Source of the DNA: Vibrio pelagius
GTDB taxonomy: Bacteria; Pseudomonadota; Gammaproteobacteria; Enterobacterales; Vibrionaceae
DNA length: 64,000 nucleotides
NCBI RefSeq assembly: GCF_024347575.1
Contig: NZ_AP025503.1
Coordinates: forward strand, 1,054,001-1,118,000
Direction of reading: 5' to 3'
Shown: in pieces, positions 1-64,000 of the stretch
Position numbering within the stretch: position 1 is the stretch's first letter
Layout: the number at the start of each line of letters is the position of its first letter
Position numbers and translations under genes: made by a program
Notes under the pieces: model-generated
Seen by the model: the letters and a program-made list of their open reading frames with translations, nothing else
Told to the model about the DNA's origin: nothing
Databases searched by the model: none

Positions 1-2856
1 CTGACTTTTCCAAATATCATATTGCGCGCAAGCATTCTCGAATACCCACTCGTCAATTTGTCCAATTAAACCAAGCTCTTCCGCGAGTGGGATAAAGTTG
101 TTCGGAGGGACAATACCCAGCTCTCTGTTTTGGATTCTGACTAACACCTCAAAGCCGATGACTTTACCACTTTGGACAGATACTTGGGGTTGGTAGTGAA
201 GCACAAAGCTGTGTGTGGCGATTGCTTCCCGAAGAATCACTTCATGGGTGTTTCTGCGTATACTTTTCTGTTCAATTTGTTTGTTGTAAAAGGCGTAGCC
301 GTTTCTCCCTTGTGACTTGGCTTGATACATCGCGCTGTCACCTCGCTTTAGTAGCGTCTGAGCATCGCGTCCATCATTTGGAAAGATGCTGATCCCCAAA
401 CTCAGCGTAACGAAAATAGGCTTATCGCACACGATTACTTCCGTTTTAAAGCTCTCAAATATTCTCTGTGCAATGTCTATGACATCCTGTTCTGTGTGGA
501 TATCAGGAAGGATAATGACGAACTCATCACCGCCTAATCTTGCTAATACGTCTCTAGAGCGCAGTGATTGATTGAGACGCTCAGATAGCTTAATGAGAAG
601 TTGGTCGCCTGCCGCATGTCCCATTGAATCATTGATGTACTTGAAATGATCTAAGTCGAGGAACATGATCGCAAACTTCTTCTTGTCCTGAGAAGAGAAG
701 CGAATCGTTTCATCTAGCTTGTCCTGAAATAACGTTCTATTGGGCAGCCCTGTCAATACGTCTGAGTAGGCGAGGTTTTTAATCTTCTCTTCCTGTAGGC
801 GCTTTTCAGTAATGTCTTCAAACACGCCACGATAACCGCTGAAAGCTCCGTTCTTGGTGATGGGTTTTGCGGATACAAGTAAGCAGACGATGCGCCCGTC
901 CTGATGTTTGAACCAACATTCAACGTCGACCAGATTTTGTTGCCCTTGCATTGCGTTCAGGTAGCTATTGCTTTCTTGAATATTGAACTGGTTAATCCGT
1001 TTTCCAATAAGATCACTTGGTTGATAGCCGATGATCTCGCTTGAAGAGTGTGAGCAATAGGTGAAGCGATGGTCGACGTTGGTTTCCCAAAGCCAATTTG
1101 AAGTGCTGTGGGCGATATCGCTGAATCTTTCTTCCGCTTTCTTTAGATCCTGAATCAGCATTTCATTTTTCAGTGCGGAACTGATGATGGCACGCAAGTT
1201 TTCAAATGCTGTGCCTTTTCGACTACTGAGGTTGACGGTCATAAAGCCAATCGGTTTGTTGGCAAACGACAGCGGGAACACCATCAAAGAGTAGCGTTGC
1301 TGGTAAGCGTGGACATTATTGGGAATCAGATGGTTGGCGTTAAACACCTTTTTATCTGATGGAACGGGCTGATTGTTACGAACCGAAATGATATTGGTTG
1401 CGGTGAGTGTCTCGGCGTGGATATCGTTGAAAATAGATATGTACATTTCCGAGAGCTTTAAGATGTCGATGGCGTACTTTTTGATAGTCCCAAGGTCGAA
1501 AGAAGCGTTGAGATTATTGACGATAGCCCGAAAATAGTTGAGATAGTACTCAGTTTCAAAGCTCTGAAACTTAATCGCTGTCTGTTCTATCCTGTTTTTG
1601 AGTGTCGTCAGATCCGCTATGAATTTGGTTAACTTTGCGGGTTGGGTACTCAGCTCAAGATACTTTAATGCATTTATTTGAAATTTCGACGCAACTTCTA
1701 GCCAAAACAGAACATCATCAGACTCCAATGACTCGTCCAAAGTTTGTTTTAGAAGCTTCAACACATCTGTGTAGTCATTGTTTTCCAAAGCCCGATGAAA
1801 AGTATCCAGAACGCACTGAACCCGCTCGCTGCTGATTGCGCCCTTATGTTGTGCGATCACGTGAACAATGTGTTCATGGGTATCATCGAAGATAGCTTGT
1901 TTGTCGGTATTTAGAAGTCCGTTATTGTGTGCTTGGTTGTGGTTAAACTCTCTCGTGTTACAGCCGCATGATTCACGAATAACTAACGATGTAGGGATCT
2001 TAACTTCATCGACAGGAGGCTGTCCTTCGATCTGTGCAATTACTTCTATGGCTGCGGCTCGGCCTAATTCGAACAGAGGCTCTCTGATGCTGGTTAGCGG
2101 TGGCTCAGAAAATGCGCCTTCCAATGTGTCCATTGAACCAACAACGGCTAAATCTTGAGGTACCTTAATTCCTAACTCTTGGCAGGCTTCAACTACTCCT
2201 AATGCTTGGTTGTCGTTTATGGTAACTACGGCATCGATAGGTTTATTTTTGTCAGACAAAAAACATTCAAATTCCTGTTTGGCAGAACGCTTTTTTAGGT
2301 CAGAATAGAGCACGAGATCAGGATCGAAAGGGATGTCGTATTTTTCTAGTTGGGCTCTGTAGATGTGCATTCTCTGCTCAGAAGAAGCGTGATGCTCAGG
2401 GCCGCGGATCAAGAGAATGTTACGGTAATGATGAACGTTGATAAAATGATCAAAAAGATCTGAAAAGCCGGTTTCGTAATCGGTTGAGATACTGGTGTAG
2501 GGGCTGATTTTACTGCCGATATTGACGATAGGCACATTAGAGAACTGCCCGATGAAATTAGCACTTTCTCTTTCATTAACAAAGCGCATATGAGAGCTGA
2601 ATGGACTGATGACGCCGGAAATTAGCCCCATATTGACGAGATCAAATACCTTATCCCGTGCCAGCGTTAGATGGTCTGTCGATTTAATGACTCCGCCACA
2701 AAAGCCGATGATGTTGTAATTACGCTGCTCTGCTACGTGGGCGGCACCTCGCATGATGCCTTCGTGGTAGTGAGAGGTCATAGAGCCCACTAAAACCGCT
2801 ATCGTAGGACGTCCATTTTGTAAGCCCACCATCGATTTTTGTAGAGAGTCACTCAT
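1..2856 (-). CDS. LacI-type sensor / PAS / GGDEF / EAL c-di-GMP protein (3' end beyond window)
   Basis: An open frame of 952 codons runs from an ATG at 2856 to the left edge without a stop, so the C-terminus is missing. Domains in order: a LacI/periplasmic-binding-like sugar-sensor domain (about residues 15-345, ending in the IRESCGC motif typical of this type), a linker with GAF-like features (about 345-570), a PAS domain (about 575-690), a GGDEF domain (about 697-855) with intact GGDEF at residues 775-779 (bases 520-534) and an upstream RSRD inhibitory I-site, then the start of an EAL domain whose signature reads EVL (near residue 903). There is no DNA-binding HTH before the sensor domain, no signal peptide and no membrane segment, so it is probably cytosolic. 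By family it should make and/or break c-di-GMP in response to a small ligand. Which activity dominates cannot be told from the partial EAL. Confidence 0.9.
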   Translation of the reverse strand, partial: MSDSLQKSMVGLQNGRPTIAVLVGSMTSHYHEGIMRGAAHVAEQRNYNIIGFCGGVIKSTDHLTLARDKVFDLVNMGLISGVISPFSSHMRFVNERESANFIGQFSNVPIVNIGSKISPYTSISTDYETGFSDLFDHFINVHHYRNILLIRGPEHHASSEQRMHIYRAQLEKYDIPFDPDLVLYSDLKKRSAKQEFECFLSDKNKPIDAVVTINDNQALGVVEACQELGIKVPQDLAVVGSMDTLEGAFSEPPLTSIREPLFELGRAAAIEVIAQIEGQPPVDEVKIPTSLVIRESCGCNTREFNHNQAHNNGLLNTDKQAIFDDTHEHIVHVIAQHKGAISSERVQCVLDTFHRALENNDYTDVLKLLKQTLDESLESDDVLFWLEVASKFQINALKYLELSTQPAKLTKFIADLTTLKNRIEQTAIKFQSFETEYYLNYFRAIVNNLNASFDLGTIKKYAIDILKLSEMYISIFNDIHAETLTATNIISVRNNQPVPSDKKVFNANHLIPNNVHAYQQRYSLMVFPLSFANKPIGFMTVNLSSRKGTAFENLRAIISSALKNEMLIQDLKKAEERFSDIAHSTSNWLWETNVDHRFTYCSHSSSEIIGYQPSDLIGKRINQFNIQESNSYLNAMQGQQNLVDVECWFKHQDGRIVCLLVSAKPITKNGAFSGYRGVFEDITEKRLQEEKIKNLAYSDVLTGLPNRTLFQDKLDETIRFSSQDKKKFAIMFLDLDHFKYINDSMGHAAGDQLLIKLSERLNQSLRSRDVLARLGGDEFVIILPDIHTEQDVIDIAQRIFESFKTEVIVCDKPIFVTLSLGISIFPNDGRDAQTLLKRGDSAMYQAKSQGRNGYAFYNKQIEQKSIRRNTHEVILREAIATHSFVLHYQPQVSVQSGKVIGFEVLVRIQNRELGIVPPNNFIPLAEELGLIGQIDEWVFENACAQYDIWKSQ

Positions 2857-3156
2857 AATACTAACTGCCTTGCTATTTTTATTTGTATTATTTATCTACG
2901 TAAGGAAAAGGCAAACTCTCAACTCTGGGAGCGTGATCTCGTTAGCTATCCATACACAGTTCGAATAGATAGTTATGAAGTGAGTCATGTTTTGCTTATG
3001 GCAGCTTTTGACGGTGTTTTGATTTCTTTTTAAGTCGCATGAAGAGTAAAACGATGAATATTTGAAACGTAAAAACGCAATTTTGTACAAAAGCTTCGTG
3101 AACTTATAGAGTAGAGTGATGAATTGAGAGGATGTCGATACCTAAGGAACGGCGTA
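2857..3156. other. Intergenic region between the divergent c-di-GMP gene and AraC gene
   Basis: This 300-bp divergent, AT-rich spacer must hold the promoters of both flanking genes. I see no strong palindrome, RNA or small gene in it. Short reading frames here lack a credible ribosome site. Confidence 0.5.
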
Positions 3157-3984
3157 ATGAAGAAAGCGAAAAAGGAAAAGGCGGATTATAAAATCACAGA
3201 AGAGCTTGGTGGCCTTGAGATCCTGAACGCAGAATATGAGAAGCAGAATTTCTCTCGCCATAGCCATGAAGGGTACACGCTAGGAGTGATTGAGCAGGGC
3301 GCACAACGCTTTTATCGCACAGGCGGGCATCACATTGCTCCTCAAGATGCCATTATTTTGGTCAATGCCGATGAAGTGCATAGTGGGCATTCTGCTACAG
3401 AAGGTGGCTGGGCGTATCGTGCTATGTACCCGTTGCCAGAACAACTTGCGAAAATAACCCAGGAGCTTAACTTACCCAATTATGGTGCGCCTTATTTTCC
3501 GCGTGCGGTGGTTGAAGATCCTGAACTCGCCAATCAGCTACGTCTGGTCTTCAATACTATTGATGAATCGGACAATCGTTTACTGCGTGAGACTTTGATG
3601 TACGGCATGTTAGTCAAGCTTATCAGTCGCCATGGTAAAAGCCCGCTCAAACCTCAACTCGACAGCAAAACGCAGCGACAACTTGTGTTGGTTAAAGAGT
3701 TTCTCGATGACTTTCCACAGGCCGATGTCTCTTTGGAAGAGTTGTCAAAGCTAGCGGCTCTGAGTCCATACCACTTAGTTCGTTCATTCCAAAAAGAGTT
3801 TGGTTTACCGCCTCATGCCTATCAAATCCAGTCTCGTTTGCGCCTTGCGAGAACGCTGCTCAAACGTGGTCACTCTATATCGGATACGGCTCAAGAGTGC
3901 GGCTTTCACGATCAGAGTCATTTTCATCGACACTTTAAAAAGGCTAATGGTTACACGCCCGGGCAATACATTAAGATGTTATAA
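3157..3984 (+). CDS. AraC-family transcriptional regulator
   Basis: A 275-residue protein with an N-terminal cupin-like ligand domain (about residues 20-150; the HSHEGYTLG segment is typical of AraC_binding) and a C-terminal pair of AraC helix-turn-helix units (about 175-272; LAALSPYHLVRSFQKEFG, then SISDTAQECGFHDQSHFHRHFKK). An upstream in-frame TTG at 3124 exists, but the ATG at 3157 has an AAGGA ribosome site 7-8 bases before it and is the better start. It lies about 85 bp before azlC on the same strand. AraC regulators of this type often sit beside AzlCD exporters, so it probably senses an amino acid or related molecule and controls azlCD. That is inference from context. Confidence 0.9.
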   Translation: MKKAKKEKADYKITEELGGLEILNAEYEKQNFSRHSHEGYTLGVIEQGAQRFYRTGGHHIAPQDAIILVNADEVHSGHSATEGGWAYRAMYPLPEQLAKITQELNLPNYGAPYFPRAVVEDPELANQLRLVFNTIDESDNRLLRETLMYGMLVKLISRHGKSPLKPQLDSKTQRQLVLVKEFLDDFPQADVSLEELSKLAALSPYHLVRSFQKEFGLPPHAYQIQSRLRLARTLLKRGHSISDTAQECGFHDQSHFHRHFKKANGYTPGQYIKML

Positions 3985-4069
3985 CGCTTAATATTGAGCA
4001 AGTTTGTACAATCGCGAATAACATAGGTTACCTAAATTGTTCCCTAAGATTAAAAATGGAAGTTTCAAT

Positions 4070-4789
4070 ATGACGAGAAAATCTCAGCTTTGGAAAGGGG
4101 CAGTAGCCGGGATACCGTTGAGTATTGCGGTGATTCCTTGGGGAATATTGGCGGGCTCATATGCCATAGATGCAGGGCTCGACCCTCTTCAAGCACAAGC
4201 GATGTCTGCGATTCTCTTTGCCGGTTCAGCGCAGCTGGTTGCGGCGGGTATGTTTAAGGCTGGAATTGGCTTAGGCGCCATGTTACTGACCACGCTGTTC
4301 ATTACGTCACGCCACTTTTTATACAGCGTCTCTATGCGCGATAAAATCAGTGATTTACCGACACGATGGCGTTTACTGTTGGGTTTCTGGCTGACAGATG
4401 AACTGTTTGCGATCTGCAGCGGTCAATCCAAACAAGAGTTCAATCGTTGGTATGCGGCAGGCGTTGGAGGTGTGTTCTATCTCTTCTGGAATCTGGCGAG
4501 TTTGGTCGGCATTGTCGCAGGTAGCCAAATTCCATCTCTGAATGAAATTGGTTTGGATTTCGCCGTGGCAGCAACCTTCATTGCGCTAGTCTTCCCGCTG
4601 ATTAATACCATGCCAGTTATTGTGTGCGTACTTGTTTCATTGCTGGTGTCTGTGGTGCTGACGGTTAACCAAATCGAAGGCGCGTTAATGGTGGCTGCAA
4701 TTGCGGGTATGCTTTCTGGCTTCCTTTGTGAAAGTTATAAAGATGGCAATATTTCAAGTCATTCGATCACAGAAGGAGAGTCATCATGA
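4070..4789 (+). CDS. azlC: AzlC family branched-chain amino acid export permease, large subunit
   Basis: A 239-residue membrane protein with hydrophobic segments throughout and the AzlC family opening (WKGAVAGIPLSIAVIPWGILAG) followed by the FAGSAQLVA segment. In characterised systems AzlC pairs with the small AzlD subunit to export branched-chain amino acids or analogues across the inner membrane. The ATG at 4070 has GGAAG upstream, so I prefer it to an in-frame TTG at 4037. Its stop overlaps the azlD start by four bases (ATGA), which implies translational coupling. The real substrate is unknown. Confidence 0.88.
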   Translation: MTRKSQLWKGAVAGIPLSIAVIPWGILAGSYAIDAGLDPLQAQAMSAILFAGSAQLVAAGMFKAGIGLGAMLLTTLFITSRHFLYSVSMRDKISDLPTRWRLLLGFWLTDELFAICSGQSKQEFNRWYAAGVGGVFYLFWNLASLVGIVAGSQIPSLNEIGLDFAVAATFIALVFPLINTMPVIVCVLVSLLVSVVLTVNQIEGALMVAAIAGMLSGFLCESYKDGNISSHSITEGESS

Positions 4790-5115
4790 TCTGGTTAACC
4801 ATACTGTTAATGACGGCGATTGTGTTTGTGAGTCGTTATCTGTTTCTTGAGCCTGCAGTGCCACTTCGTTTAAACGCTTCTGCACGTAGACTACTGCGCT
4901 ACTCTGGCCCAGCGGTATTGACGGCGATCTGGGGGCCCATTGTATTTGCTCCAGAGAAAGAGCTATGGGTGAGTGCAGAAAACCCTTACTTAATCGCAGC
5001 GCTAGTGACTTTTTTGTTGATCTGGAAAACAGGTAATGTGCTCGTCACCATTCTGCTCAGTATGGGAGTCTTTCTTTTGTATAACTTGGTGTTAGTCGAT
5101 TATCTTTTTCACTAA
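4786..5115 (+). CDS. azlD: AzlD family amino acid export subunit
   Basis: A 109-residue protein with about four hydrophobic helices and the AzlD-type conserved segment RRLLRYSGPAVLTAIWGPI. It overlaps azlC by four bases and is followed at once by a strong terminator, so the transcription unit is azlCD, possibly starting at the araC-type gene. The partner of AzlC in a two-component exporter. Confidence 0.88.
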   Translation: MIWLTILLMTAIVFVSRYLFLEPAVPLRLNASARRLLRYSGPAVLTAIWGPIVFAPEKELWVSAENPYLIAALVTFLLIWKTGNVLVTILLSMGVFLLYNLVLVDYLFH

Positions 5116-5117
5116 TA

Positions 5118-5148
5118 AAAACAGGGCCCATTTGAGCCCTGTTTTTTT
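5118..5148. terminator. Bidirectional intrinsic terminator after azlD / DUF3297 gene
   Basis: A perfect 8-bp stem (AACAGGGC pairing with GCCCTGTT) with an 8-base loop is followed by T7 on the plus strand and a T-rich run on the minus strand. It lies between the convergent azlD and the gene at 5160-5408. Confidence 0.9.
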
Positions 5149-5159
5149 GTGTTCTCAGC

Positions 5160-5408
5160 TTACTTGTAGAAAGCTTCAACTGTGCCTTTCAATGTGATTA
5201 GCATTGGACGACCGAAACGATCTAGCGCTTTAGGTGAAGGGATTTTTACCCAACCTTCGCTGATGCAGTACTCTTCAACGTCAGTACGCTCTTTGCCGTT
5301 TAGACGAATGCCGATGTGGTGTTCGAAACACTCCGCTACATGGTGTGGGCTGCGTGGGTTACCTGCTAGACGATCTGGTAGAGCTGGCTTTGCTGTGTTA
5401 TCTGTCAT
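5160..5408 (-). CDS. DUF3297 family protein
   Basis: A small soluble 82-residue protein (starts MTDNTAKPALPDRLAG; HHVAECFEHHIGIRLNGKER, then EYCISEGWVKIP) that I recognise as the conserved proteobacterial DUF3297 family. No function is established. It reads toward the shared terminator at 5118-5148 and appears monocistronic. The opposite strand carries an equally long open frame, but the minus-strand protein is the conserved one. Confidence 0.85.
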   Translation of the reverse strand: MTDNTAKPALPDRLAGNPRSPHHVAECFEHHIGIRLNGKERTDVEEYCISEGWVKIPSPKALDRFGRPMLITLKGTVEAFYK

Positions 5409-5613
5409 GATGCTTACTTACAGTAAATAAAAAGTGCGTCATTGTAGACAAAATAAGACCTGAGCATCAAGAAAAGTTGTCATTATTCTAGGGTTATTTG
5501 TCAGGTTGGAGCGAACCGTGAATAAGCCCGTCGGGTTATTAGGCAATTCCACTCGCTATGCATAGACAGAGCGTTTACCATGTAGCATAAATTTGTATTT
5601 GGAAGTAACTACT

Positions 5614-5949
5614 ATGTCTTTTCCTCCTTGTCCGAGCTGCAGCTCTGAATTTGTTTATCAAGATCAAAACCACCTCATTTGCCCTGAATGCGCTTATGAG
5701 TGGAACCCTGAAGAAGTCGCGAAAGAGAACGAGCTCAACATCAAAGATGCGAACGGAAGCTTGTTGGCGGAAGGGGATAAGATCACTTTGGCTAAAGACC
5801 TAAAAGTCAAAGGCAGTTCTCTGGTGTTAAAGATTGGCACCAAAGGGGTTATCAAACGAATGAACGACGGCAAAGACCACCAGTTAGACTGCAAGCTTGA
5901 TGGTGCTGGTGAAATGATGGTGACTGCTAAGTATGTGAAAAAGGCGTAG
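5614..5949 (+). CDS. yjdM: YjdM (PhnA-type) zinc-ribbon protein
   Basis: A 111-residue protein with an N-terminal zinc ribbon (CPSC at residues 6-9 and CPEC near 25-28) and the C-terminal PhnA-type beta domain (KVKGSSLVLKIGTKGVIKR). Formerly called alkylphosphonate utilisation protein PhnA, but the family does not itself cleave phosphonates and its exact role is unclear. The ATG at 5614 has GGAAG about eight bases upstream and gives the usual family length, so an in-frame TTG at 5593 is rejected as the start. Confidence 0.9.
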   Translation: MSFPPCPSCSSEFVYQDQNHLICPECAYEWNPEEVAKENELNIKDANGSLLAEGDKITLAKDLKVKGSSLVLKIGTKGVIKRMNDGKDHQLDCKLDGAGEMMVTAKYVKKA

Positions 5950-6096
5950 CATGTCGCTTTGGAGAGTTGGGTGAGACTGTGTATTACCCCTCAAAATCAA
6001 GATTTGTTTTGTTCGAAACTGCTAAGTATGCAAAAAGTCGACGTGAATACATGATATATACTGAAGTCACTGCTTTGTAACCATGAAGGTGACGAA

Positions 6097-6363
6097 ATGT
6101 CGAAAACCACTAAGCTACAAAACGAAGACAAACTGTTTAAAAAGGCGATGGAAGTTGGAACTAAGCTAGCCGAAATGCAAGGCTTTAAGCTCAATGACCC
6201 GAGCATGTCACAGTCGGTAAAAGCAAAGGCTATCTATTTATTTTTAGTCGATGCAAAGCAAATTACGCCTCTCCCTGCTGACAAGCAAGAAGGTAAGGAT
6301 ATTAAAAAGCGCCTTGCCGTTTGGATTCACAGTGCCTTGCCAGAGGGTGATCCTCTTAAATAA
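6097..6363 (+). CDS. Small conserved protein, probably DUF5062 family
   Basis: A soluble, lysine-rich 88-residue helical protein (MSKTTKLQNEDKLFKKAMEV..., ending ALPEGDPLK). It resembles the Vibrio DUF5062 family as I remember it; no function is known. ATG at 6097 is preceded by an AAGGTGA ribosome site. It is followed directly by a strong hairpin terminator, so it seems to be a single-gene unit. Confidence 0.7.
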   Translation: MSKTTKLQNEDKLFKKAMEVGTKLAEMQGFKLNDPSMSQSVKAKAIYLFLVDAKQITPLPADKQEGKDIKKRLAVWIHSALPEGDPLK

Positions 6364-6375
6364 GCAAATGAATAT

Positions 6376-6416
6376 AAAAATCCCCAATCAGTCTAGCCTC
6401 TGATTGGGGATTTTTT
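6376..6416. terminator. Bidirectional intrinsic terminator
   Basis: A 15-bp stem (arms 6376-6390 and 6401-6415) with a 10-base loop and T runs in both directions, placed between the convergent genes ending at 6363 and 6453. Confidence 0.92.
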
Positions 6417-6452
6417 GCATGTCAAACGTCTTGGGCTGCGTTTTAGTTCTGA

Positions 6453-6740
6453 TTACGCTTTGCAGTAAACACGCGCGTCACGCGGAGTGTAGATGCCAAA
6501 TGTTACTGTGCGCAGTAGACCGTTAACGAACGTCTCTTGAACTTCGACTTTTGCTACTTTATCTGCACTGCCACAAACTTTCGCAGCATCGATCTCTTTT
6601 TCTTGAGCCAGACCGTTAATAAAGAAGTGTTGTGGCGCTTCTGATGTTACTTCTGCTTCGTCTGGTGCCATAACAAATGTTTGTTGAGCACAGCCTGTTG
6701 CTACCATAGATAGTGCCGCGATAAGAATTAGCTTTTTCAT
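6453..6740 (-). CDS. bor: Bor/Iss family lipoprotein
   Basis: A 95-residue lipoprotein with signal peptide and lipobox (MVATGCAQQ) followed by the characteristic Bor family sequence: HFFINGLAQEKEIDAAKVCG and then ETFVNGLLRTVTFGIYTPR. Lambda Bor and plasmid Iss are outer-membrane lipoproteins linked to serum resistance in E. coli. Chromosomal Bor-like proteins in vibrios have no assigned role. I take the ATG at 6740, which has GGAG upstream, rather than the one four codons earlier. No other phage genes lie nearby. Confidence 0.87.
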   Translation of the reverse strand: MKKLILIAALSMVATGCAQQTFVMAPDEAEVTSEAPQHFFINGLAQEKEIDAAKVCGSADKVAKVEVQETFVNGLLRTVTFGIYTPRDARVYCKA

Positions 6741-6836
6741 AGTGTTCTCCATTGAGTAATCATGTTTCGGTTAACCAACGCTCAGCGGTGCTGGATAACG
6801 GTTGATGGAGTCAATTATTCCAAAGTTCTTATTTTG

Positions 6837-8183
6837 TTACTGTATAGGTTTGTCAGGTTCAGAATTACATTTAGGAAAGTGCAGTGTAAATTGTGCACCG
6901 CCCAAGAGTTTACTGCGACGAACAGTGATGTAACCATCGTGCTGCTCACACACTTTCTGAACAATAGATAGCCCTAAACCGTGCCCACTCTTGCCCTTGT
7001 TCCGTGCTTCATTGCCGACATAGAAAGGGTCAAACAGGTGCGCTATATGCTTGTCATCGACACCAGGGCCATCATCATGAATGTGAATCGCAAGGTAATT
7101 CCGATCGCCGGATGCATTTTCTTCCTCTGATAGCTCAATGAATACTTGCGCATCGGCAAACTTAAAGGCATTACGAATCACGTTGTCTAATGCTCTTTTG
7201 AGTAGGTTTTCATCAGCGTTAATCTTCTCTTGAGTCAGTGTTGTGTCGACAGACAGAAGCACAAGATTGAGCGATGTTTCTCGATGCCAGCGCGGTAAGG
7301 TGACTTTGAGATAGTCACTTAAAACTAATTCTTCGCACTCTGGCTCTACTCTTTGACTGTCGAGCCTAGAAAAGTAAAGAAGTTCGTCTACCATGCTTTC
7401 CATCTCTTCAGTGTCTTCGACAATGCTCTCAATGGTCGTAAGTTGTTCGTCACTCAGCGTCGTGTCTTTAAGCAGTTCGGCCTGCCATTGGATTCTAAAA
7501 ACGGGTGTGCGCAGTTCATGGGCGATGGCGTTGGTGAGTGAACGATTGGTACTAATCAGGTGTTCTATATGGTCAGCCATAACATTGAACGATTGGTTTA
7601 ATGTACCGATGGCACTACCACTGGAGGTAGTAACTCGAGTCGAAAAGTCACCAGAAGCAAAGCTCAATGTCGCCTTTTCAAGTTTTTTGACACGACAGAA
7701 AATGATAAATAAGTGACCCAGTGTGTAGACAACAAAGCTGGCAATAAAAAATAGCCACAGTAGGTCATCTTCCAACTCAATCTTTTGACGGACTAGCGTC
7801 TTTTCATCGGGAGCATAACGATATAGCGCATCTGAACCCGCGAAGTGAAACCAAAGATCGCGCTCATCATCAAACAAGATAGATTTTTCTGGGTGGCGTT
7901 TAAAAAAGTCACTGATGGCAACGGGAGCCGGGTCATCGATTGAATAACGGCTAAGCGTATGACGAGTCGTCTTTGCAAACTGCTCAATGGCTTTTTCCGC
8001 TTCGGTCACGCCTTGATTTAAAGCGATATTCTCAACTAATTGTTGGTGGGCGCTTGCTTCATAATCTTCTAGAACAAACTCGTAATCTGTGGTCCATTGG
8101 TAGACTGAAAACTCGTAAGCAACCAAACCCGCCATAAAGCAGGCGAATAGGCCTAAAATGGATTCCAGATAGATGCGTTTCAT
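6837..8183 (-). CDS. Two-component sensor histidine kinase
   Basis: A 448-residue kinase: N-terminal membrane helix (about 8-25), a periplasmic sensor loop of about 115 residues, a second helix (about 141-162), HAMP linker (about 163-212), HisKA with phospho-accepting His222 (AIAHELRTP), and HATPase with N box (NVIRNAFKF), G1 (DDGPGVD) and G2 (GHGLGLSIV). The ATG at 8183 starts a normal membrane segment; an upstream in-frame ATG at 8237 would overlap the regulator gene and lacks support. It lies 31 bp downstream of its response regulator. The organisation and the unusual ELRTPVFR box recall RstB, but I do not assign a name. The signal is unknown. Confidence 0.9.
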   Translation of the reverse strand: MKRIYLESILGLFACFMAGLVAYEFSVYQWTTDYEFVLEDYEASAHQQLVENIALNQGVTEAEKAIEQFAKTTRHTLSRYSIDDPAPVAISDFFKRHPEKSILFDDERDLWFHFAGSDALYRYAPDEKTLVRQKIELEDDLLWLFFIASFVVYTLGHLFIIFCRVKKLEKATLSFASGDFSTRVTTSSGSAIGTLNQSFNVMADHIEHLISTNRSLTNAIAHELRTPVFRIQWQAELLKDTTLSDEQLTTIESIVEDTEEMESMVDELLYFSRLDSQRVEPECEELVLSDYLKVTLPRWHRETSLNLVLLSVDTTLTQEKINADENLLKRALDNVIRNAFKFADAQVFIELSEEENASGDRNYLAIHIHDDGPGVDDKHIAHLFDPFYVGNEARNKGKSGHGLGLSIVQKVCEQHDGYITVRRSKLLGGAQFTLHFPKCNSEPDKPIQ

Positions 8184-8214
8184 GACTCTCTCGCTATTAA
8201 AGTGGCTGTGTGAA

Positions 8215-8919
8215 CTAACCCCAAGCGGTGGAAACAAATAGGTAACCTTTGCCTCTTAGCGTCTGTATTTTGTCTGCTGGGGAGCCGTGGTCACCAAGCA
8301 GCTTTCTAAGGCGAACTACTTTGTTATCTACGGTGCGGTCAAATCCGTCATACTCAATCCCTCTGAGTTCTTGTGTGAGCAGATCTCTTGAAAGGGCAGT
8401 GTCCGGTTTGTTAGCCAGTATCCACAGTAAGTCGAATTCACTATCCGTCAGAGGAATCGCAGTTTGCTCAAGTTCGCAGCGTTTATATTTGTTGTTTAAC
8501 ATCAGCTGACCAAACTGCAGCACATCTTCATCGTGCTCAATTGTTTGGCTCTCGCTTTGGCGACGCAGAAGACTCCGAACTCTCGCCAATAAAACTCGAG
8601 GTTTCGTCGGTTTGATAACATAGTCGTCGGCTCCGGTCTCTAGCCCCGCGACATGATCAAAATCATCATCACTTGCGGTCAGCATTAGAATCTTACCTTT
8701 GAAGTGTGCATGTGTCTGTCGGCAGATTGTAAGGCCATCCATGACAGGCAGCATCAGGTCGAGTAGAACAATATCGGGTTGGTGCTCTAGCATGTGGTCA
8801 ATCGCTTCACTGCCATCATCTAATGTCGTCACATCAAAACCTTGGGTAACAAAGTAACTCTTTAATAGCTGTTGAAGCTTCAAGTCGTCTTCTACGATGA
8901 GCATGGAATGTTGTGTCAT
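8215..8919 (-). CDS. OmpR/PhoB-family response regulator
   Basis: A 234-residue regulator. The receiver domain (about 1-120) has acidic pocket residues ED near 10-11, phospho-acceptor Asp54 (VLLDLMLP) and a conserved Lys in VIKP. A winged-helix DNA-binding domain follows (about 135-232; LTDSEFDLLWILANKPD, then RTVDNKVVRLRKLLG). First gene of a two-gene unit with the downstream kinase. RstA-like in general layout; target genes cannot be deduced. The gene starts divergently from the lipoprotein gene at 9139. Confidence 0.92.
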   Translation of the reverse strand: MTQHSMLIVEDDLKLQQLLKSYFVTQGFDVTTLDDGSEAIDHMLEHQPDIVLLDLMLPVMDGLTICRQTHAHFKGKILMLTASDDDFDHVAGLETGADDYVIKPTKPRVLLARVRSLLRRQSESQTIEHDEDVLQFGQLMLNNKYKRCELEQTAIPLTDSEFDLLWILANKPDTALSRDLLTQELRGIEYDGFDRTVDNKVVRLRKLLGDHGSPADKIQTLRGKGYLFVSTAWG

Positions 8920-9138
8920 AAGTTTATGGCCGTATTGTATAAAAGGTTAAGATTAAGAACGCTAGTCACAGTGTAAATCATGGGTGCAAAGTCTATCGTT
9001 CCATCCCATTAGCGTGCTGTATTATAAAGCATGGAAATGTATTGTAGTGATGTGGTACGACATTTCCATACATCACTCAGACAGCTAATGACAAAAAGAT
9101 TCCTTAGAATTTTCTTCAAACCAACATTGGAGAAAATT

Positions 9139-10224
9139 ATGAAGCAATATCGAAATCTATTATTAGCCCTGCCTCTGATTGCTTTAGCTGGATGTAATTC
9201 GACTTCGAACGGTACTCATAAAGCTAAAGTCGCTAAGCCTGCGGCGGATTACAAGTTTACTGAAAGTGCGTTGGACGAAATCATCGAAGATAGAGAGGAT
9301 TACTTTGAAGGCATGAGCTTAACTTATGATGGAAAATCATACCATAAAGTTCAGTTTGCAGAGGGTTTCGGTAACGTTTTACTTATAGCAAGATTGGCAG
9401 ACGATCACGGTCAGACCCTTGACGTTGCTATCTACAACGACAGACCGGGTTGTTATATTTATTCTCCAAAAACACGGTTAAAAACGTTTGATTGTCGCGC
9501 CAATAAGCGTTCGGTAGGTGAAGATAAAACGCTGATACAGTCGGAAGTTGAGGGTTCACGCCAATCAGTAATGGTTGAGTACTATAATGAGGCGTTTGAA
9601 GCGTTAGGTAGCATGGGATCTACCATCTTAACGGCCTCAGAAGTCGACGGTAAGGTGAATATTGTCACTTCATTTGCGTTTGATGATATCTATCGAGAAA
9701 TTAAACCGGTAGATGACCCTCGAAATCGATCGACATTAGGTGTGACGACGTTTCTACAACTAAAAGGTCTTGTGGAAAAGTATGTTGGAGAAGATATGAC
9801 GATGAAGTTTGATAATCATATCGGTGGCAGTGGCGATGATGATATCAACATGTACACGGGCTTGTTGATCAATAAAACTAAGATGCACACGGTAGTCACA
9901 CCTAACGGTTCGGTTTTTTCTGGCGGCACCGATCTATTCGCAGCAGGTCAAACGCGTACGCTTCAGCGCGCGAAGAAGATTGATAACTTTGAAACGCTTG
10001 AGCAAATCGGTGTTCACAGTTGGGGGAGTGAGGGTAAAACTGCGAAGGATTTCCCTTATACGGATGAAAGTCACCGTAAACAAGCCACTTATTTCAATAC
10101 GGTAATGGGTGATAAAGGTGTCGACTTCTATCTGTTTACCTTAGATTCTGCTCCATTTAATGGAGAGCATTGGATAACCAAAGCGGATTCAGATAAGTAT
10201 CAATTTATCACTCATATTGAGTAG
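9139..10224 (+). CDS. Predicted lipoprotein of unknown function
   Basis: A 361-residue protein with a lipoprotein signal (MKQYRNLLLALPLIALAGC; lipobox LAGC), so it is probably anchored in the outer membrane facing the periplasm. The mature part is mixed charged and polar with no domain I recognise. It contains a pair of Cys (YDNRPGC-like region and FDCRANK) that may form a disulfide. ATG at 9139 has GGAG seven bases upstream; an in-frame upstream start at 9031 would put 36 residues ahead of a clean signal peptide and is rejected. It is divergent from the two-component system and followed by its own terminator. Confidence 0.8.
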   Translation: MKQYRNLLLALPLIALAGCNSTSNGTHKAKVAKPAADYKFTESALDEIIEDREDYFEGMSLTYDGKSYHKVQFAEGFGNVLLIARLADDHGQTLDVAIYNDRPGCYIYSPKTRLKTFDCRANKRSVGEDKTLIQSEVEGSRQSVMVEYYNEAFEALGSMGSTILTASEVDGKVNIVTSFAFDDIYREIKPVDDPRNRSTLGVTTFLQLKGLVEKYVGEDMTMKFDNHIGGSGDDDINMYTGLLINKTKMHTVVTPNGSVFSGGTDLFAAGQTRTLQRAKKIDNFETLEQIGVHSWGSEGKTAKDFPYTDESHRKQATYFNTVMGDKGVDFYLFTLDSAPFNGEHWITKADSDKYQFITHIE

Positions 10225-10237
10225 TGGTACTTGACGG

Positions 10238-10266
10238 CAGTGACGTCATTTGGCGTCACTGTTAAT
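10238..10266 (+). terminator. Intrinsic terminator of the lipoprotein gene
   Basis: Stem CAGTGACG / CGTCACTG with an 8-base loop, then a T-rich stretch. It overlaps the last codons of the convergent DCC-protein gene. Confidence 0.75.
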
Positions 10267-10647
10267 TTTACAGCTTTTGTTATCACAACGCGCAACGCCT
10301 GTTAGCCAATACGATATTTTGTAGCGGTTGTTAGCGAAGCGTAAGTAGCACCAGTCGGCCAAAGGTTTAATGAGTGGCCAGCGTAGTGGTGCATATAACC
10401 ATCCTTTACCTACCAAGTCCCAAGCCTTATGGGTTACGTCTAACCCGAGTATTAATTCCCCTTTGTCATTCAATGCATGCAAGACCGTGTTGGCCGCGTT
10501 AGCGTCAATGTTTGGGTATTGAGCAAATTCATCGCTGTAAATGTCGACTGTCTTTATGCTGTTGTTGATGTCTTGCTTGGTGAGGGCATTCATCTCCTTT
10601 GAGCACAGAGGGCAGGTTCCATCATAAAATATCGTCAGTTGAGGCAT
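10246..10647 (-). CDS. DCC-family thiol-disulfide oxidoreductase-like protein (DUF393)
   Basis: A 133-residue protein starting MPQLTIFYDGTCPLC. The DGTCPLC motif (CxxC at about residues 12-15) is the hallmark of the DUF393/DCC family, thought to be thioredoxin-like. Later conserved parts (KGWLYAPLRWPLIKPLADWCYLRFANNRY) fit the family. The substrate and partner are unknown. It stands alone, convergent with the upstream lipoprotein gene. Confidence 0.88.
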   Translation of the reverse strand: MPQLTIFYDGTCPLCSKEMNALTKQDINNSIKTVDIYSDEFAQYPNIDANAANTVLHALNDKGELILGLDVTHKAWDLVGKGWLYAPLRWPLIKPLADWCYLRFANNRYKISYWLTGVARCDNKSCKINSDAK

Positions 10648-10849
10648 TGCTTTTCCATTGGTTGCATTGTTTTTTCTGTTATAGACATACGCAAAGTGAC
10701 TCTCGTTTGATCATAATAATCGGTTGTTTTTCAGTTAGATTAGACGCCGTTCTATGAAAAACTATACTTGTTCAAAGTGAGCCTAACATTGCTGTTTTGC
10801 ATCTTCTAGGTAAACTCACGTCCCCAGTCATCATCTAGAGTGGATACTC

Positions 10850-11407
10850 ATGATAAAAAGAGTCTCACAATTTTCCCTTCTTGCCGCCGCTTTTTCGATT
10901 CTAGCAGGCTGCGCTAGTTACAGTATCTCAGAGAAAGATATGACCCGGTATTTGCAAGATTCCATCAATATCAATCAATCCGTTGGTGTGGAGAGCATGA
11001 TGTACGCTCAAGTCGCAGTCGAAGACTTACAAGTTAAGATTGGACGTGCAGATGCGGATCGCGTGTCTGTGTTTGCAAACACGAATGCTCAAGTGCAAGT
11101 ATTCAATATGCCTAATATCGGACTGGATCTCGATATTGAATTTAGCGCGATTCCAGAGTACGACAAAGAGAATGGTGAAGTGTATTTGAAATCGTTGCGC
11201 TTAGAGAGCATTGATGAAAAAGGTAAGCAGCTACCTGAGAATATCGCTAATCTACTGCGACCTGCAGTGTCTATGATTGGGTTGGCGCTGTCTCAACAGC
11301 CAGTTTATAAGCTAAGTGCGACAAAGGTTCAGGAGGCACTATTAAAATCGGCCGATCCGAACTTGGTTATCAAGAACAATGCACTCGTTATTAAGCTGTT
11401 CGATTAA
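10850..11407 (+). CDS. DUF1439 (YceB-like) lipoprotein
   Basis: A 185-residue lipoprotein with signal peptide and lipobox (SILAGCASY). The mature domain matches the DUF1439 family typified by E. coli YceB, which has a TULIP-like lipid-binding fold: ISEKDMTRYLQD near the start and a C-terminal region of alternating hydrophobic strands. It is likely anchored in the outer membrane and may bind lipid or hydrophobic ligand; no function is proven. ATG at 10850, single-gene unit. Confidence 0.83.
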   Translation: MIKRVSQFSLLAAAFSILAGCASYSISEKDMTRYLQDSININQSVGVESMMYAQVAVEDLQVKIGRADADRVSVFANTNAQVQVFNMPNIGLDLDIEFSAIPEYDKENGEVYLKSLRLESIDEKGKQLPENIANLLRPAVSMIGLALSQQPVYKLSATKVQEALLKSADPNLVIKNNALVIKLFD

Positions 11408-11445
11408 CCATAACTTAGAGAAAAGTTGATTTTGCAACTCTCTAT

Positions 11446-12174
11446 TCAAAGGTATAACGGGAGCATTTGACGCCAATAACGCCCTCTGTGCGCTCGGCCT
11501 TCCCATTCATACATTCGGTGCTGAATCCCTTTTTGGTTCAGAATCTGACTGAGCTGGTGGTTGTTTTGCAGAAATGGATCTTCCTTACCTATCGCAAACA
11601 CAATGTCGCTATTTTTGATTTGGGTGAGTTGGTCAGAGGGAGGTAAACCAGGTAGAAAGTGAGTCGGGGTGTGGTAATAAATTTCGTCATTGTACAAGCC
11701 ATCGAACAGGTCTTTAAATGACTCAGTACTCCAAGTGAGGTCGTAGCGACCAGAAAACGCGACCAATTTCTGAAATAAGTGAGGATGTCTAAAAAATAGA
11801 GTCGCGGCATGGTAAGCACCCAGTGAACAGCCGTGCGAAATCGTACAAGGATGGCTGTTCTTACTCGCCATCAATGGCAGCACTTCTCTGAGAATATACT
11901 CTTCATACTGACAATGGCGGTGCATTCGGCCAAAAGGGTGCGCCCAGAAACAGTACATACTTTCGGTATCGACACTATCCACGCAGTAGAGTTGTAACTG
12001 CCCCGCATCGATCTTGTCGGCAATTGAATCGACTAACCCAAGGTTCTCATATTCGAAGAAACGGCCTGTACGAGTGGGGAAGACCAGAACTTTTGCACCC
12101 GCATGACCGAATATCAGTAGTTCCATGTTGCGATTGAGGTTGGGGCTCCACCATTTGTGATACTCACGTCTCAT
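11446..12174 (-). CDS. COG4947-type esterase (alpha/beta hydrolase)
   Basis: A 242-residue alpha/beta hydrolase related to the esterase-D/antigen-85 group. It has the nucleophile elbow GCSLG within TISHGCSLGAYHAA, an acidic segment near GKEDPFLQ and a C-terminal His (RAHRGRYW), which could complete a Ser-Asp-His triad. There is no signal peptide, so probably cytosolic. The start used is the ATG at 12174, 17 codons into the longest frame: it overlaps the upstream esterase gene by 11 bases and has a G-rich ribosome site (GGGGGAC). This tight overlap implies translational coupling with the acetylxylan-esterase-like gene. Substrate unknown. Confidence 0.82.
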   Translation of the reverse strand: MRREYHKWWSPNLNRNMELLIFGHAGAKVLVFPTRTGRFFEYENLGLVDSIADKIDAGQLQLYCVDSVDTESMYCFWAHPFGRMHRHCQYEEYILREVLPLMASKNSHPCTISHGCSLGAYHAATLFFRHPHLFQKLVAFSGRYDLTWSTESFKDLFDGLYNDEIYYHTPTHFLPGLPPSDQLTQIKNSDIVFAIGKEDPFLQNNHQLSQILNQKGIQHRMYEWEGRAHRGRYWRQMLPLYL

Positions 12175-13132
12175 CACAGTCCCCCAAGGTTTTAAAGAAC
12201 AACTCAACACTTTTACGTAGCTCACGACGCTGTTTGCCTTCGCCTCGGTAAATAAAGTGTCCTGCTTCTAATACAAACAGCTCTTTTTGACCTTTGCAGG
12301 CGTTGTAGGCGCTGAATTGCCCAGGAGGTGCGACATAAGGGTCGAACAGTGCTAAACCCCAGTGAGAAGGTTGAGAGATAAACTTGGCGGCGCATGAAGT
12401 ATCAAAATAGGGGAGGTTACGAGCAAGCAGGGCTTGATTACCAAAATCGATAAGGGCTTGTGTACTGCCAATGGTCGGCATAGCTAAGCGTAGCGATACA
12501 TTACCAAAAGTAGGCACATGAAAGTGACAGCGCTTGATGCGCCTATCAAAGGCTGTAGCAAAGATCGCAAGACCGCCCCCTAAGCTATTACCAATCATGC
12601 CAATTTTGTATTTGAGGTTGGGGTATAGAGTGAGCACCGCGGAAATCCCACACCACAAGTCTTGAACGCACCCACCTAAGATGTAGTGCTCTCTGTCTTG
12701 TACGTTATGCAGTACATGCCAGTACGGGTCGTCTGAGATGGGATGATGGTGGCTGCGACTGATACCACGCACACATGGGACTAATATCGCTGTATGTTTT
12801 AGCTTCCAAGTTGTATCTGGTTCATCAAGTCCGCCGTAGCCGTGAGCCCAAACGACTGCGCATTGAATTTCTTCTTTCTCAGGCAGTAATAGCCAACCAC
12901 CGATTCGCACGCCGTCGGTCGAGTTGTAATAGCAATCGAACACGCGCCAGTGATTTACAATACGTCCAGTATCTTGCAAGCTGACATAGGGCGTCACCTG
13001 CAGTGCTCGCTCATACTTCTGTTGCCAAAAATAGGCGAAGTCAGCTGGTGTAACGCTCGCTTCAACGTGCAAGAGCTGGTCTAGGTCATATCCGTAGGTC
13101 GGATCGAAGTCGTAATTGTGTTTAAAAGTCAC
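12164..13132 (-). CDS. Acetylxylan esterase-like hydrolase (AXE1 / CE7-like)
   Basis: A 322-residue alpha/beta hydrolase. Features: WRVFDCYYNSTDGVRIGGWL, AVVWAHGYGG (oxyanion segment), CVRGISRS, and nucleophile elbow GNSLGGG, with a late His in LEAGHFIYRG. This is the layout of the acetylxylan esterase/cephalosporin-C deacetylase family (CE7). It lacks a signal peptide, so it would act on short imported acetylated sugars or other esters. The start codon is GTG. It forms a two-gene unit with the overlapping downstream esterase. Confidence 0.82.
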   Translation of the reverse strand: MTFKHNYDFDPTYGYDLDQLLHVEASVTPADFAYFWQQKYERALQVTPYVSLQDTGRIVNHWRVFDCYYNSTDGVRIGGWLLLPEKEEIQCAVVWAHGYGGLDEPDTTWKLKHTAILVPCVRGISRSHHHPISDDPYWHVLHNVQDREHYILGGCVQDLWCGISAVLTLYPNLKYKIGMIGNSLGGGLAIFATAFDRRIKRCHFHVPTFGNVSLRLAMPTIGSTQALIDFGNQALLARNLPYFDTSCAAKFISQPSHWGLALFDPYVAPPGQFSAYNACKGQKELFVLEAGHFIYRGEGKQRRELRKSVELFFKTLGDCDET

Positions 13133-13387
13133 TGGCGTCTCGCTACTGGTTTGAGCGTGGAAAGAAAAACCTTATTGATCTCATGTTACATGCTTATTGC
13201 GAACACCGTGTTTGAGCTAACCCACAAACTTGTTTAAATATCCGTCAATGAGATCTAGATGAAACGACGATGCTTCTTTATTTATAGACCGACAGACAGC
13301 ACTGTATCCAGTTGAAATATAAGAAATGATAAACAAAAAGCCGCCACAGGGACGACTTTGTACATTGAGGGGATAAGACTGAATTGC

Positions 13388-14290
13388 CTATGCAATCTTT
13401 TTAAACGGTTTGAGCAACTGTTTTCCAAATACGTTGATAAGCGCGCCTGTCACAATCAAGCCACCACCTAGGTAAGTCCAAACAGATGGTATTTCGTTGA
13501 ATAGCCAAACGCCAAGCAGCGCCGAAAAAACAATCTGTACGTAGGAATAAGCCGAAGCTTTACCGGCAGCTTGAGTTTGCATCGCTTTGGTTAAGCCATA
13601 TTGTCCGATCTGGGTGAACACTCCGACCAATACCAACATGATGGTGATGAACAAGCTTGGCCAAACAAAGTCATTCCAAATCAGGGCTATCGAGACTGGT
13701 AGCGCAACCATTGGGAAGTAAAGGATAATCACTGAGCTGTCCTCGGTTTGGCTGAGCTTTCGTACAATCACATAAGCAATCGAGCTACCAAATGCACCGA
13801 TCAATGCCACCAAGATGCTGAATAGAGGCAGTTCATTGGTGATATCGCTGTTCATATTTGGTTGAACCATCACAAATAGACCAGCTAGGCAGAAGGCAAT
13901 GCAGATCATGGTTGAGGTTTGAACTCGCTCTTTGAGAAAGAGAACACCAAGTAGAGCCGTAAACACAGGATGTACGTATTGAAGGATGGTCGCTTCAGCC
14001 AGAGGTAGTGTCGTTACTGCATAGTAAACACACATCAACGCTGCAGTACCGACGGCACCCCGTACAAATAATAACGGTTTGTTGTTCCCCCAAACCGAGA
14101 TTCCCTTACGCTTCACATCAACATAGCTGATGATAAGAGACACCAAGGCCCTAGCAGCGACAATTTCAAAGACAGGAATGCCATAGTTGCTCACGTACTT
14201 TACGGATGCTGACATCAGCGCAAACCCTAATGCGGATAGCAACATAAAGCGAACCCCAACGGGGATGAACGAGAAAGAGAGTGAAGACAT
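13388..14290 (-). CDS. DMT-family (EamA) transporter
   Basis: A 300-residue inner-membrane protein with about ten hydrophobic helices forming two EamA repeats (about 14-140 and 155-290). The first repeat contains FALMSASVKYVSNYG and the helix pair around TILQYVHPVFTALLGVLFLKE, characteristic of the RhaT/YdcZ/S-adenosylmethionine transporter superfamily. The substrate cannot be inferred. It lies 112 bp downstream of the LacI-type gene on the same strand and could be co-transcribed with it. Confidence 0.87.
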   Translation of the reverse strand: MSSLSFSFIPVGVRFMLLSALGFALMSASVKYVSNYGIPVFEIVAARALVSLIISYVDVKRKGISVWGNNKPLLFVRGAVGTAALMCVYYAVTTLPLAEATILQYVHPVFTALLGVLFLKERVQTSTMICIAFCLAGLFVMVQPNMNSDITNELPLFSILVALIGAFGSSIAYVIVRKLSQTEDSSVIILYFPMVALPVSIALIWNDFVWPSLFITIMLVLVGVFTQIGQYGLTKAMQTQAAGKASAYSYVQIVFSALLGVWLFNEIPSVWTYLGGGLIVTGALINVFGKQLLKPFKKIA

Positions 14291-14402
14291 AGGGTTTCTT
14301 TGTGAGTTGAGTTAGAACTGAATGTGAATCATACATCAATTGCGAACATCGAACGTAAGCGAATTGAAAATTATTCCACTTTACGTTTACATAGTCTTAG
14401 CG

Positions 14403-15428
14403 TTACTTGAGCGTCGTTTTTCTCTCAATGAACTTAACCGGAACCATCAGTTTAACTAGGCTTGTGTCTTGCTCTTGGATTTGGTTTACCACGATTTTCA
14501 CGGACTCACGAGCTAGGCGTTTGAAATCCTGCTTGAATGTCGAGAGTTGATAGTTAAGCCACTGTGTTTGCGGGATATCATCAAAGCCAATCACCTGTAG
14601 GTCTTCAGGGATTCTGAGATTGAACTCCAAACGAGCCACATCCATCACCGCCATTGCGAGGTTATCCGTCGCACAAAAGATTGCTTCTGGTTTAGAAGAT
14701 TCTGAAAACAGAGATCTGATCGTTTCTAGCGCATCAAGATAGTCATAATCCGCTTCAATCACGCGCGCTGGCTTACCGGTTAAGTCTTCGAACTCAGAAC
14801 AAAAACCGGCCTCGCGTTCGTCATTGGTATACGTTGGGACGTTACCAGTTAGGTAAACTGCAGACGTGACGCCGCTGCTGTGAAACTGCTGTGCTGCAAG
14901 CTGCCCGGCAGCATAGTTATCGCTGACTACATGGCTGCTCTTCGTGCCTTCAACTACGCGAGCATACTGAACAATAGGGATATCGAACTCTTCACACTCT
15001 TCATAGAGCGATTTATTAAAGGTTGCAGATGCAGCAATGACACCATCAACTCGATATTGGAAGATATTAGGGATCGAGTGGTTGTCGTTTGCATCAACCT
15101 GCCACGGAATAAGTACGGCTGAGTATCCCTGTTTTTGCAGCTCTGTGGAAATGAGTTGTAGGGTTTTCATGTGGATAGGGTAATCGGCATCTGGGAAAAC
15201 CAATCCAATCAATTTAGACTCGTTGGTAGTCAGGCTCCGCGCAAAAGCGTTTGGGCGATAGTTAAGAGCTTTCGCCGCTTCAAATACTTTTTGCTTGGTC
15301 TTTTCTGATACCGAACTGCCCGGTACAAATACACGAGAAACAGTAGATTGAGAAACGCCAGCAAGCTTAGCAACATCTTTTGAGGTTACGGTTGCTTTCG
15401 GTAAAGATGAGTGTTTTGGAGAGTTCAT
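14403..15428 (-). CDS. LacI-family transcriptional regulator
   Basis: A 341-residue regulator with an N-terminal LacI HTH (TSKDVAKLAGVSQSTVSRVF, about 17-36) and hinge helix (YRPNAFARSL), then a periplasmic-binding-type effector domain (about 72-335; VIAASATFNKSLYEE, GFDDIPQTQWLNYQLSTF). Such proteins usually repress sugar or organic-acid genes until a metabolite binds. It lies just downstream of the porin gene, separated by a terminator, so it is probably transcribed from its own promoter. The porin, NTF2-like and MFS genes are the obvious candidate targets. Confidence 0.93.
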   Translation of the reverse strand: MNSPKHSSLPKATVTSKDVAKLAGVSQSTVSRVFVPGSSVSEKTKQKVFEAAKALNYRPNAFARSLTTNESKLIGLVFPDADYPIHMKTLQLISTELQKQGYSAVLIPWQVDANDNHSIPNIFQYRVDGVIAASATFNKSLYEECEEFDIPIVQYARVVEGTKSSHVVSDNYAAGQLAAQQFHSSGVTSAVYLTGNVPTYTNDEREAGFCSEFEDLTGKPARVIEADYDYLDALETIRSLFSESSKPEAIFCATDNLAMAVMDVARLEFNLRIPEDLQVIGFDDIPQTQWLNYQLSTFKQDFKRLARESVKIVVNQIQEQDTSLVKLMVPVKFIERKTTLK

Positions 15429-15563
15429 AGACCATGCATTATAAGCAGAATTGATGTCATATAGAGTACCATAAGTAGGTACGTATTCAAAAAATCAATT
15501 CGGTAAAGTCCTATGAAAATAAGGCTTAGATGGTGAGGTTGGGTTGTAGGCTGGGTATAACCC

Positions 15564-15607
15564 AAAAAGCTCTGCTTAGTTAGTGATTAACGTGGCAGAG
15601 CTTTTTT
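15564..15607. terminator. Bidirectional terminator between porin and LacI genes
   Basis: Arms AAAAAGCTCTGC and GCAGAGCTTTTT form a 12-bp stem with a 19-base loop. T runs occur on both strands. It ends the porin transcript ahead of the LacI gene. Confidence 0.88.
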
Positions 15608-15644
15608 AGATCATCGTTATATCGTTTGATTGAGAATCCAAAGA

Positions 15645-16739
15645 TTAGAAGTAGTATCGAATACCTGCAGCGAATTGGTCATCGCTATTTTCGTATTTCG
15701 CACCGTTGTATGAATCGTTACCATTATCGAATTGGTACTCGGTCCATACTAAGAATTTGTTTTTCTTAAAGTGGTATTCAAGACCAGGGATAATCAACTG
15801 ACGCTCGTAACCATTGGCATTGTTATCTGTATCCGTTAAGTAGTTAACGTTAAGGGTTGGGCGAAGGCCATTCTCAAAGTGGTAGTAAGTAAAGAATTCA
15901 GCACCACGGTGATCGTAGAACTCTGACTGGCTGGTGGTTTCCCAGTTTGAGCCTTGGCTGTAAGTGAAGCCAATAAACAATCCGTTGTTGGTGTAGTTCA
16001 CACCTAATAAACCGATGCGTTGAGTATCGCCATTTTTGATGTTCTGAACACCCGCATCAACATCGTCAAACTCATTCTGATGGTAGGCTAAACCGATAGT
16101 TAGGCCATCCATAATTGTGTATAGCGTTGACGCGCCGATACCATTTTTCAACGTCACAGTATCTGAGTCAGTTTGGTTGTATCTTTTAGAAACAGACACA
16201 TCTTCGCGAGTGGTTTGGTAAGTGAAGCCGTACTTCCAGTTGTCATTGATGTTGTTGCGGTAGGTGATTGAGTTTTCCGCTCGGCCTGTACCCGAAGCGA
16301 TGCCCCAGTCAGACATGTTGTAGTAGCCAGAACCACGTGAACCAAATACACGCCCCATATCGGTAAACCAAGCCACATCGTAGAAGGTAGACCACTGCTT
16401 AGTACCTGCTGCAATCTTGCCGTACTTATCGTGCTCTACGCCAGCGTATAGAAGTCGGTCATAAATATTGTCGCCGTTAGCACCAGAGTTGTAACCCCAT
16501 TCGGCATGGCCAAAGCCAGTCCAACCGTTGTCTAAGCCCATTTGACCTTTTAGGCCAAAGCGAGAGCTACCGCTGTTCCATTCGCCATTATGATCGCCGC
16601 CCTTATCATGGTAACGAACGTCAAAACGACCATCTAGTGTTAGGCTATCGCCCGCGTCATTGGTAAAAGTGTGTGCAGCAAAAGCTGAACCTGAAGTCAG
16701 TGCTGTCAGGATCACTGCAGAAAGAATCGACTTTTTCAT
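15645..16739 (-). CDS. Outer membrane general porin (OmpC/OmpU-like beta barrel)
   Basis: A 364-residue protein with a clear signal peptide (MKKSILSAVILTALTSGSAFA, cut after AFA), short alternating beta strands throughout and a C-terminal phenylalanine (AAGIRYYF), the BAM recognition signature. RFGLKGQMGLDNGWTGFGHAEWGY is typical of Gram-negative porins. Expected to be a trimeric 16-strand channel. It sits at the 3' end of the MFS and NTF2-like gene run, about 196 bp after the NTF2-like gene, and may admit the locus substrate through the outer membrane. Confidence 0.9.
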   Translation of the reverse strand: MKKSILSAVILTALTSGSAFAAHTFTNDAGDSLTLDGRFDVRYHDKGGDHNGEWNSGSSRFGLKGQMGLDNGWTGFGHAEWGYNSGANGDNIYDRLLYAGVEHDKYGKIAAGTKQWSTFYDVAWFTDMGRVFGSRGSGYYNMSDWGIASGTGRAENSITYRNNINDNWKYGFTYQTTREDVSVSKRYNQTDSDTVTLKNGIGASTLYTIMDGLTIGLAYHQNEFDDVDAGVQNIKNGDTQRIGLLGVNYTNNGLFIGFTYSQGSNWETTSQSEFYDHRGAEFFTYYHFENGLRPTLNVNYLTDTDNNANGYERQLIIPGLEYHFKKNKFLVWTEYQFDNGNDSYNGAKYENSDDQFAAGIRYYF

Positions 16740-16858
16740 TGTAATTCTCTTTATTCAGGCCGCAGAAAGCCACCGTGCTTTCAAGCCCGTTAAATGTAGT
16801 GGTTCAGAGGGTGCACTCATCCGTGAGGCACAGGTTGGTTATTTTGAGTGGAGCAAGT

Positions 16859-16886
16859 TGCCGAGGGCGAGAAGGAGCCCTCGGCA
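16859..16886 (-). other. Intercistronic hairpin upstream of the porin gene
   Basis: A perfect 10-bp stem (TGCCGAGGGC / GCCCTCGGCA) around an 8-base loop lies between the NTF2-like and porin genes. There is no U tract on the minus strand, so it is more likely an RNA-stabilising or processing hairpin, or a Rho-linked attenuator, than an ordinary terminator. Confidence 0.7.
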
Positions 16887-16935
16887 GTCATGTCGACCTA
16901 GTGTAGGTATGGACTAAGTAGACAATAGGGCAGAG

Positions 16936-17952
16936 TTACAGCGTTGGGTTCATGATAGTAGAAGTGCGTTCGAACACGTCTAGACCTTGCTGTTTCAACC
17001 AGTAAGGAAGGTCGATCAGTACCCAGTTCTCAGATAGCTTGTCGCCGTCACGGTAGTAAACATCAACCACTTGCATGTCTGCGCGAACTTCGCCACCAGT
17101 CATACCTAGGAAGCCACCGATTGGTGTGTTAGATAGGTTTGGCCAACCGAAGAAGCAAGAGAAGCTGCCTTCAGCGAAGCGACAAACGTGACCATTAAAC
17201 TTCTTGTCTTTCAGGTTATTACGGAAAGGAAGTTGGTGTTGCTTCTGGTAACGTGGAATGGTGTAAGATGCACCGATACCACAAGGGCCGTACCAGATCA
17301 TATCTTTAGACCAGCTCTTCTCAAGAACCTCTGGTGGACAACCCATTGCGCCGCTGTCGTTAAGGGCAGATAGGTCATCAACCATCTTGTTCACTAGAGC
17401 AAGCGTAGCAACACCTTCTTCTGGCGCTGCATCTTCAAACAGTAGACCGTCGTGGTTGCGTGGGCCAGGGTATACGAAGTGTTTGCCTGTTGATGGTGGT
17501 AGTGGGTAGCAACCCGCTTGGTCCATCATACCTAGTAGGTCTAGGAATAGACCTGTCTTAGTGATTTTTCCGTCAACAACACAGTTAAATTCCGCGTAGC
17601 GAACGTTCATGATTTTTCCGGTAGGGCGCATGCCTAGGTATTCAGCGTCGAATAGACCCATGAAGTGACCCATGCTCATTACCCAAATTTCATCTGGGTT
17701 GATTTCGTTGTTACCGCCGATGAAGATGTCTTGACGGCGTTGCATGCGAGTCATTGATTTCATCATTGGAGCCCAGAATACGTCAGCTGCTGCTTGAGCG
17801 CCTTCTTGCTCACGGAATGGGTAAACACCGCGCCACAAGTAATCTTCAGAAGTGTGTGCTTTTAGTACTTCAGCAACGTTCTCGTGAGTTGCATTTTCCA
17901 TCGCATCAAAATATTCGCGAACAATGCGTTTAGCTTCTTGATATTTAGACAT
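16936..17952 (-). CDS. Tandem NTF2/SnoaL-like protein
   Basis: A 338-residue soluble protein that appears to contain two NTF2/SnoaL-like cone-fold domains: about residues 8-150 (YFDAMENATHENVAEVLKAH; YLWRGVYPFRE) and about 185-330 (LVNKMVDDLSALND; MIWYGPCGIGASYTIPRYQK; VDVYYRDGDKLSENWVLIDL). SnoaL-like proteins cyclise, isomerise or hydrate small carbonyl compounds, or only bind ligands. There is no signal peptide, so it is cytosolic. It is flanked on the same strand by an MFS transporter and a porin, with a LacI regulator beyond, so it probably processes the imported substrate. The exact reaction is unknown. Confidence 0.75.
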   Translation of the reverse strand: MSKYQEAKRIVREYFDAMENATHENVAEVLKAHTSEDYLWRGVYPFREQEGAQAAADVFWAPMMKSMTRMQRRQDIFIGGNNEINPDEIWVMSMGHFMGLFDAEYLGMRPTGKIMNVRYAEFNCVVDGKITKTGLFLDLLGMMDQAGCYPLPPSTGKHFVYPGPRNHDGLLFEDAAPEEGVATLALVNKMVDDLSALNDSGAMGCPPEVLEKSWSKDMIWYGPCGIGASYTIPRYQKQHQLPFRNNLKDKKFNGHVCRFAEGSFSCFFGWPNLSNTPIGGFLGMTGGEVRADMQVVDVYYRDGDKLSENWVLIDLPYWLKQQGLDVFERTSTIMNPTL

Positions 17953-17975
17953 AATTCATTCTCTTTATGTTGTCG

Positions 17976-18034
17976 AGTCAACATTCGGAACAGGACTCGA
18001 TTTGGATTTTGTTACCGGCTGACTGCTCAGCCGG
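17976..18034 (-). other. Pair of hairpins between MFS and NTF2-like genes
   Basis: The intercistronic gap holds one perfect 8-bp stem (CCGGCTGA / TCAGCCGG, 4-base loop, 18015-18034) and a second 6-bp stem (CGAGTC / GACTCG). Neither has a clear U tail. They may set relative mRNA stability within an MFS to NTF2-like transcript. Confidence 0.55.
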
Positions 18035-18079
18035 ATCAATGTTTATTTCTTGTCTTGAGAGACTTTCAGCTGAAGGGGA

Positions 18080-19375
18080 TCAAGCTTTTGCCGCTTCCGC
18101 TTTTTTGCTCTTGTCGAAGATGCCGCCTTTCAATGTTTCTGGTAGAGATAGCCACAGTAGACCTGCCACAATCCATACAATCGGTGAGCCCCACATTGCT
18201 GTTGCAAGGTCGCTGCGCTCTTGGATGAATACCAACACCATTGGTGCCCACATACCGATGATACGACCACCGTGGAATAGAGCTGCGCCGAAGCTACGTA
18301 GGTGAGCTGGGAAAAGTTCTGAGAAGTAACCACCCCATACTGCTGAAGCTGATAGGCCGAAGTTGTAGATAAGACCTAGGATAGCCAGCATGTTTAGGCT
18401 GCCGATCATCACGTCGCTTGGAGCTACGAAGAATACTGAAGCCATAACACCTGCAAGGATGAAACCGAATGCGTTAACCTTACGACCGTATTTATCCGCG
18501 ATTGCACCCCATACCCAAGCACCGAATAGAGAACCGAATGCCGAGATAGAGAAGATGATGCCGATGGTCGCGCCGTCGAATTGACGAACTTCTTTTAGGT
18601 ACGTTGTCACGAAGCCAGAGAAGAACTGATAGCCGTAGAAGTTAAGACCCGCTAGCAATAGACAAGTGATGGTTAGCTTACGGTATGGTGCGCTAAGCAT
18701 TTCGCCCCAAGAACCTTTCTTCGCAGGTGCATTTGATGCTTCAGCTTCTGCTTGATCTTCTTCACCGTAAGCGATCACTTTTTTGTCGCTCGGAAGGATA
18801 AAGATCATCACTACCGCAGCGGCTAGAGGAGGAATACCACCTACCCACATTAGGCTCTGCCACGGCGCGTCAATGCTAGAGATAAACGCTGCGTAAGCAC
18901 CCATCGCCATTAGAGCTACCGAGAACATAGAAGAAGCGAATGCCGTTAATTTACCGCGAACCGTTGGCGTGAATAGGCCGATCATTAGGCTTACTGCTAC
19001 TGTGAAGTAACCACCTAAAGAAATACCGATGATAAAACGCATGGCTGCCCACATTGCGTAGTCAGTAAACATCATGTTGATGATGGTTGCGCCGCCGTTC
19101 AGTGCTGTGATGACAATAAGAGTCGATTTCTTACCAAAGTTTGATGCCACCCATGCACAGCTTAGGGCACCAATAAGCGCACCAACTGACTGCCATGTAT
19201 AGAATTGAGCGGTATCCGCTAAGTTAATGCCATCATACGCATCAACGATGTATGGGCGTACGTAGTCAATAATTACAAAGTTATAACAATAGAAAAAGTA
19301 GCCCACTAGAATTGCAAGATAAGCAGCTACCCTTTGAATCATAGGAACTTCGCTCATGTGTTTTTTCGTAGTCAT
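18080..19375 (-). CDS. Major facilitator superfamily transporter
   Basis: A 431-residue membrane protein with about twelve helices, the MFS loop 2-3 region (CAWVASNFGKKSTLI), a charged central loop (about 205-230, EEDQAEAEASNAPAKK) and the matching motif of the second half (GAIADKYGRKVNAFG). It resembles sugar/aromatic-acid proton symporters in general, but its substrate is not evident. ATG at 19375 has AAGG about ten bases upstream. First gene of the MFS - NTF2-like - porin run, divergent from a sodium symporter gene. Confidence 0.9.
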   Translation of the reverse strand: MTTKKHMSEVPMIQRVAAYLAILVGYFFYCYNFVIIDYVRPYIVDAYDGINLADTAQFYTWQSVGALIGALSCAWVASNFGKKSTLIVITALNGGATIINMMFTDYAMWAAMRFIIGISLGGYFTVAVSLMIGLFTPTVRGKLTAFASSMFSVALMAMGAYAAFISSIDAPWQSLMWVGGIPPLAAAVVMIFILPSDKKVIAYGEEDQAEAEASNAPAKKGSWGEMLSAPYRKLTITCLLLAGLNFYGYQFFSGFVTTYLKEVRQFDGATIGIIFSISAFGSLFGAWVWGAIADKYGRKVNAFGFILAGVMASVFFVAPSDVMIGSLNMLAILGLIYNFGLSASAVWGGYFSELFPAHLRSFGAALFHGGRIIGMWAPMVLVFIQERSDLATAMWGSPIVWIVAGLLWLSLPETLKGGIFDKSKKAEAAKA

Positions 19376-19498
19376 GACCGATAAACCTTTATTTTATATA
19401 GGGTGTTATGAGTTTTGATTCCAGTGTAGTAGTTATTGGTGTTTACTACGCTGTCTTCGTTTCGGGAGAGATAATAGAGTTTTTGTGGTTACTCGATC

Positions 19499-19514
19499 CG
19501 TGATCAAAGTCAAT
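19499..19514. promoter_or_regulatory. Weak CRP-like site
   Basis: CGTGA-N6-TCAAT, matching seven of the ten core bases of TGTGA-N6-TCACA. Within the divergent MFS/symporter region. A weak call. Confidence 0.3.
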
Positions 19515-19516
19515 TT

Positions 19517-19540
19517 TAAAATGAGTGCGTACCCATTTTA
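19517..19540. promoter_or_regulatory. Candidate LacI-family operator
   Basis: An inverted repeat with arms AAAATGAGT and ACCCATTTT around GCGT. The arms match at eight of nine positions, and one more outer T/A pair extends it to 24 bp. The exact centre is a CG step, the usual feature of LacI-family operators. It lies 142 bp from the MFS start. The LacI protein at 14403-15428 is the obvious candidate ligand, but this is inferred. Confidence 0.5.
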
Positions 19541-19619
19541 TCTGTTTTGGTGATCTTGATCCCATTAGATCGCGTTTTTGGCACTTTATGCATATTTTGA
19601 GTGATTATTCATCTATCTT

Positions 19620-19635
19620 AGTGACAACACTCACA
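19620..19635. promoter_or_regulatory. Candidate CRP site upstream of the sodium symporter
   Basis: AGTGA-N6-TCACA differs from the TGTGA-N6-TCACA core at one base. It is centred about 96 bp before the symporter ATG, a plausible activating position for catabolite control of serine use. Confidence 0.5.
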
Positions 19636-19723
19636 CTTACAGGGGGTTTTTGAGGGAAGTTAGCCAATTTTAAGTAATATTGGCTGCGAATGATTTGCGA
19701 AATACAATAAACGGAATCTCAAA

Positions 19724-21265
19724 ATGGTTACGTACTCAAGTTTTATGGTGATTGCTCTCTATGTGCTAACCACACTATTTATCAGCTACTTAGTGAATAA
19801 GCGCTATAGCGTTGGTGGCGATTTTTCAACTGGTGGGAAACAATTTGGTTGGTTTACGGCAGGTGTGTCGATCCTAGCAACCTACATCAGTGCAATGACG
19901 TTCGTGGGTATGCCGGGCTGGGTTTATAGCTCAGGTATGGAAGCGATGAGTGTTCACTTAAACTATCCGGTCGTCATCTTTTTCGCTGTCGTTTTCTTTG
20001 TTCCCGTGTTTTACAAGCTAGGTCTGACTTCGATCTATGAATACCTAGAGCACCGCTTTGGCGTTGTTGCCCGTACTATCAACTCGATTGTGTTTATTGT
20101 CGTGCAGTGTATTTCGGCGGGTGTGATCTTGTATGCCGTTGCTTTGATTGTGGTGCAAGTACTACCGATTGGTATTTCCGAAGCGATTATTTACATCAGT
20201 TTGTTCACCGCGCTCTATACCTATGCAGGTGGTATCTCAACCGTAATATGGACCGACATGCTGCAGTCTGCGGTACTGATTATCGGTAGCGTTGCGATTT
20301 TTGGTTTGCTTCTAATGAAAATTGAAGCTGGCGAGATGCCGTCACCAGAACAACTTAACATCATTAACCTAGATTTCGACTTGGGCGTTGATACCACTTT
20401 ATGGGCGGGTTTGGTCGCAGTGAGTTTTTTGCATCTTAGCGTTTACGGCACTAACCAACTGATTATTCAAAGAACGCTGGCGACAAAAGATGTGAAAACA
20501 GCACAGAAATCCATGCTGCTATGTGGTTACGGTGCGTTTTTCATCTACCTATTCTTTGCGGTGATGGGCGTACTGCTAAGCGTCTTCTATCAAGATAATA
20601 GTTTTGAAAACAGCAATGAAGTGATTCTCGACTTTGTGTTTAATCATACCAACCCAATCATTGTCGGTTTGGTGATTGCTGCGTTATCGGCAGCGGCTAT
20701 GTCGACTCTGGACTCGACTTATAACTCGATGGCAACCGTCGCAACGTTCGACTTTTATAAGCGATTTTTCCGTAAATCAGCTTCCGACGCACACTATGAA
20801 TCGGTGGCCAGAAAGATGAGTCTTGTTGCCGCTGCGTCGGTGGTGGTGCCTGCTTTGCTCGCTGTTTCAAATGAATCTGTACTAAAAACCATTGCTAGCC
20901 TGACTTCAATTTTTGTTGGTATTCGTCTTGGGTCTTTCATTCTTGGGTTGTTTTTCAACAAAGCGAATGAGCAAGGTGTAATTGCCGGCAGCATAGGCAG
21001 TGTAGTTGTCGTTTTTGTGGCTAAGTACAGCGGTGTTTCTTGGCCTTGGTTTGCACTGATTGGCACCGTCGTTTTTCTCATTCTTGGCGTTGCCGTGAGT
21101 CGTTTCTTTGGTGAAGTCACTCAACAACAAAATGAATTTATTGCTAAGCAAAAACACTTGTTTGCTAAGCCGACGACAAGTCATTACGGCTTGTTGGTAT
21201 TTGCCGTAGTCACCGTCGCTGCTTGTACCGTTATTCCTGACTGGCTTTATGCCGTTCTTTCTTAA
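19724..21265 (+). CDS. Sodium:solute symporter (SSS) family protein
   Basis: A 513-residue inner-membrane protein with about thirteen helices and SSS-family features: STGGKQFGWFTAGVSILATY, TFVGMPGWVYSSGMEA, the YTYAGGISTVIWTDMLQ signature and AALSAAAMSTLDSTYNS. It should couple uptake of a small solute to sodium entry. It lies 26 bp before an L-serine ammonia-lyase gene on the same strand, so a serine or related amino-acid substrate is a reasonable inference, though SSS members carry sugars and organic acids too. Confidence 0.9.
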   Translation: MVTYSSFMVIALYVLTTLFISYLVNKRYSVGGDFSTGGKQFGWFTAGVSILATYISAMTFVGMPGWVYSSGMEAMSVHLNYPVVIFFAVVFFVPVFYKLGLTSIYEYLEHRFGVVARTINSIVFIVVQCISAGVILYAVALIVVQVLPIGISEAIIYISLFTALYTYAGGISTVIWTDMLQSAVLIIGSVAIFGLLLMKIEAGEMPSPEQLNIINLDFDLGVDTTLWAGLVAVSFLHLSVYGTNQLIIQRTLATKDVKTAQKSMLLCGYGAFFIYLFFAVMGVLLSVFYQDNSFENSNEVILDFVFNHTNPIIVGLVIAALSAAAMSTLDSTYNSMATVATFDFYKRFFRKSASDAHYESVARKMSLVAAASVVVPALLAVSNESVLKTIASLTSIFVGIRLGSFILGLFFNKANEQGVIAGSIGSVVVVFVAKYSGVSWPWFALIGTVVFLILGVAVSRFFGEVTQQQNEFIAKQKHLFAKPTTSHYGLLVFAVVTVAACTVIPDWLYAVLS

Positions 21266-21291
21266 TTGACCGAATTTTTACTGGTAGTTCT

Positions 21292-22662
21292 ATGTTATCG
21301 ATCTTTGATATCTACAAAATTGGTGTAGGACCTTCGAGTTCACACACCAACGGCCCAATGATTGCGGGCTTTCATTTCACTCAGTTAGTTGCCGATAAAA
21401 TCACAGAGGTGGTTCGTGTTCAGGTCGATCTTTATGGTTCGCTGTCACTTACTGGAATCGGGCATCACACCGACAGAGCAACTATTTTGGGATTGCTCGG
21501 CAACAAACCAGACACCATCAAAATCACCAGTGCTAATGAAGCGATGCGTCGAGCAATGGATAGTGGTGAGATGCAGCTAAGTGGAAGCCACACTATCGGT
21601 TTCAACTACAAAACTGACATGCTATTCCATGAAGACAACTTACCACTTCATGAGAACGGTATGATGATCACCGCCTTTGACCAAGATGGAAATACCATTG
21701 TTGAGGAGACCTATTACTCGATTGGCGGTGGCTTCATTGCAACCGCTGATGAACTACAGAACGGCACTCAAACTAAGTCTGTTGAAGTGACGTACCCGTT
21801 TAGTAATGCTGAAGAGATGCTGGAGCAGGCAGAAAAAAATGGTATGAGTCTAGGTGGCATGATTCTGAAAAATGAGTCCGCTTTCCAAGATGCTGATGCG
21901 ATTGCAGAAAAGGCAGACCAGATTTGGCGCGTGATGTCGCGTTGTATGGAGCGCGGTTTTGAAACCGAAGGTATTCTTGATGGCGGTTTGAACGTCACTC
22001 GCCGAGCGCCAAACTTACTGAAGAAGTTGGAAGTGAATGCTGCGGTTGAGAGCGACCCAATGGAAATCATGGACTGGATTAACTTGTTTGCCTTTGCCGT
22101 GAGTGAAGAAAACGCAGCTGGTGGTCAGGTAGTCACATCTCCAACCAATGGTGCTGCTGGCGTGATTCCGGCTGTGTTGATGTATTACCATCGCTTCATT
22201 AAAGAGTTGGATACCAAGCAATTAAAAGATTTCTTAGCGGTATCGGGCGCGATTGGCATTTTGTACAAAACCAATGCTTCCATTTCAGGTGCCGAAGTTG
22301 GGTGCCAAGGTGAAGTCGGTGTATCGTCTTCTATGGCTGCAGCGGGTTTAACGGCGTTGCGCGGTGGCAGTAACGAGCAGATTTGCATTGCTGCAGAAAT
22401 CGCAATGGAGCATTCGCTGGGCATGACCTGTGACCCAATTGGTGGCTTGGTACAAGTGCCGTGTATTGAGCGAAATGCGATGGGTGCAATGAAGGCGATT
22501 AACGCATCTCGCATGGCACTGAAGCGAAATAGTAAATCTCTGATCTCGCTTGATAAGGTTATCGCGACCATGTACCAAACGGGTAAAGACATGAATAAGA
22601 AGTACCGTGAAACCTCATTGGGCGGTTTAGCGCTAATTCATCTCGCACACCCTTGTGAATAG
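21292..22662 (+). CDS. sdaA: L-serine ammonia-lyase (iron-sulfur type)
   Basis: A 456-residue single-chain L-serine deaminase that converts L-serine to pyruvate and ammonia with a [4Fe-4S] cluster. It opens with the family signature IFDIYKIGVGPSSSHTNGPM and includes AAGGQVVTSPTNGAAGVIPA, GAEVGCQGEVGVSSSMAA and MTCDPIGGLVQVPCIERN, whose Cys residues fit the cluster ligands. It ends in HPCE. Length matches E. coli SdaA/SdaB. Very probably co-transcribed with the upstream symporter. The symbol is given by family; sdaB is equally possible. Confidence 0.93.
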   Translation: MLSIFDIYKIGVGPSSSHTNGPMIAGFHFTQLVADKITEVVRVQVDLYGSLSLTGIGHHTDRATILGLLGNKPDTIKITSANEAMRRAMDSGEMQLSGSHTIGFNYKTDMLFHEDNLPLHENGMMITAFDQDGNTIVEETYYSIGGGFIATADELQNGTQTKSVEVTYPFSNAEEMLEQAEKNGMSLGGMILKNESAFQDADAIAEKADQIWRVMSRCMERGFETEGILDGGLNVTRRAPNLLKKLEVNAAVESDPMEIMDWINLFAFAVSEENAAGGQVVTSPTNGAAGVIPAVLMYYHRFIKELDTKQLKDFLAVSGAIGILYKTNASISGAEVGCQGEVGVSSSMAAAGLTALRGGSNEQICIAAEIAMEHSLGMTCDPIGGLVQVPCIERNAMGAMKAINASRMALKRNSKSLISLDKVIATMYQTGKDMNKKYRETSLGGLALIHLAHPCE

Positions 22663-22717
22663 AGGCCAACCCAGTCTCAAGCCTTTGTGAGACCGATACT
22701 CTTATAAGAACGACAAC

Positions 22718-22753
22718 AAAAAGCCCAGTCGCATTATCGCTGATTGGGCTTTC
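22718..22753. terminator. Bidirectional terminator after sdaA / lrp-type gene
   Basis: An 11-bp stem (AAAGCCCAGTC with GATTGGGCTTT, one G-U) with T-rich flanks on both strands, between the convergent genes. Confidence 0.8.
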
Positions 22754-22768
22754 TTATTTTTAAATCCA

Positions 22769-23254
22769 CTAATCTTGCAGTGGCAGTTGGTAGCTGTTTT
22801 TAAGCTCTTTGACTGAAATGTTAGATTGGATTGCGCTGACGCCTTTCACTCGTCGAATTGAGCTGATTCGCTCAAAATACTCTTCCAGATCTCTTGCCAA
22901 CACTTGAATCATGTAATCGGCACCGCCTGCAATACAGTGACACATGGTTATCCAGTCTGTTACTGCAACAAACTCTTCAAAAGGCTCGGTGTTTTCGACC
23001 TCATGGTTGCCAAGTGTCACTAAGGTGAAACCTGCCACATGCAGCCCCAGCTTTTTGCGGTTCAGTTGCGCAGTATAGCCATCGATATAGCCTGTCTCTT
23101 CCATGCGCTTCCAACGACGCCAACAAGGTGTCTCACTTAGGTTGACCTTTTCGGCAAGCTTGCTGTTACTCATGCGCCCATCTTTTTGGATATGTCCAAG
23201 AATGGCAATATCTGTATCATCTAGTACTTCATTGGTGGATTCTTTCACTTTCAT
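22769..23254 (-). CDS. Lrp/AsnC-family transcriptional regulator
   Basis: A 161-residue regulator with an N-terminal AsnC HTH (about 12-60; DGRMSNSKLAEKVNLSETPC, WRRWKRMEETGYI) and a C-terminal RAM/AsnC ligand domain (about 78-150; CHCIAGGADYMIQVLARD). Lrp-like proteins bind amino acids and control nearby transport or degradation genes. It is divergent from a LysE-family exporter with a 120-bp spacer, a common pairing, so it probably regulates lysE and itself. It could also act on the adjacent serine genes. Confidence 0.92.
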   Translation of the reverse strand: MKVKESTNEVLDDTDIAILGHIQKDGRMSNSKLAEKVNLSETPCWRRWKRMEETGYIDGYTAQLNRKKLGLHVAGFTLVTLGNHEVENTEPFEEFVAVTDWITMCHCIAGGADYMIQVLARDLEEYFERISSIRRVKGVSAIQSNISVKELKNSYQLPLQD

Positions 23255-23263
23255 GGTTTTTTT

Positions 23264-23277
23264 AGAAAAATTCTGCT
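23264..23277. promoter_or_regulatory. Possible Lrp/AsnC-type operator
   Basis: AGAAAAATTCTGCT is an imperfect AT-rich dyad (5 of 7 half-site bases match) just upstream of the regulator start in the lrp/lysE divergent region. It resembles known Lrp-like boxes only loosely. Confidence 0.3.
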
Positions 23278-23374
23278 CAAATTTGATTTTATACTAGCGC
23301 ATATAGCAATTTAATTCCTAATCAAATCGGTAAACTCTTCTCCCAATAACGTTTTATTTACTAGGAGAGAAAGA

Positions 23375-23974
23375 ATGAGCGCTCAACTAATGCTGGCGTT
23401 CTTGTTGTTTTCAATATCGATTGGAATTACACCGGGAGCAGGAAACATCGCATTGCTTGGGATATCAAGCCGATATGGATTTGCGGCAACATTGCCTTTT
23501 GTCTCTGGTAACGCTTTTGGCATCATCATCATACTTGCGGGTTCCAGTGCTGGCTTGGTGAGCTTGTTTACCCTTTACCCAGAGATCTACACGGTAATGA
23601 AATACCTTGGGGCGGCTTATTTACTGTTTATGGCGTGGTCGATTGCCAACATGGAGATTGAGCAAGAGGATTCTGTGAATCGCTCAGGATTTATGTCTGG
23701 TGTTTTGATTCAAGTTCTAAACCCGAAAGGGTGGATTGCTTCGCTGACCGTATTTTCTCAGTTCATCACTACTCAGGCAGATTACCTGATTCAAGTAGTG
23801 ACGATTACCACCATCATGGTGGTGACCGGTGTGTTGTGTATGTTGGTTTGGGCGTATTGTGGCACCATGCTGCAGCGTCTATTGCAATCACCAAAACAGA
23901 TGGTGATGGTTAACCGTTGTTTAGGGGGAAGCTTAGCGATGGTAGTGGCATTTATGTTGTATCAGCCTGCTTAA
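23375..23974 (+). CDS. LysE-family amino acid exporter
   Basis: A 199-residue membrane protein with about six helices and LysE/RhtB features: ITPGAGNIALLGISSRYGF near the start and the LNPKGWIASLTVFSQFI segment. RhtB-type proteins export amino acids or homoserine lactone-like compounds. Start ATG 23375 follows GGAGAGAAAGA. Divergent from the Lrp-type regulator that probably controls it. Confidence 0.9.
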   Translation: MSAQLMLAFLLFSISIGITPGAGNIALLGISSRYGFAATLPFVSGNAFGIIIILAGSSAGLVSLFTLYPEIYTVMKYLGAAYLLFMAWSIANMEIEQEDSVNRSGFMSGVLIQVLNPKGWIASLTVFSQFITTQADYLIQVVTITTIMVVTGVLCMLVWAYCGTMLQRLLQSPKQMVMVNRCLGGSLAMVVAFMLYQPA

Positions 23975-24218
23975 GTTAGCCTAAGTAATAGCGAGTTTTG
24001 GAGGATTGGTTGAGATACCAATCCTTTTTTTGTGCTTGTAGATTGTCAGTTTTTAATACCTTGTTAAATTTATCCTTCCACAGATAAATTCTTTCGAAAT
24101 GATGACGGAATTCGCTGTCGTTTGTGAAAATATGTCAAACTCTAACAAGTGGTGGCTTGGGCTGGGAAGTCACTATAATTAACAATCAAATTAACAACAC
24201 CGAAACAGTACCCAAAGT

Positions 24219-24644
24219 ATGAAAAATTTACGTGCTCTCTTGACCGCTCTTACTCTCATTATCCTTGTCGGATGCACCTCTACGTCAGCGGCTGGCAGCT
24301 CGAAAACAAAGGAATATGCCCAATCACATACGTTGGTTGGCCAAGCTTCTTGGTACGGCAATAAATTCCATGGAAAGCTCACTGCCAGTGGTGAAATTTA
24401 TGATAAGAATGCTTACACTGCAGCTCATAAAACTCTGCCATTTGGAACAATCGTTAGGGTGACAAATACCAGCACTAACAAATCGGTCGACGTTAAAATT
24501 AACGACAGAGGCCCTTCCGTTAAAGGCCGAGTTATCGACCTCTCTTACAAGTCATTTGCACAAATTGGCAACGTAAAGAAGGGCACTGTTCCTGTCAAAA
24601 TTGAAATTGTCGATGACAGTAAGATCTTTAGATATAAGCACTAA
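24219..24644 (+). CDS. rlpA: RlpA-like double-psi beta-barrel lipoprotein
   Basis: A 141-residue lipoprotein with lipobox (LVGCTS) and one double-psi beta-barrel domain (about 40-130): GQASWYGNKFHGKLTASGE, AAHKTLPFGTIVRV and the KINDRGP motif. These contain the His and Asp needed for lytic transglycosylase activity in RlpA. It is much shorter than E. coli or Pseudomonas RlpA because the C-terminal SPOR peptidoglycan-binding domain is missing. It may cleave peptidoglycan strands from the outer-membrane side but would lack septal targeting by SPOR. Single gene. Confidence 0.87.
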   Translation: MKNLRALLTALTLIILVGCTSTSAAGSSKTKEYAQSHTLVGQASWYGNKFHGKLTASGEIYDKNAYTAAHKTLPFGTIVRVTNTSTNKSVDVKINDRGPSVKGRVIDLSYKSFAQIGNVKKGTVPVKIEIVDDSKIFRYKH

Positions 24645-24927
24645 TTTGTAGTTACTTCTTGATTTATGATTGGAGAGGAAAGCTCATCACGCTATGGTTT
24701 GGCATGCTACTCGAGTTGAATAAGCTACTTACTTGTGGATTTGGTGGTGCTTGTCATCTTGATTTCAGAAATTGTGGTTTCAAAGATTTACTTCGTACTG
24801 GATGACAGCAACCAGAAACAAGCCGAACCATCACAAGCTTCATAACAGATGACTTAGAGTAGAAAGAGCCAGCGTCGATGCTGGCTCTTTTGGTATGTGT
24901 GATTCCAAAAACTTATTCAGATTCGTA
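24645..24927. other. Non-coding stretch with a distant strong terminator
   Basis: After the rlpA-like stop, about 220 bp without a credible gene precede a strong terminator at 24863-24891. It could be a long 3' UTR or hold a small RNA ending at that terminator. No homolog is recognised. Confidence 0.4.
24863..24891 (+). terminator. Intrinsic terminator
   Basis: An 11-bp stem (AAAGAGCCAGC / GCTGGCTCTTT) with a 6-base loop and short T tail, 220 bp beyond the rlpA-like stop codon. Confidence 0.85.
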
Positions 24928-25089
24928 ATACCAATCACAGTAAATAAGTGGTCAAAAATAGCGCAGGGAAAAGGCTTAAGAACAAGGCAGAATTTTTTGG
25001 TAAGTAGTTATTCTACAATCAAAAATTCTAACGCAGTTATCAAGCGTTTTAACAAGCTAGGATGATCAGTTATTTACTACGATTGGTAT
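24928..25089 (+). repeat. 162-bp MITE-like inverted-repeat element, copy A
   Basis: Begins ATACCAATCACAGTAAATAA and ends with the inverse of ATACCAATCGTAGTAAATAA, so terminal inverted repeats match at 18 of 20 bases. Nearly the whole sequence reappears in opposite orientation at 50526-50687, also exactly 162 bp. No coding capacity. Its right end (25070-25089) overlaps the 3' end of the amidohydrolase gene and supplies the last codons (YTNRSK) and stop. Confidence 0.9.
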
Positions 25090-26752
25090 AAACCACATCT
25101 CCACGAAGAACCGTCATCAGGACTTTGGTTTTGGCTATCTGTCTTGCTGTCAGCGTCGTGATATCTTTATCGAGAATGGCAAAGTCTGCTGATTTACCCA
25201 CTTCAATTGTGCCAGTGATGTCATCAATACCGAGGCTTTTGGCTGGATAAAGCGTATAGGCATCGATGGCTGTATAGATATCAGTGAGCCCTGTTTTACC
25301 CATGATCAAACTGTTTGAAATCCCGACGAGAGGATTAATGTCGTGCACATTCCAATCGCTGCTTAGAGTAATGTTAGCTTCGGTTCTGAGAATGGCATTG
25401 AGGTTCATCATAGCCTTCGCTCTTTTTGCTCCTAAGAATGCAATCGCCCACTCATGGTTATGTTGTGCAATGTAATCTGAGCCGACCTGAAAATCGGCGG
25501 AGACGCCCAATTGGCGAAAACGCGGAATGTCTTGTTGGTCGATCAGCTCAACATGAGTCAGGGTGTATGGTTTGTCTGAGCCCAGTTTTCGCACATGTTC
25601 TACGGCATCGAGGGACTCGCGCACCGCACCATCACCAATGGCATGGATATGAGCACTAAAACCGATCTTATTTAGCGCCACAAGCCAATCTTTCATCTGC
25701 TCTGGTGGAATGTAGTTAATGCCATAAGGAGAATCGGTTAGATAGGTGTTCAGATAAGGGGCGAGTGTTTTCGCTGTACCATTAATTACGATGCCATCAC
25801 TGTACATTTTGACTTGGTCGACCAAAAGCAATCGAGACTTATCGCTGGAATACATCTTCTCGAATACCTCAAGCTGAGAAGGCATCGCCATTTCAGGATA
25901 AACCCAAGGGCGAAGGGAAACTCGTGCCGTTAAATCCTTGTTCTCTTCAGCTTCTTGCCAAACCTCATACCAACCGCGTTTCCAATACATGCGCCCATCA
26001 CCAATCGTGGTAATACCGTGCGCTGCGGCTTCTTCCAATCCTGCCATCAAGCCTTCATAGCTTTGTTCAAACAGTGCGTTCTGGCTGTTCCAAGCGATTT
26101 CCATGACTTGGTCTCCGGTATTGTCGAGCAAGATGCCATTGAGCTTTCCTGTCTGTTCATTTTTGAGGTAATAACCACCTTGAGGATTGGGTGACTGCTC
26201 GCTGATACCAGCGATTTTTAACGCTTTAGAGTTGACCCACATAGAGTGCGAAGTTTGCTCCATGATCACGACCGGGCGATCGGGAAAGATAGAGTCGATT
26301 ATCTCGAGTGGAGTGTAATCAGATGGGTGGTTCATGATCGCATTGAGTGAGAAGCCGTAGCCCATAAGCCAACCTTTAGAGTCGTCATCGGCGCATACTT
26401 CAAGATAAGGTATCTGCTCTTCTAGCGTTGCTTCTGAGTCGAGTTCACACACGCCACCCATCTCAGATGCAGCTTCAAATACATGATTATGGTTATCAAT
26501 GAAGCCCGGCATAACAAAAGCTTGTTCCAGGTCGATTTCAGGAGCGTTAGGGCCTGCAAAAGACAGAGCCTTGTCTCGATTACCTATAAAGGTGATGACG
26601 CCACCTTCAGTAACTAAGGTGTCTGATTCGTAATGTCCATAAATGATGGCATTGGAGAACACTTGTAGATCACTGGCTTTGCTCGGGATGGAAACCAACA
26701 GAACGGAAAGCAGTAGGCCGAAACGAGTAATAACCGATGAAGATAGGCTCAT
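25070..26752 (-). CDS. Secreted amidohydrolase (YtcJ-like)
   Basis: A 560-residue protein with a signal peptide (VITRFGLLLSVLLVSIPSKA) and an amidohydrolase_3 domain: metal-binding HNH motif in PGFIDNHNHVFEA (about 85), MEQTSHSMWVN, a long TIM-barrel middle, and SAHIHAIGDGAVRESLDAVEH plus LSSDWNVHDINPL near the end. YtcJ-like enzymes hydrolyse cyclic amides or related bonds with one or two metal ions. Location is probably periplasmic. The final six codons and stop lie in a repeat element, so the C-terminus may differ from homologs. Single gene. Confidence 0.88.
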   Translation of the reverse strand: MSLSSSVITRFGLLLSVLLVSIPSKASDLQVFSNAIIYGHYESDTLVTEGGVITFIGNRDKALSFAGPNAPEIDLEQAFVMPGFIDNHNHVFEAASEMGGVCELDSEATLEEQIPYLEVCADDDSKGWLMGYGFSLNAIMNHPSDYTPLEIIDSIFPDRPVVIMEQTSHSMWVNSKALKIAGISEQSPNPQGGYYLKNEQTGKLNGILLDNTGDQVMEIAWNSQNALFEQSYEGLMAGLEEAAAHGITTIGDGRMYWKRGWYEVWQEAEENKDLTARVSLRPWVYPEMAMPSQLEVFEKMYSSDKSRLLLVDQVKMYSDGIVINGTAKTLAPYLNTYLTDSPYGINYIPPEQMKDWLVALNKIGFSAHIHAIGDGAVRESLDAVEHVRKLGSDKPYTLTHVELIDQQDIPRFRQLGVSADFQVGSDYIAQHNHEWAIAFLGAKRAKAMMNLNAILRTEANITLSSDWNVHDINPLVGISNSLIMGKTGLTDIYTAIDAYTLYPAKSLGIDDITGTIEVGKSADFAILDKDITTLTARQIAKTKVLMTVLRGDVVYTNRSK

Positions 26753-27250
26753 AATGATTCGCTTATTTAATCCATTTTTCTAATTATAGAAACACCCTGA
26801 ATGGGATGAGCGAGATTCTACGTTTTATAAAATAAAATGTGTGACTTCAATGAGATAATTGTTAGTTAACTCACTGATTAAATGGGTGAACGCTGAACCT
26901 TTTTCTATTATTAACGTATTAGGGTGTGTTGATCTTTCGAGCTGGTTTTTGCAGCGAGTTGCTGGGTATTTATACAAGGCAGAGGCTTTGATGTGTAGCT
27001 AGCCTACATGAGAAGCCGATAACGCAGTAGAAATGACCAGCAAACGCTGCCCGAAGGGTTCGAGCTGGGCGCCCCCGCAAAAAGCGTTTTACTCTTTGTT
27101 GAGGGAGATTTGCTTAGAATGACTAGGCTACTTCTCCCTCGCCGCGATTAAAACGCTTTTGACTAGGCGTCCCCATCCGAACAAAATTCAACCACGAAAG
27201 GTCAACACACCCTAGTTGCTTGTCGTTGATGCATTTAAAAAGGATTAAGA
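26753..27250. other. Intergenic region holding a 291-bp MITE-like element
   Basis: 498 bp between the divergent amidohydrolase and lipocalin genes. The first 167 bp are AT-rich promoter-like DNA, the next 291 bp are the TA-flanked element, and only 38 bp separate that element from the lipocalin start. No gene seen. Confidence 0.7.
26922..27212. mobile_element. 291-bp MITE-like element with TA flanks
   Basis: Terminal inverted repeats of 18 bp (GGGTGTGTTGATCTTTCG; the right end inverted reads GGGTGTGTTGACCTTTCG) match at 17 of 18 bases. Each end is flanked directly by TA, as expected for target-site duplication by an IS630/Tc1-type transposase. Internally there is another inverted pair around AAAGCGTTTTA and TTAAAACGCTTT. 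No transposase is encoded, so it would be moved in trans. Confidence 0.82.
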
Positions 27251-27775
27251 ATGAAAAGATTTTTGTTGCTGATGTCGGTGGTGTTTTTGGGAGGCTGTCT
27301 GGGTATGCCTCAGTCGGTGAAACCGGTGAATGAATTCCAATTAGATAGTTATCTAGGTACATGGTACGAGGTTGCCCGTTTGGATCATTCGTTTGAAAGA
27401 GGACTGAGCAATATCAGCGCTCAATACTCATTGCGTGACGATGGTGGCGTGAAAGTGATTAATCGTGGCTACTCAATAGAGAAGGGCGAGTGGAAAGAAG
27501 CGGAAGGCAAAGCGTATTTCGTGGAAGGGAGTGACCAAGGTTATCTGAAAGTATCGTTTTTTGGTCCGTTTTACGGCTCTTATGTGGTGTTTGAGTTAGA
27601 TAAACAGGGTTACCAATATGCGTTTGTCTCTGGTCCTGACACGGATTACTTATGGTTGCTGTCTAGAACGCCACAAGTCGCTCCCGAGGTATTAGAGAAG
27701 TTTAAGCAGATGTCGAAAGAGCGTGGTTTTAATACCGATGAACTGATTTACGTCACCCATGACGCGATTAACTAA
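27251..27775 (+). CDS. blc: Bacterial lipocalin (Blc)
   Basis: A 174-residue outer-membrane lipoprotein: signal peptide and lipobox (FLGGCLGM), lipocalin motif LDSYLGTWYEVARLDHSFERG (about 33-53), GGVKVINRGY, and the second conserved region around YAFVSGPDTDYLWLLSRTP. Blc binds fatty acids or lysophospholipids and is thought to help maintain the membrane under stress. The promoter must lie within or across the MITE-like element that ends 38 bp upstream. Confidence 0.93.
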   Translation: MKRFLLLMSVVFLGGCLGMPQSVKPVNEFQLDSYLGTWYEVARLDHSFERGLSNISAQYSLRDDGGVKVINRGYSIEKGEWKEAEGKAYFVEGSDQGYLKVSFFGPFYGSYVVFELDKQGYQYAFVSGPDTDYLWLLSRTPQVAPEVLEKFKQMSKERGFNTDELIYVTHDAIN

Positions 27776-27852
27776 AGAGCGCAGGGGCACTCCATCTAAA
27801 GGTTACAAAGGTGTCCCTGAAAGCAGTATGCAGGGGGCTGATTAGCATTACC

Positions 27853-28467
27853 TTAGCGGTTCTGATTACCATTCAAGAACAGGGCAACACATTCGCGAGT
27901 GTAGTTCAGCCTTTCTTCCTTAGATTCGCCGCTGTCGTGCCCGAAGAATGACCAGTACGCGGACTTGCCATGAAACATCAGCAGTAACTGACGAGCAGCA
28001 ATGATGGCTGAGCTAGAGGTCGACAACGTTAGATCTGCAGAGTCGATTTTCGCCTGTAGATAATCAGCCAGTAGCTTGGTGGTCTTTTGAGGCCCCGTTT
28101 CCAGATAGATTGAGGCGATCTCTGGGTGGGTGCTGGATTGACTGACAGCGTTCTGAAAGGTTTGTCGTGACTGCTCATCTAACAGCAAATCTTGAAACTT
28201 CACCCCAAACTTTACTAATTCATCTTCCAACGTGGCATTCATATCAAAAGCATCGGGGCTGAGTTCTCGCTCGGCGCATTTGGTCTGCATACATGTTTCA
28301 AAAAGTACGTCTTTGTTCTTGAAATGAGAGTAAACAGTCTGCTTCGATACATTAGCGGCTTTGGCTATCTGATCCATATTGATCTTGTAGCCGTACTCAG
28401 AGAAAAGCTCACTTGCTGCAGTTAAAATTTGCGATCTCTTCTGTTCACTTTTAATGATTTTAGTCAC
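27853..28467 (-). CDS. TetR-family transcriptional repressor of the RND operon
   Basis: A 204-residue regulator with an N-terminal TetR HTH (about 12-58; ILTAASELFSEYGYKINMDQ, IAKAANVSKQTVYSHFKNKD) and a helical ligand domain. The start codon is GTG at 28467. It is divergent from an RND efflux operon with a near-ideal palindrome in the spacer, so it very probably represses that operon and responds to a drug-like ligand. Confidence 0.93.
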   Translation of the reverse strand: MTKIIKSEQKRSQILTAASELFSEYGYKINMDQIAKAANVSKQTVYSHFKNKDVLFETCMQTKCAERELSPDAFDMNATLEDELVKFGVKFQDLLLDEQSRQTFQNAVSQSSTHPEIASIYLETGPQKTTKLLADYLQAKIDSADLTLSTSSSAIIAARQLLLMFHGKSAYWSFFGHDSGESKEERLNYTRECVALFLNGNQNR

Positions 28468-28602
28468 GTCTGTCTTCTCGTTGGTTCGATATTAGCCAGT
28501 CTTTGGCGTGCAAAATGCGGCGTCATTTGTCACAGGGTAAGCATTATGCTTTTTGTGACACTTTTATCAATCAATAACGATGAAACCTATTTTTAACACA
28601 AT

Positions 28603-28623
28603 CAAACTAGACAGTCTAGTTTG
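28603..28623. promoter_or_regulatory. TetR-type operator palindrome
   Basis: A perfect 21-bp dyad: arms CAAACTAGAC and GTCTAGTTTG around one central A, located 52 bp before the membrane-fusion-protein start and 136 bp from the tetR-type start. Its size and form suit a TetR dimer. Confidence 0.85.
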
Positions 28624-28674
28624 GTTTGGTTAGTCTAAAAATAGGACAACGACATACTGCACAGGAACAGTATT

Positions 28675-29763
28675 ATGTATAAATTGATGAAGAGCAGCGC
28701 AGTCGCTGTCGCGCTTTCTACTCTTCTTGTAGGATGCGGTGAAACAACGCAAGCACAGCCAGCCGCTGAGCCAACTATTCTTACGGTTGAAACACTCGTC
28801 TTGGCGCAGTCGGACGCTTACGCGGTGCAACGTGAATATGTCGGTGTGGTAAGAGCGGGTCAGCAAGCCAATCTTGGCTTCGAATTGGCGGGCAAGGTAG
28901 AAGAGATCATGGTTGATGTTGGTGACAGAGTCACAAAAGGCCAGCCTCTGATTCGTTTAGATACCCAGTTGCTAGAAACAGAACTTAGCCAACTCAAAGC
29001 ACAAGCTGAAGAAGTCAAAGCTCAGTTGAATTTAGTGGCCGCGAACCTAAAGCGTCAGCGTTCATTGAAAGCAAAGGGCTTTAGTGCGGAGGCCGAAATA
29101 GACTCGCTAACCAGTGAGCAGCGCGTTCTTCAAGCCAACCTGTTACGCATTGATGCTTCATTGAAAGCCAACGATCTGCGACTGATTAAGTCGACAATTC
29201 TCGCCCCGTACTCTGGAACTATAGCCACCCGTTTTGTTTCTCTGGGTGATGTGGTCAATGTAGGTAACCCGACACTGACGTTACTCGCTTCTGAGGGCAA
29301 AGAGGCTTTTATTGGCATTCCTGCGCATCAAGTGCAGAAAGTGACGTCATTGTCACAACCTCATATACGTGTCGGTGGTGAGTCTTACGATGTGCGCCTC
29401 CTTAATCCGGGTGCGATGGTTGATACTCAATCTCGAAGCGTTGGGCTGCGTTATCTTTTTCCTGAACAAGCCTCTGTGCTAGAAGGTCAATTGGCTTACC
29501 TTCAATTTGAAGAGAGTATTGATGACCAAGGTTTTTGGATTCCATTAACGGGTTTGATTGATGGCTTGCGCGGAGTGTGGAATGTATTCGTGATTGGTGA
29601 GGATAACCAAGTCGAGCGACGCAGCGTACAAGTGTTGTTTGCCAATAACCAACAAGCTTACGTAACGGGTGCCATTAGTGAAGGTGAACAGGTTATCGCA
29701 AGTGGTCTTCATCGTTTGGTTCCGGGACAGACCGTGAGTCCTCTCCAACTGGCGTCTAAGTAG
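28675..29763 (+). CDS. RND efflux periplasmic adaptor (membrane fusion protein)
   Basis: A 362-residue lipoprotein (lipobox TLLVGCGE) with HlyD/AcrA architecture: a first lipoyl half (GFELAGKVEEIMVDVGDRVT), alpha-helical hairpin (about 100-150, rich in Q, A, L and K), second lipoyl half (STILAPYSGTIATRFVSLGD) and beta-barrel/MP domains. It links the inner-membrane RND pump to an outer-membrane channel. The RND gene follows seven bases after its stop; no outer-membrane channel gene is present, so a TolC-like protein elsewhere would be used. Confidence 0.93.
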   Translation: MYKLMKSSAVAVALSTLLVGCGETTQAQPAAEPTILTVETLVLAQSDAYAVQREYVGVVRAGQQANLGFELAGKVEEIMVDVGDRVTKGQPLIRLDTQLLETELSQLKAQAEEVKAQLNLVAANLKRQRSLKAKGFSAEAEIDSLTSEQRVLQANLLRIDASLKANDLRLIKSTILAPYSGTIATRFVSLGDVVNVGNPTLTLLASEGKEAFIGIPAHQVQKVTSLSQPHIRVGGESYDVRLLNPGAMVDTQSRSVGLRYLFPEQASVLEGQLAYLQFEESIDDQGFWIPLTGLIDGLRGVWNVFVIGEDNQVERRSVQVLFANNQQAYVTGAISEGEQVIASGLHRLVPGQTVSPLQLASK

Positions 29764-29770
29764 GTTGCCC

Positions 29771-32700
29771 ATGAAGATCATTGAGACGATTTCCAATACG
29801 CGACTGCTTATCTTAATGACGGCGTTGTTGATGGTGAGTGGTATCTCCGCTTTCATGACTCTGCCGCGCGCAGAAGATCCAGTCATCATCAACCGCTACG
29901 CTAACATCACCACTAGCTTCCCAGGAGCGAGCGCAGAGAGAGTCGAAACCTTAGTGACTGAGGTTATCGAGAACAAACTGCGTGAGTTAAGTGAGGTGAA
30001 GCTAGTCAGCTCAACCTCTCGCCCTAGTGTGTCGATTGTGACACTTGAGCTGGACGATACCATCACAGAGCCTGAACCAGTTTGGTCACAAGCGCGAGAC
30101 AAGTTGTCCGACGTTGAACCGCTTCTTCCTGCTGGTGCACAGTCACCGGATTTAGATAGTGACCACACTTACGCGTTTACCACTATTACCGCGTTAACCT
30201 GGGCAGGAGCAGGAGAGCCTGATCGCTTAACTCTAGGGCGTTATGCCAAAGAGCTTGCCAAACGTTTGAGAACCTTGTCGGGTACTGAGTTCGTTGATGA
30301 ATACGGTATGCCACAAGAAGAGATTCAAATTAACTTGCGTACTGCCGATGCTGCTGCGCTCGGTCGTTCAAGTGTCAATATTGCTGAATCTCTAGAAGGG
30401 GCTGATGCTAAGAACTCGGCTGGCGAGTTAGTGAGTTCGTACTCTCGTTTTGGGTTGGAGATTGAGTCGGAGTTAGATTCTATTGAGCGCATCAAGCAAG
30501 TGCCAATTGCAACCGATGCCAATGGCCACATCGTTCGCCTTGAAGATATCGCATCGGTATCGCGAGGTGAAAAAACGCCACAAGACCAGATCGCGATTAT
30601 CGATGGCGAGCCGGGTGTAATTGTTGCTGCGCGCATGCACCCAGACCTACGTGTCGATAATTGGACATCACGCGCCAATGCGGTGATTGAGAAGTTTGAG
30701 CAAGAGCTACCGAGCAATGTTCACGTTAACGTGCTCTTTAATCAGCAAGGTTATACAGAGACACGTCTAAACGATCTCGGCGAAAGCTTGTTGATCGGTT
30801 TTGTTCTTATCTTGATTGTTCTGTTTGTCACCCTTGGTGTTCGTGCCGCAATCTTGGTCGCTATCTCGCTGCCTTTAACGTCTTTGCTCACGCTTTCCAT
30901 CATGAAAATGACTGGTGTACCTATCAACCAGATGTCGGTGACGGGCTTGATTGTGGCACTCGGGATTATGGTAGATAACGCGGTAGTGATGGTGGATACC
31001 ATTCAAGCGTATCGACTTAAAGGTCAACATCGAGCTGAAGCGACCATGAATGCATTGAAGCATTTATGGGTGCCGCTATTGGGTTCAACACTAACCACAG
31101 TATTGGCATTCGCGCCGATCATTCTGATGCCGGGTGCTTCTGGTGAATTTGTGGGCGGCATTGCGATTACGGTGTCGTTCTCACTGATCGGCTCATATGT
31201 GATTTCTCATACTCTGATCGCTGGTCTCGCAACTCGATTACTGCCGAAGCAGTTAAGCGATGTTGATAAGCGAGGAGAACATCATTGGTACATGACGGGG
31301 CTTCGTATTCCTGCATTAACTCGTTGGTTCTCGTCATCGGTGCGTTTTGGTGCTACCCATCCCATCATCACTATTGCCCTAGTTCTTTTGGTGCCGTTTA
31401 CCGGCTACTGGAGTATGTCTCAGCTTACTGAGCAGTTCTTCCCACCATCAGACCGAGATATGTTTGAGATTCAGGTTTACATGCCGCCTCAAGCAAGTGT
31501 TTACGCGACTAAGCAAACCTCGGAACGAATTGATGAAATCATCCATCGCTACTCTGAGGTTGAACGTATCGATTGGTTGGTGGGTGCGAACTTCCCATCG
31601 TTCTACTACAACCTTCAAGCAAGGCAAAATAATGCGCCTTACTTCTCTCAAGCAATGGTGAAAACGGGAGATTTTGTCCAAGCCAATGCCCTGATCCCTG
31701 AGTTGCAGAAGGTGTTAGATAAAGAGGTGCCTGAAGCTCAAATTCTGGTGCGTAAATTGAATCAAGGTCCTCCGTTCACGGCTCCCGTAGAACTGCGTGT
31801 ATACGGTGAGAACCTAGATACATTGAAAGCGATTGGTGAAGATGTTCGTCTTATCTTAGCGGGTGTTCCGCATGTGACGCACACTCGTGAAACACTGCAG
31901 CCGGGCACGCCAAAAGTGTGGCTCAAAGTGGATGAAGATACTGCCAAGCTAAATGGCATTTCATTGAATCAGTTTGCTGGGCTACTGCAAACCACGCTAA
32001 CTGGACGCGAGAGTGGTTCGGTTATTGAGGGAAGCGAATCGGTACCAATTCGTGTTCGCGTGGCTGATGATGCACGTGAAGATTTGACGCACCTAAGCAA
32101 TATCCGTTTGCCGATTAACTCAGAGGTTTATTCGACGGGGATTAATGTCTCGACTTTGGCTGAGCTGGAGTTAACAACCAGTCGCGGCGCAATTACTCGC
32201 CGTAACGGTCAGCGAGTGAATACGATTGAAGGCTACATTGAAGCGGGTGTTTTGCCACAAACTGTGCTCAACGAGTTCCAAAAGCGTTTAGAGAGCTACG
32301 AGATTCCATCAGGCTACACCATTGATTTTGGTGGTGAATCTGCCGAGCGTGACCACTCAGTGAATAGCTTGATCTCTAATGTAGCAGTCGTTGTTGTCTT
32401 GATGGTGTTGGTGGTCGTGATGTCCTTCAACTCATTCAGGCTAAGTACCATTATCTTCATGGTAGCAGCCTTGGCTGGTGGACTCGGTTTACTGTCGGTT
32501 TGGATATTTGGCTATCCGTTTGGTTTTACAGTGATCATAGCAATGCTGGGTATCGCAGGCCTTGCTATCAATGCTGCAATCGTGATTCTGACGGAATTGA
32601 AGCTAGACAAAGAGGCATCGTCGGGCAGTGTGGATGCAGTGGTGAACGCAGTCATGTCTTGTACTCGTCATATTAGCTCAACCACAATCACCACAGTCGG

Positions 32701-32872
32701 AGGCTTTATGCCGTTGATCATCGCTGGTGGCGGCTTCTGGCCTCCGTTTGCGGTCGCGATTGTTGGCGGTACTGTACTGACTACTTTAATCTCTTTCTAC
32801 TTCGTGCCAGTGGTGTTCCACCTAATGACGCGTAAGAAGGGGTTACATACCGCAGCCGTATTAGCGCATTAG
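29771..32872 (+). CDS. RND-family efflux transporter permease
   Basis: A 1033-residue inner-membrane pump of the AcrB/MexB superfamily: helix 1 at about 10-30, two large periplasmic loops, and helix 4 with the proton-relay Asp (VALGIMVDNAVVMVDTIQAY). TLTTVLAFAPIILMPG and the second-half IIAMLGIAGLAINAAIVILT also fit. The sequence PRAEDPVIINRYANI near the start resembles the less-studied proteobacterial RND subgroup rather than AcrB itself. The ATG at 29771 is preferred to an in-frame TTG two codons earlier. Substrates are unknown. Confidence 0.93.
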   Translation: MKIIETISNTRLLILMTALLMVSGISAFMTLPRAEDPVIINRYANITTSFPGASAERVETLVTEVIENKLRELSEVKLVSSTSRPSVSIVTLELDDTITEPEPVWSQARDKLSDVEPLLPAGAQSPDLDSDHTYAFTTITALTWAGAGEPDRLTLGRYAKELAKRLRTLSGTEFVDEYGMPQEEIQINLRTADAAALGRSSVNIAESLEGADAKNSAGELVSSYSRFGLEIESELDSIERIKQVPIATDANGHIVRLEDIASVSRGEKTPQDQIAIIDGEPGVIVAARMHPDLRVDNWTSRANAVIEKFEQELPSNVHVNVLFNQQGYTETRLNDLGESLLIGFVLILIVLFVTLGVRAAILVAISLPLTSLLTLSIMKMTGVPINQMSVTGLIVALGIMVDNAVVMVDTIQAYRLKGQHRAEATMNALKHLWVPLLGSTLTTVLAFAPIILMPGASGEFVGGIAITVSFSLIGSYVISHTLIAGLATRLLPKQLSDVDKRGEHHWYMTGLRIPALTRWFSSSVRFGATHPIITIALVLLVPFTGYWSMSQLTEQFFPPSDRDMFEIQVYMPPQASVYATKQTSERIDEIIHRYSEVERIDWLVGANFPSFYYNLQARQNNAPYFSQAMVKTGDFVQANALIPELQKVLDKEVPEAQILVRKLNQGPPFTAPVELRVYGENLDTLKAIGEDVRLILAGVPHVTHTRETLQPGTPKVWLKVDEDTAKLNGISLNQFAGLLQTTLTGRESGSVIEGSESVPIRVRVADDAREDLTHLSNIRLPINSEVYSTGINVSTLAELELTTSRGAITRRNGQRVNTIEGYIEAGVLPQTVLNEFQKRLESYEIPSGYTIDFGGESAERDHSVNSLISNVAVVVVLMVLVVVMSFNSFRLSTIIFMVAALAGGLGLLSVWIFGYPFGFTVIIAMLGIAGLAINAAIVILTELKLDKEASSGSVDAVVNAVMSCTRHISSTTITTVGGFMPLIIAGGGFWPPFAVAIVGGTVLTTLISFYFVPVVFHLMTRKKGLHTAAVLAH

Positions 32873-32903
32873 TTTCCCAAATAATTCAGAAAACCGAGTA
32901 AAG

Positions 32904-32936
32904 AAAAGGTGAGGCCAAAAGAGCCTCACCTTTTTT
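32904..32936 (+). terminator. Intrinsic terminator of the RND operon
   Basis: Stem AAAAGGTGAGGC / GCCTCACCTTTT, 7-base loop, T6 tail, 32 bp after the RND stop. Confidence 0.92.
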
Positions 32937-33095
32937 GTCTCTAATTGTTCACTCATTTACGATAACAAAAAATTATTAGGTTGATAGCTAATGATAATTT
33001 CACGTCTTTAGGTTCATTTCGTAACATTCACCTTAAGAAATGGCGAGTGCCAATGATTTTTTCTGCGATTACGCAGAGCCCAATAAGGTGAAATT

Positions 33096-33476
33096 ATGAA
33101 GTTCCTACATACTATGATTCGCGTCGCTGACCTAGATAAGTCGATTGAGTTCTACACAAAAGTGTTGGGCATGAAAGAGTTAGAGCGTCACGAAAATCAG
33201 GAATATCGCTACACACTTGTGTTTGTTGGTTATGAGCAGGGCGGTACAACCATCGAGCTGACTTGTAACTGGGATACCAACGAGTACGAGATGGGCAATG
33301 CCTTTGGTCACCTAGCACTAGGCGTTGAAGATATCTATTCGGCATGCGCTGACATTAAAGCTCTGGGTGGCAATGTTTCCCGTGAGCCAGGTCCAGTTCT
33401 TGGTGGCACAACGCATATCGCGTTTGTTAAAGATCCTGATGGCTACGCTATCGAACTTATCCAACTAGAAAAATAA
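33096..33476 (+). CDS. gloA: Lactoylglutathione lyase (glyoxalase I)
   Basis: A 126-residue enzyme that isomerises the methylglyoxal-glutathione hemithioacetal to S-lactoylglutathione. Metal ligands are His5, Glu54, His72 and Glu120, at the spacing found in E. coli Glo[23 protein letters not shown] and [17 protein letters not shown] are typical. It lies 13 bp before an Old Yellow Enzyme gene, recalling the E. coli nemRA-gloA electrophile-response unit. It is shorter than the usual GloA and may be a second paralog. Confidence 0.93.
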
Positions 33477-33489
33477 TAAGGGCAGAAAA

Positions 33490-34587
33490 ATGAAAGACGC
33501 ACTATTTCAACCAATTCAATTAGGTTCATTGACTCTAGCAAACCGTATTGTGATGCCTCCGATGACTCGCTCTCGTGCAACACAGCCGGGTAACATTGCG
33601 AACGATATGATGGCTGAATATTACGCGCAGCGTGCTTCTGCGGGTCTTATTATTGCTGAAGGTACTCAGATTTCTGCAATGGGCCAAGGCTACGCTTGGA
33701 CTCCGGGTATTTATACTCAAGAGCAAATCGCTGGCTGGAAAAAGGTGACTGATGCAGTACACCAGAAAGGCGGTAAGATTTTCGCACAGTTATGGCACGT
33801 AGGCCGTGTAACGCACCCAGACAACATTGGCGGTGAACAACCAATTTCATCATCGGCACTGAAAGCGGAAAACGTGAAAGTATTTATTGATAATGGTACC
33901 GACGAGCCGGGTTTTGTTGACGTGGTTGAACCGCGCGAAATGACCAAAGATGACATTAAAATAGTGATCGAACAGTACCGCCAAGCAGCGCTGAATGCGA
34001 TTGAAGCCGGTTTTGATGGTATTGAACTTCATGCGGCGAACGGTTACCTAGTAAACCAGTTCATTGATTCTGAAGCGAATAACCGTACAGATGAATACGG
34101 TGGTTCTATTGAAAACCGTCTGCGTTTCTTAGGTGAAGTGGTTGAAGCTATGGTTGATGCCATTGGCGCTGAGCGTGTTGGTGTTCGCCTTGCGCCATTC
34201 ACATCATTGAATGGTACGGTTGATGCGACTCCTGTAGAGACTTACACAGCGGCTGCTGCTCTACTTAACCTATACAACATCGTTTACCTACATATCGCAG
34301 AGGTCGATTGGGATGATGCACCAGAAACGCCAAAAGCATTCAAAACAGCGGTGCGTGAAGCGTATCAAGGTGTATTGATTTGGGCTGGTCGTTACAACAG
34401 TGAACGTGGTGAAGAAGCGTTGGCAGAAGGTACTGCGGATATGATCGGTTTTGGTCGTCCATTTGTTGCGAACCCAGATTTACCAGCACGTATTCAACAT
34501 GGTTACCCGCTAGCAGCGCACGATCCTAACACTCTGTTTGGTGGTGCTGAAAAAGGTCTAACGGATTATCCAGAATATACTGCCTAA
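33490..34587 (+). CDS. nemA: Old Yellow Enzyme family alkene reductase (NemA)
   Basis: A 365-residue flavin-dependent reductase. It has the opening LFQPIQLGSLTLANRIVMPPMTRSRA, substrate-binding HAANGY (equivalent to the OYE His-x-x-Asn-x-Tyr site), and FMN-phosphate segment WAGRYNSERGEEAL ... GFGRPFVANPDLP. NemA reduces N-ethylmaleimide, activated alkenes and nitroesters with NADPH. Second gene of a gloA-nemA unit ending at a good terminator. No nemR-type repressor is adjacent. Confidence 0.94.
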   Translation: MKDALFQPIQLGSLTLANRIVMPPMTRSRATQPGNIANDMMAEYYAQRASAGLIIAEGTQISAMGQGYAWTPGIYTQEQIAGWKKVTDAVHQKGGKIFAQLWHVGRVTHPDNIGGEQPISSSALKAENVKVFIDNGTDEPGFVDVVEPREMTKDDIKIVIEQYRQAALNAIEAGFDGIELHAANGYLVNQFIDSEANNRTDEYGGSIENRLRFLGEVVEAMVDAIGAERVGVRLAPFTSLNGTVDATPVETYTAAAALLNLYNIVYLHIAEVDWDDAPETPKAFKTAVREAYQGVLIWAGRYNSERGEEALAEGTADMIGFGRPFVANPDLPARIQHGYPLAAHDPNTLFGGAEKGLTDYPEYTA

Positions 34588-34626
34588 TCAATAAAGTAGC
34601 TTTATACTGTTTTACTTTGTAAATTA

Positions 34627-34657
34627 GCAACCTTGCTTATGTGAGGTTGCTTTTTTT
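34627..34657 (+). terminator. Intrinsic terminator of gloA-nemA
   Basis: Stem GCAACCT / AGGTTGC with a 10-base loop, then T7. Confidence 0.9.
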
Positions 34658-34707
34658 GTTCTGGCTCAGGTATTTGTTAATCTGAGCAAGCTCTAGGGTT
34701 CGGATTT

Positions 34708-35571
34708 ATGAAACTAAAAACACTCGGTGGTGAAGCTTATCTATTAGGTGCAACGCTATTAGCAGCAGTCGGATGGATTGCATCAAAGCTGGTAGTACTG
34801 GAGATGCCTGGCCCATTGTTCATCGGTGTTCGCTTTTTTATAGCTAGTTTGATTCTTCTACCATTCTGTTTTCGTTTGATTCGTCAATTGAGTTGGCCTC
34901 AATTGTTGGGGATAGCGGGTGTCGGTCTGATTCTATCGGGCTCACTGCAGTTGTGGGTATACGCCGTCTCAATTACTGATAGCCTGTCTGAAGGGGCATT
35001 CATTACCAGCCTCGCGATGATCATTGCGCCGTTCGTTTCTTGGCTTATTTTCCGTGTGAAGCCAAATCGTGCATTCTGGTTATCGTTTCCTATCTCAATC
35101 ATCGGCATGTTACTGCTCACGCTCACTAATGGCTGGGCGTTTGAAGAGAGCCAAATCTACTTTCTACTCGCTTCAATCATGCTGTCACTGCATTTTGTCA
35201 TGAACAAACGAGTGACGAACAATGTTAAGCCTATCGCTTCGATATGTATTCAGCTGTTTATGGTGGGTATCAGCGGAATGGCATTTGCTGCAATGACGGG
35301 GCAGCCTGAATTCGAAATTACCAGTTCGTTGGTTTTCTGGTTTACGGTGTCTGCGGTGGTAGCGACAGCGATTCGTTACTTGCTACAAACGGTAGGGCAA
35401 CACTCAGTGAACATGGAAGTTGCCGCGCTTATTATGATCCTTGAACCTGTATGGACATTGATCTTAAGCGTGACCATGCTGGGTGAAACGGTTGAACTAC
35501 AAAAGCTTGCTGGCGGTGCGGTGATTATTGGCGCACTGTTTTGCTATATTCGCTTGTCGAGAAAGGGGTAA
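34708..35571 (+). CDS. DMT-family (EamA) transporter
   Basis: A 287-residue inner-membrane protein with about ten helices in two EamA repeats (about 10-135 and 148-283). It shows the family pattern PGPLFIGVRFFIASLILLPF early and ALIMILEPVWTLILSVTMLGE late. Substrate unknown. It is a single gene, convergent with ppiB. Confidence 0.88.
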   Translation: MKLKTLGGEAYLLGATLLAAVGWIASKLVVLEMPGPLFIGVRFFIASLILLPFCFRLIRQLSWPQLLGIAGVGLILSGSLQLWVYAVSITDSLSEGAFITSLAMIIAPFVSWLIFRVKPNRAFWLSFPISIIGMLLLTLTNGWAFEESQIYFLLASIMLSLHFVMNKRVTNNVKPIASICIQLFMVGISGMAFAAMTGQPEFEITSSLVFWFTVSAVVATAIRYLLQTVGQHSVNMEVAALIMILEPVWTLILSVTMLGETVELQKLAGGAVIIGALFCYIRLSRKG

Positions 35572-35631
35572 TCCACCCCCGCTTGGTAACATCCAAAGCA
35601 GGGGCATCAGGGCTACCGGAAAGCGTCAGCC

Positions 35632-36126
35632 TTATTGCTTAACGGTTACTTTTGAAATGACGATATCTTCACAGGGTACATCTTCATGTCCCCAGCGTGT
35701 CGTTGTTGGCGCAACACCAATTTTCTCTACAACATCCATACCAGCGATGACTTTACCAAACACGGCGTAGCCCCAACCTGCATTGGTGGTTGCTGTGTGA
35801 TCAAGAAAATCATTATTGTCGAGGTTGATAAAGAACTGAGCCGTCGCTGAGTGTGGAGCATCAGTGCGCGCCATTGCAATTGAACCTACGACGTTTTTTA
35901 AACCACGGTTTGCTTCGTTGACGATAGGTGCTCGTGTTGGTTTTTCGGTCATATCAATGGTGTGACCGCCGCCTTGGATCATAAAACCTTCAATCACTCG
36001 GTGAAAAGTTGTTCCTTTATAAAAGCCGTCTTCGCAGTACTTCAGAAAGTTCTTAGAAGTCACTGGCGCTTTATCAAAGTTCAGTTCTATTTCGATATCA
36101 CCAAAGTTGGTCGTTAAAATGATCAT
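35632..36126 (-). CDS. ppiB: Peptidyl-prolyl cis-trans isomerase B (cyclophilin)
   Basis: A 164-residue cytosolic cyclophilin, the same length as E. coli PpiB. The catalytic region reads [16 protein letters not shown] (catalytic Arg), then [19 protein letters not shown] and the [19 protein letters not shown] segment. The longest frame begins 48 codons upstream, but the ATG at 36126 starts exactly at the conserved [15 protein letters not shown]. Confidence 0.95.
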
Positions 36127-36435
36127 AGAGTTACTCGTTATATTGGTAGTGCTAGATAAATGATGAGAGGAAGTATACGTGAACCATGCAGAACAGCCAG
36201 CAGTGTAATGATGTGTTCGAGGTTTCACGTTTCTGTTTGTTCGGTATTTTTGAACAGTTATGAAAAACACAACTTAATCTTAAATTAGCACTCCGTTCTA
36301 TTGTTTTTCTCTAACTGGTTTGTTTTTTTGTATCAAGGATGGTGTTGTAACGCTTTGCATGACTGCTTGGGTAGTATAGAGTCGAAACAGGTTTCTTATT
36401 TTTTTAGTTGTTAGAGAGAAGAGAATTAGACATCA
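36127..36435. other. Divergent promoter region between ppiB and ybiB-like genes
   Basis: 309 bp of AT-rich DNA with no supported gene or RNA. It should carry both promoters. An open frame extending ppiB upstream through this region has no conserved content. Confidence 0.45.
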
Positions 36436-37392
36436 ATGAGTAGTATTTTAGAGTGTATTCGTACTGTTGGACGAGGAGAAAGAGGTCGTAAGCCTCTTAC
36501 GTTTGAACAGGCCTATCGCATCATGGATGAGTATTTGAGTGGTCAAGTTGGAGACGACCAGATGGCGATGCTACTGATGCTAATTCGCGTACAAAACGAG
36601 ACGAATGAAGAGATTGCTGGCTTTGTTAAAGCATTCCAATCTCGAGTTCCAGATTTGGGCGCAGACATTGATTGGCCTTGTTATGCCGGTAAACGCAACG
36701 ATTCAAGTAGCGGTAAGCCATGGAATTTACTGGCGGCGAGAATTTTAGCGGACAGCGGCTATAAGATTTTAATGCACGGTTATATGGACAAACCGAGTGG
36801 CCGAACGCATGTAGAAACGCACCTCCATGATGTGAATGTGCAGTGTGCTGACAACCCTGAGCACGCGAGAGAGATTCTAGAGAAAGAGGGGATTGCCTAT
36901 CTTCCTTTGGCAAACTTTGCCCCTGAAGCTCAAACCATGATTGGTTGGAAACATCGTTACGGTTTACGCACGCCAATTAATACGGTGGTTCGTGCTCTTA
37001 ACCCGGGAGGTGGTCGATTGGGCGTTCGTGGTAGTTTCCACCCAGGTTTCCCTCAATTACACGCGGAAGTTGAGCATGTAATCGGCAATAAATCGCACTC
37101 AGTGATCTCTTTTAAGGGTCAGAACGGTGAGTCGGAATATAACCCTAAGGTGAGTCAAACTGTTTGGTTGAGCTCTCCTGAGAAGGTCGAGTCTTTTTAT
37201 TGGAAAGGCAGTATGCATGAAGGACTATCGTTGCCTGATAGCTGCGTACTCGGTACACCAGAAGACGAAATGGAGATGATGGCAAACAGTGTCGTCGACA
37301 CTATGACCGCGGTATTGTTTGCAGAGACTCATGACAAACCTGAGGCATACAAGCGAGCTTCAGAGCTTTGGGAAGCGTATTGTCGAACGTAG
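36436..37392 (+). CDS. ybiB: TrpD2/YbiB-type glycosyltransferase-fold protein
   Basis: A 318-residue protein close in length and sequence to E. coli YbiB (320 residues): ECIRTVGRGERGRKPLTFEQ at the start, GKPWNLLAARILADSGYKIL, RYGLRTPINTVVRALNPGG and GSFHPGFPQLHAEVEHVIG. The fold is that of anthranilate phosphoribosyltransferase (TrpD), but studied TrpD2 proteins bind nucleic acid and lack TrpD activity; expression is linked to DNA damage in E. coli. A single gene followed by a terminator. Confidence 0.9.
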   Translation: MSSILECIRTVGRGERGRKPLTFEQAYRIMDEYLSGQVGDDQMAMLLMLIRVQNETNEEIAGFVKAFQSRVPDLGADIDWPCYAGKRNDSSSGKPWNLLAARILADSGYKILMHGYMDKPSGRTHVETHLHDVNVQCADNPEHAREILEKEGIAYLPLANFAPEAQTMIGWKHRYGLRTPINTVVRALNPGGGRLGVRGSFHPGFPQLHAEVEHVIGNKSHSVISFKGQNGESEYNPKVSQTVWLSSPEKVESFYWKGSMHEGLSLPDSCVLGTPEDEMEMMANSVVDTMTAVLFAETHDKPEAYKRASELWEAYCRT

Positions 37393-37406
37393 GGTACGAA
37401 TAAACT

Positions 37407-37429
37407 AGGTCAGCAGTGCTGGCCTTTTT
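37407..37429 (+). terminator. Intrinsic terminator of the ybiB-like gene
   Basis: Stem AGGTCAGC / GCTGGCCT with a 3-base loop and a U5 tail, 15 bp after the stop. Confidence 0.8.
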
Positions 37430-37487
37430 AATCTCTGCCGTTTTCTTAGAGAGTCGATGTTGACTGGTGTTTAAGCACTGCTGAAGG

Positions 37488-37757
37488 CTACTTTACTCGC
37501 ATCAAGCGATGCGAAATGTCGCCCAGTTGCAATTCGATGATTTGAGAAATGCCCATTTTGTCGACACGTTCAAGCATATTCTCGCTATATCCGCGCTTTT
37601 TCATCCACTCTAAAGGCTCTTTAAAGCCGTCTTCATTGATGACGAAAGATTGATCTGTGATTGCTTCTTCCACGATATGGATAACCCATATACGAGATTG
37701 AAAGTCTAAGACTTCGTTGAAGAATGATTTGATCGAAGTGAGCAGTTTGGAAGCCAT
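37488..37757 (-). CDS. Small hypothetical protein
   Basis: An 89-residue acidic-basic mixed protein starting MASKLLTSIKSFFNEVLDFQ. It has no membrane segment, Cys motif or domain I recognise; ITDQSFVINEDGFKEPLEWM suggests a folded soluble domain. ATG at 37757 has no strong ribosome site. It is supported mainly by balanced protein-like composition and lack of competing genes. It may be a conserved Vibrio protein, but I cannot confirm that. Confidence 0.6.
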   Translation of the reverse strand: MASKLLTSIKSFFNEVLDFQSRIWVIHIVEEAITDQSFVINEDGFKEPLEWMKKRGYSENMLERVDKMGISQIIELQLGDISHRLMRVK

Positions 37758-38162
37758 AATGTGCCGAGGTTATGTGTTCAAAGTAGGTTAGACATGCGTC
37801 TTGTCGGCTAAGATACGAGAACTTGCCTGCTTTTTCAAATTCTACTCGGGCATCCGCCGTCAATAAGCTCTATCACTTTTGTACGCCACATTCATCGGCG
37901 CACCTTTCGATGCCGATCGATTCTCGAACATGACTCCACAAAGCAACGTAAGTCGATATCCTGTTTTTTTGAATCTTATCGAACGGTTTGTTACATCTCG
38001 TTTTATATGCTTCAGCCCTTATACCGCCTCACATTTCTGAGAAATGAGGTTTTGCCTATAAATAAAATTGTTAAAACCCATTTAGTAAAATCAAGATTTT
38101 AGACAACAATTAACGTATAGGTTCGATATAAGACCTAGCTGAGAAATTTTAGGGAGAAAGCG
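37758..38162. other. Intergenic region before the CBS-protein gene
   Basis: 405 bp without a supported gene. It holds a perfect 15-bp palindrome, CATTTCTGAGAAATG, at 38032-38046, extended in part by flanking CTCA/AGG, about 117 bp upstream of the CBS-protein start. This could be a regulatory dyad or a hairpin. Nothing else stands out. Confidence 0.45.
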
Positions 38163-38579
38163 ATGAATTCGATTAAAGTGAAAGATTACATGACGCTGCA
38201 GGTTGTGACGTTCACTCCTGATATGCCGCTAAGTCTCGCGTTAGACAAGGTAATGCGCAGTCACCATATGGGCGGTCCCGTGATTGATGAAAATGAGAGA
38301 GTGATAGGCTTCTTGTCGGAACAGGACTTGTTGGAAAAACTGGTCAAAGTGAGTTACTTCTGCCAAGACACGCACACTGTTGGCGATTGCATGTACAAAG
38401 AGGTGCTTTCAGTATCGCCTGATCTTTCAATTATTGAACTGGCAGATTTGATGAAAGTTGGCAAGCCTAAAGCGTACCCAGTTATAGACAATGACAGACT
38501 GGTTGGCATCATCACTCGTACTGATGTTTTGAGAGCCATTGGTAAAAACTTAGATGATTGCTTCCAGCATCCAGTATAA
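38163..38579 (+). CDS. CBS-domain protein
   Basis: A 138-residue soluble protein made of two CBS motifs forming one Bateman module: about 6-60 (KDYMTLQVVTFTPDMPLS, VIGFLSEQDLL) and about 75-130 (SVSPDLSIIELADLMKVGKP, LVGIITRTDVLRAI). CBS pairs bind adenosyl nucleotides and act as energy or redox sensors. No fused effector domain, so the partner is unknown. ATG follows AGGGAGAAAGCG. It precedes zntA but is separated from it by zntA's own promoter. Confidence 0.92.
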   Translation: MNSIKVKDYMTLQVVTFTPDMPLSLALDKVMRSHHMGGPVIDENERVIGFLSEQDLLEKLVKVSYFCQDTHTVGDCMYKEVLSVSPDLSIIELADLMKVGKPKAYPVIDNDRLVGIITRTDVLRAIGKNLDDCFQHPV

Positions 38580-38617
38580 CTTTTTTGTTCTAAACAGTTA
38601 TTTCTACTCACTTCTCC

Positions 38618-38649
38618 TTGACCTTGGAGGCGACTCCAAGGTTTATACT
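38618..38649 (+). promoter_or_regulatory. ZntR/MerR-type promoter of zntA
   Basis: The -35 TTGACC (38618-38623) and -10 TATACT (38644-38649) are 20 bp apart. The spacer region holds a perfect dyad, ACCTTGGAG-GCGA-CTCCAAGGT (38621-38642). An overlong spacer with a central dyad is the hallmark of promoters twisted open by MerR-family activators such as ZntR. Confidence 0.92.
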
Positions 38650-38726
38650 TCAGGTGTACTGGAGGGGACTTTAGCTTACCTCAACTAGAAACCCCTTCAG
38701 CAGTCGAGTATTAAGGAGAATTTATT

Positions 38727-41051
38727 ATGTGTGCAAAACATGCCGCGTGCCGCTCAACCAAAGCGGAGATTCAAAACAAACCTGTAGCTTCAAGCTGCGG
38801 TAGCCCTAAAATCACTAGCATTACAGCTGCTTCTACCAGCCCATCTTCGTGCTGTGCAACCTCTGAGCCCTCTGCTGGCGGCGAGAGTTGTTGCGGTTCA
38901 GACAGTGGAGAAGAAGACCGGCTGTCCTCAGTTGTCGAACTAAAAAGCAAGCTCACTAAAAGCTGGCTCGTTTCAGGTATGGACTGCCCAGCCTGTGCAC
39001 GAAAGGTAGAAAAAGCCGTTTCTTCTATTCCTGGTGTGATTGAAGCCAAGGTTCTGTTTGCGACGGAAAAACTGGTCGTGAAATACGATCAAGTTGAACT
39101 CACAGAAACCATTAAAACCGCCGTTCAAAAAACGGGCTTCAGTTTGAGTGAAGTTGGCGTTAAGGAAAAGCAACAGCCAGCGACCTTCTGGCAATCATAC
39201 ATTCAGCCAAATCTCCAGATCATTGCGATTGCCGCTGCGATGTTATTCGCGGCCTTAATTAAAGACGTCAGCCCTGTTTTAAGTGAGCGATTGTTCATTG
39301 TCACCTGTTTGCTTGGACTTTACCCTGTCGCAAAACAAGCGGTGAAGCTTGCCCGCTCAGGCACTCCTTTTGCCATTGAAACCTTGATGAGTGTTGCTGC
39401 TCTGGGTGCCCTGTATTTGGGGGAAACAGTAGAAGCAGCCATGGTTCTATTGTTGTTCTTAATCGGTGAGCGTTTAGAGGCCTTTGCTTCATCCCGTGCA
39501 CGCAGTGGTGTACAAGCATTGATGGCATTGGTGCCTGAAAATGCGACTCAAATTGTCGATGGTGAACGTGTCGAAGTTGCAGTGACGGAACTTAAGCCTG
39601 GTGATGTTATTGAAGTCTCTCCTGGTGCTCGACTGCCAGCAGATGGTCAATTGATTACTTACGCCGCCAGCTTCGATGAGAGCGCACTCACTGGTGAATC
39701 TGTCCCTGTCGAACACATCAAAGGCAACACCATCATGGCGGGTGCGGTTGTGGTCGACAAGGTTGTTCGTATCACGATCACTTCTAAACAAGGTGAGAAT
39801 GCGATAGACCGAATTCTTCATTTGATTGAAGAAGCAGAATCACGCAAAGCACCTTTAGAACGATTCCTAGATAAATTTAGCCGTTGGTATACGCCGCTAA
39901 TGATGTTTGTGGCCTTGATGGTCATTGTGATTCCGCCGAGTTTGTTCGCTCAACCTTGGGAAACTTGGGTTTATCGTGGTCTTGCGTTGCTGTTGATCGC
40001 ATGCCCTTGTGCGTTGGTTGTCTCAACGCCGGCAGCGATTACTTCTGGCTTGGCTGCAGCAGCAAAACGTGGTGCCTTGATTAAAGGCGGTGCTGCGCTA
40101 GAGCAGTTAGGTAAGGTTGAAACCATTGCGTTTGATAAAACTGGCACACTGACCGAGGGCAAGCCACAAGTTACTGACGTGTTACCGTTGCAAGGTTGGA
40201 ATGAGCAACAGTTATTGCGTGTGGTCGGTGCGATTGAAGTGGGGTCAAGCCATCCACTAGCGCTATCTCTCGTCAATAAAGTTAAAGAGAAGGGGATTGA
40301 TATCCCGGAATCTGACAACAAACGTGCCCTTATCGGTAGTGGTGTTGAAGGTGATGTCGATGGGCGTACATATCAAGTGCTTTCACCATCGAAAGTGACG
40401 TTTGATCTTGATTCGTCAGTACAAGAGCAGGTTACTTCGCTTGAGATGCAAGGCAAGACGGTGGTCGTGGCAGTAGAGCGTCCTCAAACCGTCATTGGTT
40501 TAATCGCGTGGCAAGACACACTGCGCAGTGACGCCAAAGCTGCAGTAGAACGTTTAAGCAAGTTGGGCGTTGAGTCGATTATGTTGACGGGCGATAACCC
40601 GCGCAGTGCTGAGGCAATCAGCTCGGTGGTTGGCATGCAATACAAAGCAAGTCTGTTGCCAGCGGATAAAGTGAGTTACGTTGAAGAGCTTACTCGCCAT
40701 TCACATGTTGCTATGGTGGGCGATGGTATTAATGATGCTCCAGCAATGAAAACGGCAAATGTTGGTATTGCGATGGGTGGTGGCACCGACGTCGCTTTAG
40801 AAACCGCTGATTCGGCACTGACTCACAATCGTCTAACTGAACTGCCGGCTATGATTGAGCTGTCACAGGCCACCATGAGAAATATTCGCCAGAACGTCGC
40901 TTTGGCGTTGGGGTTAAAAGGTGTCTTCTTAGTGACCAGCCTATTTGGTATTACTGGTTTATGGGTAGCTGTACTTGCTGATAGTGGTGCAACTGCGCTT
41001 GTGACACTCAATGCTTTAAGACTACTAAGATTCAAGTCAAAAGCTGACTAA
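38727..41051 (+). CDS. zntA: Zn/Cd/Pb-exporting P1B-type ATPase
   Basis: A 774-residue metal pump. The first 60 residues are Cys-rich (Cys 2, 8, 24, 42, 43, 55, 56), followed by an HMA metal-binding domain with GMDCPAC (87-90), membrane helices, actuator TGES, the transport-site CPC in LLIACPCALVVSTPAAI, phosphorylation DKTGTLTEGKP, the HP element GSSHPLAL and hinge MVGDGINDAPAM. It exports zinc, cadmium or lead at the cost of ATP. AAGGAG precedes the ATG. It is driven by the ZntR-type promoter 78 bp upstream; the activator gene is not in this window. Confidence 0.96.
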   Translation: MCAKHAACRSTKAEIQNKPVASSCGSPKITSITAASTSPSSCCATSEPSAGGESCCGSDSGEEDRLSSVVELKSKLTKSWLVSGMDCPACARKVEKAVSSIPGVIEAKVLFATEKLVVKYDQVELTETIKTAVQKTGFSLSEVGVKEKQQPATFWQSYIQPNLQIIAIAAAMLFAALIKDVSPVLSERLFIVTCLLGLYPVAKQAVKLARSGTPFAIETLMSVAALGALYLGETVEAAMVLLLFLIGERLEAFASSRARSGVQALMALVPENATQIVDGERVEVAVTELKPGDVIEVSPGARLPADGQLITYAASFDESALTGESVPVEHIKGNTIMAGAVVVDKVVRITITSKQGENAIDRILHLIEEAESRKAPLERFLDKFSRWYTPLMMFVALMVIVIPPSLFAQPWETWVYRGLALLLIACPCALVVSTPAAITSGLAAAAKRGALIKGGAALEQLGKVETIAFDKTGTLTEGKPQVTDVLPLQGWNEQQLLRVVGAIEVGSSHPLALSLVNKVKEKGIDIPESDNKRALIGSGVEGDVDGRTYQVLSPSKVTFDLDSSVQEQVTSLEMQGKTVVVAVERPQTVIGLIAWQDTLRSDAKAAVERLSKLGVESIMLTGDNPRSAEAISSVVGMQYKASLLPADKVSYVEELTRHSHVAMVGDGINDAPAMKTANVGIAMGGGTDVALETADSALTHNRLTELPAMIELSQATMRNIRQNVALALGLKGVFLVTSLFGITGLWVAVLADSGATALVTLNALRLLRFKSKAD

Positions 41052-41073
41052 GAGATCGTCGCATTAGTTACAG

Positions 41074-41138
41074 AACGCCTCTAGTTTATTAAGCGCATGT
41101 TGTTTGATTTGCGTTTTATGAACTAGAGGCGTTTTTTT
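41074..41138 (+). terminator. Terminator of zntA
   Basis: A perfect 13-bp stem (AACGCCTCTAGTT / AACTAGAGGCGTT) with a 34-base loop and T7 tail. Confidence 0.85.
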
Positions 41139-41179
41139 GGTCATTATTATGCAACGAAGCTATACGATTGCGGTATAAG

Positions 41180-41195
41180 TGTGATTGAGATCTGT
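41180..41195. promoter_or_regulatory. Weak second CRP-like site before udp
   Basis: TGTGA-N6-TCTGT: one perfect and one poor half-site, 36 bp before the stronger site's end-to-start gap. In E. coli udp, two CRP sites flank a CytR site, so the pairing may be meaningful. Confidence 0.3.
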
Positions 41196-41231
41196 TTTTT
41201 GTGAAAATTGATTGTATGTTGCGTGGAGAGG

Positions 41232-41247
41232 TGTGATGTCTGTCACT
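41232..41247. promoter_or_regulatory. CRP site upstream of udp
   Basis: TGTGA-N6-TCACT matches nine of the ten core bases of TGTGA-N6-TCACA. It is about 110 bp before the udp start. CRP control of udp is well known in E. coli. Confidence 0.6.
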
Positions 41248-41349
41248 TCATTTTGTGAATAGCTTGGTTAGAGTAAACACGTACCCCACAAACTTATAAT
41301 GCGCTTAGATAAGGGTGATGAACACTCAATAAGCCACAAGGAGCAAACT

Positions 41350-42108
41350 ATGTCTCAAGCTGTTTTCCACTTAGGTATTACTGAAGCTGATCTTCAAGGT
41401 GCGACACTCGCGATCATCCCAGGTGATCCAGCACGTGTACAAAAAATTGCTGACGAAATGGAAAACCCAGTATTTCTAGCAAGCCACCGTGAGTACACGC
41501 TGTACCGCACTGAGCTAGATGGAAAGCCTGTGGTTGTTTGTTCTACTGGTATTGGTGGTCCATCTACATCTATCGCTGTAGAAGAGCTAGCGCAACTAGG
41601 TGTACGTACTTTCCTACGTGTTGGTACAACTGGTGCAATCCAACCTCACGTCAAAGTGGGTGACATGATTGTAACAACGGGTTCTGTTCGTCTGGACGGT
41701 GCAAGCCTACACTTCGCTCCAATGGAGTTCCCAGCAGTAGCTGACTTCGAAATTGCAACAGCGATGAAAGCGGCAGTAGAAGAGTCTGGCGCAACGGTTC
41801 ACACTGGTGTTACAGCATCAAGCGACACGTTCTACCCAGGTCAAGAGCGTTACGACACTTTCTCTGGTCGCGTTGTTAAGCGTTTCCAAGGTTCTATGCA
41901 AGAGTGGCAAGACATGGGCGTTCTTAACTTCGAAATGGAATCTGCAACACTGCTAACTATGTGTGCAAGTTCTGGTCTGAAAGCAGGTTGTGTAGCGGGC
42001 GTTATTATCAACCGTACACAGAAAGAGATCCCAGATCACGATACGCTAAAAGAGACAGAAGCTCGCTCAATCAAAGTGGTTGTAGAAGCTGCGCGTAAGA
42101 TGCTTTAA
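41350..42108 (+). CDS. udp: Uridine phosphorylase
   Basis: A 252-residue nucleoside phosphorylase that splits uridine with phosphate into uracil and ribose-1-phosphate. It contains [27 protein letters not shown], the phosphate-site [39 protein letters not shown] and the active-site FEMESATLL. The ATG at 41350 has AAGGAG seven bases before it and gives the enterobacterial length; an in-frame ATG 17 codons upstream lacks support. Monocistronic with a terminator. Confidence 0.96.
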
Positions 42109-42164
42109 TCGCGTCGATACTGCTTAATTCAGTTATCATCCTAGATAGCCTGATTTAAAACCTC

Positions 42165-42194
42165 AAAAGCTGCACTTAATGGTGCAGCTTTTTT
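42165..42194 (+). terminator. Intrinsic terminator of udp
   Basis: Stem AAAAGCTGCAC / GTGCAGCTTTT with a 6-base loop and T run. Confidence 0.92.
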
Positions 42195-42230
42195 GTATTT
42201 GTCGATTAGGTTTGGGGAAAATAAAGACAA

Positions 42231-42257
42231 ATAAAAAGGCGCATGATGCGCCTTTAG
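42231..42257 (-). terminator. Terminator of the CARF nuclease gene
   Basis: A palindrome AAAGGCGCAT-G-ATGCGCCTTT, with a T run on the minus strand, about 50 bp beyond the stop at 42308. Confidence 0.75.
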
Positions 42258-42307
42258 TGTGTGAGTCGTGAGCCTTTGACAGCTTATTTGCTTATTTGCT
42301 TATTTTC

Positions 42308-43474
42308 TTAGTACTCTAGGTCTTCGTGACCGCCTGCAGCAGCAAACCAAGATGTTAGATGCGTTTTAAGATCTTTCAACTCATCAGGACCAATCAAAGC
42401 AAGTCCTAAATCCTCTGCACGAGTGATGTCGTTATGGCGCAGTGGGCGGAAGCTGACCAGCATAGCACGAGCCTGAAGGCCGCCTAATAGGTCGCGCAGC
42501 GATTCCAGCTTATACAAAGTGTCATCACCATCGTCACGCATACCCTTGGTCTTACACTCTATGATGTGCAGTTTATTATTGACGACTGAAGCAACATCCA
42601 GCTCATTACGTACTTCGCGCTCACCAAGCTGGCGATATACCTGAACGTTCAACGAACGGTCTTGAATGGTTGGCATGTCATCTTGAATCTGTTTCACCGT
42701 GCTGTGCACCAGTGTTTCTAGCCACTCACCGTTCGAGAAACGACGCGCATCTTCGTTAGCAAAGGTCAAAATACCGTCTTGGTAGGTCGCAATCTTTGCT
42801 TCGACGAGATCGGTAAGCAGCATGTTCAGCTCACGATAGCCTTGTTGCTTCTCTGAAAGCTCAACGTCCAGTTTCTGCTCTTTGCGGCAGGTTGTTGCTA
42901 GGTAGTTTAGCGTTGCTAGACCTGGCCCCAGTTCGAGGGCATTGCTCGCCCAGCGTTCACCCAGTTCGTAGAGTTTTTGATCCAGCTGCGGCGGCAGTTC
43001 GAAGTCATTAAATTCACCGCGAGCACCAAATACGGTCAGGTAATCATCGATAGTAATACGATCTTGTACTTGTGTGTCTTCTTTGCCATTTGGGTATAAC
43101 CAACACAGTTTGTCACTGTTTGGTTCAACCACGAAAATCGGCCAGTGATAAGTGCGAAATACTTCGTAAACTGAAAGCAGGCGATGTCTTAAACCGCAGC
43201 TTGCGTTAAGTTTTACTTCTTGTCCGCGTGCCTTGAGGTCTTCAGCCAAGACTTGAATAGATTCTTTGATAACAGAAGTATTAACGATGGTAGGAATTTC
43301 AAAAAACTCACTGGTGATATCGCGCTTTTGGAGTACGGAGTGAAGGCGCAGATACATGCCTTCTTGAGTCTTGTCACCGATAAAAACGATGTGTGAGCTG
43401 GTGGTTCGATTATCCAATAATGGGGTAATCAGCCTAATGGGGTCTTGATCAATAATGCCAACGTGAACAGCCAT
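42308..43474 (-). CDS. CARF-domain PD-(D/E)XK nuclease (DUF1887, VC1899/Card1-like)
   Basis: A 388-residue protein that I recognise as the DUF1887 family, which includes V. cholerae VC1899 and the type III CRISPR effectors Card1/Can2. Residues 1-150 form a CARF Rossmann-like sensor (MAVHVGIIDQDPIRLITPLL; loop LNASCGLRHRLL at 89-100). The middle is a winged-helix-like linker, and residues 245-365 form a PD-(D/E)XK nuclease: GEWLE (Glu253), NELDV (Asp293) and ECK (Glu307, Lys309). In CRISPR relatives, cyclic tetra-adenylate bound by CARF activates cutting of DNA or RNA. Here there is no CRISPR array or cas gene within 20 kb on either side, and the ligand loop lacks the usual TGGTK-type motif. 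It is a single gene with its own terminator. Confidence 0.9.
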   Translation of the reverse strand: MAVHVGIIDQDPIRLITPLLDNRTTSSHIVFIGDKTQEGMYLRLHSVLQKRDITSEFFEIPTIVNTSVIKESIQVLAEDLKARGQEVKLNASCGLRHRLLSVYEVFRTYHWPIFVVEPNSDKLCWLYPNGKEDTQVQDRITIDDYLTVFGARGEFNDFELPPQLDQKLYELGERWASNALELGPGLATLNYLATTCRKEQKLDVELSEKQQGYRELNMLLTDLVEAKIATYQDGILTFANEDARRFSNGEWLETLVHSTVKQIQDDMPTIQDRSLNVQVYRQLGEREVRNELDVASVVNNKLHIIECKTKGMRDDGDDTLYKLESLRDLLGGLQARAMLVSFRPLRHNDITRAEDLGLALIGPDELKDLKTHLTSWFAAAGGHEDLEY

Positions 43475-43557
43475 ATAAATTCCTTAATATTGGCTCGCTC
43501 AAAATGGGAACGTAACGGAAAGCAGCAAGCCATAATACTCATATGATGACAATGGCT

Positions 43558-43594
43558 TAAAAAAACAAGGGTAACCTTTGACAAAAGTTACCCT
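43558..43594 (-). terminator. Terminator of the chemotaxis receptor gene
   Basis: Stem AGGGTAAC / GTTACCCT with an 11-base loop; on the minus strand it is followed by a long T run. About 60 bp beyond the stop at 43657. Confidence 0.87.
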
Positions 43595-43656
43595 GGTTCA
43601 GGTGGTTAACAAATTGATGCGAGTAAAGTCATACCTTTAGTCGCTTTAGTAAAGGT

Positions 43657-45648
43657 TTAAAGCTTGAACTGATGCACCAAATCACCTTGCTGATTAGCAA
43701 GAATGGTCAGGTTCTCACTTGCTTTAGCAATGGACGACATCGCTTGATAACTTGCGTCCGCAATGTGGTTGATGTCTTCAATGTTACGCGCAATGTCGCT
43801 TGATGTTTCGCTTTGTTCTGCCGCAGCCTCAGAAATATGTGTACTCATGTGGCTGATCTCTAGGATAAGTGCTTGAATCTCTTCCATCGCACTATTGGCA
43901 TTGGAAGCCTGCTCAACGGACATCTCCATATCATTCATACAGCTCTCAATCACGTTACCTGCTGTCTTAGAGCTCGATTGTAGATTGCTGATCATAGTTT
44001 CAATCTCAGACGTAGATTGCGTGGTTTTCTGAGCGAGAACACGCACCTCATCTGCCACCACAGCGAAGCCGCGGCCTTGTTCACCCGCACGTGCTGCCTC
44101 GATAGCAGCATTGAGTGCAAGTAGGTTGGTTTGTTCTGCGATCCCACGAATGACATCTAGGATTGAGCCAATCTGACTGCTCATCTGCTGCAGTTCACCC
44201 ACAGCGACAACTGACTCATTGAGGCGAGTCTCCAGTTGATTGATGGTGCTGATATTGGTGTTCATGATTTGACGGCCAGATTCCGATGCTGACTCGACTT
44301 GCTGAACCATAGTTAATGAGCTCTGCGCACTGTTCGCCACTTCTTGTACCGAATGCGACATCTCTGTCATGGCGGTTGCTACATTTGCCGTTTGTTCGCG
44401 CTGATTGCTCAGTTGTCCTTGCGTTGTTGAAGAGGTCTTCTGGTTAATGCTGGCTGTTTCAGTTAGCTCATCAGATGCTTCATTAAGCTTAACTAGAATG
44501 TTATGCAGGTTATCGGCAAGCGTGTTGATGTGGCGACTCACGCGGCTAAATTCGTTGTCGTAACGAATGTCGATACGTTTAGTCATATCCCCCTGTGTGA
44601 GCCCTTCAAGTGCATGCAAAATGCGAGTCAAAGGTTCGCGCACACTGTGGGCAATGTGATAGCCAATCGCTGCTGCGAATACCGTCACTACAACACCAAT
44701 CGCGATAGCTTTCATTAGGCCTTGATCGTAGACTTCACCTGCATCTGCCAGTGAGCTATTAAGCTGTTCACCCGCCGTGACGTTGAATGAGTCAAGAACT
44801 GCCATTGCTTGGTCAACGTCTACCGCTAGGTTAGCGATGTTGATGTAGAGTGCCTTCTTCGCTTGTAGGTAGTTATTGTGTTTATCAAGTACACCGCCTT
44901 TTTGACCAACGTCTTTCGTGAACTTTTGTACCGACTCATCGAACGCGCCTTTTAGCTCAGGCAGTTGAGTGGTTAAACCTCGGTATGCGTAGTTAAGGTG
45001 TGTTACCGCTTTTTTGTTTTTGTTTACTGCACTTTGCACTAACTCAACATCGGAACTTGCTAGAGCATCAGAGGTGATCACCTCTGCGTCTTTCAACTTA
45101 ATAAAGTAGCTTTTTGCCATGACCTTCACAGAGATGCTTTTCTGATCGGCAACATACTCTTTCATTCCAACCGTCAATTCCGAATGCAGACGTTGGAATT
45201 CGCGCGATGCTTTTTGTACTTGCTCTTGAGCTTCAAACATCGCGACGTAGTTGTTCATCGCTTCTTCTGCTTCAGAGAAGTAGCGCTCTTCGAGTTGTTT
45301 TAGTTGCTCAACACGCTCTACAAGTACAGGATTTGTCGCGCTAGCGATTTCAAGCTCTTTAAGTACAGAAGAGAATGCTTGTTGTGATTGGGTAAATTCA
45401 CTGCGCATTGCCGTCATGCGCTCTTGATTCTGTGTAGTGAGATAATCTTTGAAGGATTTGTCTGCAGAGAGTAGCTGCACACTGGTTTGATTAGAGAGAG
45501 TAACAAGGGGCAGCGAAGATTTTGACACGCTTTCGAAGTTACTGTGTATCTGATTCATGCTGCTCATCATGATTGTAATCGTAATTGCAAACATGATGAT
45601 GATCAGTGCGAAGCCCGCATACATGCGTTTTATCACTGAGCCTTTCAT
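43657..45648 (-). CDS. Methyl-accepting chemotaxis protein
   Basis: A 663-residue receptor: helix 1 (about 10-29), a large helical periplasmic sensor region (about 30-300), helix 2 ([20 protein letters not shown]), HAMP (about 325-380), and a signalling domain whose tip contains [20 protein letters not shown] and [20 protein letters not shown], flanked by methylation helices. No C-terminal CheR-binding pentapeptide is apparent (ends LVHQFKL). The ATG at 45648 has GGGAG upstream; an earlier in-frame ATG lacks a ribosome site. The ligand is unknown. Single gene. Confidence 0.94.
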
Positions 45649-45926
45649 GGCCGTTCTCCCTAAAAATAAATACAGACCGAAAATCCGGTCCAAAACAAAG
45701 TAACAAAAGTGTCAGCATTCTATTGAGTTCCAGTAACACATTTTATGACGCACCCGTCAAAAATAACTGTCAGCAATAGGCGACTTGGCATTCTTTTGCA
45801 CTCGGTTGGGTTTTCTTTGATTTGAACACTGTTTTTTATTATGCTTTAGCTTAGGTTGATTGAGGTTTCTAGTGGCTTGACGCATACTCAAAGCTCTTAG
45901 AAGTAAATGTTTTATTGGAGAAAAAC

Positions 45927-46277
45927 ATGGCTGAAGAAACCATTTTTAGCAAAATAATCAATAAAGAGATTCCAGCAGACCTTCTTTATCAAGACGATCT
46001 CGTTACTGCGTTTCGTGACATTAATCCGCGTGCGCCAAGTCATATCCTGATTATCCCAAATAAGCTGATCCCAACAGCGAATGACGTTGAAGCAGAAGAT
46101 GAAGCGATGATGGGGCGTCTGTTTACCGTTGCTCGCAAACTGGCGAAAGAAGAGGGTATTGCAGAAGATGGTTACCGACTGATTGTTAATTGTAACTCTC
46201 ATGGTGGCCAAGAGGTCTATCATATCCATATGCACCTTGTAGGCGGTCGCCCTCTAGGTCCACTATTAATGAGCTAA
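45927..46277 (+). CDS. hinT: HinT purine nucleoside phosphoramidase (HIT family)
   Basis: A 116-residue HIT protein ending with the catalytic triad [13 protein letters not shown] (His-x-His-x-His). It hydrolyses AMP- and GMP-linked phosphoramidates, such as those formed by lysyl-tRNA synthetase. The ATG at 45927 has GGAG five bases upstream; the in-frame TTG at 45915 is part of that ribosome site. It heads a cluster matching E. coli hinT-ycfL-lpoB-thiK-(nagZ)-ycfP-ndh. Confidence 0.95.
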
Positions 46278-46289
46278 TAAAAATGACTT

Positions 46290-46339
46290 CTATACCAACT
46301 TTTTGCGTGAACTGTAGTCCAAAGCAATGGTTGGTATAG
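46290..46339. repeat. 50-bp palindromic element sharing ends with the 162-bp repeat
   Basis: Perfect 10-bp inverted ends, CTATACCAAC / GTTGGTATAG, separated by 30 bp, lie between hinT and the next gene. No T tail, so it is not a normal terminator. The ATACCAA terminus is the same as in the 162-bp elements, which suggests a shrunken relative. Confidence 0.6.
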
Positions 46340-46357
46340 ATGGGCAGGAGTTAATCT

Positions 46358-47749
46358 TTGAAACAGTACGTCAAGTTCGTTTCAGTCGCGATGATATCGG
46401 CATTAACCGTTGGGTGTGCAAGCATGTCTGCGGGGAATTTATTTAGTCACTACAGCGCTCAAAATCAGAGTGTGTATCAAGCCTTGAGAGCGGGTGATTA
46501 CTCAGAAGCGCAGCAAGAGCTACCTGATTATGCCGCAGGCGATATTTTGGATAACCTTGAAAAAGGCCGCGTATATTTACTAGACCAACAGTACGCAGAG
46601 AGTAAGTCTTGGTTTGAACAAGCAGACCAAGCAGTGAGAGTTCAGCAAGATAAAGCCGTAGTCTCGGTGACAGACAGCGCAGCGAGCGTAGGCGCGTTAG
46701 CGGTTAATGACAACATTACCGAATATACTCCAGCCGATTATGAATTAGGCTTTCTGCATCTTTATCTTGGGCTGAACTATCTCAAACAGAATGATTTAGA
46801 GGGCGCATTGGTTGAGATGCGTCGTGCTAACCAAGTTCAAGAGCAAGCGAAGAAACAGCGTGAAGCCGAATTGCAGCAAGCAGCAAACGATGCTCGGTCA
46901 CAAGGTCTTTCGGCGAACGTTGGCAGTATTCTCTCGAACTACCCAGATGCGGGCAAAAAGCTGCAATCGGTACAAAATGCGTACCTAATGTTTTTATCTG
47001 GTCTTCTTTATGAAGCGTCCAATGACCTTAACAATGCGTATGTTGATTATCGACGTGCCTTGGCGGTGATGCCTGACAACCAGCAAGTTGTTGAACGCAC
47101 CATGCTGGTGGCTCAGCGTCTGGGTATGCGTGAAGATCTGGCAAAGTTGAAGAAACGCTACTCAATGCCTGCGCCTCTTAAATCTGGTGAAGGGCGAGTG
47201 ATAGTCTTAGATGAGCAGAGCGTTGTACAAGCAATGGACAGTTGGCGTTTAGATTTACCAGTTTATGACAGTCGTGATCAAGGCGCCATATATTCTCTAG
47301 CTCTGCCATACTATTCAAAGCAGCCAAACGAAAGATTTGCGTCAATTCGTATCAATGGTACTTCGCTCAATGGCAGTTTGTTGACCGATGTAGACGCAAT
47401 GGCACAAAACGATTTATCTGAACGCCTGCCGGGTATTGTGATTCGCCAAGCCCTGCGAGTGGTCGCGAAAGACCGGATTCGTAAAGAAGCGACCAAAGGT
47501 GATGATGTGGGTAACTTGCTGTTCAACGTCTGGAACACGCTAACTGAACAACCAGATACCCGCAGTTGGCAGTCGCTGCCTGCTCAAGTGAAGAGCAGCA
47601 CCTATGTGGCGACTTCTGGTAACTACACGCTAGAAGCCGGCGGTAAGTCATATCAGTTTGATGTGCGAGATGGGCAAACCACATTAGTTTGGGTTTCTCG
47701 CCAAGGGAACAACGCCACCATGTGGCATAAGCAGCTAGGGAGGCTGTAA
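46358..47749 (+). CDS. COG3014-type TPR-like lipoprotein
   Basis: A 463-residue lipoprotein (lipobox LTVGCASM) with tetratricopeptide-like helices in the first 240 residues (ALRAGDYSEAQQELPDYAAG; YELGFLHLYLGLNYLKQNDL; ALVEMRRANQVQEQ) and a beta-rich C-terminal part. I place it in COG3014, an uncharacterised envelope family found beside ycfL/lpoB in vibrios. It starts with TTG at 46358, supported by AGGAG seven bases before it; no suitable ATG precedes the signal peptide. Its stop overlaps the ycfL start by one base. Confidence 0.83.
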   Translation: MKQYVKFVSVAMISALTVGCASMSAGNLFSHYSAQNQSVYQALRAGDYSEAQQELPDYAAGDILDNLEKGRVYLLDQQYAESKSWFEQADQAVRVQQDKAVVSVTDSAASVGALAVNDNITEYTPADYELGFLHLYLGLNYLKQNDLEGALVEMRRANQVQEQAKKQREAELQQAANDARSQGLSANVGSILSNYPDAGKKLQSVQNAYLMFLSGLLYEASNDLNNAYVDYRRALAVMPDNQQVVERTMLVAQRLGMREDLAKLKKRYSMPAPLKSGEGRVIVLDEQSVVQAMDSWRLDLPVYDSRDQGAIYSLALPYYSKQPNERFASIRINGTSLNGSLLTDVDAMAQNDLSERLPGIVIRQALRVVAKDRIRKEATKGDDVGNLLFNVWNTLTEQPDTRSWQSLPAQVKSSTYVATSGNYTLEAGGKSYQFDVRDGQTTLVWVSRQGNNATMWHKQLGRL

Positions 47750-48132
47750 TGAAAAAGTGGTTAGTGAGCTTAGCGGCTGTTGCAGCCTTAGCCGGGTGTG
47801 CTGAGAACACAGCAGGTGTACGTGTTGATGGCCTAACGCAAAACGTATTTTTTGGTGACAAGGTTCTAGGTAGTCGGCTGTTAGTTGATGATGTCAGAAC
47901 TGATCAAGTTGATGGTCATACCCGTGGGCTTGTACGTCTCACGAGTGATTACAAGGGCGATCAGAATATCCTATATCGATTCTATTGGTATGACGATGCA
48001 GGTCTTGAGGTGAACTTGAAGCAAGGACCTTGGAAACAGGCCATCGTTCGTGGCTATGAGACCATCACCTTGTCAGAGATTTCTGTGAACCCGCAGGCAA
48101 CGCAGTTTCGCGTGCAGTTTCGGGAACAGTAA
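47749..48132 (+). CDS. ycfL: YcfL-like lipoprotein (DUF1425)
   Basis: A 127-residue lipoprotein with lipobox (LAGCAEN) and a domain fitting E. coli YcfL (FYWYDDAGLEVNLKQGPWKQ; SVNPQATQFRVQFRE). Function unknown; it always sits next to lpoB in enterics. The start codon overlaps the previous stop (TAATG) and GGGAGG lies upstream. Confidence 0.88.
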   Translation: MKKWLVSLAAVAALAGCAENTAGVRVDGLTQNVFFGDKVLGSRLLVDDVRTDQVDGHTRGLVRLTSDYKGDQNILYRFYWYDDAGLEVNLKQGPWKQAIVRGYETITLSEISVNPQATQFRVQFREQ

Positions 48133-48232
48133 TATTTAACGGTTTAAGCTGAGCGTGACTATTTATCGGCAAGCTAAGCCAACCAAATTTATGAGTAGGG
48201 CGTGGTTCTGCTCGGATATGTGAGGAAATAAA

Positions 48233-48823
48233 ATGAAAAAGAGTGTCATTGCGCTATTAGGATTGGCTGTAATTCTAGGCGGTTGTTCAAACAAAGTAAG
48301 TTATGGTGATGCGCAAGCTGTAGAGACCACAACCATCGATTTCGGTTCAACGGACCTTCAAACGATTGCTGGCGAAATGGTTGATAGCATGATGGCTTCT
48401 GGTTCGGTTTCTTACATCACCCGCGATCAGCGTCCGATCGTGTTTGTAGAGCGTATTAAGAATAAAACCAGCGAGCACATCGATACGGAATCCATCACAG
48501 ATACGATCAGCACTAAGATGTTGAACTCAGGTAAGTTCCGTTTCGTGGACATGGACCGCGTTGAGTCAGTTCGTGAGCAGCTAAACTTCCAAAACAACGA
48601 TGAGCTTGTAAACCAAAGCTCAGCGATTCAATTCGGTAAGATGGTTGGCGCTCAATACATGCTTTACGGCAACCTATCAAGCATCGTGAAGAAAGACGGC
48701 AGTGATCAAGACGTATACTACAAGATGACCATGCGTTTAATGGATCTTGAGTCTGGTCTTATCGAATGGGCGGACGAGACAGAAATCCGCAAGCAAAAAT
48801 CTAAGAGCTTACTGGGGCTATAA
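48233..48823 (+). CDS. lpoB: LpoB, outer-membrane activator of PBP1b
   Basis: A 196-residue lipoprotein (lipobox ILGGCSNK) with the LpoB/CsgG-like domain: FVERIKNKTSEHIDTESITD, KMLNSGKFRFVDMDRVESVR and GAQYMLYGNLSSIVKKDG. In E. coli LpoB spans the periplasm to stimulate the transglycosylase/transpeptidase PBP1b. This protein has only a short linker between the lipid anchor and the domain. A terminator follows before thiK. Confidence 0.92.
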   Translation: MKKSVIALLGLAVILGGCSNKVSYGDAQAVETTTIDFGSTDLQTIAGEMVDSMMASGSVSYITRDQRPIVFVERIKNKTSEHIDTESITDTISTKMLNSGKFRFVDMDRVESVREQLNFQNNDELVNQSSAIQFGKMVGAQYMLYGNLSSIVKKDGSDQDVYYKMTMRLMDLESGLIEWADETEIRKQKSKSLLGL

Positions 48824-48898
48824 TTGAGCCTAAGGCGCGATATAGAGTGACAAGCGTGATGTGTTGCTCTTTACGCTATAGTAAGACTGAGTGAGAAT

Positions 48899-48932
48899 AA
48901 AAGACACCTGCGGTGACGTTGGTGTCTTTTTT
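48899..48932 (+). terminator. Intrinsic terminator between lpoB and thiK
   Basis: Stem AAAAGACACC / GGTGTCTTTT with a 12-base loop and T6. It lies within the extended upstream reading frame of thiK, which rules out the far upstream start for that gene. Confidence 0.87.
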
Positions 48933-48950
48933 ATGGGGAGAATAGAGAGT

Positions 48951-49805
48951 ATGGCGATTTTTTGCTGGAGTGAGGCTAAAAAACTGGATGCGAGTTTAGG
49001 CTCACTTGATGACTATTTCGATCTCCCTCCTGTTAAAGCACAGACATTAACTGGTGGTCTTACCAACCGTTGCTGGAAGATTGAAACCGCTGATGGGCAA
49101 GCTTTTGTGTGGCGACCAGCCACCTCAATTACTGAAGCCTTCGGAATTTCGCGCCACGAAGAGTATCAAATACTCTCAGCGATAGGCCAGCTCCACATTG
49201 CGCCTCAAGCGATGACCATCAATAAGCAAGGTTTGTTAGTCGAGTGGCTTGAAGGAGATACTATTCATGATGACCTTTCACTGCAGCAGTTAATGCGAAC
49301 TCTGGTGTCTGTGCATTTAGTTAACACATCGCGACTCCCTCTGCACCCTTTCTGTTTTACCGCTCGAGTGGATCACTATTGGTTACGACTTGATAAAGAG
49401 CATAGAGGTGAAGAGTTTGAAGCGATTTACCGACAATGGCGTTCAGCACCCAATCTACCTCCAATCGAAAACAGGCTCTGTCATTTTGATCTTGGTGGTT
49501 ACAACCTTGTGCGCCAGCACGATGCGATTAAGATAATTGACTGGGAGTATGCTGTGTTAGCGGACCCTAGACTCGATTTAACATTGACGATTTCGGTGGC
49601 TAATGTATCGGTCGAAGAGGCCGTTCAACAATACTGCCAGTTTCGAGGTATCCATGATACTCAAGCATGGATAGCTGGCGTCGAAGCTTGGCAACCCCGC
49701 AGCAAAATGATGGCGATGCTTTGGTATTTGCTGGCTCATCAATTGTGGGGAGATGAGCAATATATGGATGAAGCGCAAGCATTCAGTCGCACTTTCTGTA
49801 GTTAG
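48951..49805 (+). CDS. thiK: ThiK-like phosphotransferase (thiamine kinase family)
   Basis: A 284-residue aminoglycoside-phosphotransferase-fold kinase with catalytic loop HFDLGGYN (His-x-Asp-x4-Asn) followed by metal-binding DWEYAVLADPRLDL. In E. coli ThiK phosphorylates thiamine for salvage. I choose the ATG at 48951, just beyond the intrinsic terminator; the longer frame would run through that hairpin. Position in the hinT-ndh cluster supports the name, though the substrate is not proven. Confidence 0.82.
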   Translation: MAIFCWSEAKKLDASLGSLDDYFDLPPVKAQTLTGGLTNRCWKIETADGQAFVWRPATSITEAFGISRHEEYQILSAIGQLHIAPQAMTINKQGLLVEWLEGDTIHDDLSLQQLMRTLVSVHLVNTSRLPLHPFCFTARVDHYWLRLDKEHRGEEFEAIYRQWRSAPNLPPIENRLCHFDLGGYNLVRQHDAIKIIDWEYAVLADPRLDLTLTISVANVSVEEAVQQYCQFRGIHDTQAWIAGVEAWQPRSKMMAMLWYLLAHQLWGDEQYMDEAQAFSRTFCS

Positions 49806-49913
49806 GATCACGTTTAGGACGGGAAAAATGCAAATTCAGTTATCTGTACTTTAAAACCTTATTTTTCGTGTTAGATTTATCAAAACGTACCAGCATTTTA
49901 CCAGGGAGGTACA

Positions 49914-50453
49914 ATGATTATTTACCTACACGGCTTTGATTCTACAAGCCCGGGCAACCACGAAAAAATACTGCAGTTGCAATTCATTGATGATGACGTT
50001 CGTTTCATTAACTACAGTACACTCCATCCAAAACACGACATGCAACACCTACTTAAAGAAGTCCATAAAGTGATTGAACAGTCAGATGACCCACACCCAC
50101 TAATTTGTGGTGTCGGATTAGGTGGATATTGGTCTGAGCGCATTGGCTTCTTGTGTGGTATCAAACAGGTGATCTTCAATCCGAACTTGAGACCTGAAAA
50201 GAACATGGTTGGCAGAATTGATCGTCCAGAAGAGTACGAGGACATTGCAACAAAGTGTGTCAGTCAGTATCGCGTGAAGAACAAAGATCGCTGTTTAGTT
50301 ATTCTGTCTCGAGAAGACGAAATTCACGACAACAACAAAACCGCAGCTGAACTCGAAGACTACTATCAGATCATCTGGGATGAAAAAGAGAGTCACAAGT
50401 TCAAGAAGATCTCTCAACATTTACAAGCGATGAAAGCCTTCAAGAACGCTTAA
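49914..50453 (+). CDS. ycfP: YcfP (UPF0227) alpha/beta-hydrolase-like protein
   Basis: A 179-residue protein nearly collinear with E. coli YcfP ([39 protein letters not shown]). The expected Gly-x-Ser-x-Gly nucleophile elbow is GVGLGG, lacking the Ser, as in E. coli YcfP, so it is probably not a normal esterase. Function unknown. AGGGAGG precedes the ATG. Confidence 0.93.
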
Positions 50454-50525
50454 CTTTTTGTAAAATCTTATCGGCAAGAAGCAGTACTTTTCTAGTGCTG
50501 CTTTTTTATATTCAGCACCATACTA

Positions 50526-50687
50526 ATACCAATCGTAGTAAATAATTGCTCACCCTAGCTTGTTAAAATGCTCGATAACTGCGTTAGAGTTTTTGATTGT
50601 AGAATAACTACTTATCGAAAAGTTCTGCCTTGTTCTCAAGCCTTTTTCCTGCGCTATTTTTGAACACTTACTTACTGTGATTGGTAT
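50526..50687 (-). repeat. 162-bp MITE-like inverted-repeat element, copy B
   Basis: The inverse complement of copy A (24928-25089) with only scattered substitutions; same length and the same ATACCAATC ends. It stands between ycfP and ndh and contains no gene. Confidence 0.9.
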
Positions 50688-50791
50688 AAATGGTATGAAG
50701 GTTAGCGATTTTTCTTCGAAACCTCATTCAAGGTAAGGATTTTAGTTGCGGTCACGTTTTTGCTATATATAATGTTCGGTAATAAAATATT

Positions 50792-50805
50792 TTGATAAAT
50801 ATCAA
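50792..50805. promoter_or_regulatory. FNR box upstream of ndh
   Basis: TTGAT-AAAT-ATCAA is a perfect match to the FNR consensus TTGAT-N4-ATCAA. FNR represses ndh under anaerobic conditions in E. coli, so the site fits its neighbour. Confidence 0.8.
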
Positions 50806-51049
50806 AAAAAATTGAGAGCGAGTCATAAACTTGCCCATTATTTGCGCTTTACCTCTCAGGTGAGCCATTTTTTCCGCGTGAACTTACTAAAGCAGATGAC
50901 TTTAGTCTTCGCCCCTCTAAACACTCGGTGATCGGAAGTGAATCAAATTCCACACTGCGATAACGCAGGTTGCTGAGTAGAAAACAGAATTTATCGGTTG
51001 GAGTAATCGAGCCGAGCCCCATTTATTTATTTTGTAGAGGATTGTCATC

Positions 51050-52339
51050 GTGACAAAAATTATCGTAGTAGGCGGTGGTGCTGGTGGTTTAGAACTAGCA
51101 ACCAAGCTAGGGCGCACCCTAGGACGCAAAAAACGTGCGACGATTACACTGGTTGACCGCAAAGCGAGCCACCTATGGAAACCGTTACTGCATGAAGTAG
51201 CAACCGGCTCTTTGGATGAAGGTGTCGACGCATTGAGCTACCGTGCACATGCAAAGAATCACTACTTTGATTTTCAGATGGGTAGCCTAAACGACATCGA
51301 TCGTGAGCGTAAGGTTATCGCCCTAAGCGAACTTCGTGATGAACATGGCGAATTGTTAATGCCAAGCCGTGAGCTGGAATATGACATTCTAGTTATGGCG
51401 ATTGGCTCAACGTCGAATGATTTCAACACGCCTGGTGTTCGTGATAACTGTATTTTCTTAGACAGCCCTGAGCAAGCACACCGTTTCCGTACCGAAATGA
51501 ACAATGAGTTTCTTAAGCTACATGCTAAGAACGGTCAAGGTACAGTAGATATCGCTATTGTTGGCGCAGGTGCTACCGGTGTTGAGCTATCTGCTGAGCT
51601 GCACAATGCCGTAAAAGAGCTGCGTACTTACGGCTTTGGCGACCTAGATTCAAGCAAGCTGAACGTAAACCTAATCGAAGCGGGCGAGCGTATTCTTCCT
51701 GCACTTCCACCTCGCATTTCAAGTGCTGCGCACTCAGAGCTAACTAAGCTTGGTGTGAATGTTCGTACTATGACTATGGTAACGCAAGCTGACGCGGATG
51801 GCTTAACAACCAAAGATGGTGAGAAGATCCCTGCTCAGATCATGGTTTGGGCTGCAGGTATCAAAGCGCCAGATTTCATTAAAGATATCGGCGGTCTAGA
51901 GACAAACCGTATCAACCAGTTGGTCGTGAAAGATACTCTGCAAACGACACGTGATGACGATATTTACGTCATTGGTGACCTAGCACAATGCACGCAAGCG
52001 GACGGCTCTTTTGTACCACCACGTGCTCAAGCTGCACACCAAATGGCAAGCTGCGCTTTCAACAACATCATTGCCAAGTTAAATGGTCGTGAGCAGAAAG
52101 CTTACATTTACAAAGATAAAGGCTCTTTGGTTTCTCTTAGCCGTTTCTCAACCGTTGGTAGCTTGATGGGTAACTTAACTAAAGGCTCAATGATGGTTGA
52201 AGGTCGCATTGCTCGCGTGGTTTACATCTCGCTATATCGTATGCACCAAATGGCGCTGCATGGCATTATCAAGACGTCACTGATGATGTTGGTAGGCCGT
52301 ATTAACCGCGTACTGCGTCCAAACCTGAAGCTTCATTAA
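51050..52339 (+). CDS. ndh: Type II NADH:quinone oxidoreductase (NDH-2)
   Basis: A 429-residue peripheral inner-membrane flavoprotein that passes electrons from NADH to quinone without pumping protons. FAD site [19 protein letters not shown] (residues 4-22), NADH site [18 protein letters not shown], and second FAD motif [14 protein letters not shown] are all intact; the C-terminus carries amphipathic membrane-binding helices. The start is GTG at 51050, preceded by GAGG. FNR box upstream, strong terminator downstream. Confidence 0.96.
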
Positions 52340-52363
52340 TCTACTTAAAAACGGTTATTGACT

Positions 52364-52392
52364 AAAAAAGAGCTCCGAGGAGCTCTTTTTTT
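52364..52392. terminator. Bidirectional terminator after ndh / yciK
   Basis: Stem AAAAAAGAGCTC / GAGCTCTTTTTT with loop CGAG; serves both convergent genes. Confidence 0.92.
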
Positions 52393-52417
52393 ATGTTTCG
52401 TTTACATTATTGCGCGG

Positions 52418-53161
52418 TTATCGCTTAGGTTGCGCATCGATGCATTGGCCGTGAACATCAGTCACACTTGGATTCATCAAGTGTAGGTAAAGTGGCATTA
52501 TGTCGAGTGGTGTCTTCAGCTGGTTTGCATCTTCACCTGGATAAGCTTTTGCACGCATGCGCGTTTGAGTCGCACCTGGGTTAATCGCATTGACACGTAA
52601 TGCTGTGCCTTCTACTTCATCGGCTAAGATCTGCATCATGCCTTCAGTCGCAAATTTAGAGATAGCGTAAGAGCCCCAGAACGCGCGACCAGAGTGGCCG
52701 ACTGTTGAAGAGGTGAATACGATTCTACCCGCTTCCGCTTTCTTCAGTACCGGTAGAAGAGCTTGAGTCATTAGGAACTCGGCTTTTACGTTGATCTGCA
52801 TAACATCATCAAACGTCTCTTCTTCGATTTGATCGAATGGGCTCAGAGTACCAAGCACACCCGCGTTATGCAGTAGACCGTCTAAGCGACCGAATTGAGA
52901 TTCGATGGTTTCAGCCATGTCGATGTAGTTCTGCTTGGTTGCACCCTTAAGATCTAGCGGGATGATCGCAGGTTGTGGGTAGCCCGCTTTCTCGATTTCA
53001 TCGTAAATAAACTCAAGGTTTTTTACGTTACGGCCGAGTAGAATTACGGTCGCACCGTGTTGAGCGAAACTTAATGCAGCTTGGCGGCCAATACCGGCTC
53101 CAGCGCCTGTAACCAAAATTACTTTATCTTTGAGGGCATCTGTAGAGATTGGGTAATCCAC
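52418..53161 (-). CDS. yciK: YciK-like short-chain dehydrogenase/reductase
   Basis: A 247-residue SDR with NAD(P) motif VTGAGAGIG, HNAG, catalytic Ser (FTSSTVG) and YAISK (Tyr-x3-Lys). The run SKFATEGMMQILADEVEGTALRVNAINPG ends as in E. coli YciK. Function is not settled. I prefer a GTG start at 53161 with AAGGA eight bases upstream, where similarity to YciK begins; an in-frame ATG at 53212 would add 17 residues. Confidence 0.88.
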   Translation of the reverse strand: MDYPISTDALKDKVILVTGAGAGIGRQAALSFAQHGATVILLGRNVKNLEFIYDEIEKAGYPQPAIIPLDLKGATKQNYIDMAETIESQFGRLDGLLHNAGVLGTLSPFDQIEEETFDDVMQINVKAEFLMTQALLPVLKKAEAGRIVFTSSTVGHSGRAFWGSYAISKFATEGMMQILADEVEGTALRVNAINPGATQTRMRAKAYPGEDANQLKTPLDIMPLYLHLMNPSVTDVHGQCIDAQPKR

Positions 53162-53294
53162 TGTGCTTATCCTTCTATTTTTATGTTCGTCATTCCATTG
53201 ATGTTTAATCACACAGATAACCGCAGGAATGATTAGAAATTCTTGGTAATCGTGACAAGATGGTTACAATACACTAATTCGTACATTAGGGGAT

Positions 53295-54362
53295 ATGACA
53301 TTGGAATTTTTGTTGGACTACGGCTTGTTTTTAGCCAAAATTGCGACTGTTGTGATCGCCATTATTGCTATTTTAGTGATTGCTAAATCGGTGGGCGGCA
53401 AATCGAGCGCGATAAAAGGTGAGCTGGAAATCACTAACCTATCTGATCACCATAAACAGACGATTGAGCAGCTAGAGCACCACTTACATGATGATGCGTT
53501 CATCAAGGCTCGTGATAAGGCTGAAAAGAAAGCGGAAAAAGAGAAAACCAAGTCACGCGGCAAAGAAGTGAAGAAAGCAGCGAAAGAGGGCGAGTTGGAC
53601 AGCAAGCGCGAACCGCACCTGTTTGTTTTGGAATTCAATGGCAGTATTGATGCAAAAGAGGTGGCTTCTCTTCGCGAAGAGGTAACCGCGGTATTAGCGG
53701 TCGCTCGTGAGGGCGATGAAGTGTTGCTTAAGCTTGAGTCTGGCGGCGGCATGGTACATGGCTATGGTTTAGCGTCTTCTCAGCTTGACCGCATTAAAGC
53801 AGCGGGTCTTCCTTTGACTATCTCTGTCGACAAAGTCGCGGCAAGTGGCGGTTACATGATGGCGTGTATTGCCGATAAGATTGTGTCAGCGCCTTTCGCT
53901 ATTGTTGGCTCTATCGGTGTCATCGCTCAGCTGCCTAACTTCAATAAGTTACTGAAAAAGTACGACATTGAGTTTGAACAGCTGACGGCCGGAGAGTACA
54001 AACGCACCTTGACTATGTTTGGTGAGAATAACGATAAAGCGCGCGAGAAGTTCAAGCAAGAGCTTGAAGAGACTCACGGCTTGTTTAAAGATTTTATTCG
54101 CGATCATCGTCCAGAGTTAGATTTAGAGAAAGTAGCCACTGGTGAGCACTGGTTTGGTACTCAAGCTCACGCTTTAGGTCTTGTGGATGAGATTCGTACT
54201 TCTGATGACATCGTTGTAGATGCATGCAAAGAGAAAACGGTACTTGCGATCCACTATGTTCAGAAGAAGAAGTTATCAGACAAGCTTGCTGGTGTAGCGG
54301 GTCAATCGGCAGATAACATTTTACTTAAGCTGATTGAGCGTGGCCAAAAGCCGATCGTATAA
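53295..54362 (+). CDS. sohB: SohB inner-membrane protease (S49 family)
   Basis: A 355-residue protein with one N-terminal membrane helix (about 10-32), a lysine/glutamate-rich linker (about 70-105) and an S49 signal-peptide-peptidase-like domain: LKLESGGGMVHGYGLA, KVAASGGYMMACIADKIVSA (catalytic Ser) and AIVGSIGVIAQLPNF; a Lys serves as base in this family. Length matches E. coli SohB. It faces the periplasm. Divergent from yciK with a short spacer, as in enterics. Confidence 0.94.
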   Translation: MTLEFLLDYGLFLAKIATVVIAIIAILVIAKSVGGKSSAIKGELEITNLSDHHKQTIEQLEHHLHDDAFIKARDKAEKKAEKEKTKSRGKEVKKAAKEGELDSKREPHLFVLEFNGSIDAKEVASLREEVTAVLAVAREGDEVLLKLESGGGMVHGYGLASSQLDRIKAAGLPLTISVDKVAASGGYMMACIADKIVSAPFAIVGSIGVIAQLPNFNKLLKKYDIEFEQLTAGEYKRTLTMFGENNDKAREKFKQELEETHGLFKDFIRDHRPELDLEKVATGEHWFGTQAHALGLVDEIRTSDDIVVDACKEKTVLAIHYVQKKKLSDKLAGVAGQSADNILLKLIERGQKPIV

Positions 54363-54386
54363 CGCTCTGTTGCTGCGAAGAAAAGC

Positions 54387-54420
54387 AAAAGCGCATTGGT
54401 TTCGGCCAGTGCGCTTTTTT
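54387..54420. terminator. Terminator after sohB (also facing spoVR)
   Basis: Stem AAAAGCGCATTGG / CCAGTGCGCTTTT with a 6-base loop, one G-U, and T run on each strand. Confidence 0.88.
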
Positions 54421-54463
54421 GTTTAGGTTAGTTGTTTTCTACATGATGTACTTTGGAATCAAG

Positions 54464-56026
54464 TTAGATCTTCGAGCCATAATCATTGCGCTTTGGACAC
54501 GTCGCAAGGATTTCTCTATGTCCTGTGTCTTTGAGCTCTTCCAAGACCACGTCAAAGCCCCATAATCGGTAGAGGTGTTTCATTACTTCATCGTAGCCTT
54601 TATCAAGCGGTATACGGTCGTGAGGCACGTATTGCAGGGTCATCGAGCGGTCACCGCGTACATCTACATTAAATACTTGAATGTTCGGTTCTAGGTTACT
54701 TAGGTTGTATTGCGCAGCGAGCTTTTCACGAATCATGCGGTAGCCCATTTCGTCATGAATCGCACTCACCTCAATCACGCTCTTACGATCATCATCGAGA
54801 ATTGAAAACAACTTAAAGTCTCGGATAATTTTCGGAGATAAATACTGGCTGATAAAGCTCTCATCTTTGAAGTTATGCATGGCAAAGTGAACCGCTTCAA
54901 GCCAATCGCTTCCCGCGAGCTCAGGGAACCACTCCCTGTCTTCATCCGTCGGGTTTTCACAGATGCGGCGGATATCTTGGAACATTGCAAAGCCAAGTGC
55001 GTAAGGGTTAATCCCACTGAAGTAAGGGCTGTTGTAGGCAGGTTGCGCGACCACACTGGTGTGGCTATGCAGGAACTCCAGAATGAACTTATCACTGACC
55101 AAACCTTCGTCGTAAAGGTGGTTCAGAATTGTATAGTGCCAGAAAGTCGCCCAACCTTCGTTCATCACTTGAGTCTGTTTTTGTGGATAGAAATATTGAC
55201 TGATTTTGCGAACGATACGAACACACTCACGTTGCCAAGGCTCTAGAAGCGGGGCATTTTTCTCAATGAAGTAGAGAATGTTCTCTTGCGGTTCACTAGG
55301 GAAACGTACCTGCTGCTCTTCCTCTTTATCGCGGTTCTTCGGTACAGTGCGCCATAGTTCATTTACTTGAGATTGTAGATACGCCTCTCGTTCTTGTTGA
55401 CGTGCTGTCTCTTCAGCGATGGAGATCTTTTCTGGTCGTTTATAGCGGTCTACACCATAGTTCATCAACGCGTGGCACGAGTCGAGTAACTGTTCGACCT
55501 CAGATACGCCATATTTTTCTTCACAGTCTGCGATGTACTTCTTCGCGAACAGCAGATAATCAATGATGGAGCTTGCATCGGTCCATGTTTGGAACAGGTA
55601 GTTACCTTTAAAGAAAGAGTTATGGCCGTAACAAGCGTGCGCCATCACCAGCGCTTGCATAGTCACTGTGTTCTCTTCCATAAGATAAGCGATACATGGG
55701 TCAGAGTTAATCACGATCTCATAAGCAAGTCCCATCTGACCATGCTTATAGTTTTGCTCGGTTTGAATGAATTTCTTACCGAACGACCAGTGGTTATAAT
55801 TAATCGGCATACCTATGCTGGAGTAGGCATCCATCATCTGCTCAGAAGTAATCACCTCGATCTGATTGGGGTAAGTGTCAAGTCGGTAGTGCTCAGCCAC
55901 ACGTTTGATCTCGACATGGTATTGTTCTAAGAGGTTAAACGTCCAATCAGGGCCGTCTGGCAGCATCTTGCCTCTGTTTTTTCCCACAGGGCTATCTTTC
56001 TCTGCAACGCTTGATTTTGCTGTCAT
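54464..56026 (-). CDS. ycgB: SpoVR family protein (YcgB-like)
   Basis: A 520-residue soluble protein of the SpoVR family: DGPDWTFNLLEQYHVEIKRV at the start, GHNSFFKGNYLFQTW, and NEGWATFWHYTILNHLYDEG later. In E. coli ycgB is RpoS-dependent; its partners YeaG and YeaH are part of a nitrogen/stress response. Biochemical role unknown. AAGGAGG precedes the ATG. Last gene of yeaG-yeaH-ycgB, 11 bp after yeaH. Confidence 0.94.
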   Translation of the reverse strand: MTAKSSVAEKDSPVGKNRGKMLPDGPDWTFNLLEQYHVEIKRVAEHYRLDTYPNQIEVITSEQMMDAYSSIGMPINYNHWSFGKKFIQTEQNYKHGQMGLAYEIVINSDPCIAYLMEENTVTMQALVMAHACYGHNSFFKGNYLFQTWTDASSIIDYLLFAKKYIADCEEKYGVSEVEQLLDSCHALMNYGVDRYKRPEKISIAEETARQQEREAYLQSQVNELWRTVPKNRDKEEEQQVRFPSEPQENILYFIEKNAPLLEPWQRECVRIVRKISQYFYPQKQTQVMNEGWATFWHYTILNHLYDEGLVSDKFILEFLHSHTSVVAQPAYNSPYFSGINPYALGFAMFQDIRRICENPTDEDREWFPELAGSDWLEAVHFAMHNFKDESFISQYLSPKIIRDFKLFSILDDDRKSVIEVSAIHDEMGYRMIREKLAAQYNLSNLEPNIQVFNVDVRGDRSMTLQYVPHDRIPLDKGYDEVMKHLYRLWGFDVVLEELKDTGHREILATCPKRNDYGSKI

Positions 56027-56037
56027 GAAAAGCCTCC

Positions 56038-57309
56038 TTACGCTGTCTCTTTCTGGAACAGTTCTCTAAATACCGGGAAAATATCGTCCACGGTTTTTAT
56101 GTTTTTCATGGCGAAGTTATCGAAGCTTGCCTCCAACTTCTCATACTCATGCCACAACGTTTGGTGTGAACGACGAGTGATTTCTATATAGGAGTAGTAC
56201 TGGCAGGTTGGCAGTAGTTTGTTAATAAGCAGCTCTTTGCAGCGAGGGGAATCATCCGCCCAGTTATCGCCATCGGATGCTTGTGCTGCGTATATGTTCC
56301 ACTCATTTGACGGATAACGCTCAGCAACGATCTCGTCCATTAACTTGAGAGCGCTGGATACGATCGTTCCGCCTGTCTCTTGTGAGTAGAAAAATTCATG
56401 TTCATCGACTTCTTTCGCTTGTGTGTGGTGGCGAATAAAAACAACGTCAACGTTCTCATAGGTACGGTTCAAGAATAGGTACAGCAACACATAGAAGCGT
56501 TTTGCGATGTCTTTTGTTGCTTGATCCATTGAGCCTGACACATCCATTAAACAGAACATAACCGCTTGGCTAGATGGGATAGGGCGCTTCTCGTAGTTTT
56601 TGTAGCGCAGGTCAAACGTATCAATGAATGGCACGCTTTCAATTTTCTTTCTTAGTTCGGCGATCTCTTCTTTAAGTCGCGTCTCTTCGAAAGGCTGAGC
56701 CGGCTCTGTCATTTGAACTTTGTCGAGTTGCTCCATCAATGAGTTCAATTCACGGCGTTTACCTGCTGTCATTGCTGTTCTTCGTGCCAGCGATTGTTGC
56801 AGCGAGCGAACCACCGCAATGTTCGATGGAATACCTGCAGTTTGATAACCAGAGCGGTGTGTCTTCCACTCGGTGATTTTGTTTATCTGGTTTTTCTCTA
56901 GATTCGGCAGTTCGAGATCTTCAAACAGAATATCTAAATACTCGTCTTTCGAGATTTGAAAGATAAATTCGTCTTGCCCTTCACCATCTGGACTCGCTTC
57001 ACCCTGTCCTGAACCTCCGCCTTGTCCGCCACCTTTCGGGCGCTCAATTTTATCGCCAGTGATGAATTGGTCGTTACCCGGATGAACGCGCTCGCGTACG
57101 CCTCCTTGTCCTTGATGGAAGCTTGGCTCTTTGATGTCTTTATGCGGGATCGAGACATCCTCACCCGTTTCGGTATTGGTGATTGAGCGACGGTTAACAG
57201 CATCTGCTACCGACTCTTTGATTTGCTCTTTATGGCGTCGAATGAAGCGCTGCCTGTTCACTGCGCTCTTATTCTTACCATTGAGCCTCCGATCAATAAA
57301 TTGTGCCAT
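56038..57309 (-). CDS. yeaH: YeaH/YhbH family protein (DUF444)
   Basis: A 423-residue protein with a basic, disordered N-terminal region and a glycine-rich stretch (about 88-110), then a von Willebrand A-like domain with a MIDAS motif ([20 protein letters not shown]). Partner of the YeaG kinase in enterics. ATG with GGGAG upstream. Middle gene of the stress operon, 86 bp after yeaG with a small hairpin between. Confidence 0.94.
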
Positions 57310-57359
57310 AAGAACTCCCTCTCAAATTTACGTCGTGAACCTACTTCTTGTGAGTAGTG

Positions 57360-57381
57360 AAGCTGCCTGTATTAGGCAGCT
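57360..57381 (-). other. Intercistronic hairpin yeaG-yeaH
   Basis: A perfect 8-bp stem, AGCTGCCT / AGGCAGCT, with a short loop and no U tract. Probably an mRNA stability or processing element. Confidence 0.55.
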
Positions 57382-57395
57382 CTACACGTTTTGGC

Positions 57396-59330
57396 TTATG
57401 AGGACTTACGAACTCTTAGATACCATTCAGAGAGCAGTCTTACTTGTTTCTCGGTGTAGCCTTTTTCCATCATACGAGCGACGAAGTCATCGTGCTTCTT
57501 CTGGTCTTCAGAAGATGTTTTCGCGTTGAAAGATATAACCGGTAGTAACTCTTCGGTGTTCGAGAACATTTTCTTCTCAATCACAGTACGCAGTTTCTCG
57601 TAACTGGTCCAAACTGGGTTCTTACCATTGTTGTTCGCTTTCGCACGAAGTACGAAGTTCACAATTTCATTACGGAAGTCTTTCGGGTTACTAATACCAG
57701 CTGTTTTCTCAATTTTCTCAAGTTCAGCGTTGAGTGAAGCTCGGTCGAATAGCTGACCTGTTTCAGGATCTCGGTACTCTTGGTCTTGAATCCAGAAATC
57801 AGCGTAAGTGACGTAGCGGTCAAAGATGTTCTGGCCGTACTCAGAGTAAGATTCCAAGTATGCGGTTTGAATCTCTTTGCCAATGAACTCCACGTAGCGA
57901 GGTACTAGGTAGCCTTTCAAGAATTCTAGGTACTTTTCTGCGGTCTCTTGCGGGAATTGTTCACGCTCGATTTGTTGTTCAATGACGTAGAAAAGATGTA
58001 CTGGGTTTGCCGCGACTTCGGTTTGGTCGAAGTTAAACACTCTTGAAAGAATCTTAAAGGCGAAACGAGTTGATAGACCTGACATACCTTCATCGACGCC
58101 GGCATAATCACGATACTCTTGATAGCTTTTCGCTTTTGGATCGGTATCTTTGAGCGTTTCGCCATCGTAAACACGCATTTTCGAGAATAGCGACGAGTTT
58201 TCAGGCTCTTTAAGGCGAGACAAAATACTGAATTGAGAGAGCAGCTCTAGCGTGCTCGGTGAACATGGCGCTTTTGACAGTTCACTATGCTCAAGCAGTT
58301 TCTGATAGATTTTCACCTCTTCAGATACGCGTAGGCAATAAGGGACTTTTACGATGTACACACGATCTAAGAAGGCTTCGTTATTTTTATTGTTGCGGAA
58401 TGTCTGCCACTCAGATTCGTTTGAGTGTGCGAGAATCATACCGTCGAATGGCAGTGCTGATAGGCCTTCTGTACCGTTAAAGTTGCCCTCTTGGGTTGCG
58501 GTTAGTAGAGGGTGTAGCACTTTTATTGGTGCTTTAAACATCTCTACAAACTCCATCAGACCTTGGTTTGCTTTACACAGTGCACCCGAGTAGCTGTAGG
58601 CATCAGGGTCATCTTGAGAGAAGTGTTCGAGTTTGCGAATATCGACTTTACCCACCAGTGACGAGATGTCTTGGTTGTTCTCATCGCCCGGTTCGGTTTT
58701 AGCAATCGCAACTTGGTCAAGGATTGAAGGGCGCACTTTTACCACTTTAAAGCGGGAAATATCGCCGCCAAACTCATGCAGACGTTTTGCTGCCCATGGA
58801 GACATGATCGAGCGTAGGTAACGTTTCTCAATACCATACTCTTGCTTCAGCACGTCACCGTCTTCATTAACATCAAATAGGCAGAATGGGTGGTCGTTGA
58901 CTGGACTTCTCTCCCCGTCAGCACAAAGTACGTAAATTGGTACTTTTTGCATCAATGCTTTGAGCTTCTCAGCCAGAGAGGATTTACCACCACCTACTGG
59001 GCCAAGGAGGTATAGGATCTGTTTACGCTCTTCGAGTCCTTGTGCAGCATGTTTTAGATAAGAAACAATCTGTTCGATAGCGTCTTCCATGCCGTAGAAG
59101 TCTTCAAACTCTCGATAGCGAGAGATCACTCGGTTAGAGAAAATTCGGCTGAGCTGAGGGTCTTGTGCGGTATCGATGACTTCTGGTTCACCGATCGCAA
59201 GTAACAGGCGCTCAGCAGCGTTGGCGTAAGCACTTTTATCGTCTTTACATAGCCCAAGGAACTCTTGCAGAGTCAGCTCTTCTTCCTTGGCTGCTTCATA
59301 GCGTGATTGATAGTGGTCGAAAATACTCAT
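57396..59330 (-). CDS. yeaG: PrkA-type serine protein kinase YeaG
   Basis: A 644-residue AAA+/PrkA kinase: Walker A LLGPVGGGKSSL (about 108-119), Walker B-like ILAHSNESE region, and the C-terminal kinase domain with SYSEYGQNIFDRYVTYADFW. It is almost collinear with E. coli YeaG, which is induced by RpoS and nitrogen starvation. The start is the ATG at 59330, nine bases after AAGGGG; a GTG two codons earlier is too close to that ribosome site. First gene of yeaG-yeaH-ycgB. Confidence 0.96.
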   Translation of the reverse strand: MSIFDHYQSRYEAAKEEELTLQEFLGLCKDDKSAYANAAERLLLAIGEPEVIDTAQDPQLSRIFSNRVISRYREFEDFYGMEDAIEQIVSYLKHAAQGLEERKQILYLLGPVGGGKSSLAEKLKALMQKVPIYVLCADGERSPVNDHPFCLFDVNEDGDVLKQEYGIEKRYLRSIMSPWAAKRLHEFGGDISRFKVVKVRPSILDQVAIAKTEPGDENNQDISSLVGKVDIRKLEHFSQDDPDAYSYSGALCKANQGLMEFVEMFKAPIKVLHPLLTATQEGNFNGTEGLSALPFDGMILAHSNESEWQTFRNNKNNEAFLDRVYIVKVPYCLRVSEEVKIYQKLLEHSELSKAPCSPSTLELLSQFSILSRLKEPENSSLFSKMRVYDGETLKDTDPKAKSYQEYRDYAGVDEGMSGLSTRFAFKILSRVFNFDQTEVAANPVHLFYVIEQQIEREQFPQETAEKYLEFLKGYLVPRYVEFIGKEIQTAYLESYSEYGQNIFDRYVTYADFWIQDQEYRDPETGQLFDRASLNAELEKIEKTAGISNPKDFRNEIVNFVLRAKANNNGKNPVWTSYEKLRTVIEKKMFSNTEELLPVISFNAKTSSEDQKKHDDFVARMMEKGYTEKQVRLLSEWYLRVRKSS

Positions 59331-59395
59331 AGTCACATTCCCCTTGTTAACCTGTCAAAACTGACGAGCGATTGAAATTACGAACTCCCCACAAC

Positions 59396-59406
59396 TTAAG
59401 ACTAGA
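59396..59406 (-). promoter_or_regulatory. RpoS-like -10 element of yeaG
   Basis: On the minus strand TCTAGTCTTAA matches the sigma-S extended -10 consensus (KCTAYACTTAA) at 9 of 11 positions, about 65 bp before the yeaG ATG. It agrees with known RpoS control of yeaG in E. coli. Confidence 0.45.
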
Positions 59407-59715
59407 CCCGCTTACACAATTTTGCTTAACAATTATGCATTTATTTACATTTTTGTCCGAATTGTGATGTCCGCTAATGTTGGGAACTCTAGGTTTATGC
59501 TTAAACCAATTAGGTTTTATACGAAGCCTTTTTAAATAGAGTTTTTTAATTATGAGTTTTTGCTATTTGATCGATAAAAACGTGTGATATCTAGTATTGA
59601 AAAGGGGATATGTATAGAGATGGGGTATGTATAGAGTCAAAGGGAACCCCGGCACATGTTGTTATTGCTGACGCCTTCTGGTCGAAGTACGCTTCTTGTT
59701 TGCGGGAACAGAACG

Positions 59716-59743
59716 AAAAAGGGTTGCTCACGAGCAACCCTTT
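59716..59743 (-). terminator. Terminator of yfbU
   Basis: An 11-bp stem, AAAGGGTTGCT / AGCAACCCTTT, loop of four bases, T run on the minus strand. Confidence 0.9.
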
Positions 59744-59761
59744 GTTATTTTTGCTTATCTA

Positions 59762-60262
59762 TTATGCGTTGAAGATTTGAGATAGCTCTGTCGCACATAG
59801 GTGGTATTGGCGAGGACAGTTGCGCCATGTCGTCAGCATGCGGCGGTACTTATCAAGCATCGGCATCTGGCTGTTGAAGTGGTGATCCGCTTTATCAAAC
59901 TGCGGGTAAAGACCTTCTGAGTCAACCAGGAAGCGCACGTAATGTACGATTTGTGCTTCAGATGCAATATCAAAACCTAGGAACTGTAGACGACGTTGAT
60001 CCACTTCTTTGCGCTCTTCATCTGCCAGCATTTTGTTTGATTCTTGCATCGCGTGGTACATCTCCATGATGTCGATAATTTCACGACACTCTGCTTCTGT
60101 TAGGCAACCAAACTCTTTGTTCAGTTCACGCATCTGTAGTTCGTAACCACGCTCTACAATCGTTTGTAGACGTTGGTATTTAGCTGAGTTCTCAGGATCC
60201 ATTTGAGACATTAGGTAGTATTGATTTGATAGAATTAGACGCTGAGCATTGGTCATTTCCAT
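59762..60262 (-). CDS. yfbU: YfbU family protein
   Basis: A 166-residue soluble protein, nearly the length of E. coli YfbU and highly similar ([56 protein letters not shown]). No established role; overexpression of the E. coli protein has been linked to cell death. Single gene with its own terminator. Confidence 0.94.
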
Positions 60263-60454
60263 GGGAGGAACCTCACTAAAAAACTAAATGTTGTAATTTG
60301 TTTGTTGAAGTAAGAGTAACAGCAATTCTACTTACCGAAACATGATCTCAACACGGATTTAATACGCTTTTTTGAAAAGATCAACAGAAGTTGTAACGAA
60401 AAATGAGAGGAGATGAATAGAAGCAATCAACCGGTGCGGGAGTAAAGCGTCGAT

Positions 60455-60482
60455 AAAAAAGCGCCCCATTAAATGAAGCGCT
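60455..60482 (-). terminator. Terminator of pflA
   Basis: On the minus strand an AGCGC / GCGCT stem extended by wobble and CA/TG pairs, with a T6 tail, just beyond the pflA stop at 60501. Confidence 0.75.
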
Positions 60483-60500
60483 GATAAAGAAATGTGCGGA

Positions 60501-61241
60501 TTAGTATTTTACGTTTGAGTGGTACTCACTCAGTATTGATACGATCTCATCCATCGTCTCTTTGCTTGGTGGGTTCACGCCTTCTAGAGGGTATTCAATG
60601 CCTAGAGCTTCCCACTTGTGCGCGCCAAGTTTGTGGTACGGCAGTAGCTCAACCTTTTCGATGTTGTCCATGTCTTTAATGAATTCACCTAACAGGCGAG
60701 CATCTTCAGGGTTGTCTGTGTAACCAGGCACCACAACGTAACGAATCCAAGTCGTCTTGCCGATTTTATGCAGGTAGCGTGCGAAATCCAGAGTGCGCTT
60801 GTTAGAGACACCAATGAAATCTTGGTGAATTTCATCGCGCATATGTTTGAGATCGAGCATCACTAAATCTGCTGCATCGAGAACTTCATCAATCACTTCG
60901 GTGTGCTTACGGATATAGCCATTAGTGTCGAGACAAGTGTGGATACCTTCCGCTTTCGCCGCTAGGAAGAAGTCGCGTACAAACTCAGGTTGAAGCATGG
61001 CTTCGCCGCCTGAACATGTCACACCACCACCGGAGGCTTTCATAAAATGACGATACGATTTTGCTTCGTTGATGATCTCCTCAACGGTAACTTCTTTGCC
61101 ATCATGCGTGTCCCAAGTATCACGGTTATGGCAATACATACAGCGCATTAAACAGCCCTGTAGAAACACAATAAAGCGGATTCCCGGGCCGTCGACCGTA
61201 CCACAAGATTCGAATGAGTGAATGCGACCAGTTGTAGACAT
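60501..61241 (-). CDS. pflA: Pyruvate formate-lyase activating enzyme
   Basis: A 246-residue radical-SAM enzyme with the cluster motif CLMRCMYC (Cys-x3-Cys-x2-Cys) and glycine-rich SAM site ([16 protein letters not shown]). It creates the glycyl radical on PflB for anaerobic pyruvate cleavage. Length matches E. coli PflA. It is separated from pflB by an LpxR-type gene and has its own promoter region after the lpxR terminator. Confidence 0.96.
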
Positions 61242-61325
61242 GAGCTATTCTCGTATTAGTATTTATGTTGGTTATTTTATTACAAAAACGGTACATAAAA
61301 TAGGGTCAATGCCTTGCGGACGCCT

Positions 61326-61365
61326 AAAAATAAAGGCAATCAACGGTGAAGTTGGTTGCCTTTAT
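61326..61365 (-). terminator. Terminator of the lpxR-like gene
   Basis: A 15-bp stem (arms 61330-61344 and 61351-61365, one G-U) with a 6-base loop and T5 on the minus strand. Confidence 0.9.
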
Positions 61366-61404
61366 CTCTATGTTTCGCAAATGAATAATTTCGTTACTTT
61401 TTAT

Positions 61405-62406
61405 CTAAAAGAACGCAAAGAAAGTTACACCGCCGGTTGTATAAATGGACTCTTGAGCCTCTTTGTAATCAGGCGTTTTCACGGTTAATGACAGTGCTGC
61501 ACCCACATGTTGATTGTACCAAGCAACACCCGCTACCGCAGTCGCTTGAATATTTTCTAGGGTCACATCATAGATGGCTGGGTTCTCGCCATTTTCAAGC
61601 GCATATTTTTCAACACCGGAGCGGTCTCCTTCAATCGTAATGTCATTGAAGCGGTAGCGACCTTCAATACCTGCATAGGTAAACCAACCTCTGTTAGAAG
61701 CCCCAATCATCCCGGGGCGGAATGGGTTTTCTGAAGTGATGGTGGCGGCACCAAAGTTTCCACCCAGGTCAGTACCCCAGCGCAGCATAAAACCTGTTGA
61801 AACATCGCTTCTAAAGTTACCTACGTTGATTTCCGATACGTTAGATACTTCGAAATCGGTGTTTGCAATAGAGCGAGCACGCATCATATTGAAGTGGCTG
61901 AGGTAACCAACACTGCCGACGAATTTATCATCAACTTGAAATTCCCAACCGTTTGGTTCGTCAGACTTGGTAATGGAGTGCACGAGTTTTTGCGCTTGTT
62001 CCGAAAGTGCACTTTCACCTGTTGTACCCAGAGTGAGGTTGAATCGTTGAGCCTGTTGTGGATGAAGACTGATGTAATTAAATTCCGAGTGGAGAAAACC
62101 AGCATACGGGCGATCATTAGCCAGCGGCTCTGTTACCTCAATATCCGATGGAGTGTACATCTTGTGACCGATGGTGATTTCCCATTTATCAAGCGAGCTA
62201 GCGCCCCAAGCCGAAAGGCTTAATGGTTTGGCCCAGCTGTAGGGGGTGATTCCCGATGAGGTGTAGCTTAAAAACAAGCCGTTTGTATAGTCTTGGTCAA
62301 CGCCAAAAATGCCGTCGTTATCGAGAGCGAAAGTAACGGTAGAACGTTCTGAGGCAATCGATGAAAAAGACAATAGAAGTAGAGGTAAACAACGGACAAG
62401 CTTCAT
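61405..62406 (-). CDS. lpxR: LpxR-type lipid A 3'-O-deacylase (DUF2219)
   Basis: A 333-residue outer-membrane beta barrel with signal peptide (MKLVRCLPLLLLSFSSIAS) and C-terminal Phe. Conserved LpxR parts are present: FALDNDGIFGVDQDYTNGLF (the Asn/Asp active-site region), HKMYTPSD and NDRPYAGFLHSEF. LpxR removes the 3'-acyloxyacyl chain of lipid A in a calcium-dependent way in Salmonella, modulating host TLR4 sensing. The ATG at 62406 opens the signal peptide; a longer in-frame start lacks one. It sits between pflB and pflA as a separate unit. Confidence 0.87.
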   Translation of the reverse strand: MKLVRCLPLLLLSFSSIASERSTVTFALDNDGIFGVDQDYTNGLFLSYTSSGITPYSWAKPLSLSAWGASSLDKWEITIGHKMYTPSDIEVTEPLANDRPYAGFLHSEFNYISLHPQQAQRFNLTLGTTGESALSEQAQKLVHSITKSDEPNGWEFQVDDKFVGSVGYLSHFNMMRARSIANTDFEVSNVSEINVGNFRSDVSTGFMLRWGTDLGGNFGAATITSENPFRPGMIGASNRGWFTYAGIEGRYRFNDITIEGDRSGVEKYALENGENPAIYDVTLENIQATAVAGVAWYNQHVGAALSLTVKTPDYKEAQESIYTTGGVTFFAFF

Positions 62407-62549
62407 TAAAAAGTACTCTTTGGTAACGAACCGAAATAGTACCGCAAATTGGCAATAGGTGTGGAAAAAAAGTGAAAGTAACAAAACAGTTTTTGCGCAA
62501 CTTAACATTTCATTTTGTCGAGCAAGTACACGAAATATCTTGCAAATAT

Positions 62550-62576
62550 AAAAAAGCCTCGCACATTGGCGAGGCT
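62550..62576 (-). terminator. Terminator of pflB
   Basis: Stem AGCCTCGC / GCGAGGCT with a 6-base loop and a T5-6 tail on the minus strand, 30 bp beyond the pflB stop. Confidence 0.92.
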
Positions 62577-62607
62577 AATATTTTTACTGTTTTAGTCAGC
62601 TATAAGA

Positions 62608-64000
62608 TTATAGAGACTCAGTAAATGTACGTGCGATTACGTCAGCTTGTTGCTCTGCAGTTAGAGAGTTGAAGCGAACAGCGTAACCCGATACACGGAT
62701 TGTTAGCTGAGGGTATTTCTCAGGGTGCTTAACTGCGTCTTCTAGCGTATCGCGGTTAAGAACGTTCACGTTAAGGTGTTGACCACCTTCAATGCCAGCT
62801 TCGTGGTGGAAGTAACCATCCATTAGGCCTGCAAGGTTCGCTTTCTGACCTTCAACGTCTTTACCAAGAGCGTTAGGTACGATAGAGAACGTGTAAGAGA
62901 TACCATCTTGTGCATCAGCAAACGGTAGTTTACCTACAGACGTTAGTGACGCTACAGCACCTTTCTCATCACGACCGTGCATTGGGTTAGCACCAGGAGC
63001 GAAAGGAGCACCAGCACGACGACCGTCTGGAGTGTTACCAGTCTTCTTACCGTATACAACGTTAGACGTGATAGTAAGCACTGACTGTGTAGGGATAGAG
63101 TTACGGTAAGTCTTAAGCTTACGGATCTTGTTCATGAACGTAGAAACGAGTTCACAAGCGATATCATCTACACGAGCGTCGTTGTTACCGTATTTAGGGT
63201 AATCGCCTTCGATTTCGAAATCGATAGCAATGCCGTCTTCGTCGCGGATTGGCTTAACTTTAGCAAACTTAATTGCAGATAGAGAGTCAGCCGCAACAGA
63301 TAGACCTGCGATACCACAAGCCATAGTACGACGAACGTCACGGTCGTGAAGAGCCATTAGAGACGCTTCGTAGCTGTACTTGTCGTGCATGTAGTGGATG
63401 CTGTTTAGTGCAGTCACGTACTGCTTAGCTAGCCAGTCCATGAATGTGTCTAGGCGACCCATTACGTCATCGTAGTTAAGAACTTCGTCAGTGATCTTGT
63501 CAGAAACAGGACCTACTTGAAGTTTAAGCTTCTCATCTACACCGCCGTTGATTGCGTAAAGCATTGTTTTCGCAAGGTTAGCACGAGCACCGAAGAACTG
63601 CATTTGCTTACCAACGATCATTGGAGATACACAACAAGCGATAGCGTAATCATCAGACTCTAGGTCAGGACGCATTAGGTCATCATTTTCGTACTGGATA
63701 GAAGAAGTATCGATAGATACCTTCGCACAGAAACGCTTGAAGCCGTCAGGTAGTTGCTCAGACCAAAGAACAGTGATGTTTGGCTCTGGAGAAGGACCCA
63801 TTGTGTATAGCGAGTTTAGGAAACGGAAGTTAGTACGTGTTACTAGCGTACGGCCGTCCATACCCATACCACCCATAGACTCAGTAGCCCAGATTGGGTC
63901 ACCAGAGAATAGCTCATCGTACTCAGGAGTACGTAGGAAACGAACCATACGTAGTTTCATTACGAAGTGGTCGATCATCTCTTGAGCTTCAACTTCAGTG
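62608..64000 (-). CDS. pflB: Pyruvate formate-lyase (5' end beyond window)
   Basis: The last 464 codons of formate C-acetyltransferase, open to the right edge. The catalytic cysteine pair is seen in [12 protein letters not shown] and the glycyl-radical site in [14 protein letters not shown] near the C-terminus. The enzyme cleaves pyruvate with CoA to acetyl-CoA and formate in anaerobic metabolism, and is switched on by PflA. The start lies beyond base 64000; family proteins are about 758 residues. An internal Met at 63978 is not the start. Confidence 0.96.

Follow-up and report, generated by a model that had tools for sequence, protein, structure and literature searches.

The gene at positions 42,308 to 43,474 of the window (the whole stretch of 64,000 nucleotides of the Vibrio pelagius genome analyzed here) probably encodes a working CARF-gated nuclease that became uncoupled from CRISPR and was retuned to a ligand other than cyclic tetra-adenylate (cA4). 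Judged by its sequence, the gene is the orthologue of Vibrio cholerae VC1899 (PDB 1XMX). It is neither a new protein nor a new orphan, since the orphan status and the cA4 insensitivity of VC1899 were both reported before (PMC7969007). In the accessible open literature naming VC1899, DUF1887 or orphan CARF proteins, we saw no analysis of how far the orphan subfamily is conserved. The features of the locus are the following:

42308..43474, minus strand: CARF plus PD-(D/E)XK nuclease gene, VC1899 orthologue (388 aa, ATG start)
43025..43474, minus strand: CARF domain, approximately residues 1-150 (PF23400 match 14-145; strands and helices of the model)
43181..43207, minus strand: ligand loop NASCGLRHR, residues 90-98 (alignments)
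42758..43024, minus strand: middle region with a winged-HTH-like segment, residues 151-239 (secondary structure of the model; HTH assigned for 1XMX in PMC1462988)
42338..42757, minus strand: PD-(D/E)XK nuclease domain, residues 240-379 (PF09002 match, alignments)
42716-42718, 42602-42604 and 42596-42598, minus strand: catalytic codons E253, E291 and D293
42557-42559 and 42551-42553, minus strand: catalytic codons E306 and K308
42235..42255, minus strand: terminator-like hairpin 3' of the CARF gene (consensus scan)
43481-43485, minus strand: ribosome-binding-site-like AAGGA just downstream of the leader hairpin (by eye)
43491..43532, minus strand: leader hairpin, 9-bp stem TGGCTTGCT/AGCGAGCCA with a 24-nt pyrimidine-rich loop
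43568..43594, minus strand: terminator-like hairpin 3' of the MCP gene that lies upstream (consensus scan)

Domain architecture and similarity to VC1899, Can2 and Card1

On the evidence of profile matches, the protein belongs to the DUF1887/Can2-Card1 family (CARF4-type), with an N-terminal CARF domain and a C-terminal Card1-like nuclease. The Card1 endonuclease model PF09002 matched residues 240-379 with 213.8 bits (cut-off 26.4) and the CARF_Card1 model PF23400 matched residues 14-145 with 26.9 bits (cut-off 24.6), which bears out the architecture of a CARF sensor plus a PD-(D/E)XK nuclease proposed in an earlier sequence-only reading. PDLC01880 scored 488.8 bits and phmmer gave 746 bits against 1XMX, the alignments with 1XMX and 7BDV spanned nearly the whole protein, and the protein is 99% identical to that of the related V. 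fortis. The PD-(D/E)XK site is intact (E253, E291, D293, E306, and K308); E253 and D293 are as that reading had claimed, while its E-x-K motif has to be renumbered down by one, to E306-C307-K308, and E291 also belongs to the site. Its description of the ligand loop as non-canonical was correct, as most canonical relatives carry NATGGTKPM or NATGGTKLM instead of NASCGLRHR.

Can2 (SthCan2, TsuCan2, and T. brockii Can2; 7BDV, 8Q3Z) differs from the window protein in being cA4-gated and linked to type III systems, and the canonical cA4 contacts (S9, K96, Y115, and the TGG(T)K loop) are absent from the window protein, which has D9, R96, V115 and NASCGLRHR at these places, while the relatives with a canonical pocket have S9, TGGTK and Y115. 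Card1 is a cA4-activated type III effector, as the titles of its PDB entries also state, and in alignments both Card1 (6WXW, 6XL1) and Cdn1 (9U49) shared 18% identity with the window protein. Cdn1 is described as a type III-B effector that both cA4 and cA6 activate (PMC12825302). VC1899 (1XMX; PMC7969007, PMC6981274) is far closer, with 85% identity over 378 aligned residues, the same E291 and D293 and the same status of a CRISPR orphan, and no difference of substance was found between the two proteins.

Genes without CRISPR linkage occur in each CARF family (PMC4012209), and VC1899 was named an orphan CARF protein, possibly a degenerate defence enzyme 'cast adrift' from CRISPR, that is devoid of the cA4-contacting residues and has an acidic pocket argued to disfavour cyclic oligoadenylates (cOA; PMC7969007). 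The purified protein did not nick plasmid with cA4 and had very little RNase activity (PMC7969007). Earlier modelling, which predates these assays, had placed cA4 in the apo structure of VC1899 with few clashes and with many contacts judged likely to be conserved (PMC6981274). The suggestion that the window protein binds a ligand other than cA4 agrees with the published biochemistry of its orthologue (PMC7969007).

Conservation in Vibrionaceae and the leader hairpin

PF09002 was found in 241 of the 247 sampled genomes of the window's family, identified as Vibrionaceae through its named loci, once in 233 and two or three times in eight of them; the six genomes in which it was absent (G169, G193, G194, G002, G003, and G021) are small in five cases (1.0-3.1 Mb), with G003 at 4.4 Mb. 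Using the window protein as query, a match was obtained in 138 of 141 genomes (137 at 59-100% identity, G001 at 42%), and a single match in 134 of this sample. The best matches in G057 (residues 56-384), G016 (76-384), and G084 (1-333) were partial. Second full-length copies on a different contig were present in G129 and G015, at 62% and 36% identity to the window protein, respectively. Among 80 fetched relatives, 68 had MCP, hinT or both upstream and two more only udp downstream, counts that are partly limited by short contigs, and the ten without any tested neighbour were all Photobacterium. The conserved core position stated in the sequence-only reading holds.

For the analysis of selection we used 79 sequences (the window protein plus 78 of the best 80 of 105 loci), leaving out two loci (L062 of V. 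aestivus CAIM 1861 and L065 of V. mytili CAIM 528) with a frameshift near the 3' end of the CARF gene that could be an assembly error. Invariant positions made up 176 of the 388, with 48 of 150 in the CARF domain and 86 of 140 in the nuclease domain, and this lower conservation of the CARF domain speaks against the reading that we prefer. All five catalytic residues (E253, E291, D293, E306, K308) were identical in 79/79 sequences, so the loss of nuclease residues in most orthologues, which the sequence-only reading had named as grounds for giving up the idea, was not seen. The loop residues N90, S92, G94, R96, H97, and R98 were also fixed in 79/79. We further scored the ten residues placed at the modelled cA4 site in PMC7969007: D9, D11, R14, R96, V115, P118, and Q334 were found in 79/79 sequences, L95 in 77, Q10 in 75, and D34 in 54, and invariance at the named pocket positions was only modestly enriched (6/9 vs. 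42/141, p = 0.03), both the variation of D34 and this modest enrichment counting against the preferred reading. Purifying selection on the gene is strong, with a median dN/dS of 0.018 (0.008 for the nuclease and 0.027 for the CARF domain), a value obtained from only 106 to 139 of the 3081 pairs with usable dS, as most pairs were synonymously saturated. Relative to the CARF gene, the nonsynonymous divergence of the neighbours (gene names assigned by eye) was 0.42 for udp, 0.55 for lpoB, 0.79 for hinT, 0.95 for ycfP, 1.68 for CBS, 1.70 for MCP, and 2.47 for zntA.

The consensus scan found four terminator-like sites in the window against 1.7 expected, and as one of them follows the CARF gene, the latter is probably monocistronic. 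Upstream of the start codon, a stem of the type of the leader hairpin listed above scored best in 56 of the 81 leaders scanned (window and 80 loci), including none of the 11 from Photobacterium. In 45 aligned Vibrio leaders (window and 44 of the 80 loci, eight of the 45 with another best stem), 86.4% of the alignment cells in the stem pair, compared with at most 48.2% when the 3' side is slid. Changes on both sides occurred at five of the nine pairs, and the 21 such cells exceeded the 9.4 of the shuffles (0/500 as high), with a control that leaves relatedness in and a structure taken from one of the compared sequences; two of the five covariation measures were not clearly above the shuffles (double-change pairs 35/500, further pair types 91/500). 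The loops in this alignment measure 20-30 nt and are 80% pyrimidine, vs. 54% in the upstream flanks. Single-sequence folding of the window leader was unremarkable (z -0.82, 35 of 200 shuffles folding as well), with z -0.40 for L017 and values near -2 for L026, L031 and L054, and the case for the hairpin therefore rests on covariation and not on energy. The exact hairpin pattern occurs at two other places of the window genome (G000), neither with such a loop by eye. Since the two sides stay complementary although their bases and the loop length vary, we favour an RNA element over a DNA operator. A search for a known leader RNA gave three Rfam matches of up to E 1, all below the gathering score and none on the leader. 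Control by SOS or CRP was discarded as well, with no exact CTGN10CAG or TGTGAN6TCACA (strict patterns) within 260 bases in any of the 81 leaders.

These data bear on the published suggestion that the protein is a degenerate CRISPR relic without its original function. The lack of plasmid cleavage and the very little RNase activity of VC1899 with cA4 in vitro (PMC7969007), the two frameshifted loci out of 80 (L062, L065), and the partial matches in G057, G016, and G084 would fit such a decay, but the broken copies may be assembly errors, the family is kept in 241/247 genomes, the catalytic residues are invariant with a nuclease dN/dS of 0.008, and the leader hairpin shows covariation, all of which leaves a relic with hardly any probability. 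As read from the sequences, this conservation argues against the label 'degenerate' for the VC1899 orthologues.

A subfamily with a divergent ligand pocket

Relatives outside the family are sparse: of 295 genomes from the order, 34 had a PDLC01880 match and 11 of those belong to other families, and the protein of locus L156 (Neiella) matched 18 of 369 genomes of the class, its own included. Searching the 7997 best-sharing candidates with a profile recovered 378 proteins, 120 of them among the matches listed. From 119 of these listed proteins and 32 of a 36-sequence set we compiled an alignment of 151 sequences (a few proteins being present twice), from which the partial relatives L175, L176, L179 and L180 were left out; these four retain the five catalytic residues, which are likewise identical in 151/151 aligned sequences. 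The pocket was divergent in 64 and canonical in 87 of them, and the two groups were compared at 70% redundancy (34 divergent vs. 51 canonical sequences, to which the following canonical counts refer). Position 9 changes from S (45/50) to D (21), G (7), E (3), or N (2), position 96 from K (44/51) to R (27), H (5), or K (2), and position 97 from mostly P/L to mostly H, Y, R or Q. At position 98, M (50/51) gives way to mostly H, Q, I, Y or R (M 0/34), at position 115 Y (51/51) to mostly V, I, C, L or M, and at position 117 H (44/51) to an acidic residue throughout (E26, D8; E/D 34/34). Positions 11, 14, and 34 of the pocket vary across the wider subfamily, a point against the preferred reading.

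Positions 98 and 117 shift even though they were not used to define the groups; nevertheless, grouping by motif is partly circular, as positions 9, 94, 96, and 115 define it, and for this reason the comparison was redone without these four positions and a tree of the nuclease part was inferred. With the defining sites removed, 21 of the 25 most shifted columns lay in the CARF domain, which holds 144 of the 367 scored columns (p = 2.7e-6). In the tree of residues 151-379 alone, all 64 members fell on one side together with two extra sequences (L155, L157; support 0.941). The node of the four reference lineages received 0.999 in the 36-sequence tree and 0.559 in the whole-protein tree of 151 sequences, where four divergent-pocket sequences fell outside. 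By this comparison, NASCGLRHR marks a wider gammaproteobacterial subfamily in which the CARF pocket is systematically changed and the nuclease is not. A rebuilt CARF domain joined to a frozen nuclease is the pattern expected if the signal changed and the output stayed the same, and not the one expected of decay.

Signal source, candidate ligands and mechanism

The sequence-only reading had reported no array or cas10 in the 64 kb and advised a search of the full genome. No array-like repeat triple was detected within the window, and the whole window genome contained no match to RAMP (PF03787), the Cas10 model PDLC01529, or SMODS (the model tried for a CBASS CD-NTase partner), so that the first observation is upheld and the Cas10 or RAMP genes that would accompany Can2 as a type III ancillary effector were not found in this genome. 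The Cas10 palm model PF22335 gave four matches there, the best of 29.4 bits being slightly above the curated cut-off of 27, and those two whose positions were listed belong to diguanylate cyclases of the GGDEF type (GGDEF 113.9 and 138.2 bits). Across the family, Cas10 is present in at least 14 of 247 genomes, a lower bound obtained with a palm model that also matches GGDEF proteins and gives matches in E. coli; it comprises seven palm-model matches of 99.7-112.5 bits, three of them PADLOC-checked, and further genomes confirmed with PADLOC (G037, G013, G042, G202, G099, G113, and G125). Nine further weak palm matches in long frames were seven times Cas10 (two being second copies, in G208 and G202) and twice not. 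The weak matches L120, L239 and L240 were rejected as Cas10. Divergent Cas10-like genes with only about 30-51 bits to the palm model were also observed in Vibrionaceae (L119, L121, L233-L238, L241). SMODS was found in 18/247 genomes. As the CARF gene is present in 241/247, neither Cas10 nor SMODS can be its general signal source. In two Cas10-bearing genomes a further, only distantly related CARF nuclease lies close to Cas10, at about 2 kb in G113 (29% identity) and about 11 kb in G013 (26%), and the 68-69% orthologue copy of each is on another contig than Cas10.

The gene context was read in six subfamily genomes (G000, G340, G385, G275, G916, and G932), of which G340 encodes a protein identical to Neiella P0121, G275 carries the motif of Ferrimonas lipolytica P0122, and in the drafts G916 and G932 (91 and 94% complete) a murA-like gene, assigned by eye, adjoins the CARF gene or lies close to it. 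RAMP genes were absent from five of the six and present only in G340. In Neiella (L156/L162) the CARF nuclease gene faces, in convergent orientation, a type III-D locus comprising Cas6, two Cas7_IIId-like genes, Csx19, a CARF-TM gene, an RT-Cas1 fusion, Csx16, a CARF5-type gene and a Cas10 (228.2 bits) with a GGDD motif. Of the places seen, this one alone combines the altered pocket with a cOA synthase. This arrangement may be an ancestral state or a secondary neighbour. As RAMPs were detected in 19 of the 26 genomes of the RAMP scan, G340 included, the divergent-pocket subfamily most likely derives from a type III effector. The absence of CRISPR alone does not bring about the altered pocket, because four drafts without detected RAMPs (G519, G550, G786, and G833, the last with a partial protein) have a canonical-type pocket; these may be additional orphans, perhaps still responsive to cOA.

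In G385 (L154:7407-10143) the CARF gene starts 25 bases after a T4SS coupling-protein-like gene (PF02534, 194.6 bits), near a gene for a DUF4062 protein and transposase-like ORFs (the last by eye), which recalls the linkage of CARF genes to DNA transfer described in PMC4012209. An operon partner was discarded, as none was seen in Vibrio, where terminator-like sites stand on both sides, and as the G385 arrangement was absent from the other lineages read. A phage origin was rejected, as none of 50,697 phage records matched the window protein; a scan of IMG/VR with alignment A3 and two peptide patterns only confirmed 0 of 22 stretches. A plasmid origin was likewise dropped after a search with the Pseudoalteromonas member P0160 gave one distant Aeromonas match (20.9%).

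The Neiella locus makes a cOA ligand possible for the subfamily, and the protein could still be an effector that responds to cOA of a different ring size (cA3, cA5, cA6) or form, made by a sporadic type III or CBASS synthase of the cell or of a rival element. The fold is that of Can2/Card1, the Can2-family Cdn1 binds cA3, cA4, and cA6 (PMC12825302), the Neiella member lies beside Csx16, CARF-TM and CARF5-type genes and a GGDD Cas10, and synthases do occur (Cas10 in at least 14/247 and SMODS in 18/247 family genomes). Still, a near-universal effector with a rare synthase would be an odd pairing, G113 and G013 keep a separate CARF nuclease near Cas10, the cOA-holding residues of Can1/Can2 (S9, K96, Y115 in the present numbering) have been exchanged together, and the acidic pocket has been argued to disfavour cOA (PMC7969007), and on balance we regard this as unlikely. 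RtcR offers another comparison, by description and not by sequence: its CARF domain also stands outside CRISPR in gammaproteobacteria and has a ligand that is not cOA, but it drives a transcription activator and not a nuclease (PMC7790460). An RtcR-like sensing of RNA ends would fit this precedent and the basic and aromatic residues gained by the loop (R96, H97, R98), but the acidic positions 9 and 117 oppose a simple RNA path, which makes it quite improbable. Even smaller is the probability that the CARF domain is only a dimerisation scaffold for a nuclease domain that binds RNA without cutting or acts as a constitutive low-level housekeeping RNase. That VC1899 had very little RNase activity (PMC7969007), that no synthase partner was found, and that pocket positions differ between subfamily lineages would agree with it; E, E, D, E, and K, however, are completely conserved, which argues for catalysis, and N90, S92, G94, R96, H97, and R98 of the loop are fixed in 79/79 Vibrionaceae sequences.

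The preferred reading is a live, ligand-gated nuclease whose ligand would be a nucleotide, or an RNA end, that comes from the host or from an infection and is not cA4. From the observed fold and residues we infer its gating, ligand and substrate as follows. The enzyme would have the Can2 fold and probably be a homodimer, its CARF domain sensing a small ligand and its PD-(D/E)XK domain then cutting nucleic acid; it would descend from type III CRISPR ancillary nucleases and now be a mostly single-copy, probably monocistronic core gene of Vibrionaceae. The ligand most likely enters the pocket between the two CARF domains, after which the nuclease domains would close as in Can2 and Cdn1 (PMC12825302), and metal-dependent cleavage would follow. 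The nuclease activity would be latent, given that purified VC1899 had little activity (PMC7969007). A bolder version, which we consider rather doubtful, is that a subfamily in marine gammaproteobacteria left CRISPR and became a core stress or immune switch for a new messenger, with a guanine cyclic nucleotide (c-di-GMP, cGAMP) as ligand and the leader loop as a self-limiting RNA substrate. In Vibrionaceae, S/Q/P/K have become D9, D11, R14, and R96, and together with H97 and E117 these might be seen as a guanine-reading Asp/Arg set, against which it weighs that D11 and R14 are not common to the whole subfamily; the pyrimidine-rich loop of the leader hairpin could be the RNA by which the enzyme limits itself.

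1XMX, released in 2004, was among the first solved CARF structures, and VC1899 has since been called a possible relic, its function still lacking. The pocket signature and the lineages free of CRISPR make the question of its ligand directly testable. If the protein does combine a conserved nuclease with a remodelled pocket, a bacterial core genome would have absorbed parts of CRISPR-type signalling, and a second-messenger pathway would still await discovery in a large family of marine and pathogenic bacteria.
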